Source: Zingiber officinale
Lineage: Eukaryota; Streptophyta; Magnoliopsida; Zingiberales; Zingiberaceae
DNA: 64,000 bases
Assembly: GCF_018446385.1 (NCBI RefSeq)
Contig: NC_055993.1
Coordinates: 66,852,631-66,916,630 of the forward strand
Direction of reading: 5' to 3'
The translations under genes were made by a program, and so were the position numbers. Under the pieces are notes generated by a model. That model was given only the letters and a program-made list of their open reading frames with translations, did no database searches and was not told where the DNA came from. Below are positions 1 to 64,000 of this stretch, in pieces (the first letter of the stretch is position 1; each line of letters starts with the position of its first letter).

Positions 1-2353
1 AAGCTGCAGTAATGAGGAGAAGTAAATATGCTTGAGCAGAAGTTGAGAAGTTAATATCTATAATTTTATAGAAGAAAGTGTTGATGATTGAATTGCTATT
101 GCTGTTAAGGAAATTTGATACAAAACATAAATACAAAACTGAAACTGGAAACCAATTCTACAATTTGGGTTTTGCAATTTGTAATCATAGCAGGGTTAAT
201 TTAAAATTTGATTGGAATTTCTGGATTTCTGAATGGACTGATTGAGTAGAGCAAGACTTAAAAGTTGTGAGGAGTTGTTGAAAATTTAAAAATGTGGAAT
301 TTTGTACAATCTGCAAATACGTAATGTGGAACTAAGTGTCATTTCCTGGAACTAGAAGCTGAATCTGTTTCTCAACTTGAAACTGGATACTGCAACAACT
401 GGAATTATAGCAGTTAGATTTCAATGCACATAATCAAGATTGAGTGGAAAATTTGTATGATCATCTTAGGCTTTGACACTTCTACAATTTCCTTGAAGCT
501 GAATTCAGTTATTTCCCTTGCTGTTTCTGAAGATTGCAGAATTCAAAATGTAATGGCATATCTAGAATTTTGAAATTGGATGTGGAATGCTGGATATGGA
601 ATCAGAGCCTAGCATTGTGCCAACTTTTAATGTTGGTTATGAACAGCAACAATTCGAAGTCCGACTCATAACTCTCTATTAACCATGCTGAGATTACTTT
701 GAATTCCAGTTGAGTTGTTACCTTGGAGGACTGCAGATTTCTGATAAAAGAGAAAATCAGAATACTTGAAGTTCTTGAATCTGAGTTAGCTGTGATGCAT
801 ATTTGAAGAGCATGCTTTCAGAATAAGGTTGTTAGAAGATCAGAGGTTTGACAAAAGAAGCAACAAAATGTTACTTATTGCATCAGGTGCAAAAATCAAT
901 CAATGAAATGTGGAAAAATGTGTATCAACAGAAAGTGTTGTGTGCCAATTGCAATCTGTGGTGTGCTTAATTCTTTGTGCAACTTTCTGAACATGACATA
1001 ACTAAAGTAAACTTATTATCTTTTCATTGGCAGATGACTTCCAGAATTACCAAAATTTGAATTCTCCATGATACAAGTTGCAACTACCTTAACTTTCAGT
1101 TCTGAAACTTAATTCAAGAATGAACTTCAAGTTATTTCAATACTTGAATTCATTTGAATTGAATTCTTGAGGCCAAAACTTGGAATCTGAATTTCAGAGA
1201 AGCTGTTTCTTGAAGTTGAGTTACTGAACTTGGGATGTTATTGCTGATAAAGCCTTGGAACTATTGGAACTATCTGATGTTTGCAAAAGAAACTGCAATG
1301 TGGGAAACAAAGAAAAATAAAAAAAATTTGTTCAGAGCCAAATTGGAAACTTGTTTTCAGACTTTTGGAGAAGCAAATACCATAATCTGTTCAACTCAAA
1401 ATTACATAAACTCGTATATGCAGATTTTCTTCATAAATCAACATTGCCTATAGTACCAATTTCTCTCTTCGCTGAACAGATTAATTCGGTATCTTTTAAG
1501 CCAGCAGATCAGAATTTGATTCTCTGATTTAAGCAGCTTAAATTCTTGTAGCTAGAGTTGACGTTGTAAATTGGTGAAGTTGCTAGACACTTTAACTATC
1601 CTTATCACTTACATTTCGTATGCTGAAAGAAATTAAAGAGGAATTTCTGAGTTGCTGCATGTGTGCCAAACATTCAAGCCATTTCTAACCAGAAACAGTT
1701 TGAATCTTTTCTCATATCAAGTTTGTGTTAAATGGTGCCTTATTTCAAACTAAATTCTTTGTGATTTTTGCTGAAGTGACTTTGAAACTTTAATTCTGTC
1801 TTTAGCTGCAGATTTTAAAAACCAGCCTTAGATTCTGTAATTGTGGAAATTTCAAAATATGAGTTCTATTTTATACCAGTGCAACATGTATGCATTTTCA
1901 AGCTGTTTAGGAGAGCTGGAAATTTTGTTATAAGCAGATGAAATGTGGCAAGATCTGCAAAAACTAGAACTTACAAGAAGCTACAGAAATGGAAATGGTC
2001 TGTAATTCTAATCAGTTTATATGCAAAAGCTTACTGAAGTTCTTGATTAGCAACTGATTTCTGGAACTTATCTTGGAAACTAAAAACAAGGACTTGATTT
2101 TAGTGAAACATTGAGCAAAGATTATTGAGTTGTCTTAACAGATGCTGCTGTAGGTGATCAATGAAGCTAATATTTATGAGTATAGAAGAAGAGAAGTTAA
2201 CAGCAGGGAATGTTCAGATTGACAAAGAAATAGAGAAAGTAATAAAATCTGCAGAATGAATATAAAACAGTGATTAAAGTGTGTCAAGAATTGGAAAGCA
2301 TGATGTTTTGTATTGCCCGAGACGGTCAATATTTTAAGTGTGGGTGGTGTCCG
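1..2353. other. AT-rich non-coding DNA
   Basis: No convincing gene is visible on either strand. The longest open frame, at 1235-1453 (72 codons), has no recognisable motif and looks like chance. The text is rich in short words such as TTGAATT and TGGAAC, which resembles long retrotransposon non-coding DNA, but no LTR end, primer site or polypurine tract could be fixed. It stops at the left edge of the inverted LTR pair. Confidence 0.5.
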
Positions 2354-3179
2354 CCTTTTTGCATGTCACGAGGCGCTCCAAATTAATAAAGATTGAAACT
2401 CACATAAACTAAATGAAACACGTGTAGTAAGGAGTCCCAAGTCATATTTTTCCAAGGTTAACTAGTGAATGTGTGTTAATTCTAGAATTAATTCACAAAT
2501 AGACTTCTTACATCATCAAGTTAACAACAATTAAGCATCATTGAATCAAATGAGTTAATTAAACTACCTTCCATTCAAGTTCATAGAAATAAAACTTTCA
2601 AGCATTCTACATTCACATTCTCAGTAGCTTAAACTCACACTTAAGTTCTCATTGCAATTACAAGAACCGAAAATAACATTCTATTCTCTAACACAATCAA
2701 TTTCAACATTCAACTCATTAACCAAGACTTAAATTCAAAGTTTCAATCAAGAATATTAATAGAGGTAGACAATGAAAATGTTAAGTGACTCATTCTACAT
2801 TCAAACTTAAGCACAGTACCACAACTCCAATGTATAGAATGAAAGTTACTTAGCTAAATACCAATCTAAACAACTAGTGTTAATCAGAATTCCCAATTCA
2901 AAACAAACACTAGATTGCAAACTAGTTAGTTAGCTACAATTAGTTACATACATAAAATTCAGATTACAAACTAAGTAGCTTAGTGTGGTTGATATTGCAG
3001 AAATCTAAATCAAAACAGAATTGGCATTGCAAAAGGGATTCAAACAAATAGAAATAGCAAAGAAATAAATCAGATCTGAGGATCTGAGCTAGTTTGAGAA
3101 CAAACCAAGAGAAAACATAAAGAATAATAAACCCTAAACATTCCACAAACTAGAACCGAAGCTAAAACCTCAACAATCT

Positions 3180-3555
3180 GTTGGAAACAGAGTAACCTCT
3201 GGGAAACGCCCTTCGGGTGACCACCGACAACAAACCAAGCTTCCGACTAATGCCACCTTCCTATCACAGCCTCTGGAAAACATCCTTCGGGCTCACAGAT
3301 CAGTTGGCACTCACATACCACGAAGAACAGCAGCTCAACTCTGAAATTTGCTTCATCTGATCAACTGATCAGATTGGTTCGAATGCAGCAGACGAAGTGA
3401 AGATGGAATGAATTTCGGAGCTACTGGGAAACACCCTCGTCCTCCGATGGCTAATGAACATCGCAGAGCATGGGAAACACCCTCTGCCTGGATCGCGGAC
3501 GGGAATCAAAATCGAACTCGCGGACTGGGAAACACCCTCGCCCGCAATCTGTTCA
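3180..3555 (-). repeat. Hairpin series in the left LTR
   Basis: Five short inverted repeats lie in a row, each enclosing a variant of the same motif (plus strand TGGGAAACACCCTCG). Stems differ from one hairpin to the next but pair within each: GTAACC with GGTGAC near 3190, AGCC with GGCT near 3275, TCGGAG with CTCCGA near 3417-3450, GCAGAG with CTCTGC near 3463-3490, and GCGG with CCGC near 3520-3545. The first has one mismatch. Function is unknown. The region lies downstream of the presumed promoter side of the LTR, so it could be part of the RNA leader. Confidence 0.6.
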
Positions 3556-5504
3556 CCGGGAGATGAACGCCGGTAGTTGGATGATCGCCAGCGATGAAGA
3601 AGGATTGCTCACAGATCTGAATGAGGGAATGGGAGGCTGCGGCGTCGCGGAAGAAGAATAGTGCAAATTGCGAACACGCCGAGATCAGTGTTCCTGTAGC
3701 TTCTCACGGGATTTAAACCCCTTCTCATCTGATCGGACGATCCAAAACAATCCGGGCCTTGATCAACGGCTGGATGAGGTCAGATCTAGATCAAAACTTC
3801 TGGATATTCATCAATGGACGAGATCTACTCCTCATTAGGTCAGATGGACCAGATGCTTGACGGATGGCTCAGATCTCTCCAATCTTTAATGGATGGTTCA
3901 TAACGCTCCAAGGTTTGATCGCCTCATTAAGCCCTTGATTTGAGTCCAAATGTGGTCTGATTTGATCGGGTTCATGACCCTTTTGATACCTACAAAATAA
4001 TAATCAAAGATTAGCATCAAATACCATGATAATTGGCTAAATTGCAATTAAGTCCAAATTCAAATGTAATTATGAAATATGATGTAAATGTGAGATTAAG
4101 CTATAAAAAGACCATTAAAAATGTGCATTATGAATCAAGATAATATAGCCAAAATCATGGTTATCAGTGGGGGAGGGAGTTCTTTTTCATAAATTGAGGT
4201 GAGATTGATTTAGCTTCTAAATGCTAAAATTGAAGTGCAAAAACAGTGTAGAAGAGAAGAGAAAATGGCAAATCAAGAATGTATCAAAGGTGAAGATAGA
4301 GTATCAAGATTTTTTGTTAGCCATCAAATTGAAGGAGAGGTTAGTTTGATATTTTGAATTGGTAATGGCAAATGGTATTCCTCTCTTTACACATCAAAAT
4401 GGTCAACTCATCAAGTATATTCCTCCAATACTTTCATCTTCTCATATTTTTCATTGAATACTTTTCTTTAGCCTATTTCATTCACTTTCATTGTTCTTTT
4501 TGATTCCATTTCAATTCTTGTTGATAAAATCTTTTTGATTCATGTATGCTATGTTCTATGGTGGTGGAGAAGTAAAAAATAAGCAAGCTTATGGTAGTGA
4601 AATGTTGTGAGTTGCATTGAGTGAGCTCCACTTATACACATGTTTGAGTGTGAGAGCTAGAATAGGTGAATACCTTGTGAGATTGCAACTTGCTTAATTT
4701 TTCAATTGGATTGAAACTACCATACCTACTGATTATTGTTTGGATTGTATTCATGATTGGTTGTGATCTTTAGATGGTCTTAGTTAAATTCTTTTACTAT
4801 CTTCTAGGTATTGCTAGGGAAATTGTGTGGAGATTATTTTTAGTTTTCTTGACTTGAACGGGACGTCCAAGATTAAGTGTGGGGGATTTGATAACCATGA
4901 TTTTTCTATATTATCTTGATTCATAATGCATGTTTTTAATGATATTTTCATAGCTTAAAGTCATATTTACTCTACATTTCATAATTTCATTCTATCTTGG
5001 ACTTAATTACAAATTAGCCTATTATCATGGTATTTGATGCTAATATTTGTTTATTATTTTGTAGGCATCAAAAGGGTCATGGACCCGATCAGATCAGGCC
5101 ATATTTGGGCTCAAATCAAGGGCTAATCAAGTCGATCAAGACTTGGAGTGTTTTGGACCATCCATTGAAGATCAGAGAGATCTGAGCCATCCGTCTAGGA
5201 TCTGGTCCATCCAAGCGACAAGGAAGCACATCACAACCATAGATGGAGATCCAAGGGTTTTGATTCAGATCTGAGTTCATCCAACCGTTGATCAAGCCCA
5301 GAAACAATCTGGACCATCCGATCAGATCTTAGGAGAGGTTTAAATCCTGCGAGAAGCTACAGTGTTGTTTGGGCTCGGTCGCAATTTTCTTCTACAGTGT
5401 ATTCATCTTCTTCACGCGATCCGAAGCTCCCGTTCTCCACTTCAGATCCAGATGTTAGCATTCTTCACCGTCGAGATTCCTGAGCTCCGGCGTTCATCGT
5501 CCGA

Positions 5505-5865
5505 GGGTACAGAGAGCGGCATAGGCGTTCCCAGTCCACAAGTTGATTTCTGATTCACATTCGGATCACAAGCGAGAGGCGTTCCCAGATCTGTGATCTT
5601 CATCAGTATCTGAGCTCAAGGGTGTTCCTAGAAGCTTCCGATCGCATTTCCGATTGCCACTCCACCAGCATCTCCAACCGATCTGATCAATCGGTTGAGT
5701 GAAGTAACTTCCAGATTCAACCTCTGTTTCTTCGTGCGTTATGGATTCCACTCGGGTGTGAGCTAGAAGGGCGTTCTCTGAGGCTATGAACATTCGGTTG
5801 GATTAGTTGGAAGCTCAAGATTCAAAGTCATTTGCCGAAGGGCGTTCTCAACGGCAATTATGTAG
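5505..5865 (+). repeat. Hairpin series in the right LTR
   Basis: This is the counterpart of the left-LTR series in the oppositely oriented copy. The shared core is AGGGCGTTCCCAG or close variants. Stems are GATCACA with TGTGATC around 5566-5600, GAGCT with AGCTT around 5610-5638, AGC with GCT around 5760-5790, and TTGCCG with CGGCAA around 5829-5856. A first member near 5517-5545 has only a weak stem. The stems are not the same as those at matching places in the other LTR, although the loop core is. Confidence 0.55.
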
Positions 5866-6817
5866 TGACAGCAGGGAGAAGAAGGTTTGCGGCAAGGATC
5901 TGTTGTGTGTGGAATGTTTAGGGTTTTAGTCTTCTTTATTCTTTCTCTTGGTTTGTTCTCAAACTAGCTCAGATCCTCAGATCTGATTTATTTCTTTGCT
6001 ATTTCAATTTGTTTGAATCTCTTTTGCAATGCCAATTCTGCTTTCTTGCTTGCAATTCTAACTTTGTTGAATTTATGCAATCCAATCCAACATTCAGCTT
6101 CTTTAGATGTTTACAATTTTGTTTCGATTACTAAGCTTAGCTAACTTCTGCCATCATATCCTTGATTTAAATTGTTAGATTAGTTTGTAATTCTGTTCTA
6201 TTTTGAATCAGAAGTTAGGATTGACACAAGTTTGTTTAGTTAGGTTTTGGTTATTTACTAGCTTATCTTTGTTCTCTGAATTGGACTTGAGGTTACTGAG
6301 ATCTTGTTTAAGTGTTGAATACTTGCCTTAAGTTTTTTATTGTTACTTCTATTCAATATTAATTTGTTTGAGCTTGATTGTTGGAGTTGGTTATGGATAT
6401 GAAATGGATGCTGTTCGAGTTGTATGAGTTTGTTTGGTAATTGAATTTAATTGTTACTTGATTGAGAATGGAAGATACAGTAGTTGAATAATTTGATTCA
6501 ATGTTGCATAAGAAACAGAATTTAGTTGATATTCACTTGAAGGAAATTCAATTTAAATCAATTCTATAACGCACATGCATCTACTAGTTATCCTTGGAAA
6601 AATATGACTTGGGACTCCTTACTACACGTGTTATTTTAGTTAATGTGAGTTTCCAATCTTTATCAATTTGGGGTGCCTCGTGACATGCAAAAAGGTTGAC
6701 ATTTAATGCACTATTTTCTTCTACCCACCAAGTGGTTGTACTCATACCTTTTGCTTTTCCCTTGACTTTTATGTTAGCAGATAGAAGAGGTGTTGTGTTG
6801 CCACTACAAGAAAAAAG

Positions 6818-7135
6818 CTAATAGACAACGCTTTTAAAGCGTTGTCTTTGTGTCTGAAAAAGCGTTGTTAAAGGCACTGTTGTTAAAAGTCTGCTCAACG
6901 ACAACGCTTTTAAAGCGTTGTCGTTTATAGCAAAGACAACGCTTTTTGCAACGCTTTAAAAGCGTTGTCGGTTTTTGCAAAGACAACACATAAAAAACGT
7001 TGTCTTTTTTAAAGACAACGCATAAAAAGTGTTGTCTTTTTAAAGACAACATAGAAAAAACGTTGTCTTTTTTTAGCAAAGACATCACTTTCACAATGTA
7101 TAAAAAAGCGTTGTCTTTCTTAGCAAAGGACAAGA
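6818..7135. repeat. Left subterminal repeats of the gene-carrying CACTA element
   Basis: About ten copies of AGACAACGCTTTT occur in alternating orientation, many as adjacent pairs forming short palindromes around an AT centre. They match the right-end array at 10755-10985. In the En/Spm family such subterminal motifs bind the TNPA-type protein. That role is inferred here. An open frame across this array is only a product of the repeats. Confidence 0.85.
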
Positions 7136-7432
7136 GGTTTTAAACTATTATCTTTTAATACCAAAGACAAATAATAAATAAATGAAAACGAATCTACTTC
7201 AATCAACAACATATTATTAAATAAACAACCAAGATAAATGTACAAATTATCATTCTTACACTTCTATAATAAACATAATTACTTGCATACAAAGAAATTT
7301 TAATTAGAAGGCACTCAAAACTACTTCTATCGACTACATCTTATTGCATGAACTTAAAGGATCTTGATAAATGCTACTTATCCTCTTGACTTAAATGTTC
7401 TTTAATCATTGAGTTTAACCATCTTCTCGCTT

Positions 7433-7530
7433 AAAGCTTTCTTGATAGTTCTTCGTTGAAGTACTTCTCAGTCACACCCCTGAGGTTCGGATGCAGTGCC
7501 ACATAACATATAGTTGTTGCTTTTGATGTC
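7433..7530 (-). pseudogene. TIC32-like short-chain dehydrogenase C-terminal fragment
   Basis: The minus strand encodes KATTICYVALHPNLRGV followed by TEKYFNEELSRKL. This matches the C-terminal part of plant short-chain dehydrogenases of the TIC32/retinol dehydrogenase-like group, which usually read GAATTCYVALHP, then KGVSGKYF. The catalytic Tyr-Lys region and the Rossmann fold are absent, so the piece cannot be an enzyme. It joins the E2F-derived segment directly near 7525. No start or stop belongs to it. I take it as a captured fragment inside the CACTA element. Family assignment is from memory of the motif. Confidence 0.6.
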
Positions 7531-7632
7531 ATCTTTGGTCAGGTAAAGCGGCCTGAAATTTTACAAGTACATATAGTTGTTGCTTTTGATGTCATCTTTG
7601 GTCAGGTAAAGCGACCTGAAATTTTACAAGTA
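7507..7632. repeat. 63-bp tandem duplication over the E2F exon
   Basis: The 63-bp unit at 7507-7569 is repeated at once at 7570-7632 with about one base changed. On the minus strand each copy includes an intron 3' end and the exon reading LYLTKDDIKS. The right-hand copy may be the original exon of the captured E2F fragment, and the left-hand copy leads into the dehydrogenase fragment. Confidence 0.85.
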
Positions 7633-8372
7633 ACAGAACATTTTTTTCATTTGTAGATGTTAGCAACATATGTGGGCAAATGCAAGAAAAAAATAACATA
7701 CTTTTGATTACTTTCTTCTTCAGTGAACACACTCATACTTTCTTGCATTTTGCTTTAAAACTAGAACATTTCTGCACACTATGCATATTATAGCATGTTA
7801 GGCATCAGTAGATAGAAGCTACATTTAGTATTGGAACCAAACCTGATGCACTCATCCAACTGGCATTCTTACGAGACTAGGTTTTCAACTTCTGTTTAAA
7901 GGGATGAAAATATTAAGCAAACTTTGATGATCTTGTATATCAACAAAAAATTTAACAGCAACTTACTCAAAACATGAAGATTTAAAATGGGTTTATTTGA
8001 TTTTGCCAAGAAAGCAATGATGAGTCATACCTGCAGCATTGGCATAAATCCTATCCCTTCAAGCACATTAGTGATGCCATAAATCTGCCTCTTTTGCACC
8101 TACATGTAAAATTCTAATTATGTATAAAAGAAGAAGAATTATGCAAACAACATATACTTCACCTCAAGTGTTTCTGCAGCTTTATTCAAGTCAAGAGTGT
8201 CATCTTGTGCATGTTTAAGTAGATTGATAAATCGTTTGGTAAAGAGCCCTGATGGTGAAGTTAGATGATGATGAAAAAGAATTCCCAGTGATAAAGAAAA
8301 CTTGACTTTTTTTTATGAAAGTGAGATAAATCAATCACCTAAAGAGCTATCATATCGGCAACTACCAACAAG
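7524..8372 (-). pseudogene. Captured E2F transcription factor fragment with introns
   Basis: Read on the minus strand, successive exon-like blocks match plant E2F proteins in order: CRYDSSL (about 8341-8372), GLFTKRFINLLKHAQ to AETLE (about 8165-8253), VQKRQIYGITNVLEGIG (about 8033-8101), VENLVS and QLDECIR (about 7843-7890), KMQESMSV to EEESNQK (about 7700-7757), and LYLTKDDIKS (7585-7616, and again at 7524-7553). The blocks span the winged-helix DNA-binding domain and the start of the dimerisation/marked-box part. They are separated by introns with GT and AG borders, so the copy came from genomic DNA. Decay is visible: the usual RRIYDITNV is RQIYGITNV, a TAA sits in the VENLVS block, and the expected KNRIRWKG block was not found. 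It is not expected to make a working factor. Confidence 0.85.
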
Positions 8373-10331
8373 AGAATCAAGAATCATATATATGTTGGAT
8401 GGTGACCAAAATATGATATCATCATGACTATAGCACTAATTTTTGCATGATTAGCGAGATTATTTTCATGATTAGTGGTAAATGGAAAATTAGATACAGA
8501 ATACTAATTCAAGATTCTCTATCATTTTCATTGACCATTTTATAAGACATGGAGATTGCTACTCAAACATTGCAGCAAAATGTTAAGCTAACTCATGCGA
8601 AATAGTACCCCTGGAGTTAATTTGTTCCAGTTTACTACATGGAAGTAAACTAAAGAATTCCAAAAGTCTACTTTGAAAAATTCATCTATAAATAAGTATT
8701 TTTTTAATTGAATTTAAAAAAAATATGATATCAATAGGACTTATGGACTAGTTCAGCAGGGGATTAGGATTTAGGTCCAATTGAAAAACTTGATGGGGTA
8801 TGGCTGAGTCACTTGACAATGACTAGATTTATTACGCTTTGCCACCTAACTAACAAAACTCTTTATATTGAATTTAAACTACTCATAAATAAAATAATTA
8901 ATGGTCAATCAATGATCCAATTAATATTGATTTATTGAGTTAGTAGTCATCAGATTGGTGGTCATACCTGGCATTGAGAAAATCACTGCTGAACAACATG
9001 TTGCATCTTAAGAAACAAATTGCAAATTTGCAAGCAAGAAAGCAGTCAACCAAAAGCTGTCACAAACAAAATAAAGTTTCTGTCATCTTGAGAATGTGTC
9101 ATATTAGATTACTACAAAGTCCATCTTAATTTGATAAACGATGAGTTGTATAAAATTTCAAGTCCAATGAATGTATCAACAACTATAGCATTATTGAGCT
9201 GCATAAATTTGCCTAACAGCCTAATAAAATAATGCAACTTCCATAAACATCTCTTGGCTCTTGTTAATCCCATGGTCTAACCAGATTTTCATATATAATC
9301 ATACCCTTACAGGAATGATTCCTCTGCATCCACATCACTATTGAACACTCTTATATGGAGGATAAAAGAGGAGATGTGAATTTATGGATACTGAATGCTT
9401 TAGTAGGTGTAATTGCTAAAGCAATTGTGGTTCATGAACTCATTTCATAATATCAAATAATTCATGCTGCATGCCACCATCATAATCAGAAAATTAAAAA
9501 AATAAGTTTTTACTAAATTTACAGTTGTGGGCAACAAAAGTACTTAGCTTCATCTTACTGCTCTTGGACACCTTGGATCTGCTATATCCAGCTTTTGTAG
9601 ATCCTTGGATCTGCTATATTTTTTGACTCATTTTTATGTCCAGCTTTCATATACTGTCATTGTAGATCCATGTTTGATGATTAATATTTTGATGCTCTCA
9701 ATTCAACTACATTAAGAAAGCCCATGAGTCAATTTAGAGTGCAAGTCTGCAAACACATATAAGACAAATATTTAGCATGCAAAACGAGTAATAGATACTT
9801 CTACATTTCATCAAGACCCAATAAGCACTCAATAAGAGCAGGTTAAGGAATCAAAGAAATTTCCTATTGGCCTTGTTTCAACCCTAGACAATTTATCATA
9901 ATTTTGTAAAATATCTAGAGACGCATTTACTTCACCATTCATTGGTGAATTGAGGGAAACATTGATATTTCCTGTAGTTTTCCTTAGCAGCGTCAACCTT
10001 TACAAACTCAACCAAATTATGACTTTAGTTCTATTAAAAGTAAGACAGGAAAAAAAATTGTGTATCAAAGATACTACGTAGCACATTCAAAATTGGGAAT
10101 ACCATGGATCCTAAAGTTAGAATGAAAGCTGCCATAGAAATCTGTACATCGCTAGCAGCAAGCAGCAACACTCGCGAGCGGCAGGCAACAGCGCACACGA
10201 GGCTACAAGCGGCAGGCAGCAACACTCGCGATCCCGTGAACTGCAAAGCTCGCGAGGACGCGAGCTTTCGAGGCTGCGATGGCACCGCTGGCGAGAAAAT
10301 TTCAGACAATTGGAAAATGAGATTAGGGTTC

Positions 10332-10605
10332 TCTCGGTGGTGGCACCAATGAGAATAATGGAACCATCTTCGATGGCAGGGAGGAAGGAGTCTTACTGGA
10401 ACTTGGAGAACCGATGGATCTCATCGACAAAGAGTACAGTGCGACTGCCATGGGATCAGGCACGGCCGGCGCCGTCGATAGCCTCACGAAGCTCTCATAC
10501 GCCAGAGGAAATGACAGAGAGGGTGACGAAGAAGGCGTATAGAGAGGCGAGGAGAGTTGAGGAGAGGGCCGAGCGATAGTGATCTTCCCAGATCCGTGCG
10601 AACCC
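10332..10605 (-). pseudogene. Captured WRNIP1/RarA (MgsA) AAA+ ATPase fragment
   Basis: The minus strand carries a decayed Walker A block, GSHGSGKITIAR (near 10575-10602). Next comes FVTLSVISSGV with ELREAIDGAGR, then the Walker B stretch TVLFVDEIHRFSKFQ and DSFLPAIEDGS, then IILIGATTE. The order and wording match WRNIP1/MgsA/RarA, the replication-associated AAA+ ATPase, whose usual Walker B stretch is VLFVDEVHRFNKSQQ. Several stops (for example TAA after SKFQ) and small frame changes are present, and the gene is cut after the GATTE motif. It lies close to the right end of the CACTA element in the same orientation as the E2F piece. Confidence 0.85.
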
Positions 10606-10754
10606 TAGAGGAGATCCCGTCACAAAGTTGGACGAAGAGGGGAGTTTCGGGTGATAGGGGTTCGGGAGATAAGTGGGTGTCGAATTAAATCTAAAGTTTT
10701 TCTACCCTTTACTTGATCCAACGGTTCATATTAATCTAGATTTAGATGAGGGCT

Positions 10755-10985
10755 TGACAATAGACAACGCTTTTTAAAAATCGTTGTCATAGACACTAAA
10801 AAAATGCTTATAGACAACACTTTTTAAGAAGCGTTGTCTTTGATCCATAAAAATCACTAATAGACAACGGTTTTTAAAAACGTTGTTTATTAATAAGAAA
10901 ATAATGAAATAGACAACGCTTTTCACTAAAAGCGTTGTTAAAAAAAAAAGACAACGCTTTTTAAAAAAAACGTTGTCTTTTAAGT
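10755..10985. repeat. Right subterminal repeats of the gene-carrying CACTA element
   Basis: Several inverted pairs of GACAACGCTTTT and its complement are clustered just inside the right terminus, mirroring 6818-7135. The clear match between the two ends supports a single element rather than two fragments. Confidence 0.85.
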
Positions 10986-11302
10986 ATTGTAGAATCCCAA
11001 TTTTCTTGTAGTGTGCTCAGAGGTCCTGGCTGCTAGTCCCGCTCGAGTTGGATTTATGTTAAGTTGTTTCTTTTTATGGTTTCTATTGCTTATAGTTATA
11101 GTTCTTTCTGTTCTAGATTTTTTTTGAGGGTTTCACATGTACATGCATATATACACGCATTGTCATTTGTGACTTAGTGTTGTTATATTACATCGGTATT
11201 TCTTTTATGTTGGCTTGAATTGGTGTGATATCGATTATTTCACATATTGTCACTAGGGGGTATCGTCTGATTTGGTAGACAAGTATACCCTCGGGGCGTG
11301 AT

Positions 11303-12907
11303 AGTTTAGTTCAGTTTTATTATTATTATTATTTTGCTACTAATCAAATCCAAAGGATCAAGAAAGAGTTTAATTTTTTTATAGGCAATACATGTCTCTC
11401 TTGTCGGCCTCACTGCGCCAACAAAAGGGTGAGATGGATTTAGGTTTAAGATTAGTTAATTAAAAGTTTAAACCTAACTTAAGCAAAGTAAATTAATCAA
11501 ACTCAATTTAAATTAATATTTTTAAAATATTAAATTTAAATTTCAAAATCTTAATTAATTTTTTAAATTTTAATTAATATTAAATTAAAATGAAATTATT
11601 TTAAAATGTTAATTAATTTTTAAATTTTTAAATTTTAACTATTTTCAAATGTTAATTAATTTTTAAATCATAATTAATTATCATCAAGAAGTCAGACTTA
11701 AATAAATTCAAAGATCAATATTTTTAAATTTAAACTTACATATTTTTCAAAATTCAAATTCAAATATTCTAAAATTCAAAAATTTAGAGATATTTAAAAT
11801 TAATATTAACTTCATCTCACATAAACTCATAAGCATAACATGCTTGACAACTTGGAAAAGGTGAGATGGAAAATCAGGAAAATGAATGATTATTTTTAAT
11901 ATGTTCTTAATTTGTTTATGCTAGGACTCTAGGATTCTCAAACTTAAATAATTTACCTAAATTTTTTTGGGGCATTAATCAAGGGGGAGAAAAAGAGAGT
12001 TAAGTTAAATATTTTTATTTTTAAATGCCAAAGTATTTTTTAAAAGGAAGTTAAGTTTTTCTTTGATTTAACTATTTTTGAAAGTTTAACTATTTTTAAA
12101 AATTAACCTTAAATATATTTTTTTGAAGGTAAGTTTAAGTATTTTTTTTTTTTTGGAAAAATAAGTTTTTGAAAAAGTTTTTTTTCTTAGTTTTTATGAA
12201 ATCTTTTCAAAATGCTAAAACAAGTTTTTGAATCTTTTACTTAACTAAGCTTTGCAAAAAGTTAAGTACTTAACTAAGTTTTTATAAATCCTTTTAAAGC
12301 TAATTAAGTACTCAAATTAAGTTTTGTCAAAATCTTTTTAAGCTAAGTTTATGTTTGAAAATTTTCAAAAGCTAAGTACATGATAAAGTATTTTTCAAAT
12401 CTAAGAATTTAGTTAAGTTTTTAACAAAAAAGCTAAAGTCTTTCAAAGATACTAAATCTTTAAAAAATATCTTTTAAAAATAAAGTATTTTCAAAAGTCA
12501 AGTTCCTCTTCGAGACTTTTTACTTTCAAAACATTATCTATTTGAAATTATTTTTAACTCTCCCTTGTCAAAAGTTTTTCAAAGTAAAATTCTACTATCT
12601 CAAAAGCAGAGTTTGTTTCAAAGTATTAGAAAAACTAAAATATTTTATTTTGAAATTAAGTGTTTTTTCTCTAAATTATTTTTGATATATGTCAAAGGGG
12701 GAGAGAATATTCAAAAGTTAATGGGGAGAGAAAGTTAAGGGATTTAGGGGGAGCTAACAAGTTAAATCTTTTCTTTAGATGAATGAATCTCTTAACTTTT
12801 GATATATGGTGCACTTTTGCTATAATATATGGTGCACTTTTGCTAAATGTTGCTATATGTTTTACTTAACTTTTGAATCAAGTTGTCATAATCAAAAAGG
12901 AGGAGAT
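11303..12907 (+). mobile_element. 3' interior tail of a Sirevirus-like copia element
   Basis: This is a long AT-rich non-coding stretch with many runs of T and the word AAGTTTTTGAA. Towards its end several purine-rich tracts appear (GGGGGAGAG near 12700, GGGGAGAGAAAG near 12724, GGGGGAGC near 12747), then a last tract AAAAAGGAGGAGATTG abutting the LTR at 12908. Multiple polypurine tracts before the 3' LTR are a known habit of Sireviruses. No coding part is recognisable, so this is a fossil fragment. The left border near 11303 is set only by the end of the neighbouring LTR. Confidence 0.55.
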
Positions 12908-14439
12908 TGTTGGTGCAGGGAGCACCAGACAATTGAACCTAAGTTTTGATTATGGCAAAGGGTTCAAAAGTTAAGATGTTGTGTTATCTAACAAGTGTGA
13001 CTGGGCTTGCAGGAAAGTCCTAAGTGTTCTTAGGCAAAAGTCCTAGTGGATTTTAAGTAGGTGGAAAACTCTAGGGGGAGGTAACCCTAGGTCCTAGAGA
13101 GAGATAACCCTAGGTTATGGAAAGTCCTAGCTATGGTTAGGCAATGAAGTCCTAGTCTGGGGGACTATGAGAAGTCTTAGCGGGTTGAGGACATTGGGAG
13201 AAATCCTAAAGTCGAAGACTCTAGGTGAAAATCCTAGGGGTCGCGGACATCAGGTGGAAGACTGGATGAGTCGGGGATCGAACGTTCAGCATGAAGTCTT
13301 GATGTCTCGAACACTGAGCAAAAGTCTAGACAGTCTGGAGGACCGGTCTAGCAAAAGGTAAACTCTCCTGAGAGGAGTAAGTGAGGACGTGTTCTCCATT
13401 GAGGGAACAATAGGCGTCTATTCGATCTAGGGTTTTCAAGAAATCTGAAAGTCAAAAACAAACAGTCCGAACACTGTCAAACAGTTCTATTAATCATTAT
13501 GAAATGTGCTAACTTTATTTTGCCGAGTATGTTTGGTATTTTATACTAACATATCTTGCAGGGATCAAAAAGGGCATAAAATGCTTGGATGAATAGTATT
13601 CAAGGAGCTTCCAAGGGTGCTGGAGGCACCACAGAAGGCTTGGCTGAAAGCCTGCGCAGAGAGGCTTGAAGGCGCCTTGGAGCTAGGATGGAAGGCATCT
13701 TCCATACGCTTGAAAGTGCCTTCAAAGTGATAAAATTTGTAGAAAGTGGATGTTATCGATGACCGAAGCTGTGGGGATAAGATCCGAGCTGGAGGCACCT
13801 TCAAGGAGGTTGAAGGTGCCTTCAACAGTTTATAAATGTCCTCTTCAAACAGTGCATTAATAAGAACTAAAATTTGTGATTACTCTCTTGCAAGATGCTC
13901 CAAAGAATGTTCCAACGAAGCCGTAACACTGCTCTGACGACCGAAAGCTTGAAACTCTAACTCTCCAAAGTCATTGGTATAGTTTTGATTATTGTACTTT
14001 AATTATTCTTGTACTTTGTCTCTATACATGTAAATTTTAGATTGATAGTGAATTACCAAAAGTAAATACTCAACGAGTGTGGGCCTTGGAGACTTCGAAC
14101 CAAGTAAAACCAACACGTGTTAGTGATTGTTTTACTTCCGCTATTTTGCTTTCTATTTCCACTGCGTTTGTAATATACCAAAAATATAGATAAAGATGAA
14201 AATAATTAAAATGTGACATAATTAAATTTTATTAAGGAAAATAAATATATTATAGTAGATAATTTATCAGGAAATAAGTTGATATGAATTTTTAAAATTT
14301 ACTAAAAATTTTCTGAATTTTATATGAGTCGTTCGATATTATATGGAAATAAATAGATAAGATATAAGTTCAGTTTGGAATACTCCTATTTAAATAGGTG
14401 TTGATAATCATAATTAATCTAATGTTAGATTATAAAAAC

Positions 14440-15027
14440 TAAGTTCACACGTGAACACTGGCAGCGGCTACTATTCATCTCTTCACGCGACACACCGACG
14501 TGACGCGAACGTGTTGCTCGCCGCCTGCACGCTGACCACCGGTGTTGTTCCCCTCCGCATCCAACCGCTCACGACGGTGTTCCACCACACGCATGATGGA
14601 AGCATTACTCCCTGCGTGCGAAACGCCGGCGCCACCCTCCGCTCGAAGCCGGTGCCACTCCTTCACCAATGCGACTGACCGACGTTGGCATTGTGTCCAT
14701 GTCCTTCCTGACCGTTGGTGCAACCTCTGCTGGTGCCACTCCTCTGCCCATGCAACCGGCTGACGTGATGCAATGACATTCCTCTCCTCTCCGCATCTCT
14801 TCGTCACTCATGTGCACGCGGCATTTTCGCCATGTTCAGGATCGGTGCCACCCAACCACCAGCCCTGCTCCTCCGTCATCCGAGCAAGCCAACGCTGGTG
14901 CTGCACCCCTTCCCTCACTGACTACTAGTTGTCCTTCTCCAGCCATGCGCCATTGTCGCTGCCTTTTATTCCTGCATGCCGCAAGCTAACGCTGACTGTC
15001 GTCCAACCCCGGCCCACAACCATTGCT
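14440..15027. other. GC-rich part of the host LTR, no gene
   Basis: This stretch is much richer in C and G than its surroundings and contains overlapping open frames on both strands (for example 14451-14678 and 14475-14807). None has a recognisable domain, and they compete on opposite strands. Its place after a TATTTAAATAGG word within an LTR fits a transcribed leader. I do not call a gene. Confidence 0.45.
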
Positions 15028-15044
15028 CACTACTAAAAAAGGGC

Positions 15045-15425
15045 CCTTTAACGACGGTATTTCCCGTCGTTAAAGGGGCATTTCCCGTCGTTAAAGGTCA
15101 TCAACGACGGTATTTAATACCGTAGGGAGTTGTAGCTAAAAGTACCCGTCGGGAATTGATTAACGACGGGAAACAAAATACCGTTGGTAAAAGATTTTAC
15201 CCACGGTATTAACTACCGTCGTTAGTGACAATAACGACGGATTTAGATACCGTCGTTAATGATAGTAACGGCAGTTATAGTACCGTCGTTAATAATAATA
15301 ACGACAATTATATATGCTACAATTTAGCATCGTTTAATTCTTTAACGACGGCTTAGCATACCGTCGTTAATGGCGATGACGGTTTTGTATACCGTCGTTA
15401 ATGGCAACAACGATATCACTTATCG
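15045..15425. repeat. Left subterminal repeats, AACGACGG family
   Basis: More than a dozen copies of TAACGACGGTA occur in both orientations, many as paired palindromes. The array ends near 15420, where ordinary AT-rich DNA begins. The same motif fills 23050-23300 at the other end. The likely role is binding of the element's own TNPA-like protein, by analogy with En/Spm. Confidence 0.9.
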
Positions 15426-16436
15426 GACTATATATATATATATAAATTCATTAATGAATGCTAATAAAAACTAAAACATCATCCGATAATTCATGATAAT
15501 TGTTTCTATATCATTAAACTTGATATCACAATGTCTAGTTATCATCCAACAAAATTAACATCTATTACATCAAAAGTATTCATTTATCTAAAGTCTTCCT
15601 ATGCAAAATGTTGACATTCTCAAAAACTTCAAAAAGTCTATTCCCCTTCCAAGCTTCAATACCTGTAATAAATATAAAAAAAATGAGTATCACAATAAAA
15701 ACTTTAACATAACTTAGAAATCTTTACATACAAACTACTGGAAATAGCAAACTTACTATAAATGGTAGAAACAAGGTACAAAATTTATTTGGAAATGATG
15801 TTAAGGAACCATTAGTGAGAGAGGCTATGGTTATTCAACGAAAATGTGATTGCCCATATGTAGCAATAGACATGGCAATTCTAAAATTGGAATGCAACGA
15901 TGTTCATGTGAAGTCCAGTAGTAAGGTACAAAAATCTTTTAACTTTGTTGATCCATCAGTAACTTACCCCATCTACCTCCAATGAACGGTTAATATTGCA
16001 ATTGCTGTATGAAAACAATTGGTGATAGGGTAGATGTACAGAAAAAAAAATGTGCGACATATGCAGATCAACAATCAAATGTAAGCTATGACATGCATGT
16101 GAGCTGGACAAAGCTTCTCTTTTTAAAAAAAAATCAGTGAGCTTTATTCTATTTTGAAAAGTATTATTTCCTAACATGTAAAAGATATTACATATTCCAT
16201 AACATTACAACAAAGTATGAAAAGTGTTTTAAAGAATACCTGTCAATTACTAAGATGAGCCTATTTGTTCCTCACCAATTGCTTTTGTGCCTATGAACCT
16301 TCATTCTATTGTTCTTCACCAATTGCTTGTGCGCCTATGAAGCATTTACAACTCAAAATGAACAAAACTATTCATTCTCATTATCAAGTAATAAACAAGA
16401 AATAGTAAAAAAAAATTAAAGTAACTAATTCAACCT

Positions 16437-18521
16437 TCAATAGTATTTGAAACCGATGCATTCACTTGCGCATTAGGTGGTAAATTTTTCAGCATCAACT
16501 CCTTAAAAGCTTTAAATTCAGATTCCATATTATTCATTTTCTCACGTAGTGTGACATTCTCGTGATGAAGTTCTTGCTTTGACGCAATAGGTCCTCTCAC
16601 ATCTTTAGGCCTCACTCCTCCTCCATGGCCAAAAACATGATCATGTCATTGAGGTCCAAAACATTTCTCAACAAGTTGAATATTTGACAAGGAAGAATCT
16701 TCTCGAACAACTTCACAAATCTCATCCTTCAATAAGTTAAAAGATTTTGAAATCTATGATGAATCAAATATCATGTGAAGAAATGAATTAAAATGTTATA
16801 TACTCACATATTTTTCAATTGCATCAAGATCAACAATATGGTCTCCCTTTTTTCGTGTCTCAAAAACCATTAATGCAAAATCTGGAGGTTGTCCATCTTT
16901 TCCTCCCTATAAATATTAATAAGACACAATTTTATGTCTAAATTAATATAAAATCCTTATAAAATATGTCTTACCATTTCATATGCCAATTGCCTAAAAG
17001 GCTTGCTTCCTGTTCGATGTGGCATAGATTTCAAGGATCTATTCTGTGTATTTGTTTTACTCATTTTCTGCAAATATATTAATATTAGTATAATTTTATA
17101 AAAAATGCATTTAAATTAAAAAAGTAATTTATAACATAAAAAAGATGAGATAAGAATAACCTGAAAACTTTCACTTAAAAAATATTCTTTAACCAACCAT
17201 TCCCAATCTTGTTTATCCATTCCCTTGGGAACATTTTGTAAAACTTCTTGACGTGTTTTGCATGGTTTTACAAATTTGGAGTTCATCTCGCATCTCCAAT
17301 TCTTCCATAATTGTTGCATATGTTTAAGGGTTGCCTCACGATATAGCTCAATATCATCATTTTTGAACTTATCCTGAAAATTTGTTGGTAAGCATATAAT
17401 AATGAGATATTTCATATAATAAAAAAATTGGTTAGTATTAAATATTTTAAGCACATGTTGAAATAATATGACATAACTTGTCTGTTAAAAGGGCATAAGA
17501 TATTTCATATAATAACCATGCAAATTGTTTTATTTTGTGAAGATTCAAAACACAAAAATATGATTAAAAGGAACATCAATAAAGGACTACCTTGCAATAA
17601 AGGAATATTTTATATGATTTGGTTTGAGTCCAATCAATAAACTATGATATGGATACAATTCCATCCACGGTGGCAAAAATAAAGGACTACTTGCACAGAT
17701 AATTCCATATATCTGAAATTATATGCCAATATATATCATGATATGATGCATCTAAATCTTAGCTGTAGAAAGTATAAATCACATAGCTTTACAAAAATAA
17801 GCATAGATCAAGTCTCCTATAGAAATGCATCAAATCCATAACTATATAATAGGAACCTACATACATAATGATAGTGACACATTCAAAGAGAACTTCTCCT
17901 AAGAAATTTATAGGAAGTATTAAAGATTGGTAATAAACTCACCGTAACAGCAGCCCACATGTGATTTTTAGCATCTTCACCAATTTTATTCCACGCAAGA
18001 ACTCGAACTGGGCATATATTTCCATCTCTTATAATTATACCCAAATGTCTTGTAAAGGCTTGATGATTCAACCCAACAGCTCGACCCATATAGAAATTTA
18101 TAAGAAGTTTCTCTCCATTTTTCAATTTACACACAATACCACACTTATTTTTACCTCGCTTGTTCAAATTTTGTTGAGTAGATGATTTGTCTAAACATGA
18201 AAATAATTAGTTTAGATTTACATGAAAATGATTTGTCTAAACATGAAAATATTTTTACCACACTATAAATTACTTTTTGATACCTTGGCTAGATTCCATT
18301 TGAGCTTGAGAGTCTTCCACATGGTCGACTTGTTCAGACACACATTGCATATCATTGTTATATGTGTTCACCAAAGAAGGCTCATGTTCAATTGATCTAG
18401 AAACATGATTTTGTCCAGACAATCCTAAATGCCTTGTGTTTTTGCCACGACCTCGAGCTAAAGAACCTGGTGCTATAAATAGCTTCCTCTTAGTACCCAA
18501 AGATGAATTTTGAGAGTCCAT
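16437..18521 (-). CDS. Transposase_24 (TNPA-like) protein of the CACTA element
   Basis: This is the second gene of the transposon. It is expected to bind the subterminal repeats and help the TNP2-type enzyme. The inferred start is ATG at 18519-18521, opening MDSQNSSLGTKRKL. Exon-like blocks then follow with GT/AG borders: NFYMGRAVGLNHQAFTRHLG and VLAWNKIGEDAKNHMWAAV (about 17944-18187), GIICASSPLFLPPWMELYP (about 17590-17714), DDIELYREATLKHMQQLW and WEWLVKEYFLSE (to about 17162), PHRTGSKPFRQLAYEM (about 16975-17068), PPDFALMVFETRKKGDH (about 16808-16907), and a C-terminal coiled part REKMNNMESEFKAFKELM (16437-16746). These match the plant Ptta/En/Spm Transposase_24 family. One TGA (16646-16648) interrupts GPQ-HDHV, where relatives usually have R, a CGA to TGA change. 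Confidence 0.8.
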
Positions 18522-18641
18522 GATCCTACAACAAATACATTATCATATTAGTTAAATGAAAAGAATAATATAAATAGAATCAAAGTAGTTTAAAACACTA
18601 ACACTTACACAAAGCAAATAAAGATTTATATTATTCTATCC

Positions 18642-21600
18642 TTAATTTTGATAAGCTTCGGGAATATCATCTATATTTGTAGGCATTGAATATCTCTTCG
18701 TCAACATATTATATGAGTATCGAGGAGATGTTTTTGTCACTATGTGCCAACCTTTTGAGGTATTATCTATCACATAAAACACTTGCGATGCTTGAATGGC
18801 CAATACAAAAGGTTCATTTGATTTCAAAATCCGTTGACAATTTACACTAACAAAACCATATTTATCCACTTTGATCCCTCTTTCTCTAGAATGCACATCA
18901 AACCATTTGCACTTGAAAACCACAATTCGCCTTTCACCAAGAAATTGTAATTCAATAATATGTGATAACACTCCATAATAATCAATATTTTCTGCACCAT
19001 AGTTCCCAACAACGAGAATACCACTATTTTGTGTCCTTAGGCCCTTGCTGTGCTCTTCAGTATGGAATTTATATCCATTTACTTTACAACATACAAATGA
19101 CTTCCCATACTGTGTAGGCCCACGTGCCAAAGAAAGCAGATCTTTCATTTTTTTGGTTTTGTCATTTTTATGTAACCTCTCGACCTATCAAATTTGAAAG
19201 AAAAAAATTCTTACTCTCAAGATATAATTTATTAGTGAAAACAAAGACATGTATGTGCATTAAAAATCTCACTTACTCTAACTCTGAACCAGTTAATAAA
19301 TTGTTTATCCCATTCCTCATCGGACAAAACCAAATGACTAGAAGCACGGATTTGCAAGTAGTCACTACATAGGAAATTTAGAGGTTAATCATAATTAAAA
19401 AAAACAATATGGAAGAATAAGTTTATAGTTTCATACTTGTAAAATGATTGAACTTCTTCACAATTCTTTAATATGTAGATGTGAGCTCGCTCTTGGTCAA
19501 CACGATCCAAATTGCATGCTATTCCTGTTGATAACTCTTCAATGGATGAAAATATGGATAAACCATCATTACTTTCCATACATCCAAAATCAGATGTGTC
19601 GAAATATCTTGAGCATAAACTGATACACTCATTTGCTATATAACCCTCAGCAATTGATGCCTCTGGATGAGTTTTATTTCGAATATATGATTTGAAAGTA
19701 CTCAACTTTTGTTCTATTGGATACATCCATCGATATTGAACAGGTCCCCCAAGCATAGCTTCCATTGCTAAATGAATCGGCAAATGTATCATGATGTCAA
19801 AAAATGAGGGTGGAAAAATCTTTTCCAACTTACAAAGTGTGATAGGAATTTGTCTTTCAAGTTGTTTCAAGTCTTCCATCTTTAGTGATTTGGAACACAA
19901 ACTAGAAAAGAACATTGATAGCTCAACAAGAGCTTCATACACTGATTCTGAAAGTAATCCACGTGTTGCAAGAGGAATAAGATATTCTAGTAAGATGTGA
20001 CAATCATGACTCTTTAAACCTGAAACTTTGTTCTCCCTAACATTTATACAATCCGCAATGTTTGAACAAAAGCCATCAGGCATTTTTAATTGTTTAAGAA
20101 ATAAACAAAGCTGATGTTTCTCACTAGAGGACAATGCGTAAGGTGCAGTGGGAAACTCAAGATCATCTCCTATTGCAACAGGATGTAATTCAGGCCTTAT
20201 ATTCAAGAGTTGTAAATCAAGACGTGTTTTGTGATTATCTTTAGTCTTGCCTTTAATATCCATAATTGTTCCAAGAACACTGTCACATATATTTTTCTCA
20301 ATATGCATCACATCCAAATTATGCCTTAATAACAATGTTTCCCAATATGGTAGCTCAAAGAATATACTCTTCTTATTCCAATTATCACCCCGTTTATCAT
20401 GAGATATTTTTGTCTTTCTAGTAGTATCCTTACTTAAGATTATGCCTTCCAAATCCTGAACTTGACTTAAAATATCTTTTCCAGAAAATGATTTAGGCGG
20501 CAATCTCATTTCAACTGTACCATCAAAGGAATGCTTATCCTTGCGCCATTTGTGGTTTAATGGGAGATAACGTCGATGCCCCATATAACACTCTTTACCA
20601 CCATTTGTCAATCTCATTGAGCAAGTATCCTTATTACAACAAGGACATGCTAACTTTCCTTTTGTACTCCATCCAGATAAATTTGCATATGCCGGGAAGT
20701 CATTAATTGTCCACAACAAAGCAGCACGTAAAGTAAAATTTTGAGAAGTTGATGTATCAAAAGTTTCTACTCCAGTGTGCCACAACTCAATCAATTCATC
20801 GATCAACGGTTGCAAATAGATATCAATTGCATCTCCACTACTCTCTGGACCAGGAATTAACATGGATAAAATGAAGTTAGACAAGTTTATACACATTGAT
20901 GGTGGTAAATTATAAGGAATAAGGATCACAGGTCAAATGCTATATGTTGTTTTTGCATTTGCAAATGGTTGAAACCCATCACTTGCGAGACCAAGTCTCA
21001 CATTGCGAGCCTCTGAGGAGAAATCTTTATATCTTTCATCAAATGATTTCCATGTCATAGAATCAGCTGGATGCCTTAGAATTTCATCATCAACCCTTGC
21101 ATCATTGTGCCATCTCATGTAAGGGGCAGTTTTTGAACACATAAATAACCTTTGCAACCTTGGTTTTAGTGGGAAATAACGTAATATCTTCTTTGGAATC
21201 TTCTTTCCATTAGCTTTGAATTGAGTTCCCCCACTATGCCTATCCTCCTTCCATCTAGATACTCCACACACTTCACAAAAATCCAAGTTCTTATGGTCTT
21301 TCCAAAATAACATACAATTATTTTTACATGCATCAATCTTTTCATAAGAAAGGCCAATATCTCTAATAAACTTTTTAGCATCAGAATATGAATCTGGAAG
21401 ATCAAAATTTTCTGGTAATATTTCTTCCTTCAACAATTGCAACAACATGCTAAATGATTTATTTGTCCATTGTCCAACATTTTTTATATGAAGTAACTTG
21501 ATTAATGCCGACAATTTTGAAACCCTTGATCCTTGGTACAAAGGTTCTTTTGAATCATTTAATAATCTATAAAAAATTTTAGCTTCATCATTTGGCTCCT

Positions 21601-21964
21601 CACTAATATTAGCACACTTTGAATCATCATAATGTGGATGTAAATCTCTTAGAAGATCTTCCATTAAGTGATCATTATCATCTACTTCAGTTTCTGAATT
21701 GTGTAGTTCCAAATCATCCTCTGGCTTTTCTCCATGATGATACCAAAATCTATAATTTTGAAGTATTCCATAAACAATCAAATGCATTTTAACAGATTCC
21801 CTAGACCCAAATTGTGCATTTGCACATTTAACACATGGGCATCGAATTTCATTTGTTGCCCTTGTTCTTTCAAAAGCATAGTCTAAAAAATTTTCAATCC
21901 CCTGTCCATATGCTTCACCAAGTCGATCATTAATAAAATCCATCCATTTCTTATCGGGTGCCAT
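18642..21964 (-). CDS. TNP2-type CACTA transposase
   Basis: This is the enzyme expected to cut and move CACTA ends. ATG at 21962-21964 opens MAPDKKWMDFINDRLGEAYG, a Transpos_assoc domain with the metal-binding-like CPCVKC near residue 43. Exon 1 is 19437-21964, exon 2 is 19277-19364 and exon 3 is 18642-19184. The introns have GT/AG ends, and the joined length is 1053 codons including the stop. Domains in order are Transposase_21 core (ILIPYNLPP, LLWTINDFPAYANLSGWST, HNLDVMHIEKN near residue 550), DUF4218 (LKSHDCHILLEYLIP near 650, GGPVQYRWMYPIE) and DUF4216 (FKCKWFDV in exon 3). A single TGA at 20933-20935 (codon 344) sits where relatives have W in the YSxWPV motif. The second element in this window has YSCWPV there. 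Otherwise the frame is open. Confidence 0.9.
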
Positions 21965-22000
21965 TCTATATTCAAAAAGGTGGACAAATGTAACTATAAA

Positions 22001-22185
22001 TCAGATTCAAGGATCCCTACTGCAGAAAATGAAGAGGAAATACAAGTAATCAGATTCTAAGGATCCCTGCCATAGAAAACTAAGAGAAAATACAAATAAT
22101 TAAGATTATAAGGATCACTATGGTAGAAAACGAAGAGGAATACAAGTAATCATTATAAGGATCCTTCCATTGAAATGAAGAGAAA
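22001..22185. repeat. Tandem repeat upstream of the TNP2 gene
   Basis: About three to four copies of a unit near 55 bp lie in tandem, each with the words AAGGATCC, CAGAAAA or TAGAAAA, AAGAGGAAATACAAGTAAT. It lies just upstream of the transposase start, so it falls in the leader or promoter. Confidence 0.75.
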
Positions 22186-22229
22186 ATAAAAGCAGTAATA
22201 GAAAGGATGAAAGAAAATTTTCTCACCTG

Positions 22230-22720
22230 AAATAGAAGCTTGGAGATTGCCGTCGGGCTGTCGATCTCTTGATTTTCTCTGCGAATGTGGAACTTCAGTG
22301 AGGAGTCGTCGTTGCGTGCTCAAATCCCTAGAGGTGGAAGGGGACACATAACTACAGGGAACTAACAATGAAACTGCAGGAATAGGGTTTCCTTGCTGCC
22401 CGCCGAACCTGTTAATCTCTTGAGCTCGACGGCAACAGTAGAACTCGAGGAGGATGAAGAGTCGTGTGCACCCTGCTGACCACCGGACCTGCTGATCTCT
22501 CAAGTTCAATAGCAACGATAAAACGTGAGGAAGATGAAGAATCGCGCAAGCCCTGCTGCCGTCCGGACCTGCACGCCCCTGCTGCCCGTCGAACTTGCAC
22601 ACCCCTACTACCCGCCGGATCTGCTAATATCTTGAGCTCGACGGCAATGGAAGAAGACGAGGAAGATGAAGAGACGCGCGCGCAAAGGAGTTGGGGGAAT
22701 TTGGGGGCTTAGATGTATAT
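22230..22720. other. GC-rich leader/promoter zone of the CACTA element
   Basis: A GC-rich zone upstream of the transposase gene holds diverged repeats of CTGCTGCCCGCCGAACCTG, with CTTGAGCTCGACGGCAA. Open frames occur on both strands (for example 22153-22602), but they follow the repeats and show no known domain. The likely role is a transcription start region, by position only. Confidence 0.5.
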
Positions 22721-23042
22721 AGGTGGCAAAAATAAGGTTGGATGCATTTAGGGGAAAAAATGAGCGTGGGTTGGATTTGATGAGGGTAGATTTTAATGTT
22801 ATCATTTTATTTTATTTGAGTCAAAAGTCATCTCAACCATTGGATTAGAAAATAGTTTAAGTATCTTTAATTTGATTTATCACAATCATTGGATTGGAAT
22901 AGGAGATAATTTTGTGTTTTCAATTTAATGTTTTCAATTTAATGTAAGTCTCACTTTTCAAAGTCTCTGAATTTTTTTTTTCTATTTTTAATAATTTTTT
23001 ATTTTTTATTTTTTATTATTTTTATAATTTTTTCTTAACTAG

Positions 23043-23300
23043 TTATAATGTTGCAATAACGAAAGGAGAAAATCCCGTCGTTAAAGATCTTACAATAACG
23101 ACAGGAGGAAATCCTGTCGTTAAAAGCATGACATTAACGACCAAAATAACAAATACGGTCGTTAATGCTTTGGCATTAACGACACGAATAAATACCGTCG
23201 TTAATGCATACACATCAACGACGGGCACTAAATACCGTCGTTGTTGAACCACCAATAACGACGGTATTTGATACCGTCGTTAATATTCGTCGTTAAAAAC
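23043..23300. repeat. Right subterminal repeats, AACGACGG family
   Basis: These are inverted and direct copies of AACGACGGTATTTG and close variants, mirroring the left end. Some copies carry CAATAACGA or ACAGGA variants, showing drift within the array. Confidence 0.9.
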
Positions 23301-23319
23301 AGTTTTTTTAGTAGTGGCT

Positions 23320-24803
23320 GCTGATGAAGAAGAAGGCAAAGTTAGGTAACCATTTATTATTGCTTAATTAGTATAATGATTAGCTTTGATTAATGATAGT
23401 TAATTAGCTTCAGGTTAATTATTAAGAGATTAATTAACTATGAGTAAATGAGATAAATTATAACTTATGTAGTTATGGATTGAATAATCGATATGAATCA
23501 GTTAAATAAGATTTCTTATCAAGCTACAAATTAGCTTAAGAATTTATGAGTTAATTAAGAGTATGGGATGATTAATCAAGATTATTGATTAATTGAAATG
23601 GTAAGCTAGATAATTAATTATGTTGGTTTAAATGATTAATTGAGATTAATGGATAGATTAGATGTTTAATAATATTATAGGTTACTTGATTAAATTATAA
23701 TTAAATTGATGGAGGAATTAATAAATTAACATAGAAATTAAACAATAGGTTGATGACCAAAATTATTGTTTTACTTAGATTGGCTTTTCTTCTAATACTT
23801 GTAGGATTCGAGCTAGAGGCAGATTCTTTGACTTGAAGATTTGAAGATGGTTAAGATGATCTACATTTGAGGTGAGTAGATCCTACTTATTTTTTTGATA
23901 GCTTTGATTAATATTATAGTGCATGATTACTTACTACCATGTTTTGATAAGGTCGCAGTTACTCCCTTACCTTAAGTATGCCCTATTTTACTCCTGAGTT
24001 TGATATCGTATTGTTTATCCTTATATATTAACTTATTATTGATGGGTATGCAGTTATGTTTGATATTCATGATTGTGTTTATAGATATGTATGATATTAT
24101 CATACCATAGTGTAGGGCATCAGATATTCTACTAGATCCCTTGGTAGATGATTGAGTTTGTATTTATTATTGGGATGATCATACCGTAGTGTAGGATATC
24201 GAGCATCTCACTAAACTTTTGTTTGTTATTTCATACCGTAGTATAGGATATTGAGTATCCTAATATACCCTTGTTGTTATTTAGGCCTATAGCTTATGTT
24301 CATGAATTTATACTATACTATGGTTATATACTTAGGCTCATGCCTATAGGTCACTAATATTATATGTAGTATAGTTGTATACTGGTGCGAGGGCATATAT
24401 ACTAGTGTGATCATCCTGACCTATACTTGATGGAAATCACTCCCTAGTAAAAGGATAACGTATTCTACTAAGCTTTTCCCTATGGATCAACACCTAGGAT
24501 TACTTGATATTGACCCCGTTGTTTATTATATATGTGATGATACCATAGAATTAGTTGAGATATTAACACTAGATGACTAGTAATTTGGGGACCTGATTAT
24601 CTATTTTCTGTCTATATATTAGTAGGATTATATCATAGTATAGGACACTGAGCATCCTAGTAGACCCTTACTTGTTATATAGGCTAATGCATATACATTG
24701 GTAAGATTATACCATAGTGCAGTATTTCGAGTATCCTACTGGACCCTTGGTTGTTATATCTTGTCGATCATTATCTCTCATTCATGGTTAAGAAAGTCGT
24801 CAG
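23320..24803. repeat. AT-rich LTR DNA with diverged tandem repeats
   Basis: From about 24090 a unit of roughly 55-75 bp recurs, each with CATACCGTAGTGTAGGATAT, then GAGCATCTCACTA or a variant, and ACCCTTG. Copies lie near 24106, 24180, 24228, 24632 and 24708. The earlier part (23340-23790) is rich in TTAATTA. No gene is seen. It belongs to the Ty3-type LTR cut by the CACTA element and the chromovirus. Confidence 0.6.
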
Positions 24804-25045
24804 TGTGACTACCAGCCTTCTACTAACTAAGCTGTAAGGTCGGACCGTCACATTATGCTGTGCTAAACTATCCCCTGACCATCATTAAACCTAGTTGCGA
24901 AACTGTACTATTTAAAATTTTGCTAACTATTATCATTTCTTTATTCTATATGTGCTAGAGGGTGTAATCTAAGTCATTCATAATATATTTTACATCCCTC
25001 ATGGTCAAGGAGCTGGACTAAAGGTTTCCCGGCTGATTTCAGGCC

Positions 25046-25415
25046 TCCCAATCGATCCACAGATCGATTGGAAGGGTCGAATCGATCCGGTGATCGATTC
25101 AGCAGGCTACTGTATGTGGGGCTTAGGTTGGATCGATCCAGTGATCGATCCAGCACGCTACTGTGCTCGAGAAATATTCTAGATCGATCAGCTGATCGAT
25201 CCAGACTGGCCAATCGATCCAGTGATCGATCCCAGAGCCTTCTGTTCGCGACAGAATTTGCTGGATCGATCGGCTGATCGATCCAGAGGCCTACTGTTAG
25301 CGGTACGAACTTCTCAATCGATCGGTTGATCGATTGAGAAGCCTCTAATCGATCGGTTGATCGATTGAGAAGCCTCTAATCGATCGGCCGATCGATTGGG
25401 ATTCTGATTTCGTAC
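25046..25415. repeat. Array of imperfect ATCGATC palindromes in the LTR
   Basis: Eight or so units, each about 20-24 bp, read AATCGATC, then a short spacer such as GGTG or CAGT, then GATCGATT. They recur roughly every 40-50 bp. The matching cluster in the other LTR is 32194-32505. Open frames over it (repeats of DRSxDRS) follow from the repeats and are not genes. Confidence 0.85.
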
Positions 25416-26886
25416 CAGAAGCCTGATTTCAGCACTTTTTAGTGCCTCAACCACCCACACAAGTTCTAAAACAACTGGAAGCATTCTAATAGCAAACAAC
25501 TAACATTCCAAACATGATCACTAACAACCTAAACAGGTTTTCTATAATTCCATGCATTTAGACGACTAAACAAACAAAAAGAACATAAAAAGAAATGCTA
25601 AGTTCTTAAATGTTCTAGTTCTCCCAAGGTCTTTATTCCAAGCTCCATCCACACACATCTTCATCGTTGCATTGACCTCCAGCCCCCACTAGTCCATTTT
25701 TTCCTTTACCTTTATCTGCAGTATAAGGAAAAAGTATCTGTAAGCTTGAGAGCTTAGTAAGAAACCATCTACCTCACTAAAACCATGCACACGATGCAAT
25801 TTATGATTTGAAAACATGCTGGTTGAAATACATATTGAACAGGTGAGAGCATGGCATGGTATTATACAACATAGTAACTAAATCTAATCATAGAACTATC
25901 ACATGTATCAATAATGAGAGCTAAACTGAAATGTGAACCGAGCTAAAATCAAACTAAGCTAGAACTGAATTTAAACTGTATTCATGACTGATTTGTGAGT
26001 TTTGAAAACTACTTATCATAATAGATTAAAATACATAATCAAACTGCTGATGGGCCCGACAACTGTACATGCTATGCGCGCATCCCTAACTAGACCCGGG
26101 TTTGCAAGTCTCGAATTTAGTAGGGTTTACTAGGTTATCTAAACCTAGGGACGACTGTGGGAGCCCAACCCAATGGATATCTAATCCAGTACAGTGCCTC
26201 TGCTAAAATAAAATACTGAATATAGCTGAATTTTCTTATATTGCTATTTCTAGGTTATCTGAACCTAGAGCTAGGTTGTCTGAACCTAGAGGCGACTGTG
26301 GGAGCTCACCCATTGGACCGTAGTCCATATAAGCTGTAGTAAAACTGCATATACTAATTAAATTCTTCTATCGCATTAGGCTAAACTATTAAAATGCCTA
26401 AGTCGCATTTTCAATTGTGCTGAACATACTATCGAGCACTTGGTGTGCGCTGTTGCACCCCCTATGTGCCCAAAAATCCATAAACTACTAAACTAGAGCA
26501 TGCAATCACACGAGAGCTACTTATACTGCAGGTGAGGGGTTTCTTACCTCCTGTGCTAGGTTTCTTACGATTCTAATCGCTAGATTTCCGGTGGAGAAGA
26601 TCTTCTTGGCAATCCTCTGGCGTCTACGAGTTCCTCTTGCGGAGAGAAGCGTCCTCGTGTCGAAGTCGTCGCCGGAAAGGTGCTCCTAGAGCCCTTAGGG
26701 CTTGGTGCGCCGAGAGAGGAAGAGGAGGGAGGAGGCGGCGTGAGGTTAGGGTGAGGAGGAGAAAAGTCACGAATAAATCTAATAACTCCTCACTTATTAA
26801 TTCCCTATTTATATTAAGTGGGTAATTTCGCCCAACTCTAATATAAATTTAATTGATTCCCTTTCCTTTCAGCACGGCCCTGCTGG

Positions 26887-26959
26887 GTTCACTTGGTTAC
26901 TAAAGTCCACCATAAGTCGTAGGACCCAATAGGTCTCGGGTTCAATTCCCGTGTAGGCT
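26887..26959 (+). repeat. tRNA-like remnant inside the LTR
   Basis: About 73 bp resemble the body of a tRNA: a possible A-box (CTTGGTTACTAAAGTCC) and a good B-box (GGTTCAATTCC) whose flanks pair as a T-stem (CGGG with CCCG). The acceptor stem is not convincing, so it is not called as a working tRNA gene. The same segment lies in the other LTR at 33986-34054. Confidence 0.4.
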
Positions 26960-27117
26960 ATTTTTGTTTTATATTTATTTTTGCTACTTCCGCTAATCCA
27001 AAAATTCCATAAAAATATCCTAAAATTCCAGAAAAATACTAGGATATTTCTAATAATTATTATGAGAATTTTTGGGCTTTACAATCCCCATACCTTATAA
27101 AAAGTTCGTCCTCGAAC

Positions 27118-30100
27118 TTAGAATAACTCTGGGTACTTCTGTCTCATACTGTCTTCTATCTCCCAGGTTGCCTCTTCTGCTGTGTGACTTTGCCAAATTA
27201 CTTTCACTAATGGTACTTCCTTGTTTCGCAATTTCTTAACTGCTCGGTCTATTATCTGAATAGGCAGACTGTCATAGCTGAGGTCTTCGCGGACTTGTAC
27301 CGACTGGGGCTCAATCACCTGGGTGGCATCTGGGATATGCTTCTTCAGCATAGAGACATGAAATACATTATGGATGACTGACATCTCCTGTGGTAGCTCT
27401 AGCTCATATGTTACCTTGCCAACTCTCCTGCTGATAAGGTATGGTCCCACATATCTGGGACTTAGTTTGCCCTTCTTCCCAAAACGCATTACTCCCTTCA
27501 TGGAAGCTACTCTGAGGAACACTAAATCCCCAACTGAGAACTCTAAAGGTCTGCGCCGTGTATCAGCATAGCTTTTCTGGCGGCTCTGAGCTGTCTCTAT
27601 CCTCTGGCGGATCTGCTGTATAGCTGATGTGGTATCTGCTAGTAGATCTGTCTGAAGCTCTAGTTCTTTCTGTTCACCACTCTCATACCAGCAGATTGGA
27701 GATCTACACCTCCGCCCATAGAGAGCCTCGTAAGGTGTCATACCGATAGTGGCCTGATAGCTGTTGTTGTATGCAAATTATGCTAAGCTCAGATATTTGC
27801 ACCAACTTCCTTTGAAATCTAGGGCATATGCTCGGAGCATATCTTCGAGTACCTGATTTACTCGCTCCGTCTGACCATCTGTCTGAGGATGGAAAATTGT
27901 GCTGAACTTTAACTTCGTGCCCAACGCTGACTGTACACACTCCCAGAAGTGTGATGTGAATCTGCTGTCTCTGTCTGATATAATGGTTCGTGGGACTCCA
28001 TGTAGTCTAACGATCTCCTTGAGATACAACTGTGCTAGCTGTTCCATGGAGTAGGATATCCTGATAGCTAAGAAGTGGGTTGATTTAGTCAACCTATCGA
28101 CTATTACCCAGATGGTATCAAAACCATTCGTGGTTCTGGGTAATCCCATTATGAAATCTATAGAAATATCCTCCCACTTCCATTCTGGGATCTGGATAGG
28201 CTGCAGAACTCCTCCTGGTCTCTGATGTTCTGCCTTGACTCTCTGGCAAGTCAGACAGGTACTAACGTATCTAGCGATGTCTCCTTTCATCCCGGGCCAC
28301 CAAAAACGTTTCTTCAAGTCCTGGTACATCTTGGTGGAGCCAGGATGCATCGCATAAGGAGTCTTGTGAGCCTCATCTAGAATCTTCCTGCGTAGTTCCT
28401 CCTGATTTGGAACACATAATCTGTCACCAAAGTACAATACCCCACTATCAGATACTCTGAATTCTCCACTGTCTGATTCTGCTAATCCTTGCTTGATTTT
28501 CTGAATTTCAGGATCTTGTTCCTAAGCTGTCTGAAGATCACCAAGCAAGGTAGACTCTAACGTCATAGTAAAGAGCTGTCCAACTATGAGTTCAAGACCG
28601 AAGTCTGTGATCTCTTTCTATAGGGGCGGTGACATGCCTGCTAGAGATAATAGGGCAGCACTGGACTTTCTGCTAAGTGCATCTGCTACCCTATTTGCCT
28701 TTCCTGGGTGGTAGAGGATGTCTATATCGTAGTCCTTGACCAGCTCTAGCCATCTGCGCTGTCGCATATTCAGATCCTTCTGAGTGAAGAAGTACTTCAG
28801 ACTCTGATGATCTGTATACACTCTGCACTGAGCTCCATACAAATAATGTCTCCAAATTTTGAGAGCGAATACTACTGCTGCAAGCTCAAGATCATGAGTA
28901 GGATAGTTCTTCTCATAATCCTTGAGTTGTCTGGAGGCGTAGGCGATTACCTTGCCGTCTTGCATCAGCACTGCTCCTAGTCCCAACTTAGAGGCATCAC
29001 TATAAATATCAAAGCTGTTTGTGTTCTCGGGTAGCGCTAGAATAGGTGCACTGGTAAATCTTCTTTTTAGCTCGCTGAAGCTGTTCTCGCAGTCCTCTGT
29101 CCACTGATATTTCCTTTTCTTCCTGGTGAGAGCTGTCAATGGGGAGGCTATCCTGGAGAAATCCTCTACGAAGTTTCTGTAATAACCTGCTAATCCCAGA
29201 AAGCTTCTGATCTCGCTAGCGTTCTTGGGTCTTTTCCAGTTACTCACAACTTCTATCTTACTGGGGTCTACCATAATACCATCTTTTGAGATGATGTGAC
29301 CCAGGAAGGACACCTGATCTAACCAAAATTCACATTTTGTGAACTTGGCGTACAACTGGTTCCGCTGAAGGGTCTGCAGTACTATTTTCAGGTGCTCTGC
29401 GTGTTCTTCCTGAGTTCCTGAATAGATAAGAATGTCATCGATAAAAACAATAACAAATCTATCTAGGTAGTCCCTGAATACTCTGTTCATGAGGTCCATA
29501 ACAGTGGCTGGAGCATTCGTCACGCCAAAGGGCATGACTACGAACTCGTAGTGTCCGTATCTAGTCCTGAATGCTGTCTTGGGTATATCCCCTTCTTTAA
29601 ATTTCACCTGATGATAACCTGATCTGAGGTCTATCTTAGAGAACACTGCTGCTCCCTTCAGCTGATCAAACGGGTCATCTATTCTGGGAAGAGGATACCT
29701 GTTCTTAATCGTGACTTGGTTTAGTGCTCTGTAATCTATACACAAGCGCATGCTCCCGTCCTTCTTCTTCACGAACAATACAGGCGCTCCCCATGGTGAG
29801 TGAGTAGGACGTATGAAGCCCTTGTCAAGAAGCTCCTGTAGTTGCTCATGAAGTTCCTTCAGTTCTGCTGGAGCCATGCGATAAGGTGCTTTGGAGATAG
29901 GATTCGTACCGGGAATGAGTTCTATCTCAAATTCAATCTCCCTGTCTGGTGATAGGCCTGGTAACTCTTCAGGGAAGACTGCTGGGTAGTCACATACGAC
30001 TCGGACCTCTGCTAGCTGTTGGTCCTTGTCCTGACTGACATTGACTACATGCACTAAGAATCTCATACATCCTGAATCCATTAATTTCTGTGCTTTTAGA

Positions 30101-31740
30101 GCTGAGAGAAACTTCTTGGCCTTTCTCTTCGGTTCTCCGATGTACTCGAATTGTACTTCTGCTTCAAGTTGGAATACGACTTTCTGTTTACGGCACTCTA
30201 TAGAGGCACCGTATTTGATCAGGAAGTCCATCCCAAGGATGACATCATAATCAGTCATATCTAGCACTATCAGATCACAAAAGAGTTCTCTGTCTGCTAT
30301 AATGATTGGCACTGCTCTGAGCCAGTGCGTGGATGCCATAATTTCTCCTGAAGGTAACGTCGTCAGAAACTGACTACTGAGTACCTCTGGGGGTATCCCT
30401 AATTTCCTTGCAAATGCCCTGGATATATAAAAATGGGTTGCCCCAGTATCGAATAAGACAGTTGTACTTTGCTGTAATATACTAATCTGACCTGAAACAA
30501 CTGTCGAGGCATTCACTACGTCCTCTCTGGTCAGTGAGTAGATCCGTGCATTTGTCGTAGCTGGAGGGGCTTCTAGTCTGCCCTGGCTGATGTGTGGACC
30601 ATCTAGAGCGGCCTGCATCTGATGCAACTGTGCTGGCTTGGCTTCATGCTGAATCGGCTGTGGTGGAGGAAAGATGATCTTGTTCGGACACTGCTTGGCC
30701 ATGTGCCCTTCTTGTCCACACTCAAAGCATCCTCGTGTGCCCTTACGACAAACTCCAGGGTGGAATTTCCCACAAGTAGCACACTTTGGATAGTTGGGTT
30801 GTTTGCTAGCTGGTCCTCCTTTCGGGTAACTCCCCGGTTTGCGCTTGTTGCTGGAGTTCCCTTTCCAGTTAGAGTCGTGGGAGCTGTGGCCCTGGTGTTT
30901 CTGAGTACCTGAGCCTCCTTGTCCCTTGGACTCTGAGAGGACTTACTTCTGTTGCTTGATATTATTCTGGTAGTGCTCGGTGGTCAAAGCACTGCTGACT
31001 AGTTCTTCGGTGGTTTGCGGCTTATGAATGCCGCCAGCCACGTTCATCGCTATTTTTGGCCTCAGCATCTTGAGCATCAACCGAACTCGTTCTTTTTCCG
31101 TACTGACTAGTTCAAGGCATAGGCGAGCCAATCTGTTGAATTTCTTCACGGCTTCCTCCACTGAAAGGTTGCCCTAGCGAAATTCAGTGAACTCGTCGTA
31201 GTGACGATTCGTGACCCGCATGTGAAAGAACTCCTTGAAGAATTCTTCCTCGAAGTCAGCCCATGTCATCTGATTTACTGGGCGCTTCGCTCTAATTCTC
31301 TCCCACCACATGCGTGCATCTCCCGTCAGACAGAAGGAGGCGCACTTCACCTTCTCATGTTCTGGCCAGTCCAGAAGCTCCATCGTGCTCTCCAGTGTTT
31401 TGAACCAGGCTTGAGCATCCCATGGTTCGCTGGTGCCTGAGAAATTCTCTAGCTTGACTCTCTGCCACTAGATCAGATAGGCTTCTCTTCTTGCCTCTGT
31501 TGCTGGGGCTACTGGTGCTGCAGGCTGGACTGGTGGAACCTCTAAGACTACTGGCGTTGCTAAGTTTGGTTCCGGGGTGACTGTGGGAGTATTCTGCTGA
31601 TTAGCCTTTAAGGTGGCTATCTCCTGTTGCTGTTCAGCTAGCCACTAATGCTGTAAGGTCTGGAGGAGGCACTGAACTGCCTGCCTCGTGCTGGGGCTCA
31701 GTAGCTGGTGCCCTTCTAGCTGGGCGTCCTCGTGCCATTT
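27118..31740 (-). pseudogene. gag-pol remnant of the chromovirus
   Basis: Recognisable parts on the minus strand: Gag around 30.7-31.7 kb with the CCHC knuckle [14 protein letters not shown]; aspartic protease around 30.4 kb ([12 protein letters not shown]); reverse transcriptase around 29.2-29.9 kb ([23 protein letters not shown]); RNase H around 28.7-29.1 kb ([11 protein letters not shown]); integrase with the zinc-binding part and core around 27.8-28.4 kb (CLTCQRVKAEHQRPGG, ISDRDSRFTSHFW); and a chromodomain-like end near 27.1 kb (EEATWEIEDSM). The wording fits the Tekay/Del lineage. The reading frame is broken in several places and is a fossil. Confidence 0.88.
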
Positions 31741-31948
31741 CTAGAGGAACAAAGGACATACATAACTAAATTATCACGTTTACATAGCTAATGCTATCAT
31801 GTTAGTTACTATCACAGATAAGCATACCTTAGTTATCTACAACATGAAAGCAATAAACATAACAAAGTGAGAGGTATTCTTACTTGGAAGTTGCAGGTTA
31901 AATGCTGATGTGTGTGTAGGAAGTATGGGAACTGCTCTGATACCACTC

Positions 31949-34179
31949 TGTGATGACCCGCCTTCTACTAACTAAGCTGTAAGGCCGGACCGTCACATTA
32001 TGCTGTGCTAAACTATCCCCTTACCATCATTAAACCTAGTTGCGGAACTGTACTATTTAAAATTTTGCTAACTATTATCATTTCTTTATTCTATATGTGT
32101 TAGAGGGTGTAATCTAAGTCATTCATAATATATTTTACATCCCTCATGGTCAAGGAGCTGGACTAAAGGTTTCCCGGCTGATTTCAAGCCTCCTAATCGA
32201 TCCACAGATTGATTGGAAGGGTCGAATCGATCCGGTGACCGATTCAACAGGCTACTGTATGTGGGGCTTAGGTTGAATCGATCCAGTGATCGATCCAGCA
32301 CGCTACTGTGCTCAGGCAATATTCTAGATCGATCGGCTTATCGATCCAGACTGGCCAATCGATCCAGTGATCGATCCCAGAGCCTTCTGTTCGCGACAGA
32401 ATTTGCTGGATCGATCCAGAGGCCTACTGTTCGCGGTATGAACTTCTCAATCGATCGGCGGATCGATTGAGAAGCCTCCAATCGATCGGCCGATCGATTG
32501 GGATTCTGATTTCGTACCAGAAGCCTGATTTCAGCACTTTTTCATGCCTTAACCACCCACACAAGTTCTAAAACAACTGGAAGCATTCTAATAGCAAACA
32601 ACTAACATTCCAAACATGATCACTAACAACCTAAACAGGTTTTCTATAATTCCATGCATTTAGACAACTAAACAAACAAAAAGAACATAAAAAGAAATGT
32701 TAAGTTCTTAAATGTTCTAGTTCTCCCAAGGTCTTTATTCCAAGCTCCATCCACACACATCTTCATCGTTGCATTGACATCCAGCCCCCACTAGTCCATT
32801 TTTCCTTTACCTTTATCTGCAGTATAAGGAAAAAGTATCTGTAAGCTTGAGAGCTTAGTAAGAAACCATCTACATCACTAAAACCATGCACACGATGCAA
32901 TTTATGATTTGAAAACATGCTGGTTGAAATACATATTGAACAGGTGAGAGCATGGCATGGTATCATACAACATAGTAACCAAATCTAATCATAGAACTAT
33001 CACATGTATCAATAATGAGAGCTAAACTGAAATGTGAACCGAGCTAAAATCAAACTAAGATAGAACTGAATTTAAACTGTATTCATGACTGATTTGTGAG
33101 TTTTGAAAACTACTTATCATAATAGATTAAAATACATAATCAAACTGCTGATGGATCCGGCAACTGTACGTGCTATGCGCGCATCCCTAACTAGACCCGG
33201 GTTTGCAAGTCCCGAATTTAGTAGGGTTTACTAGGTTATCTAAACCTAGGGACGACTGTGGGAGCCCAACCCAATGGATATCTAATCCAGTACAGTGCCT
33301 CTGCTAAAATAAAATACTGAATATAGCTGAACTTTCTTATATTGTTATTTCTAGGTTATCTGAACCTAGAGCTAGGTTGTCTGAACCTAGAGGCGACTGT
33401 GGGAGCCCACCCATTGGACCGTAGTCCATATAAGCTGTAGTAAAACTGCATATACTAACTAAATGCTTCTATCGCATTAGGCTAAACTATTAAAATGCCT
33501 AAGTCGCATTTTCAATTGTGCTGAACATACTATTGAGCACTTGGTGTGCGCTGTTGCACCCCCTATGTGCCCAAAAATCCATAAACTACTAAACTAGAGC
33601 ATGCAATCACACGAGAGCTACTTATACTGCAAGTGAGGGGTTTCTTACCTCCTGTGCTAGGTTTCTTACGATTCTAATCGCTAGATTTCCGGTGGAGAAG
33701 ATCTTCTTGGCGATCCTCTCGCGTCTACGGGTTCCTCTCGCGGAGAGAAGCGTCCTCGTGTCGAAGTCGTCGCCGGAAAGGTGCTCCTAGAGCCCTTAGG
33801 GCTTGGTGCGCCGAGAGATGAAGAGGAGGGAGGAGGCGGCGTGAGGTTAGGGTGAGGAGGAGAAAAGTCACGAATAAATCTAATAACTCCTCACTTATTA
33901 ATTCCCTATTTATATTAAGTGGGTAATTTCGTCCAACTCTAATATAAATTTAATTGATTCCCTTTCCTTTCAGCATGGCCCTGCTGGCTTCACTTGGTTA
34001 CTAAAGTCCACCATAAGTCGTAGGACCCAATTCGGGTTCAATTCCCGTGTAGGCTATTTTCGTTTTCTATTTATTTTTGCTACTTCCGCTAATCTAAAAA
34101 TTCCATAAAAATATCCTAAAATTCCATAAAAATACTAGGATATTTCTAATAATTATTTTGAGAATTTTCGGGCGTTACA
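31949..34179 (-). repeat. Chromovirus 5' LTR (right copy)
   Basis: On the minus strand it starts TGTAACGCCCG at 34179 and ends against the Met-tRNA primer site. It carries the ATCGATC palindrome cluster at 32194-32505 and the tRNA-like remnant at 33986-34054. Confidence 0.88.
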
Positions 34180-34819
34180 GTCAACGACCGTTAGTCTATC
34201 CTGTCAACCATTATCTCTCTTTCATGGTTGAGAAAAGCATCAATGACTGTTAGTCTATCCTATCAACCATTGTCTCCCATTCATGGTTGAGAGAGTCGTC
34301 AGCAACCGTTGGTTGTCAACCATTGTCTTCCATTCATGGTTGAGAGAGTTATCAGCGATAATGATATATATACAACTGCCCATGAGACCATTCATGGTAG
34401 TGAGTTTTAGTGCAGTCCGTTGTTAAACAATAATGTATATACCCTGTCTGCCCATGAGACCATTCGTGGTAGCGAGTTCGCCCGTAGATAGTGATTGTTT
34501 ACTTATCCTATCTACCCACAAGATCATTTGTAGTAGTGAGTTGGCCTGTAGACAGTGACTATTTGTTTCACGGGACCATCCGTGGTAGAATATTCTCCTA
34601 CAATCAGTTCTTGTTATATACTTATTATATGATAGTCATGTATTTGTTCGTGCAGATTTGAATGTACTGTAGGTACTCCCGATTTATTGGATATACTTGG
34701 TTGAGCAGGCTAGTGAAGTATAATGTTATTGATTATATTTTTAGTTAGCTTATGATTCTGTTGGGACACTTTCGTTGGTTAGTAAGTATTTTACATGAAA
34801 CTGTATTCTTTGATCTCCT
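34180..34819. repeat. Two diverged tandem arrays in the host LTR
   Basis: The first array (34180-34345) repeats CATGGTTGAGAGAGTC with TCAACCATTGTCTCCCATT, about 70 bp per unit. The second (34370-34600) repeats CCCATGAGACCATTCGTGGT with AGTGAGTT, about 75 bp per unit. They continue the array cut at 24803. No gene is seen. Confidence 0.6.
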
Positions 34820-36241
34820 TGTTAGTGTGGGAAACATTAGACGATCGAATCTGGGTTTTGATTATGTCAAAGGGTCCAAAGTTAAGTTGTCTTATGATCT
34901 AACAAAATTGATTGAGCTTGTAGGAAAGACTTAAGTTGTCTTAGGCAAAAGTCCAAGTGAATTCTAGGCAGGTGGAAAACCCTAGGGGGTGGTAACCCTA
35001 GGTCCTAAGGGGCAGTGACCCTAGGTGATGGAAGTTCTAGCTACTATTAGGCAAGTGGAAAATCTTAGGAGGTGATAACCCTAGGACCTAGGGGATGGTA
35101 ATCCTAGGTTATGAAAAATCCTAGGGGGAGGTAATCCTAGATCCTAGGGGGTGGTAACCTTAGGTTACGGAAAACCCTAGTGAGAGGTAACCCTAGGTCC
35201 TAGGGGGTTGTAACCCTAGGTCCTAGGGGGTGGTAACCCTAGGCGGAAAGTCCAGTCGGTCTGGAGGACCGGTCTGGCAACAGATAACTTCTCCTAAGAG
35301 GAGTACGTGAGGACACGTTCCCCTGTGAGGGAACAGTAGGCATCGATTCGACCTAGGGTTTTCAGAGAAAATCCGAAGTCAAAACCGGACAGTTTAAAGG
35401 TTGTCAAAAGATATTTTACATAATTAATTGTTATCTGTCTAACTCTGTTTTGCAGGAGACTAACACTTTATTGCAGGGTTAGATTCGACCTTTATCGATC
35501 GACCAAACATCTGGATCGGTCGACTGAACTCAGTACAGTAGGATCAGATTTTCAGAGATCAAACCGAGGGATCCGTTGACCGAATCGAGGATAAGTGGTG
35601 ACGTAGTCGAGCCGAGTTGATCAGACCAGATGAGCTGGGGATCGATCGACCGAATGGCGAGATCGGTCGACCGAACGAAGAAACTCTATCCGAGTAGCAG
35701 AACCAGGATTGGAAGGTTGACCGATTCAGGTGGGATCGGTAGACTGATCAGTCGACCGATCGATCGACCGATCCGGGTCGAGTCAAGACTTGATCCCAAG
35801 ATTAGGGGATCTGGATCAAGTTTGAGGAGGCTATAAAAAGGGGTCTCGGCCAGCACTTTAAGGCAAGCGAAAATCATACTACTTGCGCTCCTATGTGCTA
35901 CGACGAAACGCTTCAACAACGCTCAATTGCTTCACCGACAATTGACCTTCCTTTCCAACATCTTTGTATTGTCGGTAACTTAGTTTTAATATTGCAATTG
36001 TAATTGATCTTGTAAAGATTTCTCAAGCTTATAGTGATTGTCCATCGAAAGCACTCTCACATGCGGACCTTGGAGTAGAAGTCATCATAGGCTCTGAACC
36101 AAGTAACTCTTGGTGTTTACGATTGTGCTCTTTGTCTCTTTACTTTCCACTGCATTTATTACTCTGTGTTTTCTAAAACGAAATAAAAAGCAATGAGTGC
36201 TATTCACCCCCCCCCCCCTCTAGCACATCAACGATCCTACA
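34820..36241 (+). mobile_element. Solo copia-type LTR
   Basis: It begins TGTTAGTGTGGG and ends GATCCTACA, with the five-base target duplication CTCCT at 34815-34819 and 36242-36246. No coding part is present. It contains a minisatellite of GGTAACCCTAGG units (34980-35250) and a cluster of GGTCGACCG-type palindromes (35490-35770). It is related to the LTR at 12908. Confidence 0.82.
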
Positions 36242-36342
36242 CTCCTGGCAATATATTATTATGCACTATCTTCTTCTACCCACTTAGTTGTTGTACTCAC
36301 TACCCTTTGCTTTTCCTTTGACTTTCAGGTTAGCAGATAGAG

Positions 36343-37448
36343 TGTTGGAGCAATATGGGTACCCTACGTTTTGATATTTGGGAAAAAGTTTAAGTTAGGT
36401 TTATTGTTATATTTGATATGCATTGTGAGTGTGCAGGATGCAGGTACGACAAGGAAAGTCCAAGGGTAATCTAAGTATAGGAAAGTCCAGGGATGAGTCT
36501 TAACGGTATAAGTCCAAGCATGTAGTCTTGGCAACGTAAGTCCAAGTGTGACTTGGCAATGGATGAAGTCCCGGAGGCGCGACCTCTTGGCAAAGGAAGA
36601 CCTGACAACAATGATAAGGCCGATGGAAGCTCCAGAAGGCAAGATGTGAAAGATGGGGAGGCATCCGAGGGACGCAAGGCCAATGGAGGAGGCTAGAAGG
36701 CTAGGTCTAGGTTGTTGGGCGAGGACGAGTGCTAAGTGAATGTACTCAGGGGGTTAAATCCTAAGATTAGGGTTACTGTAGCGCACTGTAGCAGCACTAT
36801 AGCAGTACTGTAGTAGTCAACTGGTGTTTTCATCAGTCGACTGGTTTGGTCGACCGGGCAGTCGACTTGGCACGAACAGAATGCTTCTGTTCGTTCGGTT
36901 AGTGTGGAGCAGTCGACTGATGGAAGTATCAGTCAACTGGTATATAGTCGTTGGGTTTAACGATCGAATCTCCACAGAGGGCAGTCGACTGATGATTTTG
37001 GCAGTCGACTGGTAGGCAGGATTTTTCAACTCGTGGCCTATACAACCAAGCATTGGAAGCTTGGTTGAAGTTGACAAAAATAGAGGTGGTTAACCCCTAT
37101 TAGAGTCTCCAAGGTCTTCTTGAGTGATCAAGATCTTGTGCGAGTTTATGGCGAGGTTTCTCCACCCACAAGGAGCAATTCGAGCTAGCTAGAGGTTTTC
37201 TAGGGAGTCACTTATCGACGGATCAGGATCGTCCACCTTACAGACAGCCATGGAGTAGGAGTAAGTGATCTCCGAACCACGTTACATAAACATGTTAGAG
37301 GTTTGATTGTCTTGGTTATTGCCTCTAGGTTTAGCTTTCTATTTGTTATATTTATTTTATTTTTCCGTTGTGCACTAACAAGCGTAGGAAGCGACGATTT
37401 GGGTGAGACACTATTCACCCCCCTCTAGCAGACGTCAAGGTCCCAACA
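36343..37448 (+). mobile_element. Solo LTR with TAGAG target duplication
   Basis: The ends are TGTTGGAGCAATATGGG and GGTCCCAACA. The target duplication TAGAG is at 36338-36342 and 37449-37453. Comparison with the uninterrupted sequence at 6775-6800 and 11014 confirms the insertion. It contains several CAGTCGACTG palindromes (36815-37015) and a C-rich end. It is probably Ty1/copia by its ends, and no coding part is seen. Confidence 0.82.
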
Positions 37449-38242
37449 TAGAGGATATGTGTCGCTCAGAGGTCCTGACTACCAGTCCCGCTCGAGTTGA
37501 GTTTCCGTTGAGTTGCTTCATTTTATTGTTCCTATTATTTATGGTTGCAGTTTCTTTCTGTATCGAATTTTGAGTATGTTCACATATACATGCATACATA
37601 CACGCATTATCATCTATAACTTAGTGTTATTATATTACATCAGTATTTTGTGCTGGCTTGAATTGGTTCGATATCGTATTTCCTATATTTTCACTAGGGG
37701 GTACAATCCGATTTGGTGGTCAAGTATACCCTCGGAGCATGACAATGTTATTCTGTGTTCTACAAAAAGTGTGAAAAAGCCTCAAGCGCTATTCCCCCCC
37801 CCCCCCCCCCCCTCTAGCTCATCTTGATCCTACAATATGCCTTTGAGAATTTCTAAAATATTGAACATTTTAAGATAAATTATTTAATTTTTCTATTTGA
37901 TCATTTAACTTTTCATTTTATCAAAATCTTCTAATAGGTATGATTTTGCTAAGGTAACTCTTAACTCTAAATTCTCCTTTCTTAATTGTTCTTTTTTTGT
38001 TTCTAGTTTACATGAATTTCTAGAAAGTATTTTATCAGGATGTAGAGAACGTACCTCACTTACCAAGTCAGTCTCGTTATTCGTCTCTCCCCCTTCATCA
38101 CTGCTTTCTTCTGAAGTGTCTCCACCTTCGTCGATGCTCATCTCTGAGGTACTTTCATCCTCTTTCTGATGATCCACTATCAGTGCTGTCTAGCACATGC
38201 TTCTAGCTCGGACTCGAATAACGACTCATCCCACGTTGCTCT

Positions 38243-40223
38243 TGTTGGGTTCTTCGGGCCGCGAAAACCACTTTTTCACGTCGCGGAAACCCCGAGTCAC
38301 CCAAAGCCGTAGATCCGTGCAAAGATTCGTAAACAAAACTTTTTCGAAAAACCTTTTCTTGTACGAGTTTGTAAAACCTTTAGATCTACACTAGATAAGG
38401 GTTATACCTTCGAAGCGTGCCTTTCACTTATCCCGCTCGTCCAAGGAGTTGCCGGATCTCTAGACCGTCAAGCGTCGGTCCTCTAGAAGTATCCACACGG
38501 ACACGTAGGTGGAGAAAAACCTCACACGAAGGTGTGCTAGCACCTTGGTGAGATTCGGCCAAGCAAGGAGGAGAGGGAGAGCACAAGGAAGAAGAAGGAG
38601 TAAAATGAGGAGTTGAATGAAAAATGAATTTTCATCCCCACCTCTAAAGTGGCCGGCCACATTTTAGTGTATAACCCCCATTTCCACTTAATTACAATTA
38701 AGTGGAGGCCATTAAGAGGTGTTGTGTAACTCCTATGATGTGGCACATCATGAAGATGTGGACCATTACCATTGGTCCACATCTTGCCACCTCACAATGA
38801 TGTGGCAAATGAGTAACCTCCACTCATTTAATGTGGTCAACCCACATTAAATGCAATGGAGGCTTGTAACCTCCATGAGGTGGCAAAACAAGATGATGTG
38901 GAACAACATTATTGGTCCACATCTTGCCACCTCACTCATGATGTGGCAAAGAGTCAAGTCAAACTTGACTCTTCCTCTTCCTCTCTAGTCAAGTCAAACT
39001 TGACTCAATCTCTCTCATGGTTGATCTAATCAAACCATTTGATTCAAGCCAACTTAATATAATGAATCTAATTCATTAAATTAAATTGATCTAATGAGTC
39101 ATAATCTAAATTAGACTCATTAAATACATGAATCAATTTGAGTCTAACTCAATTAGCCCAATTTGGATTACTCTTAATCCAATTTGATTCATCAAATGAA
39201 TCTAATCCTCTTGGTTCATCATATAAACCAAATCTCCATCTAATTGTCCTAAGTGTGTGACCCTATAGGTTCTTGTAACGTTGGCAATGCCCTAAACCCA
39301 TTTAGGAGCATAAGTAATGAGCGGTATCTAGCAACACATCATTACTACCCAAGTTACAAGAAATGTCGAGATCCAACATCACCTTGTGACTACTAATTGT
39401 GACTCCTCACAATATATGACATTGTCCTTCTATCCTAGACATCTAGATTGATCAATGTGAGACATAGACCGTGTCATCCTCTAATCAATCTAAATCTTGA
39501 ACTCCAAGTAGACTCACTCGATCAAATGAGCTCAATATCTCATATTGACTCATTTGGGCATGGCGATGCACTTCGTGGTCTCACTCTATCAAGAATATCG
39601 ATTTAGCTTCCGTCATATAAGAGGGATATATCCCATCTACATCACTCACATCCCTCTGCATAATTCGTTACATACCCAGTAATAGCCTTTATAGTCCACC
39701 CAGTTACGGGTGACGTTTGACGAAACTAAAGTACATAACTCCTTATGTAGGGATCCATGGTGACTTCAGGTCTAAGGACTAATAGTCATACTAATAGCCA
39801 CATGAGAAAGTATATGACACTCATATAACGATCCATGATACTTTCTCATGGCGGGTCATTCAGTATACATTCTCTAATGCATACCCATGTGTCAGCTTGA
39901 TATCTCTATATCCATGACTTGTGAGATCAAGTCATCGAGCTGACCTACATGCTAGTCTTATTGTATTAACATTGTCCCTGAATGCTCATACTCGACTAGG
40001 AATGATTTAGAGTAGTGTTCCCTATATCATCTCACTATCGATTCAACTAATCGATTGATATAGGTATGAACCTTCTACTCAAGGACGCTATTATACTTAG
40101 TCTATTTGGCACTAATATAAATAAGTATAATAACCAAACAAATGCCTTTATTAATATACAATAATATGATATACATGAGTCCATACAATCATCAAATGAT
40201 TGGCTCTAGGGCTCTAACTAACA
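38243..40223 (-). mobile_element. Solo copia-type LTR, TSD GCTCT
   Basis: The ends are TGTTGGGTTCTTCGGG on the plus strand and TCTAACTAACA at 40223, so on the minus strand it starts TGTTAGTTAGAGCCC. The target duplication GCTCT is at 38238-38242 and 40224-40228. It has no coding part. An internal repeat of about 150 bp built on GATGTGG and CCACATCTTGCCACCTCA lies at 38690-38960. Confidence 0.85.
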
Positions 40224-41750
40224 GCTCTAAGGTTCTTGTGTTTAGTTTTATTTGACCCTCTATACTTCTCTTTTATCTTTTTCTTTAATTTTAGGCAGTT
40301 ATCTTTTACATGACTTGCTCCTTGTTCCAAAGATACTCTTCCTTCTATACTTTGTATTGATTTTTGGGTATTACAAAATCATTTTTTAACGTTAGAAATA
40401 TATCAAAAATCAGTTTTAAAGTGTACCTCCATTTTACGCTTCCAAAACATAAATTTTCCTTTGAACTTAGGTGGGTAAATGTTGGATCAGGCCATTGTCT
40501 TCTTACTTTAGATGGCGGTTAATTCTGCTAGAGTGGTCTGGAATCTGATACCAATTATTAGTCCCAATATGGCCGACAAGAGGGGGTGAATTACCCTAAA
40601 ATAAGAGTTAAGAACTTTCTTTTGCTTCATGAAGTTAGCAAAGACAACACAGGTTAGTTGAATAAAAATTAATTAACAAAAAATAAAATGAATAGGCGGG
40701 ATTTACTTAATTACAATCGGAGAAGTTTTTAGTCCAAGGCTTTAAAAGCTCCACTAAAAATCTCCCTATGGCAAAGTAGCCTCTTATAGAAATAAGTACA
40801 TAAAATAGTGAGAAGTAAACAATAGAAGCAAGTGTTCCATTTTCGAATGTTGTATTAAATTGAAAAAGACTAGGGCTCTATTTATAGTTTACAGGTCAAA
40901 AATATCTGTTAACTGACATGACATCTGGGCACCTGGAGTGGGTCTGAGTGCCCCCAACGGTGCATTCTATCTTCTTCGCAACGACTCTTCAACAGCTTCA
41001 AGATAACAATTTTATCCTCACCCAAGCGCCTGGACCGGTCTGGGCACCTGGAGTGCTGTTAACATGGACTCTAACAGTTATCCGCAGTAACATCTCGAAG
41101 AGGAGGCGCTTGTTTGGTACTAGGTTGGTTCGAGCACCCGGAGCTGGTCCGGGTGCCTAGAGTCCGAGCGTCTGGACAAAGTCAACACAGAGTTAACTTT
41201 ATCCAACTGCTGCTTCGGTCGTTTGGGTGATTCTCCTACCATCAAGAGTTGAGCTCACCTAAACTCAATTCCAACCTTCTCTTCTGGAGTAGTCTTTCGC
41301 TTTGGCTTCTCGCCCCACGGAAGCGCCGCGCGCATCCTTGCTCCACCTGTGCATTCTTCCGCAGCTTCTCATCCCTCAGGTCTGAGTGCCCAGACTATAG
41401 GCACCCGGACCAGGTCTGGGTGACCGAATAAAGTCAATACAGAGTTTGAATTTGTCCGGTTGCTGCTCTTATCGATTAGGTGATTCTTCGATCATTTAGA
41501 GTTGAGCTCACTCGAATCCAACTCCGGTCTTCTCTCGTCAAGCAGTCTTCTGCTCTGACTTCTCGTCCCTCGGAAGTGTCGCGCACGTCCTCGTTCCACC
41601 GGTGTACTCTTCCACAGCTCTCGTCCTTCGGATACACTGAGCTCATTGACTAACTTCTCGTGTTATCTTTTTCGTCCGCTGTATTATCCACTCGACTTAT
41701 TGTGTTCCCAAGTCCTTACACGCTTAGATACAATACATCAAAAATATAAA

Positions 41751-41877
41751 ACCTAACTTAACACAATTGATCATATTAAAATTCACCTAGGATATTAATA
41801 AAAGATGACCAGAACCTAAGTTAACACGATTGATGATATTAAAAGTCATCTGGGATATTAATAAAAGATGACCAGAT
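41751..41877. repeat. 62-bp tandem duplication at an LTR edge
   Basis: Two adjacent copies read CCTAACTTAACACAATTGAT or a close variant, then ATTAATAAAAGATGACCAGA. They lie at the outer end of the Sirevirus-like LTR. Confidence 0.75.
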
Positions 41878-41886
41878 GCGTAACAG

Positions 41887-42505
41887 GAAAAAAAAAAATT
41901 CAAAAACAAAGTTTCTTGGCATATAAAGTCCCAAAGGAGTATACTCTTAACATTTTTATTTTGTACAAAATTGTGCGTGCGCGGGCATTTGTAAAAAGAA
42001 CTTCATAATGGAATAGACTAGGCAAGAACTAAACCTTAGAAATGATTTTAGTCGGTTAACAGAATGTGTTTTTCAATCTTTTGAAGCTTGAGATGACTGA
42101 ACTTCAGTTAGCTCAAGCTAGATGGAAAAGGAGAAGAATATTTATAGTTGCTTCTATTTGTGAGACATCGTTCGGTTAGTCAACTAATACGAGAGATGAG
42201 AGTAGTTGATTGATAGAAGATTAAGTGGAAGAAGCTTTAGCAAAGATCAGTCGACTACTTGCAGATACAATTCTCAACTTCCACTGTAGTTCTCTTGCCC
42301 TAATGGCCCCTGCACTCTTGCGCCAAAAGTTCTACTTGTAAGGAGTGTGAGCCTCCTCACCGGCAGCTACTTCTCAGCAACTCAACTAAGAGATCCACAT
42401 TTCAGTCACTAGTTATTCACTGTACAATAACACTTTCAGAGCACAATCAATCTCGCTCTACTCCAGCAGCTTCACCGATCGAGCAAAAGCATTTCCCGAT
42501 TGTGA
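41887..42505. other. 3' flank of the MYC2-like gene
   Basis: No gene is seen. The part next to the stop codon should be the 3' untranslated region of the bHLH gene on the minus strand. Farther left, words such as AGTCAACTAATACGAG and TCAGTCGACTACTT hint at another worn LTR piece, but no ends could be set. Confidence 0.4.
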
Positions 42506-44470
42506 TTATGATGTCAATCGAGAGAGGAGAGCAGCGTTGAGCTGCTCCTGCGTGTACACTTGGCTCGACATCATGACGGTGGCCTGCTGGATCATCAAGT
42601 CCTTGACAACGGATACACTCGCGTAGTGTACTTCGAGATCCAGCTCTTGCAGAGCAGCCGTCAGTTTCGCCGCCGGGTGGTTCCTTCTTTGGCTCTGTAC
42701 TCTTATCATGGCCTCTAATCCGAGTATCTTCACTTCCAACTCCACCCCGAGGCATCTGCTTGCGCCGTTCGTGGCCTTGTGGTTGCGCTCGGATGGTCGA
42801 GCAGGGGCGGATGCATGCTGCAGCTTGAGGGCTTCCACTTGGGCTTCTAGCTCCTCCTTCTCGGCGTCCAAAGTTTGGATCTTTGATCGGAGCTCTTCGA
42901 TGTAGGAGGCGGCGTCGCCGAGGAGGGAAGCTTTGTCCATCTTGGACACGTTGGGGACTACGGCGCGGAGAGCGTAGAATCGTTGGTTGAGCTTCTCGCG
43001 GCGCTGCCGCTCGGCTTCCACGTGGTTTAGAGGTTCATCGCGGCCATTGGCAGGCTTCCTCCCGCGCTTCTTTGGTCGCTTCTCCGGCTCAGCCACCCGG
43101 CTGCTCTCCACCTCCCGCATCGAGGCGTCGAGGTCCGATTGATCGGAATCTGGGCCGTCCGGGATCGCACCGCCGCCTGAGCACATCAATTGGCCGTTGG
43201 GTGGTGGTCTCGCAGGAGCCGACGTGAAGGACAGCATCGCCTCATCGTTGTTGGTGACGCTGGACACCGCCCCGGTGGATCTCTTGTTCTTCGTGTTGTC
43301 TGCTGCGGGAGCGGGGATGGCAGCGGTTTGGGGATGGGGGAAGAGGCTCCCTGCGGCAGGGGCTGGCGAGGAATTCTTCTTGCTGCCAGAAAAATTAAAA
43401 ACTTCCCTAGAATCCGGCTTGAACGATTGGGGGGCAATTGAAGGATTCGAGCTGAACTCTGCAAAATTGAAATCTTTGGAGAAGAAAGATTGGTTCTGCG
43501 GGTTATTCTGGTGCTGCAACTGCTGGTGATGTTTTTGGATTTGGATCGAAGAGCTAGGGTTTTGGGTGAGCATGCTAGAGCTAGGGTTGTTTTCGAATTG
43601 AATTGGGGGTTTTGTGACGGGCATGTCGGCGGTGGCGGATTCCTTCATTTCGACCACTGACGGATCCGTCAGCCAAAGCACTGACGGATCGGTCTCCCCT
43701 AGTTCGGGGGCTGAGGTAACTGCTGCAGATTGCGGTGTCAACCAGGACGAAGAGGCGCCGCCAACTGCGGCTGCGGCTGCGGCCGCGGGTGGAGTGTCCG
43801 GAGAGTTGAAGTTGGCGTGGATCTGGCCCATGATCTCGGCGCTGTGCAAGATGACATCGGTGGAACCGAGCTCGAGCACGCCGGAGCCGACAGGGACACA
43901 GACCATAGTCTGGAGGCCGAATAACTGCGCCTGGCAAGCTCGCTCGCAGGGCGCTGCGGCAAGGCGAGCCGCGCCGGCAATCCAGGAGGGGCTCCCGGCA
44001 CAGAAGACCTGGCCAGGGAGCCCGCAGCCGTTCACGAAGGACTGAGTCATGGACACAAGGAAGAACCACTCCGTGTCGGTGACTTCCTCATCGACGGCCT
44101 CGTCCGCCCCGGACGAGCCGCCTCCGGAAATGAGCGAGTTGAGCTCTCGCAGGACCCGCTTGCGGTACTCCTGCTCGTCGGGGGATGACGCGGTCCTAGA
44201 AGGGTGCTTCCGCTTGTGCTCCTCGCAGCCCTTGTAGTAGCCGTCGCCCCAGACAAGTAAGGATGAGCCGGAGTCTGTGTCGAGGGAGGACTGCCAGAAG
44301 ATTCCGTAGGTCCAGGAGTGTCGCGCGCCGTCGATGAGGGCCTGGAGGCGGTGCTGGAGGGAGTCCTGGTTGAAGGAGAGCGGCGGAGGGACCCAGGGGA
44401 AGCCCTGGAGGTCAGCGGAGGCTATGAAGCCGTCCATAACGGAGGAGTTGTCGTCGGTCCACAGGTTCAT
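42506..44470 (-). CDS. MYC2-like: MYC2-type bHLH transcription factor
   Basis: A nuclear regulator of jasmonate responses by family knowledge: MYC2-class proteins bind G-box DNA, are held by JAZ repressors and recruit MED25. The frame is intronless, which is usual here. An upstream in-frame ATG exists (44612-44614), but I choose 44468-44470 because it opens [15 protein letters not shown], the family's typical start, giving 654 residues. The bHLH-MYC_N region is about residues 33-225. It includes the JAZ-interacting part ([20 protein letters not shown]) and the acidic activation stretch ([15 protein letters not shown], near 127-141). A basic nuclear signal (KRPKKRGRK) is near 464-472. The bHLH spans about 478-540 with His483, Glu487 and Arg491, the G-box reading set, then a short zipper and an ACT-like C-terminus (573-650). 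The GC-rich coding DNA suggests a monocot. The exact paralogue (MYC2, MYC3 or MYC4) is not resolved. Confidence 0.95.
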
Positions 44471-44673
44471 GATCTCGTCCCCCGAGTTTAAGAGGGCCGT
44501 GAGAGGGAGCGGATGAAGAAGATGACGATGATGATTGCTGATTCGTCGGCTTTTACTATTTTGGCATTTTAGCCAAAATTTCAACTTCCCCCCTGCAAAC
44601 TTTTCTCTTTTCACTGTGGTCTTACCATAACGCCCTTCCCTATTTAATTATTACTCCAAATCCCATCAAAACT

Positions 44674-44681
44674 TATTTATA
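44674..44681 (-). promoter_or_regulatory. TATA box of the MYC2-like gene
   Basis: The minus strand reads TATAAATA about 200 bp upstream of the chosen start. Transcription would begin near 44640-44650, giving a leader of roughly 170-180 bases. That would make the upstream ATG at 44612-44614 part of the transcript. It is inferred from sequence alone. Confidence 0.5.
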
Positions 44682-44951
44682 AACTTTGAGGGAGGAAAAC
44701 GAGAAGTGATCCAAATGACGATACATCGAATCCAACGAGGGCATCTAGTTGTTGCGGCGGCCACGTCGAGGATTGGTTCCTCCCCCCTTACCAACTTTTT
44801 CTTTTTTTTCACAATTAAATTAAATTAAATAATTAGTACTGTTACATTAATTATATTTCATGTAGGGAAGTTGTTGGCACTTGGCCCACCGGGCTGGCAC
44901 GTTTTTCTCGGTGCCCTTGTCGTCTCGTGCCCGGGACGGCGTGGCCACTGC

Positions 44952-44957
44952 CACGTG
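44952..44957. promoter_or_regulatory. G-box (CACGTG) in the MYC2-like promoter
   Basis: A perfect CACGTG within GCCACGTGTC lies about 480 bp upstream of the start codon. It is the preferred site of MYC2-class proteins and also resembles an abscisic acid response element. Autoregulation or bZIP control is possible but unproved. Confidence 0.5.
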
Positions 44958-44989
44958 TCACTAAGATGTGGTAAGCTTGCGAATATTTA

Positions 44990-46259
44990 TTTATTTGTTC
45001 ATTTATTTATGAAAATAATAATAAATAAGTCTTCGATCTGTCTTTTTCAGGTCAAATTCTTGCTTTGAGACTATTGAATACGATGAACACTTGAAATTCC
45101 GTTGTGACGCTAATCCTACCTGTCAAGGTTTACAGTATCGAAATTTTTTTTTATATATATATAATTTTATACATCCGTTCAATACATACTCTTAAATAAT
45201 ACTTATAAATTTGAGCGTCCGAAATATCCTGGATGCCCAGATCTTTAAAAATAAGTTGAGACATCTAGAGGTGCATTTAGACACTCAGATTTGTAAAGAT
45301 CATCCAAAAATATGCACGGAACGTATATATATATATATAAAAAAAGAGAAATTTTATTCTATATATCTTTATCTTGTACATTTATTGGTAACTGAGTATA
45401 AATTAAGTATCCAGAAGTGTGTACGGGTGTCCCGATTTATTTTTAACCGATCGAGACATCCGGATGGAATTTTCAATATCTGAATTTATATTCAGTTGTC
45501 CATAAATATGTATGAAAAAAATGGGAAGGATATACACTCTAACTCTATTTATCATTCTAAACAATAATGTTATTTTAATATTATTGTAGTTACGAAGTAA
45601 TTAATATAAAATATTAAAATAATTTTTTTAAAAAAATTAATTTTATCTAAAATATTATATATAAAAAACCATATCAAATTTTGTTTATCAATATAATTAC
45701 AATTATTTAAATTTGCTAACAAAAATCATTTTAGTTTAGTCAAAATCATTTAAAACTATTGTATTAGTTAACAATAATTTTAAAATAATTTTGACTAAGT
45801 TGAAAATATTTTAATAAGTTTAAAAAGTTTTAATTAAGTTGGTAAAAAATTAAGAAATTATTTAAAATACTGGATCAAAATCATTTTAGTTAAATCAAAA
45901 TGACTTTCAAACTATTATAACTGCTATTAAATACTTACTATCACAATTTATCAACTATCTATTTAATAATTGACGCAACGATTTATATAATTAAATTTAA
46001 ATAATTTTAACTAAGTGATAAAAGATTTATATAAAGCCCTCTGTATATAATTAGTTGTTGCAGATATTAACTAGTTGTCATACAATAATATTGCATTAAA
46101 GATTTTCGATATGAAAATTATAACGATGTGGCTTTTAACTTTAATTTTTCTTATATAAAAAAAATGCTCTTTTAGCAATTCTAATAATTATAGATGCTCT
46201 TTAATTTTTACTCATTATTCTATTAGCTTTAAGCTTACTAAACTATTAGATGTATAGTT
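44990..46259. other. AT-rich intergenic DNA with a hairpin
   Basis: No gene is seen. Around 45736-45803 an inverted repeat reads GTCAAAATCATTTAAAACTA and returns as its near complement ending AATTTTGAC, with GTTAAC near the centre. This resembles a small MITE or its core. Related words (AATCATTTTAGTTTAGTCAA) recur at 45725 and 45890. Nothing else is recognised. Confidence 0.45.
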
Positions 46260-46453
46260 AAAGGAATCAACACAAGTATTGGCATATTTCAATTAATCAA
46301 TACATGGGCAATGACTGAGCTAATGAAGAACTCCGATGAGATGAATCACATACAAGAAGAGTTGGTAGTCGTCGTTGGCTTAAACCAATACGTCCAAGAG
46401 AGCGACCTCGAGAATCTCCCCTACCTAAAGTGCACAGTGAAGGAGACACTCTA
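46260..46453 (+). pseudogene. Cytochrome P450 fragment, CYP84-like, cut by a CACTA element
   Basis: The plus strand reads GINTSIGIF, NTWAMTELMKNSDEM, IQEELVVVVGLNQYVQESDL, then LPYLKCTVKETL. This is the helix I to helix K stretch of a plant A-type P450. The word LKCTVKETL is closest to CYP84A (ferulate 5-hydroxylase), which has LKCTLKETLR. The ExxR motif is cut just after ETL, exactly where CACTA starts at 46454. No upstream exon with the N-terminal part was found, and the haem-binding end is absent from the window. The CYP84 assignment is tentative. A CYP71-clan membership is safer. Confidence 0.75.
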
Positions 46454-46489
46454 CACTACAAAAATACTGCCACTTAGGGACAAAATTTA

Positions 46490-47265
46490 CAACAAATTTT
46501 AGAAAAAAATTCGTTGGAAATTAGATTTGGGACGAAAATTGCGACAAAAAAAATTCGTTGGAAATCTGGTGTCCCAAAAATTTGCGGCGAAAAATTATAA
46601 TTTCGTTGGAAATTTTGCAACGAAAATAATATTCGTTGCAAAATTCGTTGGAAACTTTGCGACAAAACCAAAATTCGTTGCAAAATTCGTTGAAAATATT
46701 GCAACAAAAATAAATATTTGTTGGAAATGTCAGCAGGAAAAATCTCCGACGAACCCCAAATTTGTCCTGAATTAGCAACGAAATATGTATTCGTTGCAAA
46801 CAGATTTGCGACGAATAATTATTTATTGGAAAAGTTACAAAATACAATATTACCAACGAAAATAGAAATTCGTTGGAAATTTCCAACGAATATGAATTTT
46901 GTTGAAAATTTCCAACGAATATGAATTTCGTTGGAAAGTTCCAACAAAAATATGAATAAATTCGTTGGAAATTCCCAACGAATATGAATTTTGTTGGAAA
47001 TCTCCAACGAAATAGAAATTCGTTGGAAAGTTCCAACGAATATGAATTTTGTTGGAACTTTCCAACGAAATAGAAATTCGTTGGAAATTTCCAACGAATC
47101 TAGATTTTCGTTGGAAATTTCAAACAAAATTCATATTCATTGGAAATTTCCAACGAATTTCTATTTCGTTGGAGATTTCCAACGAATTTCTATTTCGTTG
47201 GAAACTTCCAACAAAAATATTGATTCGTTGGAAATTTCCAACGAAAAGGCATTTTTGTTGTAGTA
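46490..47265. repeat. Left subterminal repeats, TTCGTTGGAAA family
   Basis: Well over twenty copies of TTCGTTGGAAA and its complement TTTCCAACGAA occur, many joined as palindromes around a short centre, with a denser and more regular part at 46850-47240. The outer part uses TTCGTTGCAAA variants. Open frames on both strands here follow the repeats and are not genes. Confidence 0.92.
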
Positions 47266-47269
47266 TTAT

Positions 47270-47966
47270 GATAAAATACGATATTTCCAACGAATCCAAA
47301 TTCGTTGCAAAATTCATCCCAAAATAAAACAAAAATATCCAGCCCCATCTTATTTCAATATTTTTTCCTATTACAATTTTTTTCAAACAGATTCAACATA
47401 TATATAATACACCACTAAACACAATAGCACAAATATAAACCAAAAATCAACTAACATCTTAGTGTACAACAAAATAACATCGATAATATAAATCCAAACA
47501 CATGCACCATTAAAGCATGTTCCATATACAACTTAAACTAAGAGCATAAAACTAACAATACAACACATCATCATCCAACAATACAAACTACAACAATATA
47601 CAACTACAACTAACACCCTAAACCAAACACTGCAATAAAGTTACAACAAAAATATCATAGTATCCAAATTCCAATATCATACAAGAACATGAAAAAGATA
47701 AAGTAGAAGATAATATTATGGAGATCCTTCTCAGTCCAAATCCTTCTTCTACCTACATCAAAAGATAAACAAAGAAAAAGAAAAATATTATAAATCAACA
47801 CAAAAGTAAATAGGTAAAGACTTATATATTTTTACGTCAATACCACCATCATCTTCACCTACCAACCCTGTTTGGAACAAAAATAACAATACTAATCAAA
47901 ATACAAAAATAAAAAATTTATAAATTCGATAAAATAAAAGAAGTCAAAAATTCTAATTAAAAACAC
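47270..47966. other. Non-coding DNA inside the second CACTA element
   Basis: AT-rich DNA with many ACAA words lies between the subterminal array and the last exon of the TNPA-like gene. It probably includes that gene's 3' untranslated region. Nothing further is recognised. Confidence 0.5.
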
Positions 47967-48508
47967 TCATGCATCATCATCAACATCATCGGCGGCATCA
48001 TCATCGGCGTTAGCATCATCACCAATACCAGGAGGAATATAGCTTGAACTCGATCTAAATTGTTGAAATTGTTGTAAAAGAAAGGCTTGTTGTTTGCGCA
48101 TTTCAACCATATCTAGATCTCTTTGTGAATTTTGTTTTTGAATTTCTAAAATTTGCTGATCCCTTTGAGATATTATGCCTTTCAAATTGTCAACCTTTTC
48201 AGTTAAGCTATGAATCTGTGTCGTTATTGCAGGTGGGGTAGAAGAAGATAAAGATCTTCGAGGAACATTATGGATTCTACTCATAGAACTCATACCTATT
48301 ATCCTTCCCCCTTTGACTCCCCCACAAGCCTCTAACCATAAATCTAAATTATTAGTAACAGATGACACAGATCCCTCAATATTATCGCCATCACCTGAAC
48401 TTCTCTGTGATAATGATAGCTCATCATATCTCTCCTATGAAAAATTAAAACCTTAATTAGAGCAAATAGATAAATAATAAAATCTAAGTTAAAATTAAGA
48501 TTAAAGAT

Positions 48509-49498
48509 TGTTGGATATTAGGGCCTTAAATGGACCAAAACGATTTAGAGGAAGGAAGCCATCAATTGTTGAAAGTCGTAATTGACTTCAAAATTGAAAT
48601 CTACGATTCGCGTAGATAGATTTAGACTATTAATTTGCTCAAAACCGATTAAGGGTGAATGAGAAATTAATATTTAAAGTCAACCCAAAATAACATTTGT
48701 TATTCATTAATAAAGTGCATAGGAGAATAGTCCCACATCGGAAATTCTCGATGTGTATTCTCTACTTATTAATGAAGATGTGTTAATGGAGTTAACACAA
48801 AAAAAAATTAAAAGGACAGGTGACCCCTTAGCCCAGGGCGAGCAGGTGCTCGCACCTGTGAGCCCGCCACTCGCCACGTGCGCACGTGCGCAATGGGCGC
48901 TTTGTAGGCGCACTTTGCACTTCGCTGACGTGGCAGTGCCTATGCGGCATCCTCGTGGGCAAAGGGAGATGACTGGACAGTTGACTTAGGGAATGGATGG
49001 CTACCTTTGATCAACGTTGATCAAATAGATATGATGGATCGCTTGTGATGCGATCTAGAGCGTTGGATCGCAAAGAGTAACGATCTGACGGCCTGGGATG
49101 AGACTTGATCTGAAGCATCGAATCAATGGATCCAGATCCGATGGCTGATGACAATAGGCGGGATCTGAGGGTCACAACTCCTCAGATCTGATGGATGAGA
49201 TTGAAGTGGGCTTGGTGAAGCCCTCCAGATGATGGAATACTCACTCAATCTTCTCTTCTCTTCCTCAAGCATTCATCTCATCTTGTGCATTCAAGAGTCC
49301 AAGAAGTCTACTAAAAGGTTCGCTGGTCTCAGAAGTCGGAGTGCTACGATTTCGAGACGTTCGTCGTCGTTGTATCTTGGGAACGAATTGCAACAATCCG
49401 TTAAGCACCGTAGCGGAGCAATATCGTTTACGGAGATAGTGTCGAACACTAGCCTCGACGATCAGTTTGCATACTCCAGAAGCTACCCGGAGACAACA
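48509..49498 (+). repeat. 5' LTR of the copia element
   Basis: It starts TGTTGGATATTAGGG and ends GGAGACAACA. The Gag-Pol start codon follows 29 bases later. It aligns with 53989-55179. Confidence 0.92.
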
Positions 49499-49527
49499 GT
49501 CGTAAACGATATTTCCTGCAAACTGAT

Positions 49528-52500
49528 ATGGCTACCAACGACATTCCGACCGTCGTTCCGACCGCCATTCCGACAACCATTCCGTACGGAGAAAAGCCGG
49601 AGAAATTCACCGGAACCGACTTCAAAAGATGGCAACAGAAGATGTTGTTTTATCTAACAACGCTAAACCTTGTACGGTTTTTGCACGAAGACACGCCAGC
49701 CGCTACGGAAGGAAGTAAGGCTGCTAGCGATGCGTGGTCTCATGGAGATTTTCTGTGCCGCAATTATATACTCAACGCCTTGGACAACACGTTATATAAC
49801 GTATATTGTTCTCTGGAGACGGCAAAATCTTTGTGGGAATCCCTTGAGAAGAAATACAAGACCGAAAATGCTGGATTGAAGAAATTCATCGTCGGTCGGT
49901 TTCTGGATTTCAATATGGTGGACTCAAAAAGCGTCTCATCTCAAGTCCAAGATATGCAATTAATACTGCATGATCTGGACGCCGAAGGCATGAAGCTGAA
50001 CGAGACATTCGCAGTTGCTGCGGTAATTGAGAAGCTCCCTCCGTCATGGAAGGATTTCAAGAATTACCTAAAGCACAAGCAAAAGGAAATAGGGCTGCAA
50101 GACCTGATCCTGAGGCTACGAATAGAAGAGGATAATCGAAAGTTATCCGACTCCAGAGGAACCAAGCGGACTATAGACGAAATGTCCAACCTGGTCGAGC
50201 CAAACGCCAAAAAGCCGAAGAAGTTCAAAAGAAAGGCTCAAGCAAAGAAGTTCAAAGGCTCATGCTACAACTGTGGAAAGGCAGGACACCTATCCAAGGA
50301 CTGCAGACGCCCAAAGAAGCCAACCAAGGGGCCAAAGGATGTTGCGAATCATGTCGCAACCTCTCTTGAGGACTTGGATCTCACTGCGGTTGTATTTGAA
50401 GCCAACTTGGTGGATACCAACCCGAAGCAGTGGTTCATTGATACTGGAGCAACTCGTCATATCTGTTCCGATAAAGCGATGTTCTCCAAGTATACTCCGA
50501 TAAATGGCAGGAAGCTCTATATGGGTAATTCCACGACGTCGCCAATTGTTGGACTCGGAAAAGTTGTTCTGAAGATGACGTCCGGAAAGGAGCTAACACT
50601 CATTGATGTACTCCATGTTCCCGACATCAGTAAGAACCTAGTTTCTGGAGCGGCATTGGTCAAGGCCGGATTTAGGCTAGTGTTCCAGTCAGACAACTTT
50701 GTACTTACGAAGAATGGTGTCTTCGTAGGAAAGGGGTACCTAGAAAAGGGTCTATTCAAAATGGTTGTAATGCCTGTACTCCGAAATTTTGATGGTAATA
50801 AAATAAATGCTTCCAGCTATGTTGTTGAGTGTTTTAATTTATGGCATGATCGACTCGGACATGTGAATAATAATACTCTCAAACGTCTCGTCAAATTAAA
50901 TTTATTACCAAACGTCAATGTTGATGGAACACTCAAATGTGAAGTGTGCGTGGAAGCGAAAATGACGAAACTACCTTTTCATTCGGTGGAAAGGACGACA
51001 ACTCCTCTAGAGTTAATACATAGTGATCTATGTGACTTGAAATTTGTGCAAACTAGAGGAGGTAAAAAATATTTTATTACTTTTATCGATGACTGCACAA
51101 AGTTCTGTTATGTCTTTCTTTTAAGAAGTAAAGACGAAGCCCTAGAGGCGTTCAGAACCTATAAAACAGAAGTTGAAAACCAACTTGACAAACGAATTAA
51201 AATAATTCGAAGCGATAGAGGTGGAGAATATGGTGCACCGTTTGATGAATTTTGTACAGAATCTGGCATTATCCATCAAACAACGGCGCCTTACTCACCT
51301 CAATCAAACAGTGTTGCCGAACGTAAAAATCGGACACTAAAAGAAATGATGAATGCCTTGTTGATAAATTCAGGCTTACCTCAAAACTTGTGGGGGGAAG
51401 CAATATTATCGGCAAATCACATTCTCAACAGAATCCCTCATAAGAAAAATGATAAAACTCCATATGAACTATGGAAAGGCCGCGAGCCATCGTACAAATA
51501 CCTGAAAGTGTGGGGGTGCTTGGCAAAGGTCGAAGTACCTAAACCAAAGCAAGTAAAGATCGGACATAAAACGTTCGATGCGATATTTGTCGGATATGCC
51601 CATAATAGTAGTGCATATCGTTTCCTAGTTCACAAATCAGATATTCTTGATATACATGTGGGAACAACCATAGAATCTCGAAATGCGATATTCTTTGAAA
51701 ACGTATTCCCAAATAAAAAGGAAAACGTTGAAAGTGATAACAACGGAAGTTCAAACAAAAATGACGTTACCGAACTTAGCTGTTATAAAAGGACTATTGA
51801 CGATCAAAGTGAAGAGCCACGTTGTAGCAAACGGGCTAGAGTTGAGAAATCGTTCGGGCCAGATTTCATGACTTTCATGTCAGAAATGGAACCAAGAACA
51901 TTAAGTGAAGCTCTCTCTAGACCCGATGCTCCAATGTGGAAAGAAGCTGTCAATAATGAAATTGAGTCTATCATGAATAATCATACTTGGGAATTAGTAG
52001 AACTTCCTTCTGGTAATAAACCATTAGGTTGTAAGTGGATACTAAAACGTAAGTATAAAGCTGATGGATCAATTGACAAGTATAAGGCCAGACTTGTAGC
52101 CAAGGGGTACAAGCAAGAGGAAGACCTTAATTACTTTGATACATACTCACCGGTGACAAGGATTACGTCCATACGAGTGCTAATAGCCATTGCAGCACTG
52201 TATGACCTTGAAATATATCAAATGGATGTTAAGACTGCATTCTTAAATGGTGAGTTGGAAGAAGAAATTTATATGGAGCAACCCGAAGGGTTCATGGCTC
52301 CTGGAAATGAGAAAAAGGTGTGTCGACTTGTTAAGTCGTTGTACGGACTTAAGCAAGCGCCTAAACAATGGCACGAAAAATTTGACAAAATAATGCTGTC
52401 AAACGAATTCAGAATAAATGAATGTGACAAATGCATTTATGTCAAAAACACACCTGAAGGCTATGTAATTGTCTGTCTATACGTAGACGACATGCTAATA

Positions 52501-53430
52501 ATGGGCAGTAATCATGATGTAATCATGACTACAAAGAAAATGTTGACCAGAAATTTTGATATGAAAGATATGGGTCAAGCAGATGTTATATTGGGAATTA
52601 AAATTCTCAGGACATCAGAAGGGATAGTTTTAACACAATCCCATTATGTAGAATCTGTATTGAAAAAATTCAATGCGTACGATCTCTCTACAGTGAAAAC
52701 ACCTATGGATCTAAGTCAACACTTAGCAAAAAACCATGGTGAGACCATATCGCAGTTGGAATATTCTCGGATAATAGGCAGTTTGATGTATCTCATAAAC
52801 TGCACACGTCCGGATATTGCCTGTACGGTCAACAAACTGAGTCGTTTTACGAGAAATCCAAACGACACCCATTGGAAAGCATTGATGCGAGTTCTCAGAT
52901 ATTTGAAATATACTATGAACTATGGATTACATTATGGAAAATATCCCGCTGTATTGGAAGGATATTGTGATGCTAATTGGATATCAGATACAAAAGACTC
53001 CAAATCCACTAGTGGATATGTATTCATGATCGGTGGGGGAGCAGTATCTTGGAAATCCACTAAGCAGACTTGCATTGCTCGGTCAACTATGGAATCCGAG
53101 TTTATAGCACTAGACAAAGCAGCTGAGGAAGCTGAATGGCTGCGGAATTTCTTGGAAGATATTCCTAGCTGGGTGAAACCTGTGTCTACCGTACTAATCC
53201 ACTGTGATAGTCAATCGGCGATTGGAAGGGCACAGAGTAATATGTATAATGGGAAGTCACGACATATACGTCGTAGACATAATACCATTAGGCAGTTGAT
53301 CTCGAATGGAGTGATTGCAATCGACTATGTTAAGTCCAAAGATAATTTGGCAGATCCTCTAACGAAGGGGTTGAGTCGAGATCAAGTATACTGCTCATCA
53401 AGAGGAATGGGATTAAAAATCTACAACTAA
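49528..53430 (+). CDS. Ty1/copia Gag-Pol polyprotein
   Basis: One open frame of 1300 residues. Order of parts: Gag (residues 1-260, with [16 protein letters not shown] and a CCHC knuckle [14 protein letters not shown] at 246-259); aspartic protease ([14 protein letters not shown] near 302-315); integrase with its HHCC part (LWHDRLGH to CEVCVEAK, near 430-475) and core (near 490-650); reverse transcriptase ([22 protein letters not shown], near 840-1080); and RNase H (YCDANWISD, near 1160 to the end). Integrase before reverse transcriptase marks Ty1/copia. The sublineage was not settled. The frame looks whole, so the element is a recent arrival. Confidence 0.95.
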
Positions 53431-53988
53431 AAATGACTATAGCGGTAACCCAACCTTGTTGACTGGAGATCCCAAGATCTTGGTTCAATGGGACTACGAA
53501 GTTACAGAAGTTGTGGTCCAGCACATTAGATAGTTTATCTCTATCCCAATCGTAGGATGAATTTGTGCTGTCTTACCTCATGTAGTGAGGTTAAGCTTAT
53601 GCTTTTAGTGACTTCTATACCTGATAAGGTGGAGTATGGTAGGATACTCTTGATAGAAGTGTCACCTATGTGAGTGTGAAGACAGGCCGCTTCAATGAAA
53701 CACTCATGAATCCAAGATGGTATCCATGGCTGAAACGAAACCAACCATGAGAACCTAAAGTAGGTGAGATAGATCTCTGTGTGGGTGTTATTGTCTAAGT
53801 ATACACCAACAGCTGAGCAGTTCAAGACATCACGTTCACTGCGCAGCCTAGTATACTCGATAGCATTTCACTACGGAAGGTTCAAAGCCACAAGCTACCT
53901 CTCCCGATGCAGTGACTTATCGATTGGACTCTTGTAAAATGTCAGCATGCATACACGCATTGCATTAATTTCCATTCATGTGGGGGAT

Positions 53989-55179
53989 TGTTGGATATTG
54001 GGGCCTTAAATGGACCAAAACGATTTAGAGGAAGGAAGCCATCAATTGTTGAAAGTCGTAATTGACTTCAAAATTGAAATCTACGATTCGCGTAGATAGA
54101 TTTAGACTATTAATTTGCTCAAAACCGATTAAGGGTGAATGAGAAATTAATGTTTAAAGTCAACCCAAAATAACATTTGTTATTCATTAATAAAGTGCAT
54201 AGGAGAATAGTCCCACATCGGAAATTCTCGATGTGTATTCTCTACTTATTAATGAAGATGTGTTAATGGAGTTAACACAAAAAAAAATAAAAGGACAGGT
54301 GACCCCTTAGCCCAGGGCGAGCAGGTGCTCGCACCTGTGAGCCCGCCACCTGCCACGTGCCCACGTGCGCAATGGGCGCTTTGTAGGCGCACTTTGCACT
54401 TCGCACGTACGCATCATCGCGAGGAGCATTGAGGATCTTAAATTTATGCTCCAGGTGACATTGCAGTGCCTGCGTGGCACTCGGGTGACGTGTCAGGCTC
54501 TTACCTGACGTGGCAGTGCCTATGCGGCATCCTCGTGGGCAAAGGGAGATGACTGGACAGTTGACTTAGGGAATGGATGGCTACCGTTGATCAACGTTGA
54601 TCAAATAGATATGATGGATCGCTTGTGATGCGATCTAGAGCGTTGGATCGCAAAGAGTAACGATCTGACGGCCTGGGATGAGACTTGATCTGAAGCATCG
54701 AATCAATGGATCCAGATTCGATGGCTGATGATAATAGGCGGGATCTGAGGGTCACAACTCCTCAGATCTGATGGATGAGATTGAAGTGGGCTTGGTGAAG
54801 GGTTACAACCCTTCAGAATAGATGATCTAGATCGATCCAGCCCAAGGAACACATACACTCACCCAAAGGACACTCAACCTCTTCGTTCAGTATAAATAGA
54901 ACCCTCCAGATGATGGAATACTCACTCAATCTTCTCTTCTCTTCCTCAAGCATTCATCTCATCTTGTGCATTCAAGAGTCCGAGAAGTCTACTAAAAGGT
55001 TCGCTGGTCTCGGAAGTCGGAGTGCTACGATTCCGAGACGTTCGTCGTCGTTGTATCTTGGGAATGAATTGCAACAATCCGTTAAGCACCGTAGCGGAGC
55101 AATATCGTTTATGGAGATAGTGTCGAACACTAGCCTCGACGATCAGTTTGCATACTCCAGAAGCTACTCGGAGACAACA
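53989..55179 (+). repeat. 3' LTR of the copia element
   Basis: It follows a polypurine tract and ends GGAGACAACA before the AAGAT target duplication. It includes a promoter-like TATAAATAG word near 54891-54899. Confidence 0.92.
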
Positions 55180-56009
55180 AAGATTAAATCAAACCTTAAT
55201 TATTCTAGCTCTATCTCCACTCCAAGTCTTGTCTTTTTTTTTTAAAAGTGCGGACGAAAGTGTCTATAAAATCGAGCTCTCTTCCCAATTCCTTAGACTA
55301 AAAATAATACAGTTAGAAATAATATAATAACATCAAATATATTAAAAATCTAATTGTAGAGTTAAAAATTTACCAATCTACGTGAATGCTCCTCCATATT
55401 TATAGATCCTCCTGCATATATTGCACGTGAGTCTCCAGAATTATAAGCTTGATTTATTTTATTCCGCAAACTCCTTTCTTTGCACTCATCAGTTTGCCAA
55501 AAATGCAGATCTTAACCCAATTGTCCGTCGTGATAAAGGGAGGCTTTTTTCCAGTACTTTTGGCATGATTTAATACATGGCGAATGTGATCACAACATTT
55601 CTTTTTGAAAATTCTTTTAACTTCCATCTCAAAATAAGGGTCCCAACTAAATAATCGCTTAAATGAAAAAAAACAATAGATTATACATTAACGTAATTGT
55701 TTTATATATAAAATAAATTAGTTATACCTTAAACTCGCACCACCAAAGTTCTTTTGTGGGTGCTGGAGTGCTTGAGTATGACATTGAGTCTCCTTTCCAA
55801 AAGTTATTCACAATTTGATTAATCTCGCGAACAACAGTTACTGAATTTTCAAATCTATCATAAAATTACAATAAACAACATTAAATAATTAAGATAGTTC
55901 AAATATAATAATTTTAATACTTACGAGTCTCCAAGAAAGACTATATGCAGTCGAGCGTCAGCAATATCAACGGCTGAGTGTCTGGCAGGTATCGGCGACT
56001 CAAATGGGG

Positions 56010-56200
56010 AAGGTGAATGGTCATGTGAAGGTCCTGCCGATGACTGACCACATGAAGGTCCTGCCGGCGACTGGCCACGTGAAGGTCCTGCCGGGGACGG
56101 TCCATGTGAGGGTCCTGCCGGCGATTGGCCATGAGAAGGTTCTACTGGTGACTACCCACAAGAAGGTCCTGGCGGCGACTGGCCATGTGAAGGTCCTAAC
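56010..56200 (-). repeat. 33-bp coding tandem repeat in the TNPA-like gene
   Basis: About six units of 33 bp encode GPSHGQSPAGP-like 11-residue repeats on the minus strand. Units vary at His/Arg/Cys and at Gln/Pro positions. The frame is kept through all units but for one TAG. Such Pro/Ser-rich repeats suggest a flexible N-terminal arm. Confidence 0.85.
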
Positions 56201-56532
56201 TGAGGGGAGGGTGTATGTACCATCCTATCAGATGGTGAATCAGTCTGACCAATGCTTGAATGGTGTCGTCTATGGCGTGCCCGTCGAAACTGTGAACCAA
56301 AAATCAAAATTAGAATAAAAGAAATAAAAACTTGATGCTTTCTGAAGAAATATGAAAAACTTACAATATCCATAATATAAAAGTCAGAGAGCGAGAATCT
56401 GCAGTGATAATGTCTCACTTCCAATGACCTATAGAAAAAAAATAGCACACATATAAGAAATATAAATTTAACCATGAGATATTATATAGACAACTAATTA
56501 AACTATGAATTTTATAAATTTACAGATTAAAA

Positions 56533-59500
56533 TTAAATATAAAAAACCTTAACGTACAAGTTAAAATCAAAGTTGTCGTCATCCTCCTCGTCCTCGTCCT
56601 CGTCATCATCATCATCATCAACCTCATGAAATTCACTGGCATCCACATTTATCACTACTCCGCTGGGATCTCGTAATGTTGGAATAATATATTCCTCGGT
56701 CTGAAATGTATTTACAACCTCCTCTTGTTGATATGCAATGTCTTCCCAATGTTCCTCTATTTTTTTCCGTGCTTTAGTTTTACAAACAGCCCACCAATCA
56801 ATTTTATCACGTTTCAAGCTAGGATATGAAGCATAGAACACTTGAATCGCTTGTTGTGCCAAAACAAAAGGTTCATATCTCTTATATAATCTTTTATGAT
56901 TTATTTCAACCAAATTATAACGTGGATGCACCTTCATCCCTCTTATAGGATCAAACCAGTGACACATAAATAAGATAACTCACATTTCTGGACCAGAGTA
57001 TTCTATCTCTATAATTTCATCCAGTAGACCATAAAAATCATTGCTTACACCTCCATCATTGGATGACTGAACACATACCCCACTATTCATTGTAGTCTTC
57101 CCTTTTCCATATTCTTGAGTATGAAAATTATATCCATTTATGAAATATGCTGGCCAAGTGCGTACTAGTGCTTTTGGACCCCAAGATAGATGAAATAACA
57201 TTTGATGTTCGAGGTGATCTTGATTATCATAAACCTAAACTCAAATGAATATGTTATTCATTTAAAAGTTAAAATATACTATACCAATACGGTAAATTAG
57301 AATACAAGGTAAAAATTACTTACATATGATTTGAACCAAGGTGCAAATTCTTGATCGCAGAAACGATCCAACTCTAGTGTTGGCATATCAGAATACAAGT
57401 TTTGAAAAATCTTATCATAAAAAATTGAATTATAACACCAAAAATTTACGATAAAAAAAATAAGAAAGATATACTAACTCAAAATATGGTGATACTTCTG
57501 GACAATTAAGTAAAACATATGTCTGGGCTGCTCGTCATTCTTGATCAGTTAAATATCTTTGCTTACATTGTCCACTCGATCGACCAAGATCATTAAAAAT
57601 TGAGAATATGTTCGTATTGGGATCAATAGGACCCTCATCATTTCTTCCAGGTCTCCGTCTTTTGGTCTGAATGTGAGGCTCAAAATAATACGATGCAAAA
57701 GTTGTTACTTCCTCCACAATGTATGCATTAACAATAGAGGCTTCAACATATGCCTTATTTTTTACTTTTTTCTTCAAATGATATAAAAATCTGATTGAAA
57801 TATAACAATTTGTATTAGATTAATATATATAAAAGAGTTATAAATTTACAACGCATTAATAACAAAGTATATAAGATAAAACAAAAAATACCTTTCAAAT
57901 GGATACATCCATCGAAAATGGACAGGACCTCCAACTTTGGCCTCGTATGGCAAGTGAACCAAAAGATCTTCCATTGAATCAAAAAATGAAGGTGGAAAGA
58001 TTCTTTCTAAATTACACAAAATAATTGGAATGTCTCTTTCTAACTTCTCCATCTGTGAATATCTCAAAACTGTTGAGCAAATATCATGAAGGAAAATGCT
58101 TAACTCCGTAATTGTACCCCATACAAAATTTGGTAAGAGTTCCTTAAAAGAAATTGGAATAAGTCTTTCCATAAATATATGACAATCGTGACTTTTCAAA
58201 CCAATCAATTTGAATTCCTTCATATCGATGCATCTCCCAAGATTAGAGACATACCCATCAGGAAATCTCAATGATTTCAACCATTCACAAACCACACGTC
58301 TTTGTTCTTTATTCAATGTATAAATTGCCTTTGGCTTTGGTCCCCTACTACTTTCATCCACATCAAGAGTGGGTCGTTTACAAATTAGTCGCATATCTTT
58401 TCTTGCATTCAAATTATCTTTTGTTTTTCCGGCGATATCCATCACTGTATTTATGAGATTATCAAAAACATTTTTCTCAATATGCATTACATCCAGATTA
58501 TGATGAATTAAATTACTATACCAATAAGGTAAATCCCAAAATATACTCCTTTTAGTCCATTTATGAGTGCTTCCATATTCATATGTTGTACCATGTGGTT
58601 CTTCAATAACAGATGGAAAGTGAAGCACTCTATACCAAATATCTTGACCTGTCAATCTTAATGGCGGAGGTCTTCTTTCAATTCTATTCCTAGTGAACTC
58701 ATCTTTATTCCTTCTGAAATTATGATTTAATGGAAAAAATTGTCTATGACAATCAAAATAACTCGGCTTTTTCCCATATTTCAATCTGATCGACTTTGAT
58801 CTCTCCATACATATTGGACAACCTAAGATTCTCGCAGTACTCCAACCAGATAGCATACCATAAGCCGGAAAATCATTAATGGTCCAAAGAAGAGCAGCCT
58901 TCATAACAAACATCTGATTAGTATAAACGTCATAGGTAGGAAACCCTTCATCCCATAGTTGTTTTATCTCTGCAATCAGTGGTTGCATATAAACATCTAT
59001 TAACTTCTTTGGATTTTTCGGGCCAGGCACAACTAATGTTAAAAACATATACGGTGTTTTCATGCACATCCCAGGCGGAAGATTATATGGAGTTAATATA
59101 ACTGGCCAACAAGAATACTGCCTTCCTAATTTACCAAATGGAGCAAAACCATCAGCACAAAGACCTAACCGAATGTTTCGAGTCTCTTTCGCAAATTCAG
59201 GATATGTTCTATCAAAATTTTTCCATGCCTCTGCATCTGATGGATGGCACATTAATCCCTCCTCTGTTCGATGATTTGCATGTCAAGTCATGTGTTCAGC
59301 AGTGGTCTTTGATGCATAAAGCCTTTGTAACCTAGGAGTTAATGGCAAATAAAATAACTGACTGTATGATTTACGTCGTTGTTGACTTCTTCTAGAGATC
59401 TTGTACCTATCTTGATTACAGAATCTACAAACAATTGCATCTGCATCATCTCCCCAATATAGCATACAACCGTCTCTGTAAACATCAATTCTTTCCACCG

Positions 59501-60235
59501 GAAGACCTAATTCTTTCGTAAGTTTTTTCATACTGTAAAAATCATTAGGCAGTATATTATCACGGGGCAATGCCTCTTCAACAGCTTGAAAAAACTTATT
59601 GAAATTATCTTCCGACAAATTAGACTCTGCCTTGATATTCAACAGTCTTGCAGTGAATGATAATTTAGTATGATTGCCACAACTAGTCCATAAAGGCTCA
59701 TTTGCAGCACTCAACACTTCCTGAAATTTAAGATATGTTTCATTATTCACAATTTCATCAACACCTGATACTTGTACCTCTTCTAATGGTGATGCATATG
59801 TTGTAAACATTTGCTCAACTGTTGGAGGGCAGCTAGAACTGGCACCATGTGGTTCAGGATTTAAATTCGGACCCGCTGCATCAAATATCATTCTCTGATA
59901 TGAATTTAATTGATTATAATAACTTTGATCCCTAGAGAATTGTATGTTGTGTCCATAATAATCCTCATCAGATATGAATGGTTCACCATGACATGTCCAA
60001 TTATAATAACTCGGAGTAAAACCAAATCTACAAAGATGCTCTGAAACTTTATTAGATGGTAAAAATTTCCATTATGACACTTTCTGCATGGACATCGTAT
60101 CTGATTACCATCCATAAACTCAACATTACTAGATGCAAAATTTAAAAACTATCTCAACCCAATGATAAACTCATTAGTTAAACCCCCACGGTCAGGTAAA
60201 TTTTTATTATACATCCAACTTCTTTCATTCCGCAT
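56533..60235 (-). pseudogene. TNP2-type transposase gene of the second CACTA element
   Basis: The inferred start is ATG at 60233-60235 (MRNERSWMYNKNLPDRGGLT), a Transpos_assoc domain with CPCRKC. Next come the Transposase_21 core (YSCWPVILTPYNLPPGM, LLWTINDFPAYGMLSGWST, HNLDVMHIEKN), DUF4218 (LKSHDCHIFMERLIP, GGPVHFRWMYPFER) and later exons with DUF4216 (CHWFDPIRGMK) and an acidic tail rich in Asp and Glu. Stops are TAG at 60149-60151 and TGA at 59283-59285, 57535-57537 and 56980-56982. One frame change lies near 60060. All four stops fit single transitions from Gln, Trp, Trp and Arg codons seen in relatives. It is a different family from the 18642-21964 gene, and not expected to work. Confidence 0.85.
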
Positions 60236-61107
60236 GTTGCCTGTTTCAAAAAAAATATAGTAATAAAAACTCCTAAAACATAAATACTAATGGTCAATAT
60301 TACTTAGCTCACATACAACTGCAAATAACATATAATAGAGGAAAATAAAAACATGCAATCATTATTAAAATATCATGTGTAAAAAAATATACCTAACAAA
60401 GGTAAATAAAACATAACGTCTCTCCCACCCACGTCAAATCCAAACCTGCACAAACAATAATATTAAATTTACAATACAGTAAAGAAGTCTAGAAATTATC
60501 AAACAATGCCATGCCGATTTACAAACAGAGGTCACCACCCAATGCTGTAAGCGGCGAGCCTACGCTGCCAGCGGGATCACCAACGCCAAACAGCAGCTAG
60601 GAGAGGCCACCAGCAGCCATGCTATGCCGACAGTGGACAGGGAGGCTACTAGTGGCCAACCTCGGCGGCGGTGAGAGCAGCCAGGAAGCTGCGAGAGCAG
60701 CCAGGAGGCGACACTAAGGCCAGGCGCCGCCGCTCCTCTATTTGTCCTGAATTCATATATGTCCTCAAATATTTTTTTTATTTCATATTTTTTTTCCTTT
60801 ATTTTTTTAATCCCCAATGTGTTAGAAAATATAAACTCAAGTTTAAAAATTCACAAATCAACATAAATTAGCTCCGTAATTATTTTTAATTCATGGATAT
60901 AATCACGAGAACCTTACGAACACCACCAAACTGATTTCCCCTCGTTCTGAGCACTCGAACATCATTTTTTAAATCTAGCAAGTTCAACTATACTCCAATT
61001 TGATTTAAAACTCTAACACTTTCAAGCTCAAATTCAATTTCATCCAATTGACCTAGATGTTAAAAATTCATCTAATTTCAAAAAAAATATTTGAGCTCAT
61101 CTATAGA
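60236..61107. other. Upstream region of the second TNP2 gene
   Basis: The region holds a GC-rich block (60490-60735, with AGAGCAGCCAGGA repeated) set in AT-rich DNA. It is probably the promoter and leader of the transposase gene on the minus strand. No gene of its own is recognised. From 60735 begins the first copy of a 210-bp direct repeat. Confidence 0.45.
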
Positions 61108-61607
61108 ATAATGAGACCAAGAGGAGCACATAGGAACTTGTTTCATCCGATTCTGAGGTCTCTAGGTCGGTCAAACGGGTTTTTAAGTCATACCATACTT
61201 TGCAATGAATCTGTAATTCGTTGGAGATTTCCAACGAATTGGCAGATTCGTTGGAAATGTTTCCAACGAATTTGCCAGTTCATTGGAAATCTCCAACGAA
61301 TTACAGATTCGTTGGAAACCCTACATTTTCTTAAATCCACGGTTGACCGACCTAAAGACCTCCGAATTGGATGAAACCAGTTCCTGTGTGCTCCTCTATT
61401 TGTCCTGACTTCATATATGTCCTAAAATATATTTTTTATTTAATATATTTTTTTCCTTTATTTTTTTAATCCCCAATGTGTTAGAAAATATAAACTCAAG
61501 TTTAAAAATTCACAAATCAACATAAATTAGCTCCGTAATTATTTTTAATTCATGGATATAATCACGAGAACCTTACGAACGCCACCAAACTGATTTCCCC
61601 TCGTTCT
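60735..61607. repeat. 210-bp direct repeat flanking a palindromic subterminal block
   Basis: A sequence starting CTCCTCTATTTGTCCTGA and ending GATTTCCCCTCGTTCT lies at 60735-60950 and again at 61392-61606. Between them, 61108-61175 and 61335-61397 form an inverted pair (GAGGAGCACA and GGTCGGTCAA words with their complements). That pair encloses five or six TTCGTTGGAAA-type motifs. It may be a worn right end of the CACTA element that duplicated. Confidence 0.75.
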
Positions 61608-64000
61608 TGTAACGACCACCCTTCTTACTACTACTACTACTCTCTAAGAGTGACCGCTACTTAACTACTAACTCTACTTAATCGGTACGCTACTTAACTA
61701 CGAGAAATCTCTACCGAAAAATTTCGACAGAGTCTCCCCTGTACCGGTGACCAAATCATCAATACAAACAAACTATACTCAGCCACAGGCGGCTGGAACA
61801 TATATCTTCACAACCACGCAGTATAATATCACAAATAATAGAAGGAAACTACCCTAACAATAGCAAACATCAATATCACTCCATCAATAGAACTCAACTA
61901 CAAACGCGGAATAAACTTAATTACAATATTGACTCATAATAACATTAAAAGAAAACTAAAGAACTCTAAACAGAAAAGTCTTAACAATTCCTTAGCAAAC
62001 TCTTGATCTCCCCATAGTCCAGCCATCACACACCTTCATCACCACCACCTTGTCGCCTTCCTTGCTAAATCTTTTCCTTTCCTTTATCTGCAGTAGGAGG
62101 AAGTGCAGTCTATAAGCATAAAGCTTAGTGAGCGCTATCTACTCACAAAAACTCGATATGCATGTATACAAATAAAAACATGCTTAAACTGAATGCTAAC
62201 ATGTAAAGCTACTCATGCTCATAAATAGCAAAGGAATCATACTATCTGAAATACTAAACATGTATAGCTAATCATGCTCATAATCCAATGAAGGAATCAT
62301 ACTAACTGAAATACTAAACATGTATAACTAATCATGCTCATAATCCAATAAAGGAATCATACTAACTGAAATACTAAACATGTATAACTAATCATGCTCA
62401 TAATCCAATAAAGGAATCATACTAACTGAAATACTAAACATGTAAAGCTACTAAACATGTAAAGCTACTAAACATGTAAAACTACTAAACATGTAAAGCT
62501 AAACATGCTGAATAATCTAGTAGCAAGGAAACAATTGAAACTACTACTTCATGCTTCAAATAACAAGAAACTAAACTTTCTAATTCTAAACATATTTGAA
62601 GCTTGTTTCATTTGTTTCAAAACTTATACTTTAATACTTCAAAATAATAATCAACTTCTCTTGGGCCCGGCATTGTACCACTTTGCGCGCATTCTTAATA
62701 AGAATCGAGGTAGCTAATCCCGAAACTACTAAGATACTTCTAGGCCATGTGCCTAGGGGCAACTTGGAGCCCATCCCTTGGATCTTGTGTCCGGTACATG
62801 CCCTTTAAAAGTAAAATACTTTCTTTATAACTTCTTTATACTTGCCCTTACTTGGCATTTAAGCAAACACCTTGTGTGCGCTTTTGATCTTAAACTTCTG
62901 AAATTGAGATCAAGTTAAAGTCTTGGTCTTTCTTAGCTTATAACTTCTCATATTAGTCCAATAGCAAAAGACTAAAGATAGGAATCATTACTGCTCATGT
63001 TAAACTGATACTTTAAAAAAAAATGGCAAGGCTGCTCATGCTACTAAATCAACAATAAGTACTAAATCTGAAATGCTACAAGGTGCTGTTCGTACTTGTA
63101 AAATGCTCAAGAAATAGATACTGAATTGCTAAAAAAAGAATCAACTATGCATACTTTAAGCTTAAGCTGTTCATGTTCGTTGAGCATAGGAATCCAAGAC
63201 TAAAAATGCTAAACATACTAAGGATCATAATATGATTACCCTTTTAGCAGATCTAAACTCAAAGAACAGGCTGAGAAAACTAAGTAGCATGCTAAATGGA
63301 AAGGGTTGTTCATGTGTAAGAAATAGTAGAGGAACTAAATCTGCAATGTACAATATATGGCCTAAACATGTTCGGCAGTAGCAAGGAAAAGTCACAACCT
63401 GCAATGCTAAACTAATGGAACCCTTTTCATGCTTACTGGGAATAGCAATGAACAAAACTAAAATCTGCATTTGCTTAAAAATGAAACAAAACGATTCTGT
63501 TTGTTAAAGCAAGGAAGTCCAAAACTAGAAACTTGAACTCAAAGGAACATCTAACTAAATGTTATTCATACCAACATAATAAGAATCGATTCATTCTTGT
63601 TAAACTAATAAACTTCTAAAACTATCTACTCAAAATAAAGGGTTGTTTAGTGCCTATTAATATGCAAGGAAACTAAATCCACAAGGCTAATTATGAGGTT
63701 GTTCATGTTCGGAATTTACAACAAGATTGCAAAACTGGACTTCCAAATCAAGGTTACTCAAGCCTAATGCATGGCACAAACTCAAATCCGTACCAATCCA
63801 ATTTGCACAGCAAGGTCACAATCCCGAATTTGCACAGCAAGGTCACAACAGAAAATTCTAACTCTAACTTGAATTTCTAATTGCAAGGCATGAAGGAAAT
63901 CCAAATCATATGCCTAAACTAAACAATTCATTCCTTTTCTTTGAGATCCCCGGCAGTAAGCACAAAACCATAATCTTTACAGCATGTTTCAACAGAAAAC
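61608..64000 (-). mobile_element. Tekay-like LTR, runs off the window
   Basis: It starts TGTAACGACCACCC on the plus strand, similar to the plus-strand edge of the chromovirus LTR at 31949 (TGTGATGACCCGCC). It shares the order of words CTTTATCTGCAGTA, then AGCTTAGT, then CACTTTG and GCGCGCAT with that LTR, so its sense strand is the minus strand and this is its 3' end. No coding part lies inside the window. Whether it is solo or part of an element beyond 64000 cannot be seen. Confidence 0.6.
62217..62505. repeat. 60-bp and 17-bp tandem repeats in the LTR
   Basis: Four units of exactly 60 bp (AAGGAATCATACTAACTGAA, ATACTAAACATGTATAACTA, ATCATGCTCATAATCCAAT) follow each other from 62217 to about 62450. 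A run of ACTAAACATGTAAAGCT units continues to about 62505. Units 2 and 3 are almost identical, so the expansion is recent. Confidence 0.92.

Follow-up and report, generated by a model that had tools for sequence, protein, structure and literature searches.

Why should two LTRs on one ginger chromosome contain a series of small hairpins that share a tip but not a stem? We addressed this question in a 64,000-nucleotide stretch of Zingiber officinale DNA (the window; assembly GCF_018446385.1, contig NC_055993.1, forward-strand positions 66,852,631 to 66,916,630), and window positions are used throughout. A first-pass annotation had described at least nine short inverted repeats, each enclosing a variant of one motif, in two opposed LTRs, with stems that pair within each hairpin yet differ between hairpins, also at matching places of the two LTRs. 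It had offered two readings, namely selection on structure, as in a leader RNA or packaging signal, and a copying process that builds inverted flanks or moves a tiny hairpin. We followed up this observation in the window and in copies of the LTR family gathered from the 3.09 Gb genome.

Two related LTRs from separate insertions

Both LTRs are present and opposed as the annotation had it, but they are relatives and do not form a pair, the left one being an independent solo-LTR insertion flanked on both sides by GTGGG. In L019, which holds the uninterrupted site, window positions 1574-2344 and 4167-4888 align contiguously with an overlap of 5 bases, and this unbroken alignment indicates that the left LTR, a solo LTR, inserted into the internal region of the element that bears the right LTR.

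2345..4166 (1.82 kb), minus strand (antisense): left LTR, a solo LTR, TGATAACC...GGACACCA; from sequence and GTGGG at both flanks
2340..2344 (left copy) and 4167-4171 (right copy), no strand: target-site duplication GTGGG at the flanks of the left LTR
4875..4888, plus strand: polypurine tract AAGTGTGGGGGATT, adjoining the 3' LTR; the same or a near-same tract precedes the LTR in several other copies
4889..6705, plus strand: right LTR, the 3' LTR of the element hosting the nested solo LTR; right end inferred from L003

The family carries the hallmarks of LTR retrotransposons, with TGATAACC...CACCA (TG...CA) ends, 5-bp target duplications (GTGGG in the window, ACATG in L020 and ATAAC in L029), a polypurine tract and a primer binding site (PBS). 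The PBS lies 5 bases past the LTR, where the CACCA end is followed by AATTT and then by TGGCGCCGTTGCCGGGGA in L036 and L059, with near matches in other copies. A PBS at that distance from the LTR, with complementarity to tRNA-Asp, is described for Calypso and Diaspora, and for the Athila/Calypso/Diaspora group at large, in the accessible part of PMC1142308. By its LTR ends, 5-bp duplications and PBS placement the family would fit Athila/Calypso-type Ty3 elements.

Searching positions 2300-6800 against Rfam by E-value gave two matches, of which the better has E 0.85; both score below their gathering cutoffs and no ribozyme is among them. A retrozyme or other curated Rfam RNA in the LTR was accordingly rejected, the same search having returned no hammerhead. 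A tRNA scan of positions 1-9000 found no tRNA, and a blastn comparison of the hairpin zone with a plasmid collection gave no match.

Ten hairpin slots with a common tip

Five slots, H2-H6, are found in each LTR, homologous and in the same order in both, so that the window holds ten. The four stem pairs quoted in the annotation are all present (GCAGAG/CTCTGC, TCGGAG/CTCCGA, GATCACA/TGTGATC and TTGCCG/CGGCAA), and stems at matching slots do differ between the two LTRs. Each hairpin is laid out as a conserved tip, composed of a 3-bp inner stem and a YGUU(U) loop, on a variable outer stem.

5516..5540, plus strand: H2 right, core AGGCGTTCCC, stem broken in the window copy; H2 lacks covariation between subfamilies
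5564..5598, plus strand: H3 right, stem GATCACA/TGTGATC (5564-5570 / 5592-5598); sequence, blind scan, folding
5612..5638, plus strand: H4 right, stem GAGCT/AGCTTC; sequence, blind scan, folding
5693..5722, plus strand: additional covarying arms GGTTGA/TCAACC without the loop motif; scan peak 5707-5708
5759..5787, plus strand: H5 right, stem AGCT/GGCT, core GGGCGTTCTC; sequence, folding
5832..5857, plus strand: H6 right, stem TTGCCG/CGGCAA (5832-5837 / 5852-5857); folding z -2.37, blind scan
3519..3547, minus strand: H2 left, stem around GGGTGTTTCCC; folding z -3.47
3463..3487, minus strand: H3 left, stem GCAGAG/CTCTGC (3463-3468 / 3482-3487); folding z -2.01
3415..3447, minus strand: H4 left, stem TCGGAG/CTCCGA (3415-3420 / 3442-3447); folding z -2.24
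3268..3293, minus strand: H5 left, stem AGCC/GGCT, core GGATGTTTTCC; sequence, folding
3192..3221, minus strand: H6 left, stem GTCACC/GGTTAC, an alternative fold being favoured in the window copy; folding

A further candidate, H1 (GGCGTTCATC), was dropped as a slot for want of a GGG/CCC-type inner stem.

Minimum-energy folds form the outer stem in eight of the ten window slots, the exceptions being H2 right and H6 left, and form the tip as drawn in five (H5 right, H6 right, H2 left, H4 left and H5 left). Folding against shuffled controls, a check proposed with the annotation, gave a divided answer: four hairpins reach z <= -2 relative to dinucleotide shuffles (-3.47, -2.37, -2.24 and -2.01), but the other six fold no better than the shuffles (z -1.09 to +0.53). 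Folding of a single copy is weak evidence, and support beyond chance comes from the comparison of copies. With three mismatches allowed, the window shows no enrichment of the motif, with 10 occurrences where 10.1 are expected; exact GAGGGTGTTTCCCAG occurs 398 times in the genome versus 4 times for its reversed control.

The module across the LTR family

Family searches with three queries (the right LTR, the left hairpin zone and a third copy) returned at least 44, 40 and 41 matches, with 40 scored per query from 4,590, 1,740 and 1,413 first-look candidates, respectively. The working set comprised 60 LTR copies (L001-L060), found by similarity to the LTR or the hairpin zone, and 20 further stretches with exact motif matches picked from the first 100 listed (C1-C3); the left-LTR extract, the same place as L031, was excluded from the 60-copy alignments. 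Over ~850 bases, identity is 92.6-94.6% for six presumed same-strand LTR pairs and for the opposed pair L015/L016, which at the plant rates that we assume would correspond to some 2-6 million years. Identity between copies of different subfamilies is as low as 61%.

We collected 337 cores, defined by a 3-bp inner stem and a 4-5 base loop that is mostly YGUU(U), leaving out those within 18-20 bases of stretch ends. Cores occur in 80 of 80 copies, a frequency biased by the choice of copies by similarity or motif, and 59 of the 80 have at least four. Spacings between slots are mostly 51-58, 43-48, 149-153 and 70-74 bases. The inner stem varies in a compensated manner (GGG/CCC, GGG/CTC, GGA/TCC, GAG/CTC); in 71 non-redundant hairpins the four bases that precede it are Y (61), S (57), R (65), A (63) and the three that follow it are A (51), R (61), A (37), with the outer stem next. 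The cores are conserved, with an entropy of 0.44 bits, while that of the outer stems is 0.66 versus 0.68 for the rest of the zone. As the outer stems are as variable as their surroundings and the cores are not, it is the tip and the pairing that are kept.

Stem pairing covaries between copies

The 71 hairpins were pooled after removal of redundancy (arms <80% alike), and the null was obtained by dealing the 3' arms anew. At the expected register 3.07 of 5 positions pair, whereas the newly dealt arms give 2.07 of 5; z is 7.4, and 0 of 20,000 deals are as good. At the seven other registers z ranges from -3.0 to 3.3, with the two neighbours at 3.3 and 1.0 and the remaining five at 0.3 or below. 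Addition of 24 cores from 16 further stretches raises z to 8.2 (88 hairpins), and stricter identity cuts leave z at 4.7 (51 hairpins, 65% cut) and 3.7 (39 hairpins, 55% cut). The core pattern lets in about 10 chance matches among the 71, and a stricter set of 61 hairpins gives z 7.2. As a decoy control, 389 mini-hairpins with other loops from the same LTRs give z -3.5 at that register.

The signal is also evident slot by slot. Arms pair better within than between 11 subfamilies at H3 (p 0.0008), H4 (0.008), H5 (0.032) and H6 (0.0044), and for the five slots together (0 of 5,000). At the level of single copies H3-H6 each pair better than 500 of 500 re-pairings. The exception is H2, which exhibits no covariation, with 475 of 500 re-pairings as good and p 0.63 between the 11 subfamilies.

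A scan that is blind to the motif, run over ~855 aligned bases, ranks H3 (5581), H6 (5846) and the motif-less arms at 5708 at the top when native is compared with swapped pairing, and H4 (5624) at the top by native energy. The fractions of a simulated neutral null as extreme are 0.0005 for H3, 0.002 for H6 and 0.008 for the 5708 arms; for H4 they are 0.066 by difference and 0.0000, as printed, by energy. H5 has a null fraction of 0.041 and is outranked by 5231, which is no slot. Failed duplexes left extreme energies in this null, so that only ranks were used from it, and the scan also contains swings of opposite sign that are nearly as large (up to +1.36 at 5378 versus -1.88 at H3).

We also ran a G-test on 44,715 column pairs against a phylogenetic null placed by parsimony. 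No structural pair rose above noise; subfamily splits dominated the test, and the one column pair at E<0.05 is non-pairing. Columns occupied in <60% of copies (G-test) or <50% (blind scan) were excluded. Counting pairs at one fixed register on the subfamily majorities mostly failed to reach significance, with a lowest p of 0.0165 at H6, since subfamilies differ by a base in their register. Finally, the strand test counted 110 G-U to 82 A-C changes (p 0.051; pooled G-U z 1.2), which is not decisive and settles neither the strand nor the RNA level.

Covariation of the stems was borne out by the re-pairing, decoy and subfamily tests and not by the column-pair G-test. Selection on stem pairing is well supported by these comparisons; the claim that stems change while staying paired under structural selection holds for H3-H6 and for a second tip group described below, and fails for H2.

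A second group of LTRs with another tip

Tips are alike across the slots of one element. When the commonest real tip is taken per slot and subfamily, the edit distance between slots of one subfamily is 1.52, with 0 of 300 shuffles as close; across subfamilies it is 2.06 between different slots and 1.87 for the same slot.

In a related group of LTRs the tip is replaced. The sharpest case is L091, a stretch in which no YGUU-type core had been seen. Alignment of L091 to L042 shows all five slots present in L091, each with GGGAGGTTTC or GGGAGATTTC, which read as an A-U pair that closes a GGUU (or GAUU) loop. Tips of the GGGAGGTTTC type number 5 in L086, 4 in L089 and 5 in L091, and a group of them as in these three stretches is found in 0 of the 60 aligned copies and 0 of the 20 motif stretches. 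The related sequence GAGGGGAGGTTTCC occurs 1,094 times in the genome versus 27 times for its reversed control, and gaps of 43, 72-74, 149 and 268 among the places listed repeat the slot spacing of the first group. Sixteen stretches taken upstream of PBS sites, from the head of the list and with a fixed upstream length that can miss the zone in LTRs of other lengths, include four with at least three YGUU-type cores (L087, L094, L096, L097), three with 4-5 GGAGGTTTC-type tips (L086, L089, L091) and nine with neither type.

We sampled this second group with 10 stretches picked from the first 100 GAGGGGAGGTTTCC matches, and the search pattern, which misses part of the slots, recovered 24 tips from 13 copies. 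These copies have almost no YGUU-type tips (none in 11 of 13, one each in L089 and L091). In the best of eight registers, which differs by one from that of the first group, the 14 non-redundant hairpins pair at 3.43 versus 2.22 of 5 positions (z 3.9, 0 of 1,000), and their duplex energy is -6.56 versus -4.79 upon re-pairing (0 of 1,000). Examples of their stems are CTGAACAA/TTGTTCAG in L107 and CTCA/TGAG in L103. The tips therefore change together within an element, the related LTR group carrying the other tip at most or all of its slots.

Position of the array and the internal regions

5339..5344, plus strand: TATA-like box TTTAAA, right LTR; in register in 59 of 60 copies
3712..3717, minus strand: TATA-like box TTTAAA, left LTR; from sequence

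T(T/A)TAAA lies upstream of the array in 59 of 60 copies (52 TTTAAA, 7 TATAAA), and in the 18 copies printed the box is followed by GAGAAGCTACAGTG or a near variant. This conserved TATA-like box is ~170-490 bases upstream of the hairpins, indicating that the array is probably in the RNA leader. If the box is the promoter, the hairpins would start ~140 bases into the RNA, within R or U5. This arrangement would be consistent with the guess of a structured leader RNA or a packaging signal. Depletion of ATG in the hairpin zone was considered as a sign of a leader and set aside, since it is equal upstream of the TATA-like box.

In the internal stretches L061, L082, L083 and L100, Pfam found no retroelement domain in the frames scanned (14 of 14 in L061 and 4 of 4 in L100 of >=70 aa; 5 of 5 in L082 and L083 of >=90 aa). 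A tblastn search with the gypsy frame of the window likewise gave no gypsy pol in the four stretches, with a query that belongs to another Ty3 lineage and with no positive control. Neither the Pfam scan of these frames nor tblastn turned up a reverse transcriptase that would place the family in the Athila/Calypso clade.

Discussion

In the literature searched, mostly papers outside subscription, we found no description of an array in plant LTRs that conserves the tip and varies the stem. The nearest likeness is that of Sireviruses, where the accessible part of Bousios et al. (2010, PMC2829016) describes short inverted-repeat arrays within plant LTRs, several copies per LTR; the earlier statement that no element has such a layout is too broad to that extent, although there the stem is the repeated unit. 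In those Ty1/copia elements a single palindrome, mostly with a CGG-CCG core, is repeated upstream of the TATA box. The ginger family instead repeats the tip: its stems differ between slots (71 arm pairs <80% alike), its array is downstream of T(T/A)TAAA, the candidate promoter, in 59 of 60 copies, and its PBS is tRNA-Asp-like. For Athila, Calypso and Diaspora the pages of PMC1142308 at hand do not mention a hairpin array, and the family here, in which no pol was found, is placed among them tentatively.

Leaders of other retroelements offer functional parallels. Retroviral leader hairpins with GACG tetraloops also share a short loop and are used in packaging and heterodimerization according to the accessible portion of PMC516450; their function was tested, whereas the array here, with an xGUU(U) loop in about five copies inside the LTR, is known from sequence alone. 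As in a packaging or dimerization leader, both the paired structure and the loops are conserved here, at H3-H6 and again among the LTRs with the second tip. The Ty1 leader is likewise a structured LTR-retrotransposon RNA that is needed for dimerization and packaging and in which compensatory changes rescue function, but it consists of a pseudoknot and one complementary loop pair and not of repeated identical tips (PMC5454406, as far as its accessible text goes).

BARE1 and BARE2 are Ty1/copia elements. In barley, BARE2 has no Gag of its own but retains its signals for dimerization and packaging, and BARE1 particles take it up, a precedent for packaging in trans with conserved signals in a different element family, for which the accessible part of the same source describes no tip-conserved hairpin array (PMC3735527).

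The first-pass observation is real, and it most likely concerns a feature of leader RNA, packaging by a partner's Gag being our best guess at its use. We infer that the array acts as RNA, on this strand and in the leader; Gag as the reader and packaging as the step are conjectured. Specifically, we favour, at somewhat less than even confidence, a reading in which one protein acting in trans, probably the partner's Gag, docks at the repeated RNA hairpins of the array for packaging or dimerization. Large plant Ty3-type (Athila/Calypso-like) elements would carry about five RNA hairpin modules in their LTRs, most likely in the 5' leader. Each module would have a fixed tip, in which an xGUU(U)-type loop is closed by a short inner stem, and a small internal loop would join this tip to an outer stem that can take any sequence provided that pairing holds. 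Several copies of one tip would be displayed to one RNA-binding protein, and the tip would change at most or all slots together, as a single shared reader would demand. The most likely reader may be the Gag/nucleocapsid of an autonomous partner that packages and dimerizes the element RNAs in trans. If the elements are non-autonomous, the features under selection would be those read in trans, namely the promoter, the PBS, the polypurine tract and a packaging tag, and a tip common to all slots, free stems and a joint switch are the trace expected of binding by one protein.

Other readings account for part of these results. That the leader hairpins serve translation, splicing or export, with the ribosome or an RNA-binding protein of the host as reader in place of Gag, is unlikely though not remote. 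It draws on the same covariation and tip evidence and on the same position downstream of the TATA-like box, and structured leaders of plant pararetroviruses control translation and replication (PMC5902531, accessible part). The four internal stretches however show no gag-pol domain to translate, and the ATG depletion is unspecific, being equal upstream of the TATA-like box. We consider it less probable again that the repeats act as DNA in the regulatory region of the LTR, whether as palindromes bound by a transcription factor or by a protein of chromatin, like those of Sireviruses, or as cruciforms. Palindrome arrays are indeed known in plant LTRs (PMC2829016, as accessible) and the G-U counts leave the strand unsettled, but a DNA-binding site should conserve the stem, and here the stems vary like their surroundings while pairing is kept and the array is downstream, not upstream, of the TATA-like box.

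Recognition of the hairpins by the host small-RNA machinery, or their origin as by-products of silencing, seems improbable. Hairpins in maize Copia LTRs do go with more small RNAs, but Ty3 elements generally lack a clear peak of such structures (both from the accessible part of PMC10760457), and with arms of ~5-8 bp this account leaves the conserved tip and the compensated stems unexplained. Chance and shared ancestry without selection on pairing, to which the mostly unremarkable single-copy folds, the negative G-test scan and the negative H2 would point, is very improbable in the face of the re-pairing, sliding, decoy and subfamily-level controls and the second tip group. Most improbable of all is a tiny mobile hairpin, inverted-flank copying or gene conversion between slots. 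Tips that are alike within an element on arms that differ between slots could suggest such a process, but the slots keep their order and mostly their spacing (43-48, 51-58, 70-74 and 149-153 bases) and align vertically between subfamilies, and conversion tracts would need to end at the tip because the arms differ. A search for the motif outside the family also disfavours mobility, since related LTRs hold 20 of 20 sampled exact matches, three of them with just 51-185 bases of similarity.

The docking reading can be taken a step further, to a version that we regard as possible and somewhat more doubtful. It would describe a repeated RNA docking code, with about five tip copies on drifting stems in non-autonomous Athila-like elements, maintained because a shared autonomous partner's Gag reads them, and with groups that use another reader having switched the tip from YGUU(U) to GGUU at most or all slots. 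If true, plant LTR retrotransposons would possess a packaging array of several copies that has covariation behind it, and the tip would be the pass of parasitic elements to helper particles across deeply diverged families. More generally, RNA structure in LTRs is detectable by comparison of families even where single copies fold like shuffled sequence. How the RNA of plant LTR retrotransposons is chosen for packaging is poorly known, and a great part of large plant genomes consists of these elements; the array provides a concrete candidate cis signal, for which the natural stem variants and the natural tip switch form a ready test panel.

Sequence organization of the hairpin zone

When analyzing the sense strand of the hairpin-bearing region of the right LTR (window 5091-5870), ATG is scarce, occurring at about half the level of shuffled sequence, while CAT is abundant, and this bias is found on both sides of the TATA-like box. 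At 5693-5722, GGTTGA/TCAACC arms covary between copies without enclosing the loop motif.

LTR copies and surrounding features

Downstream of the LTR end of copy L016 there is the reverse complement of the family's polypurine tract region in place of the primer-binding site, and L016 and a second copy, L015, face each other at a distance of 8.8 kb. The 97 bases that precede the LTR of copy L003 (L003 1390-1486) exhibit a 96% match to window 6706-6801, which follows the right LTR; these two segments lie on the same chromosome with ~40 kb between them. In addition, the related stretch L083 contains a tandem duplication of two kilobases within one element (1-2030 and 2170-4200, 98% identical). The window also contains the following features:

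6802-7140: CACTACAAGAAAAAAG, after which come numerous subterminal repeats of the AAAGCGTTGTC type, some direct and some inverted
19388-21964 and 57849-59252: reading frames for transposases of the tnp2 type, identified through Pfam Transposase_21
42509-44614, minus strand: bHLH-MYC transcription factor gene, open frame of 702 aa
49528-53427: open Ty1/copia polyprotein frame of 1300 aa with gag, integrase and RT domains

By CACTACAAGAAAAAAG and its AAAGCGTTGTC-type repeats, we take the first of these to resemble one end of a CACTA-type transposon.

Related and far-diverged LTRs

A related LTR group (L086, L089, L091 and L101-L110) has the hairpin tip GGGAGGTTTC, which replaces GGGTGTTTCC; GAGGGGAGGTTTCC has 1,094 exact matches genome-wide. 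Finally, in regards to the far-diverged LTRs L062, L069, L080, L087 and L094, the spacing of the cores is alike and the stems are wholly different, as exemplified by CTCGC/GCGAG in L087 and CAGAT/ATCTG in L094. These five LTRs are well suited to seed a wider covariation set.
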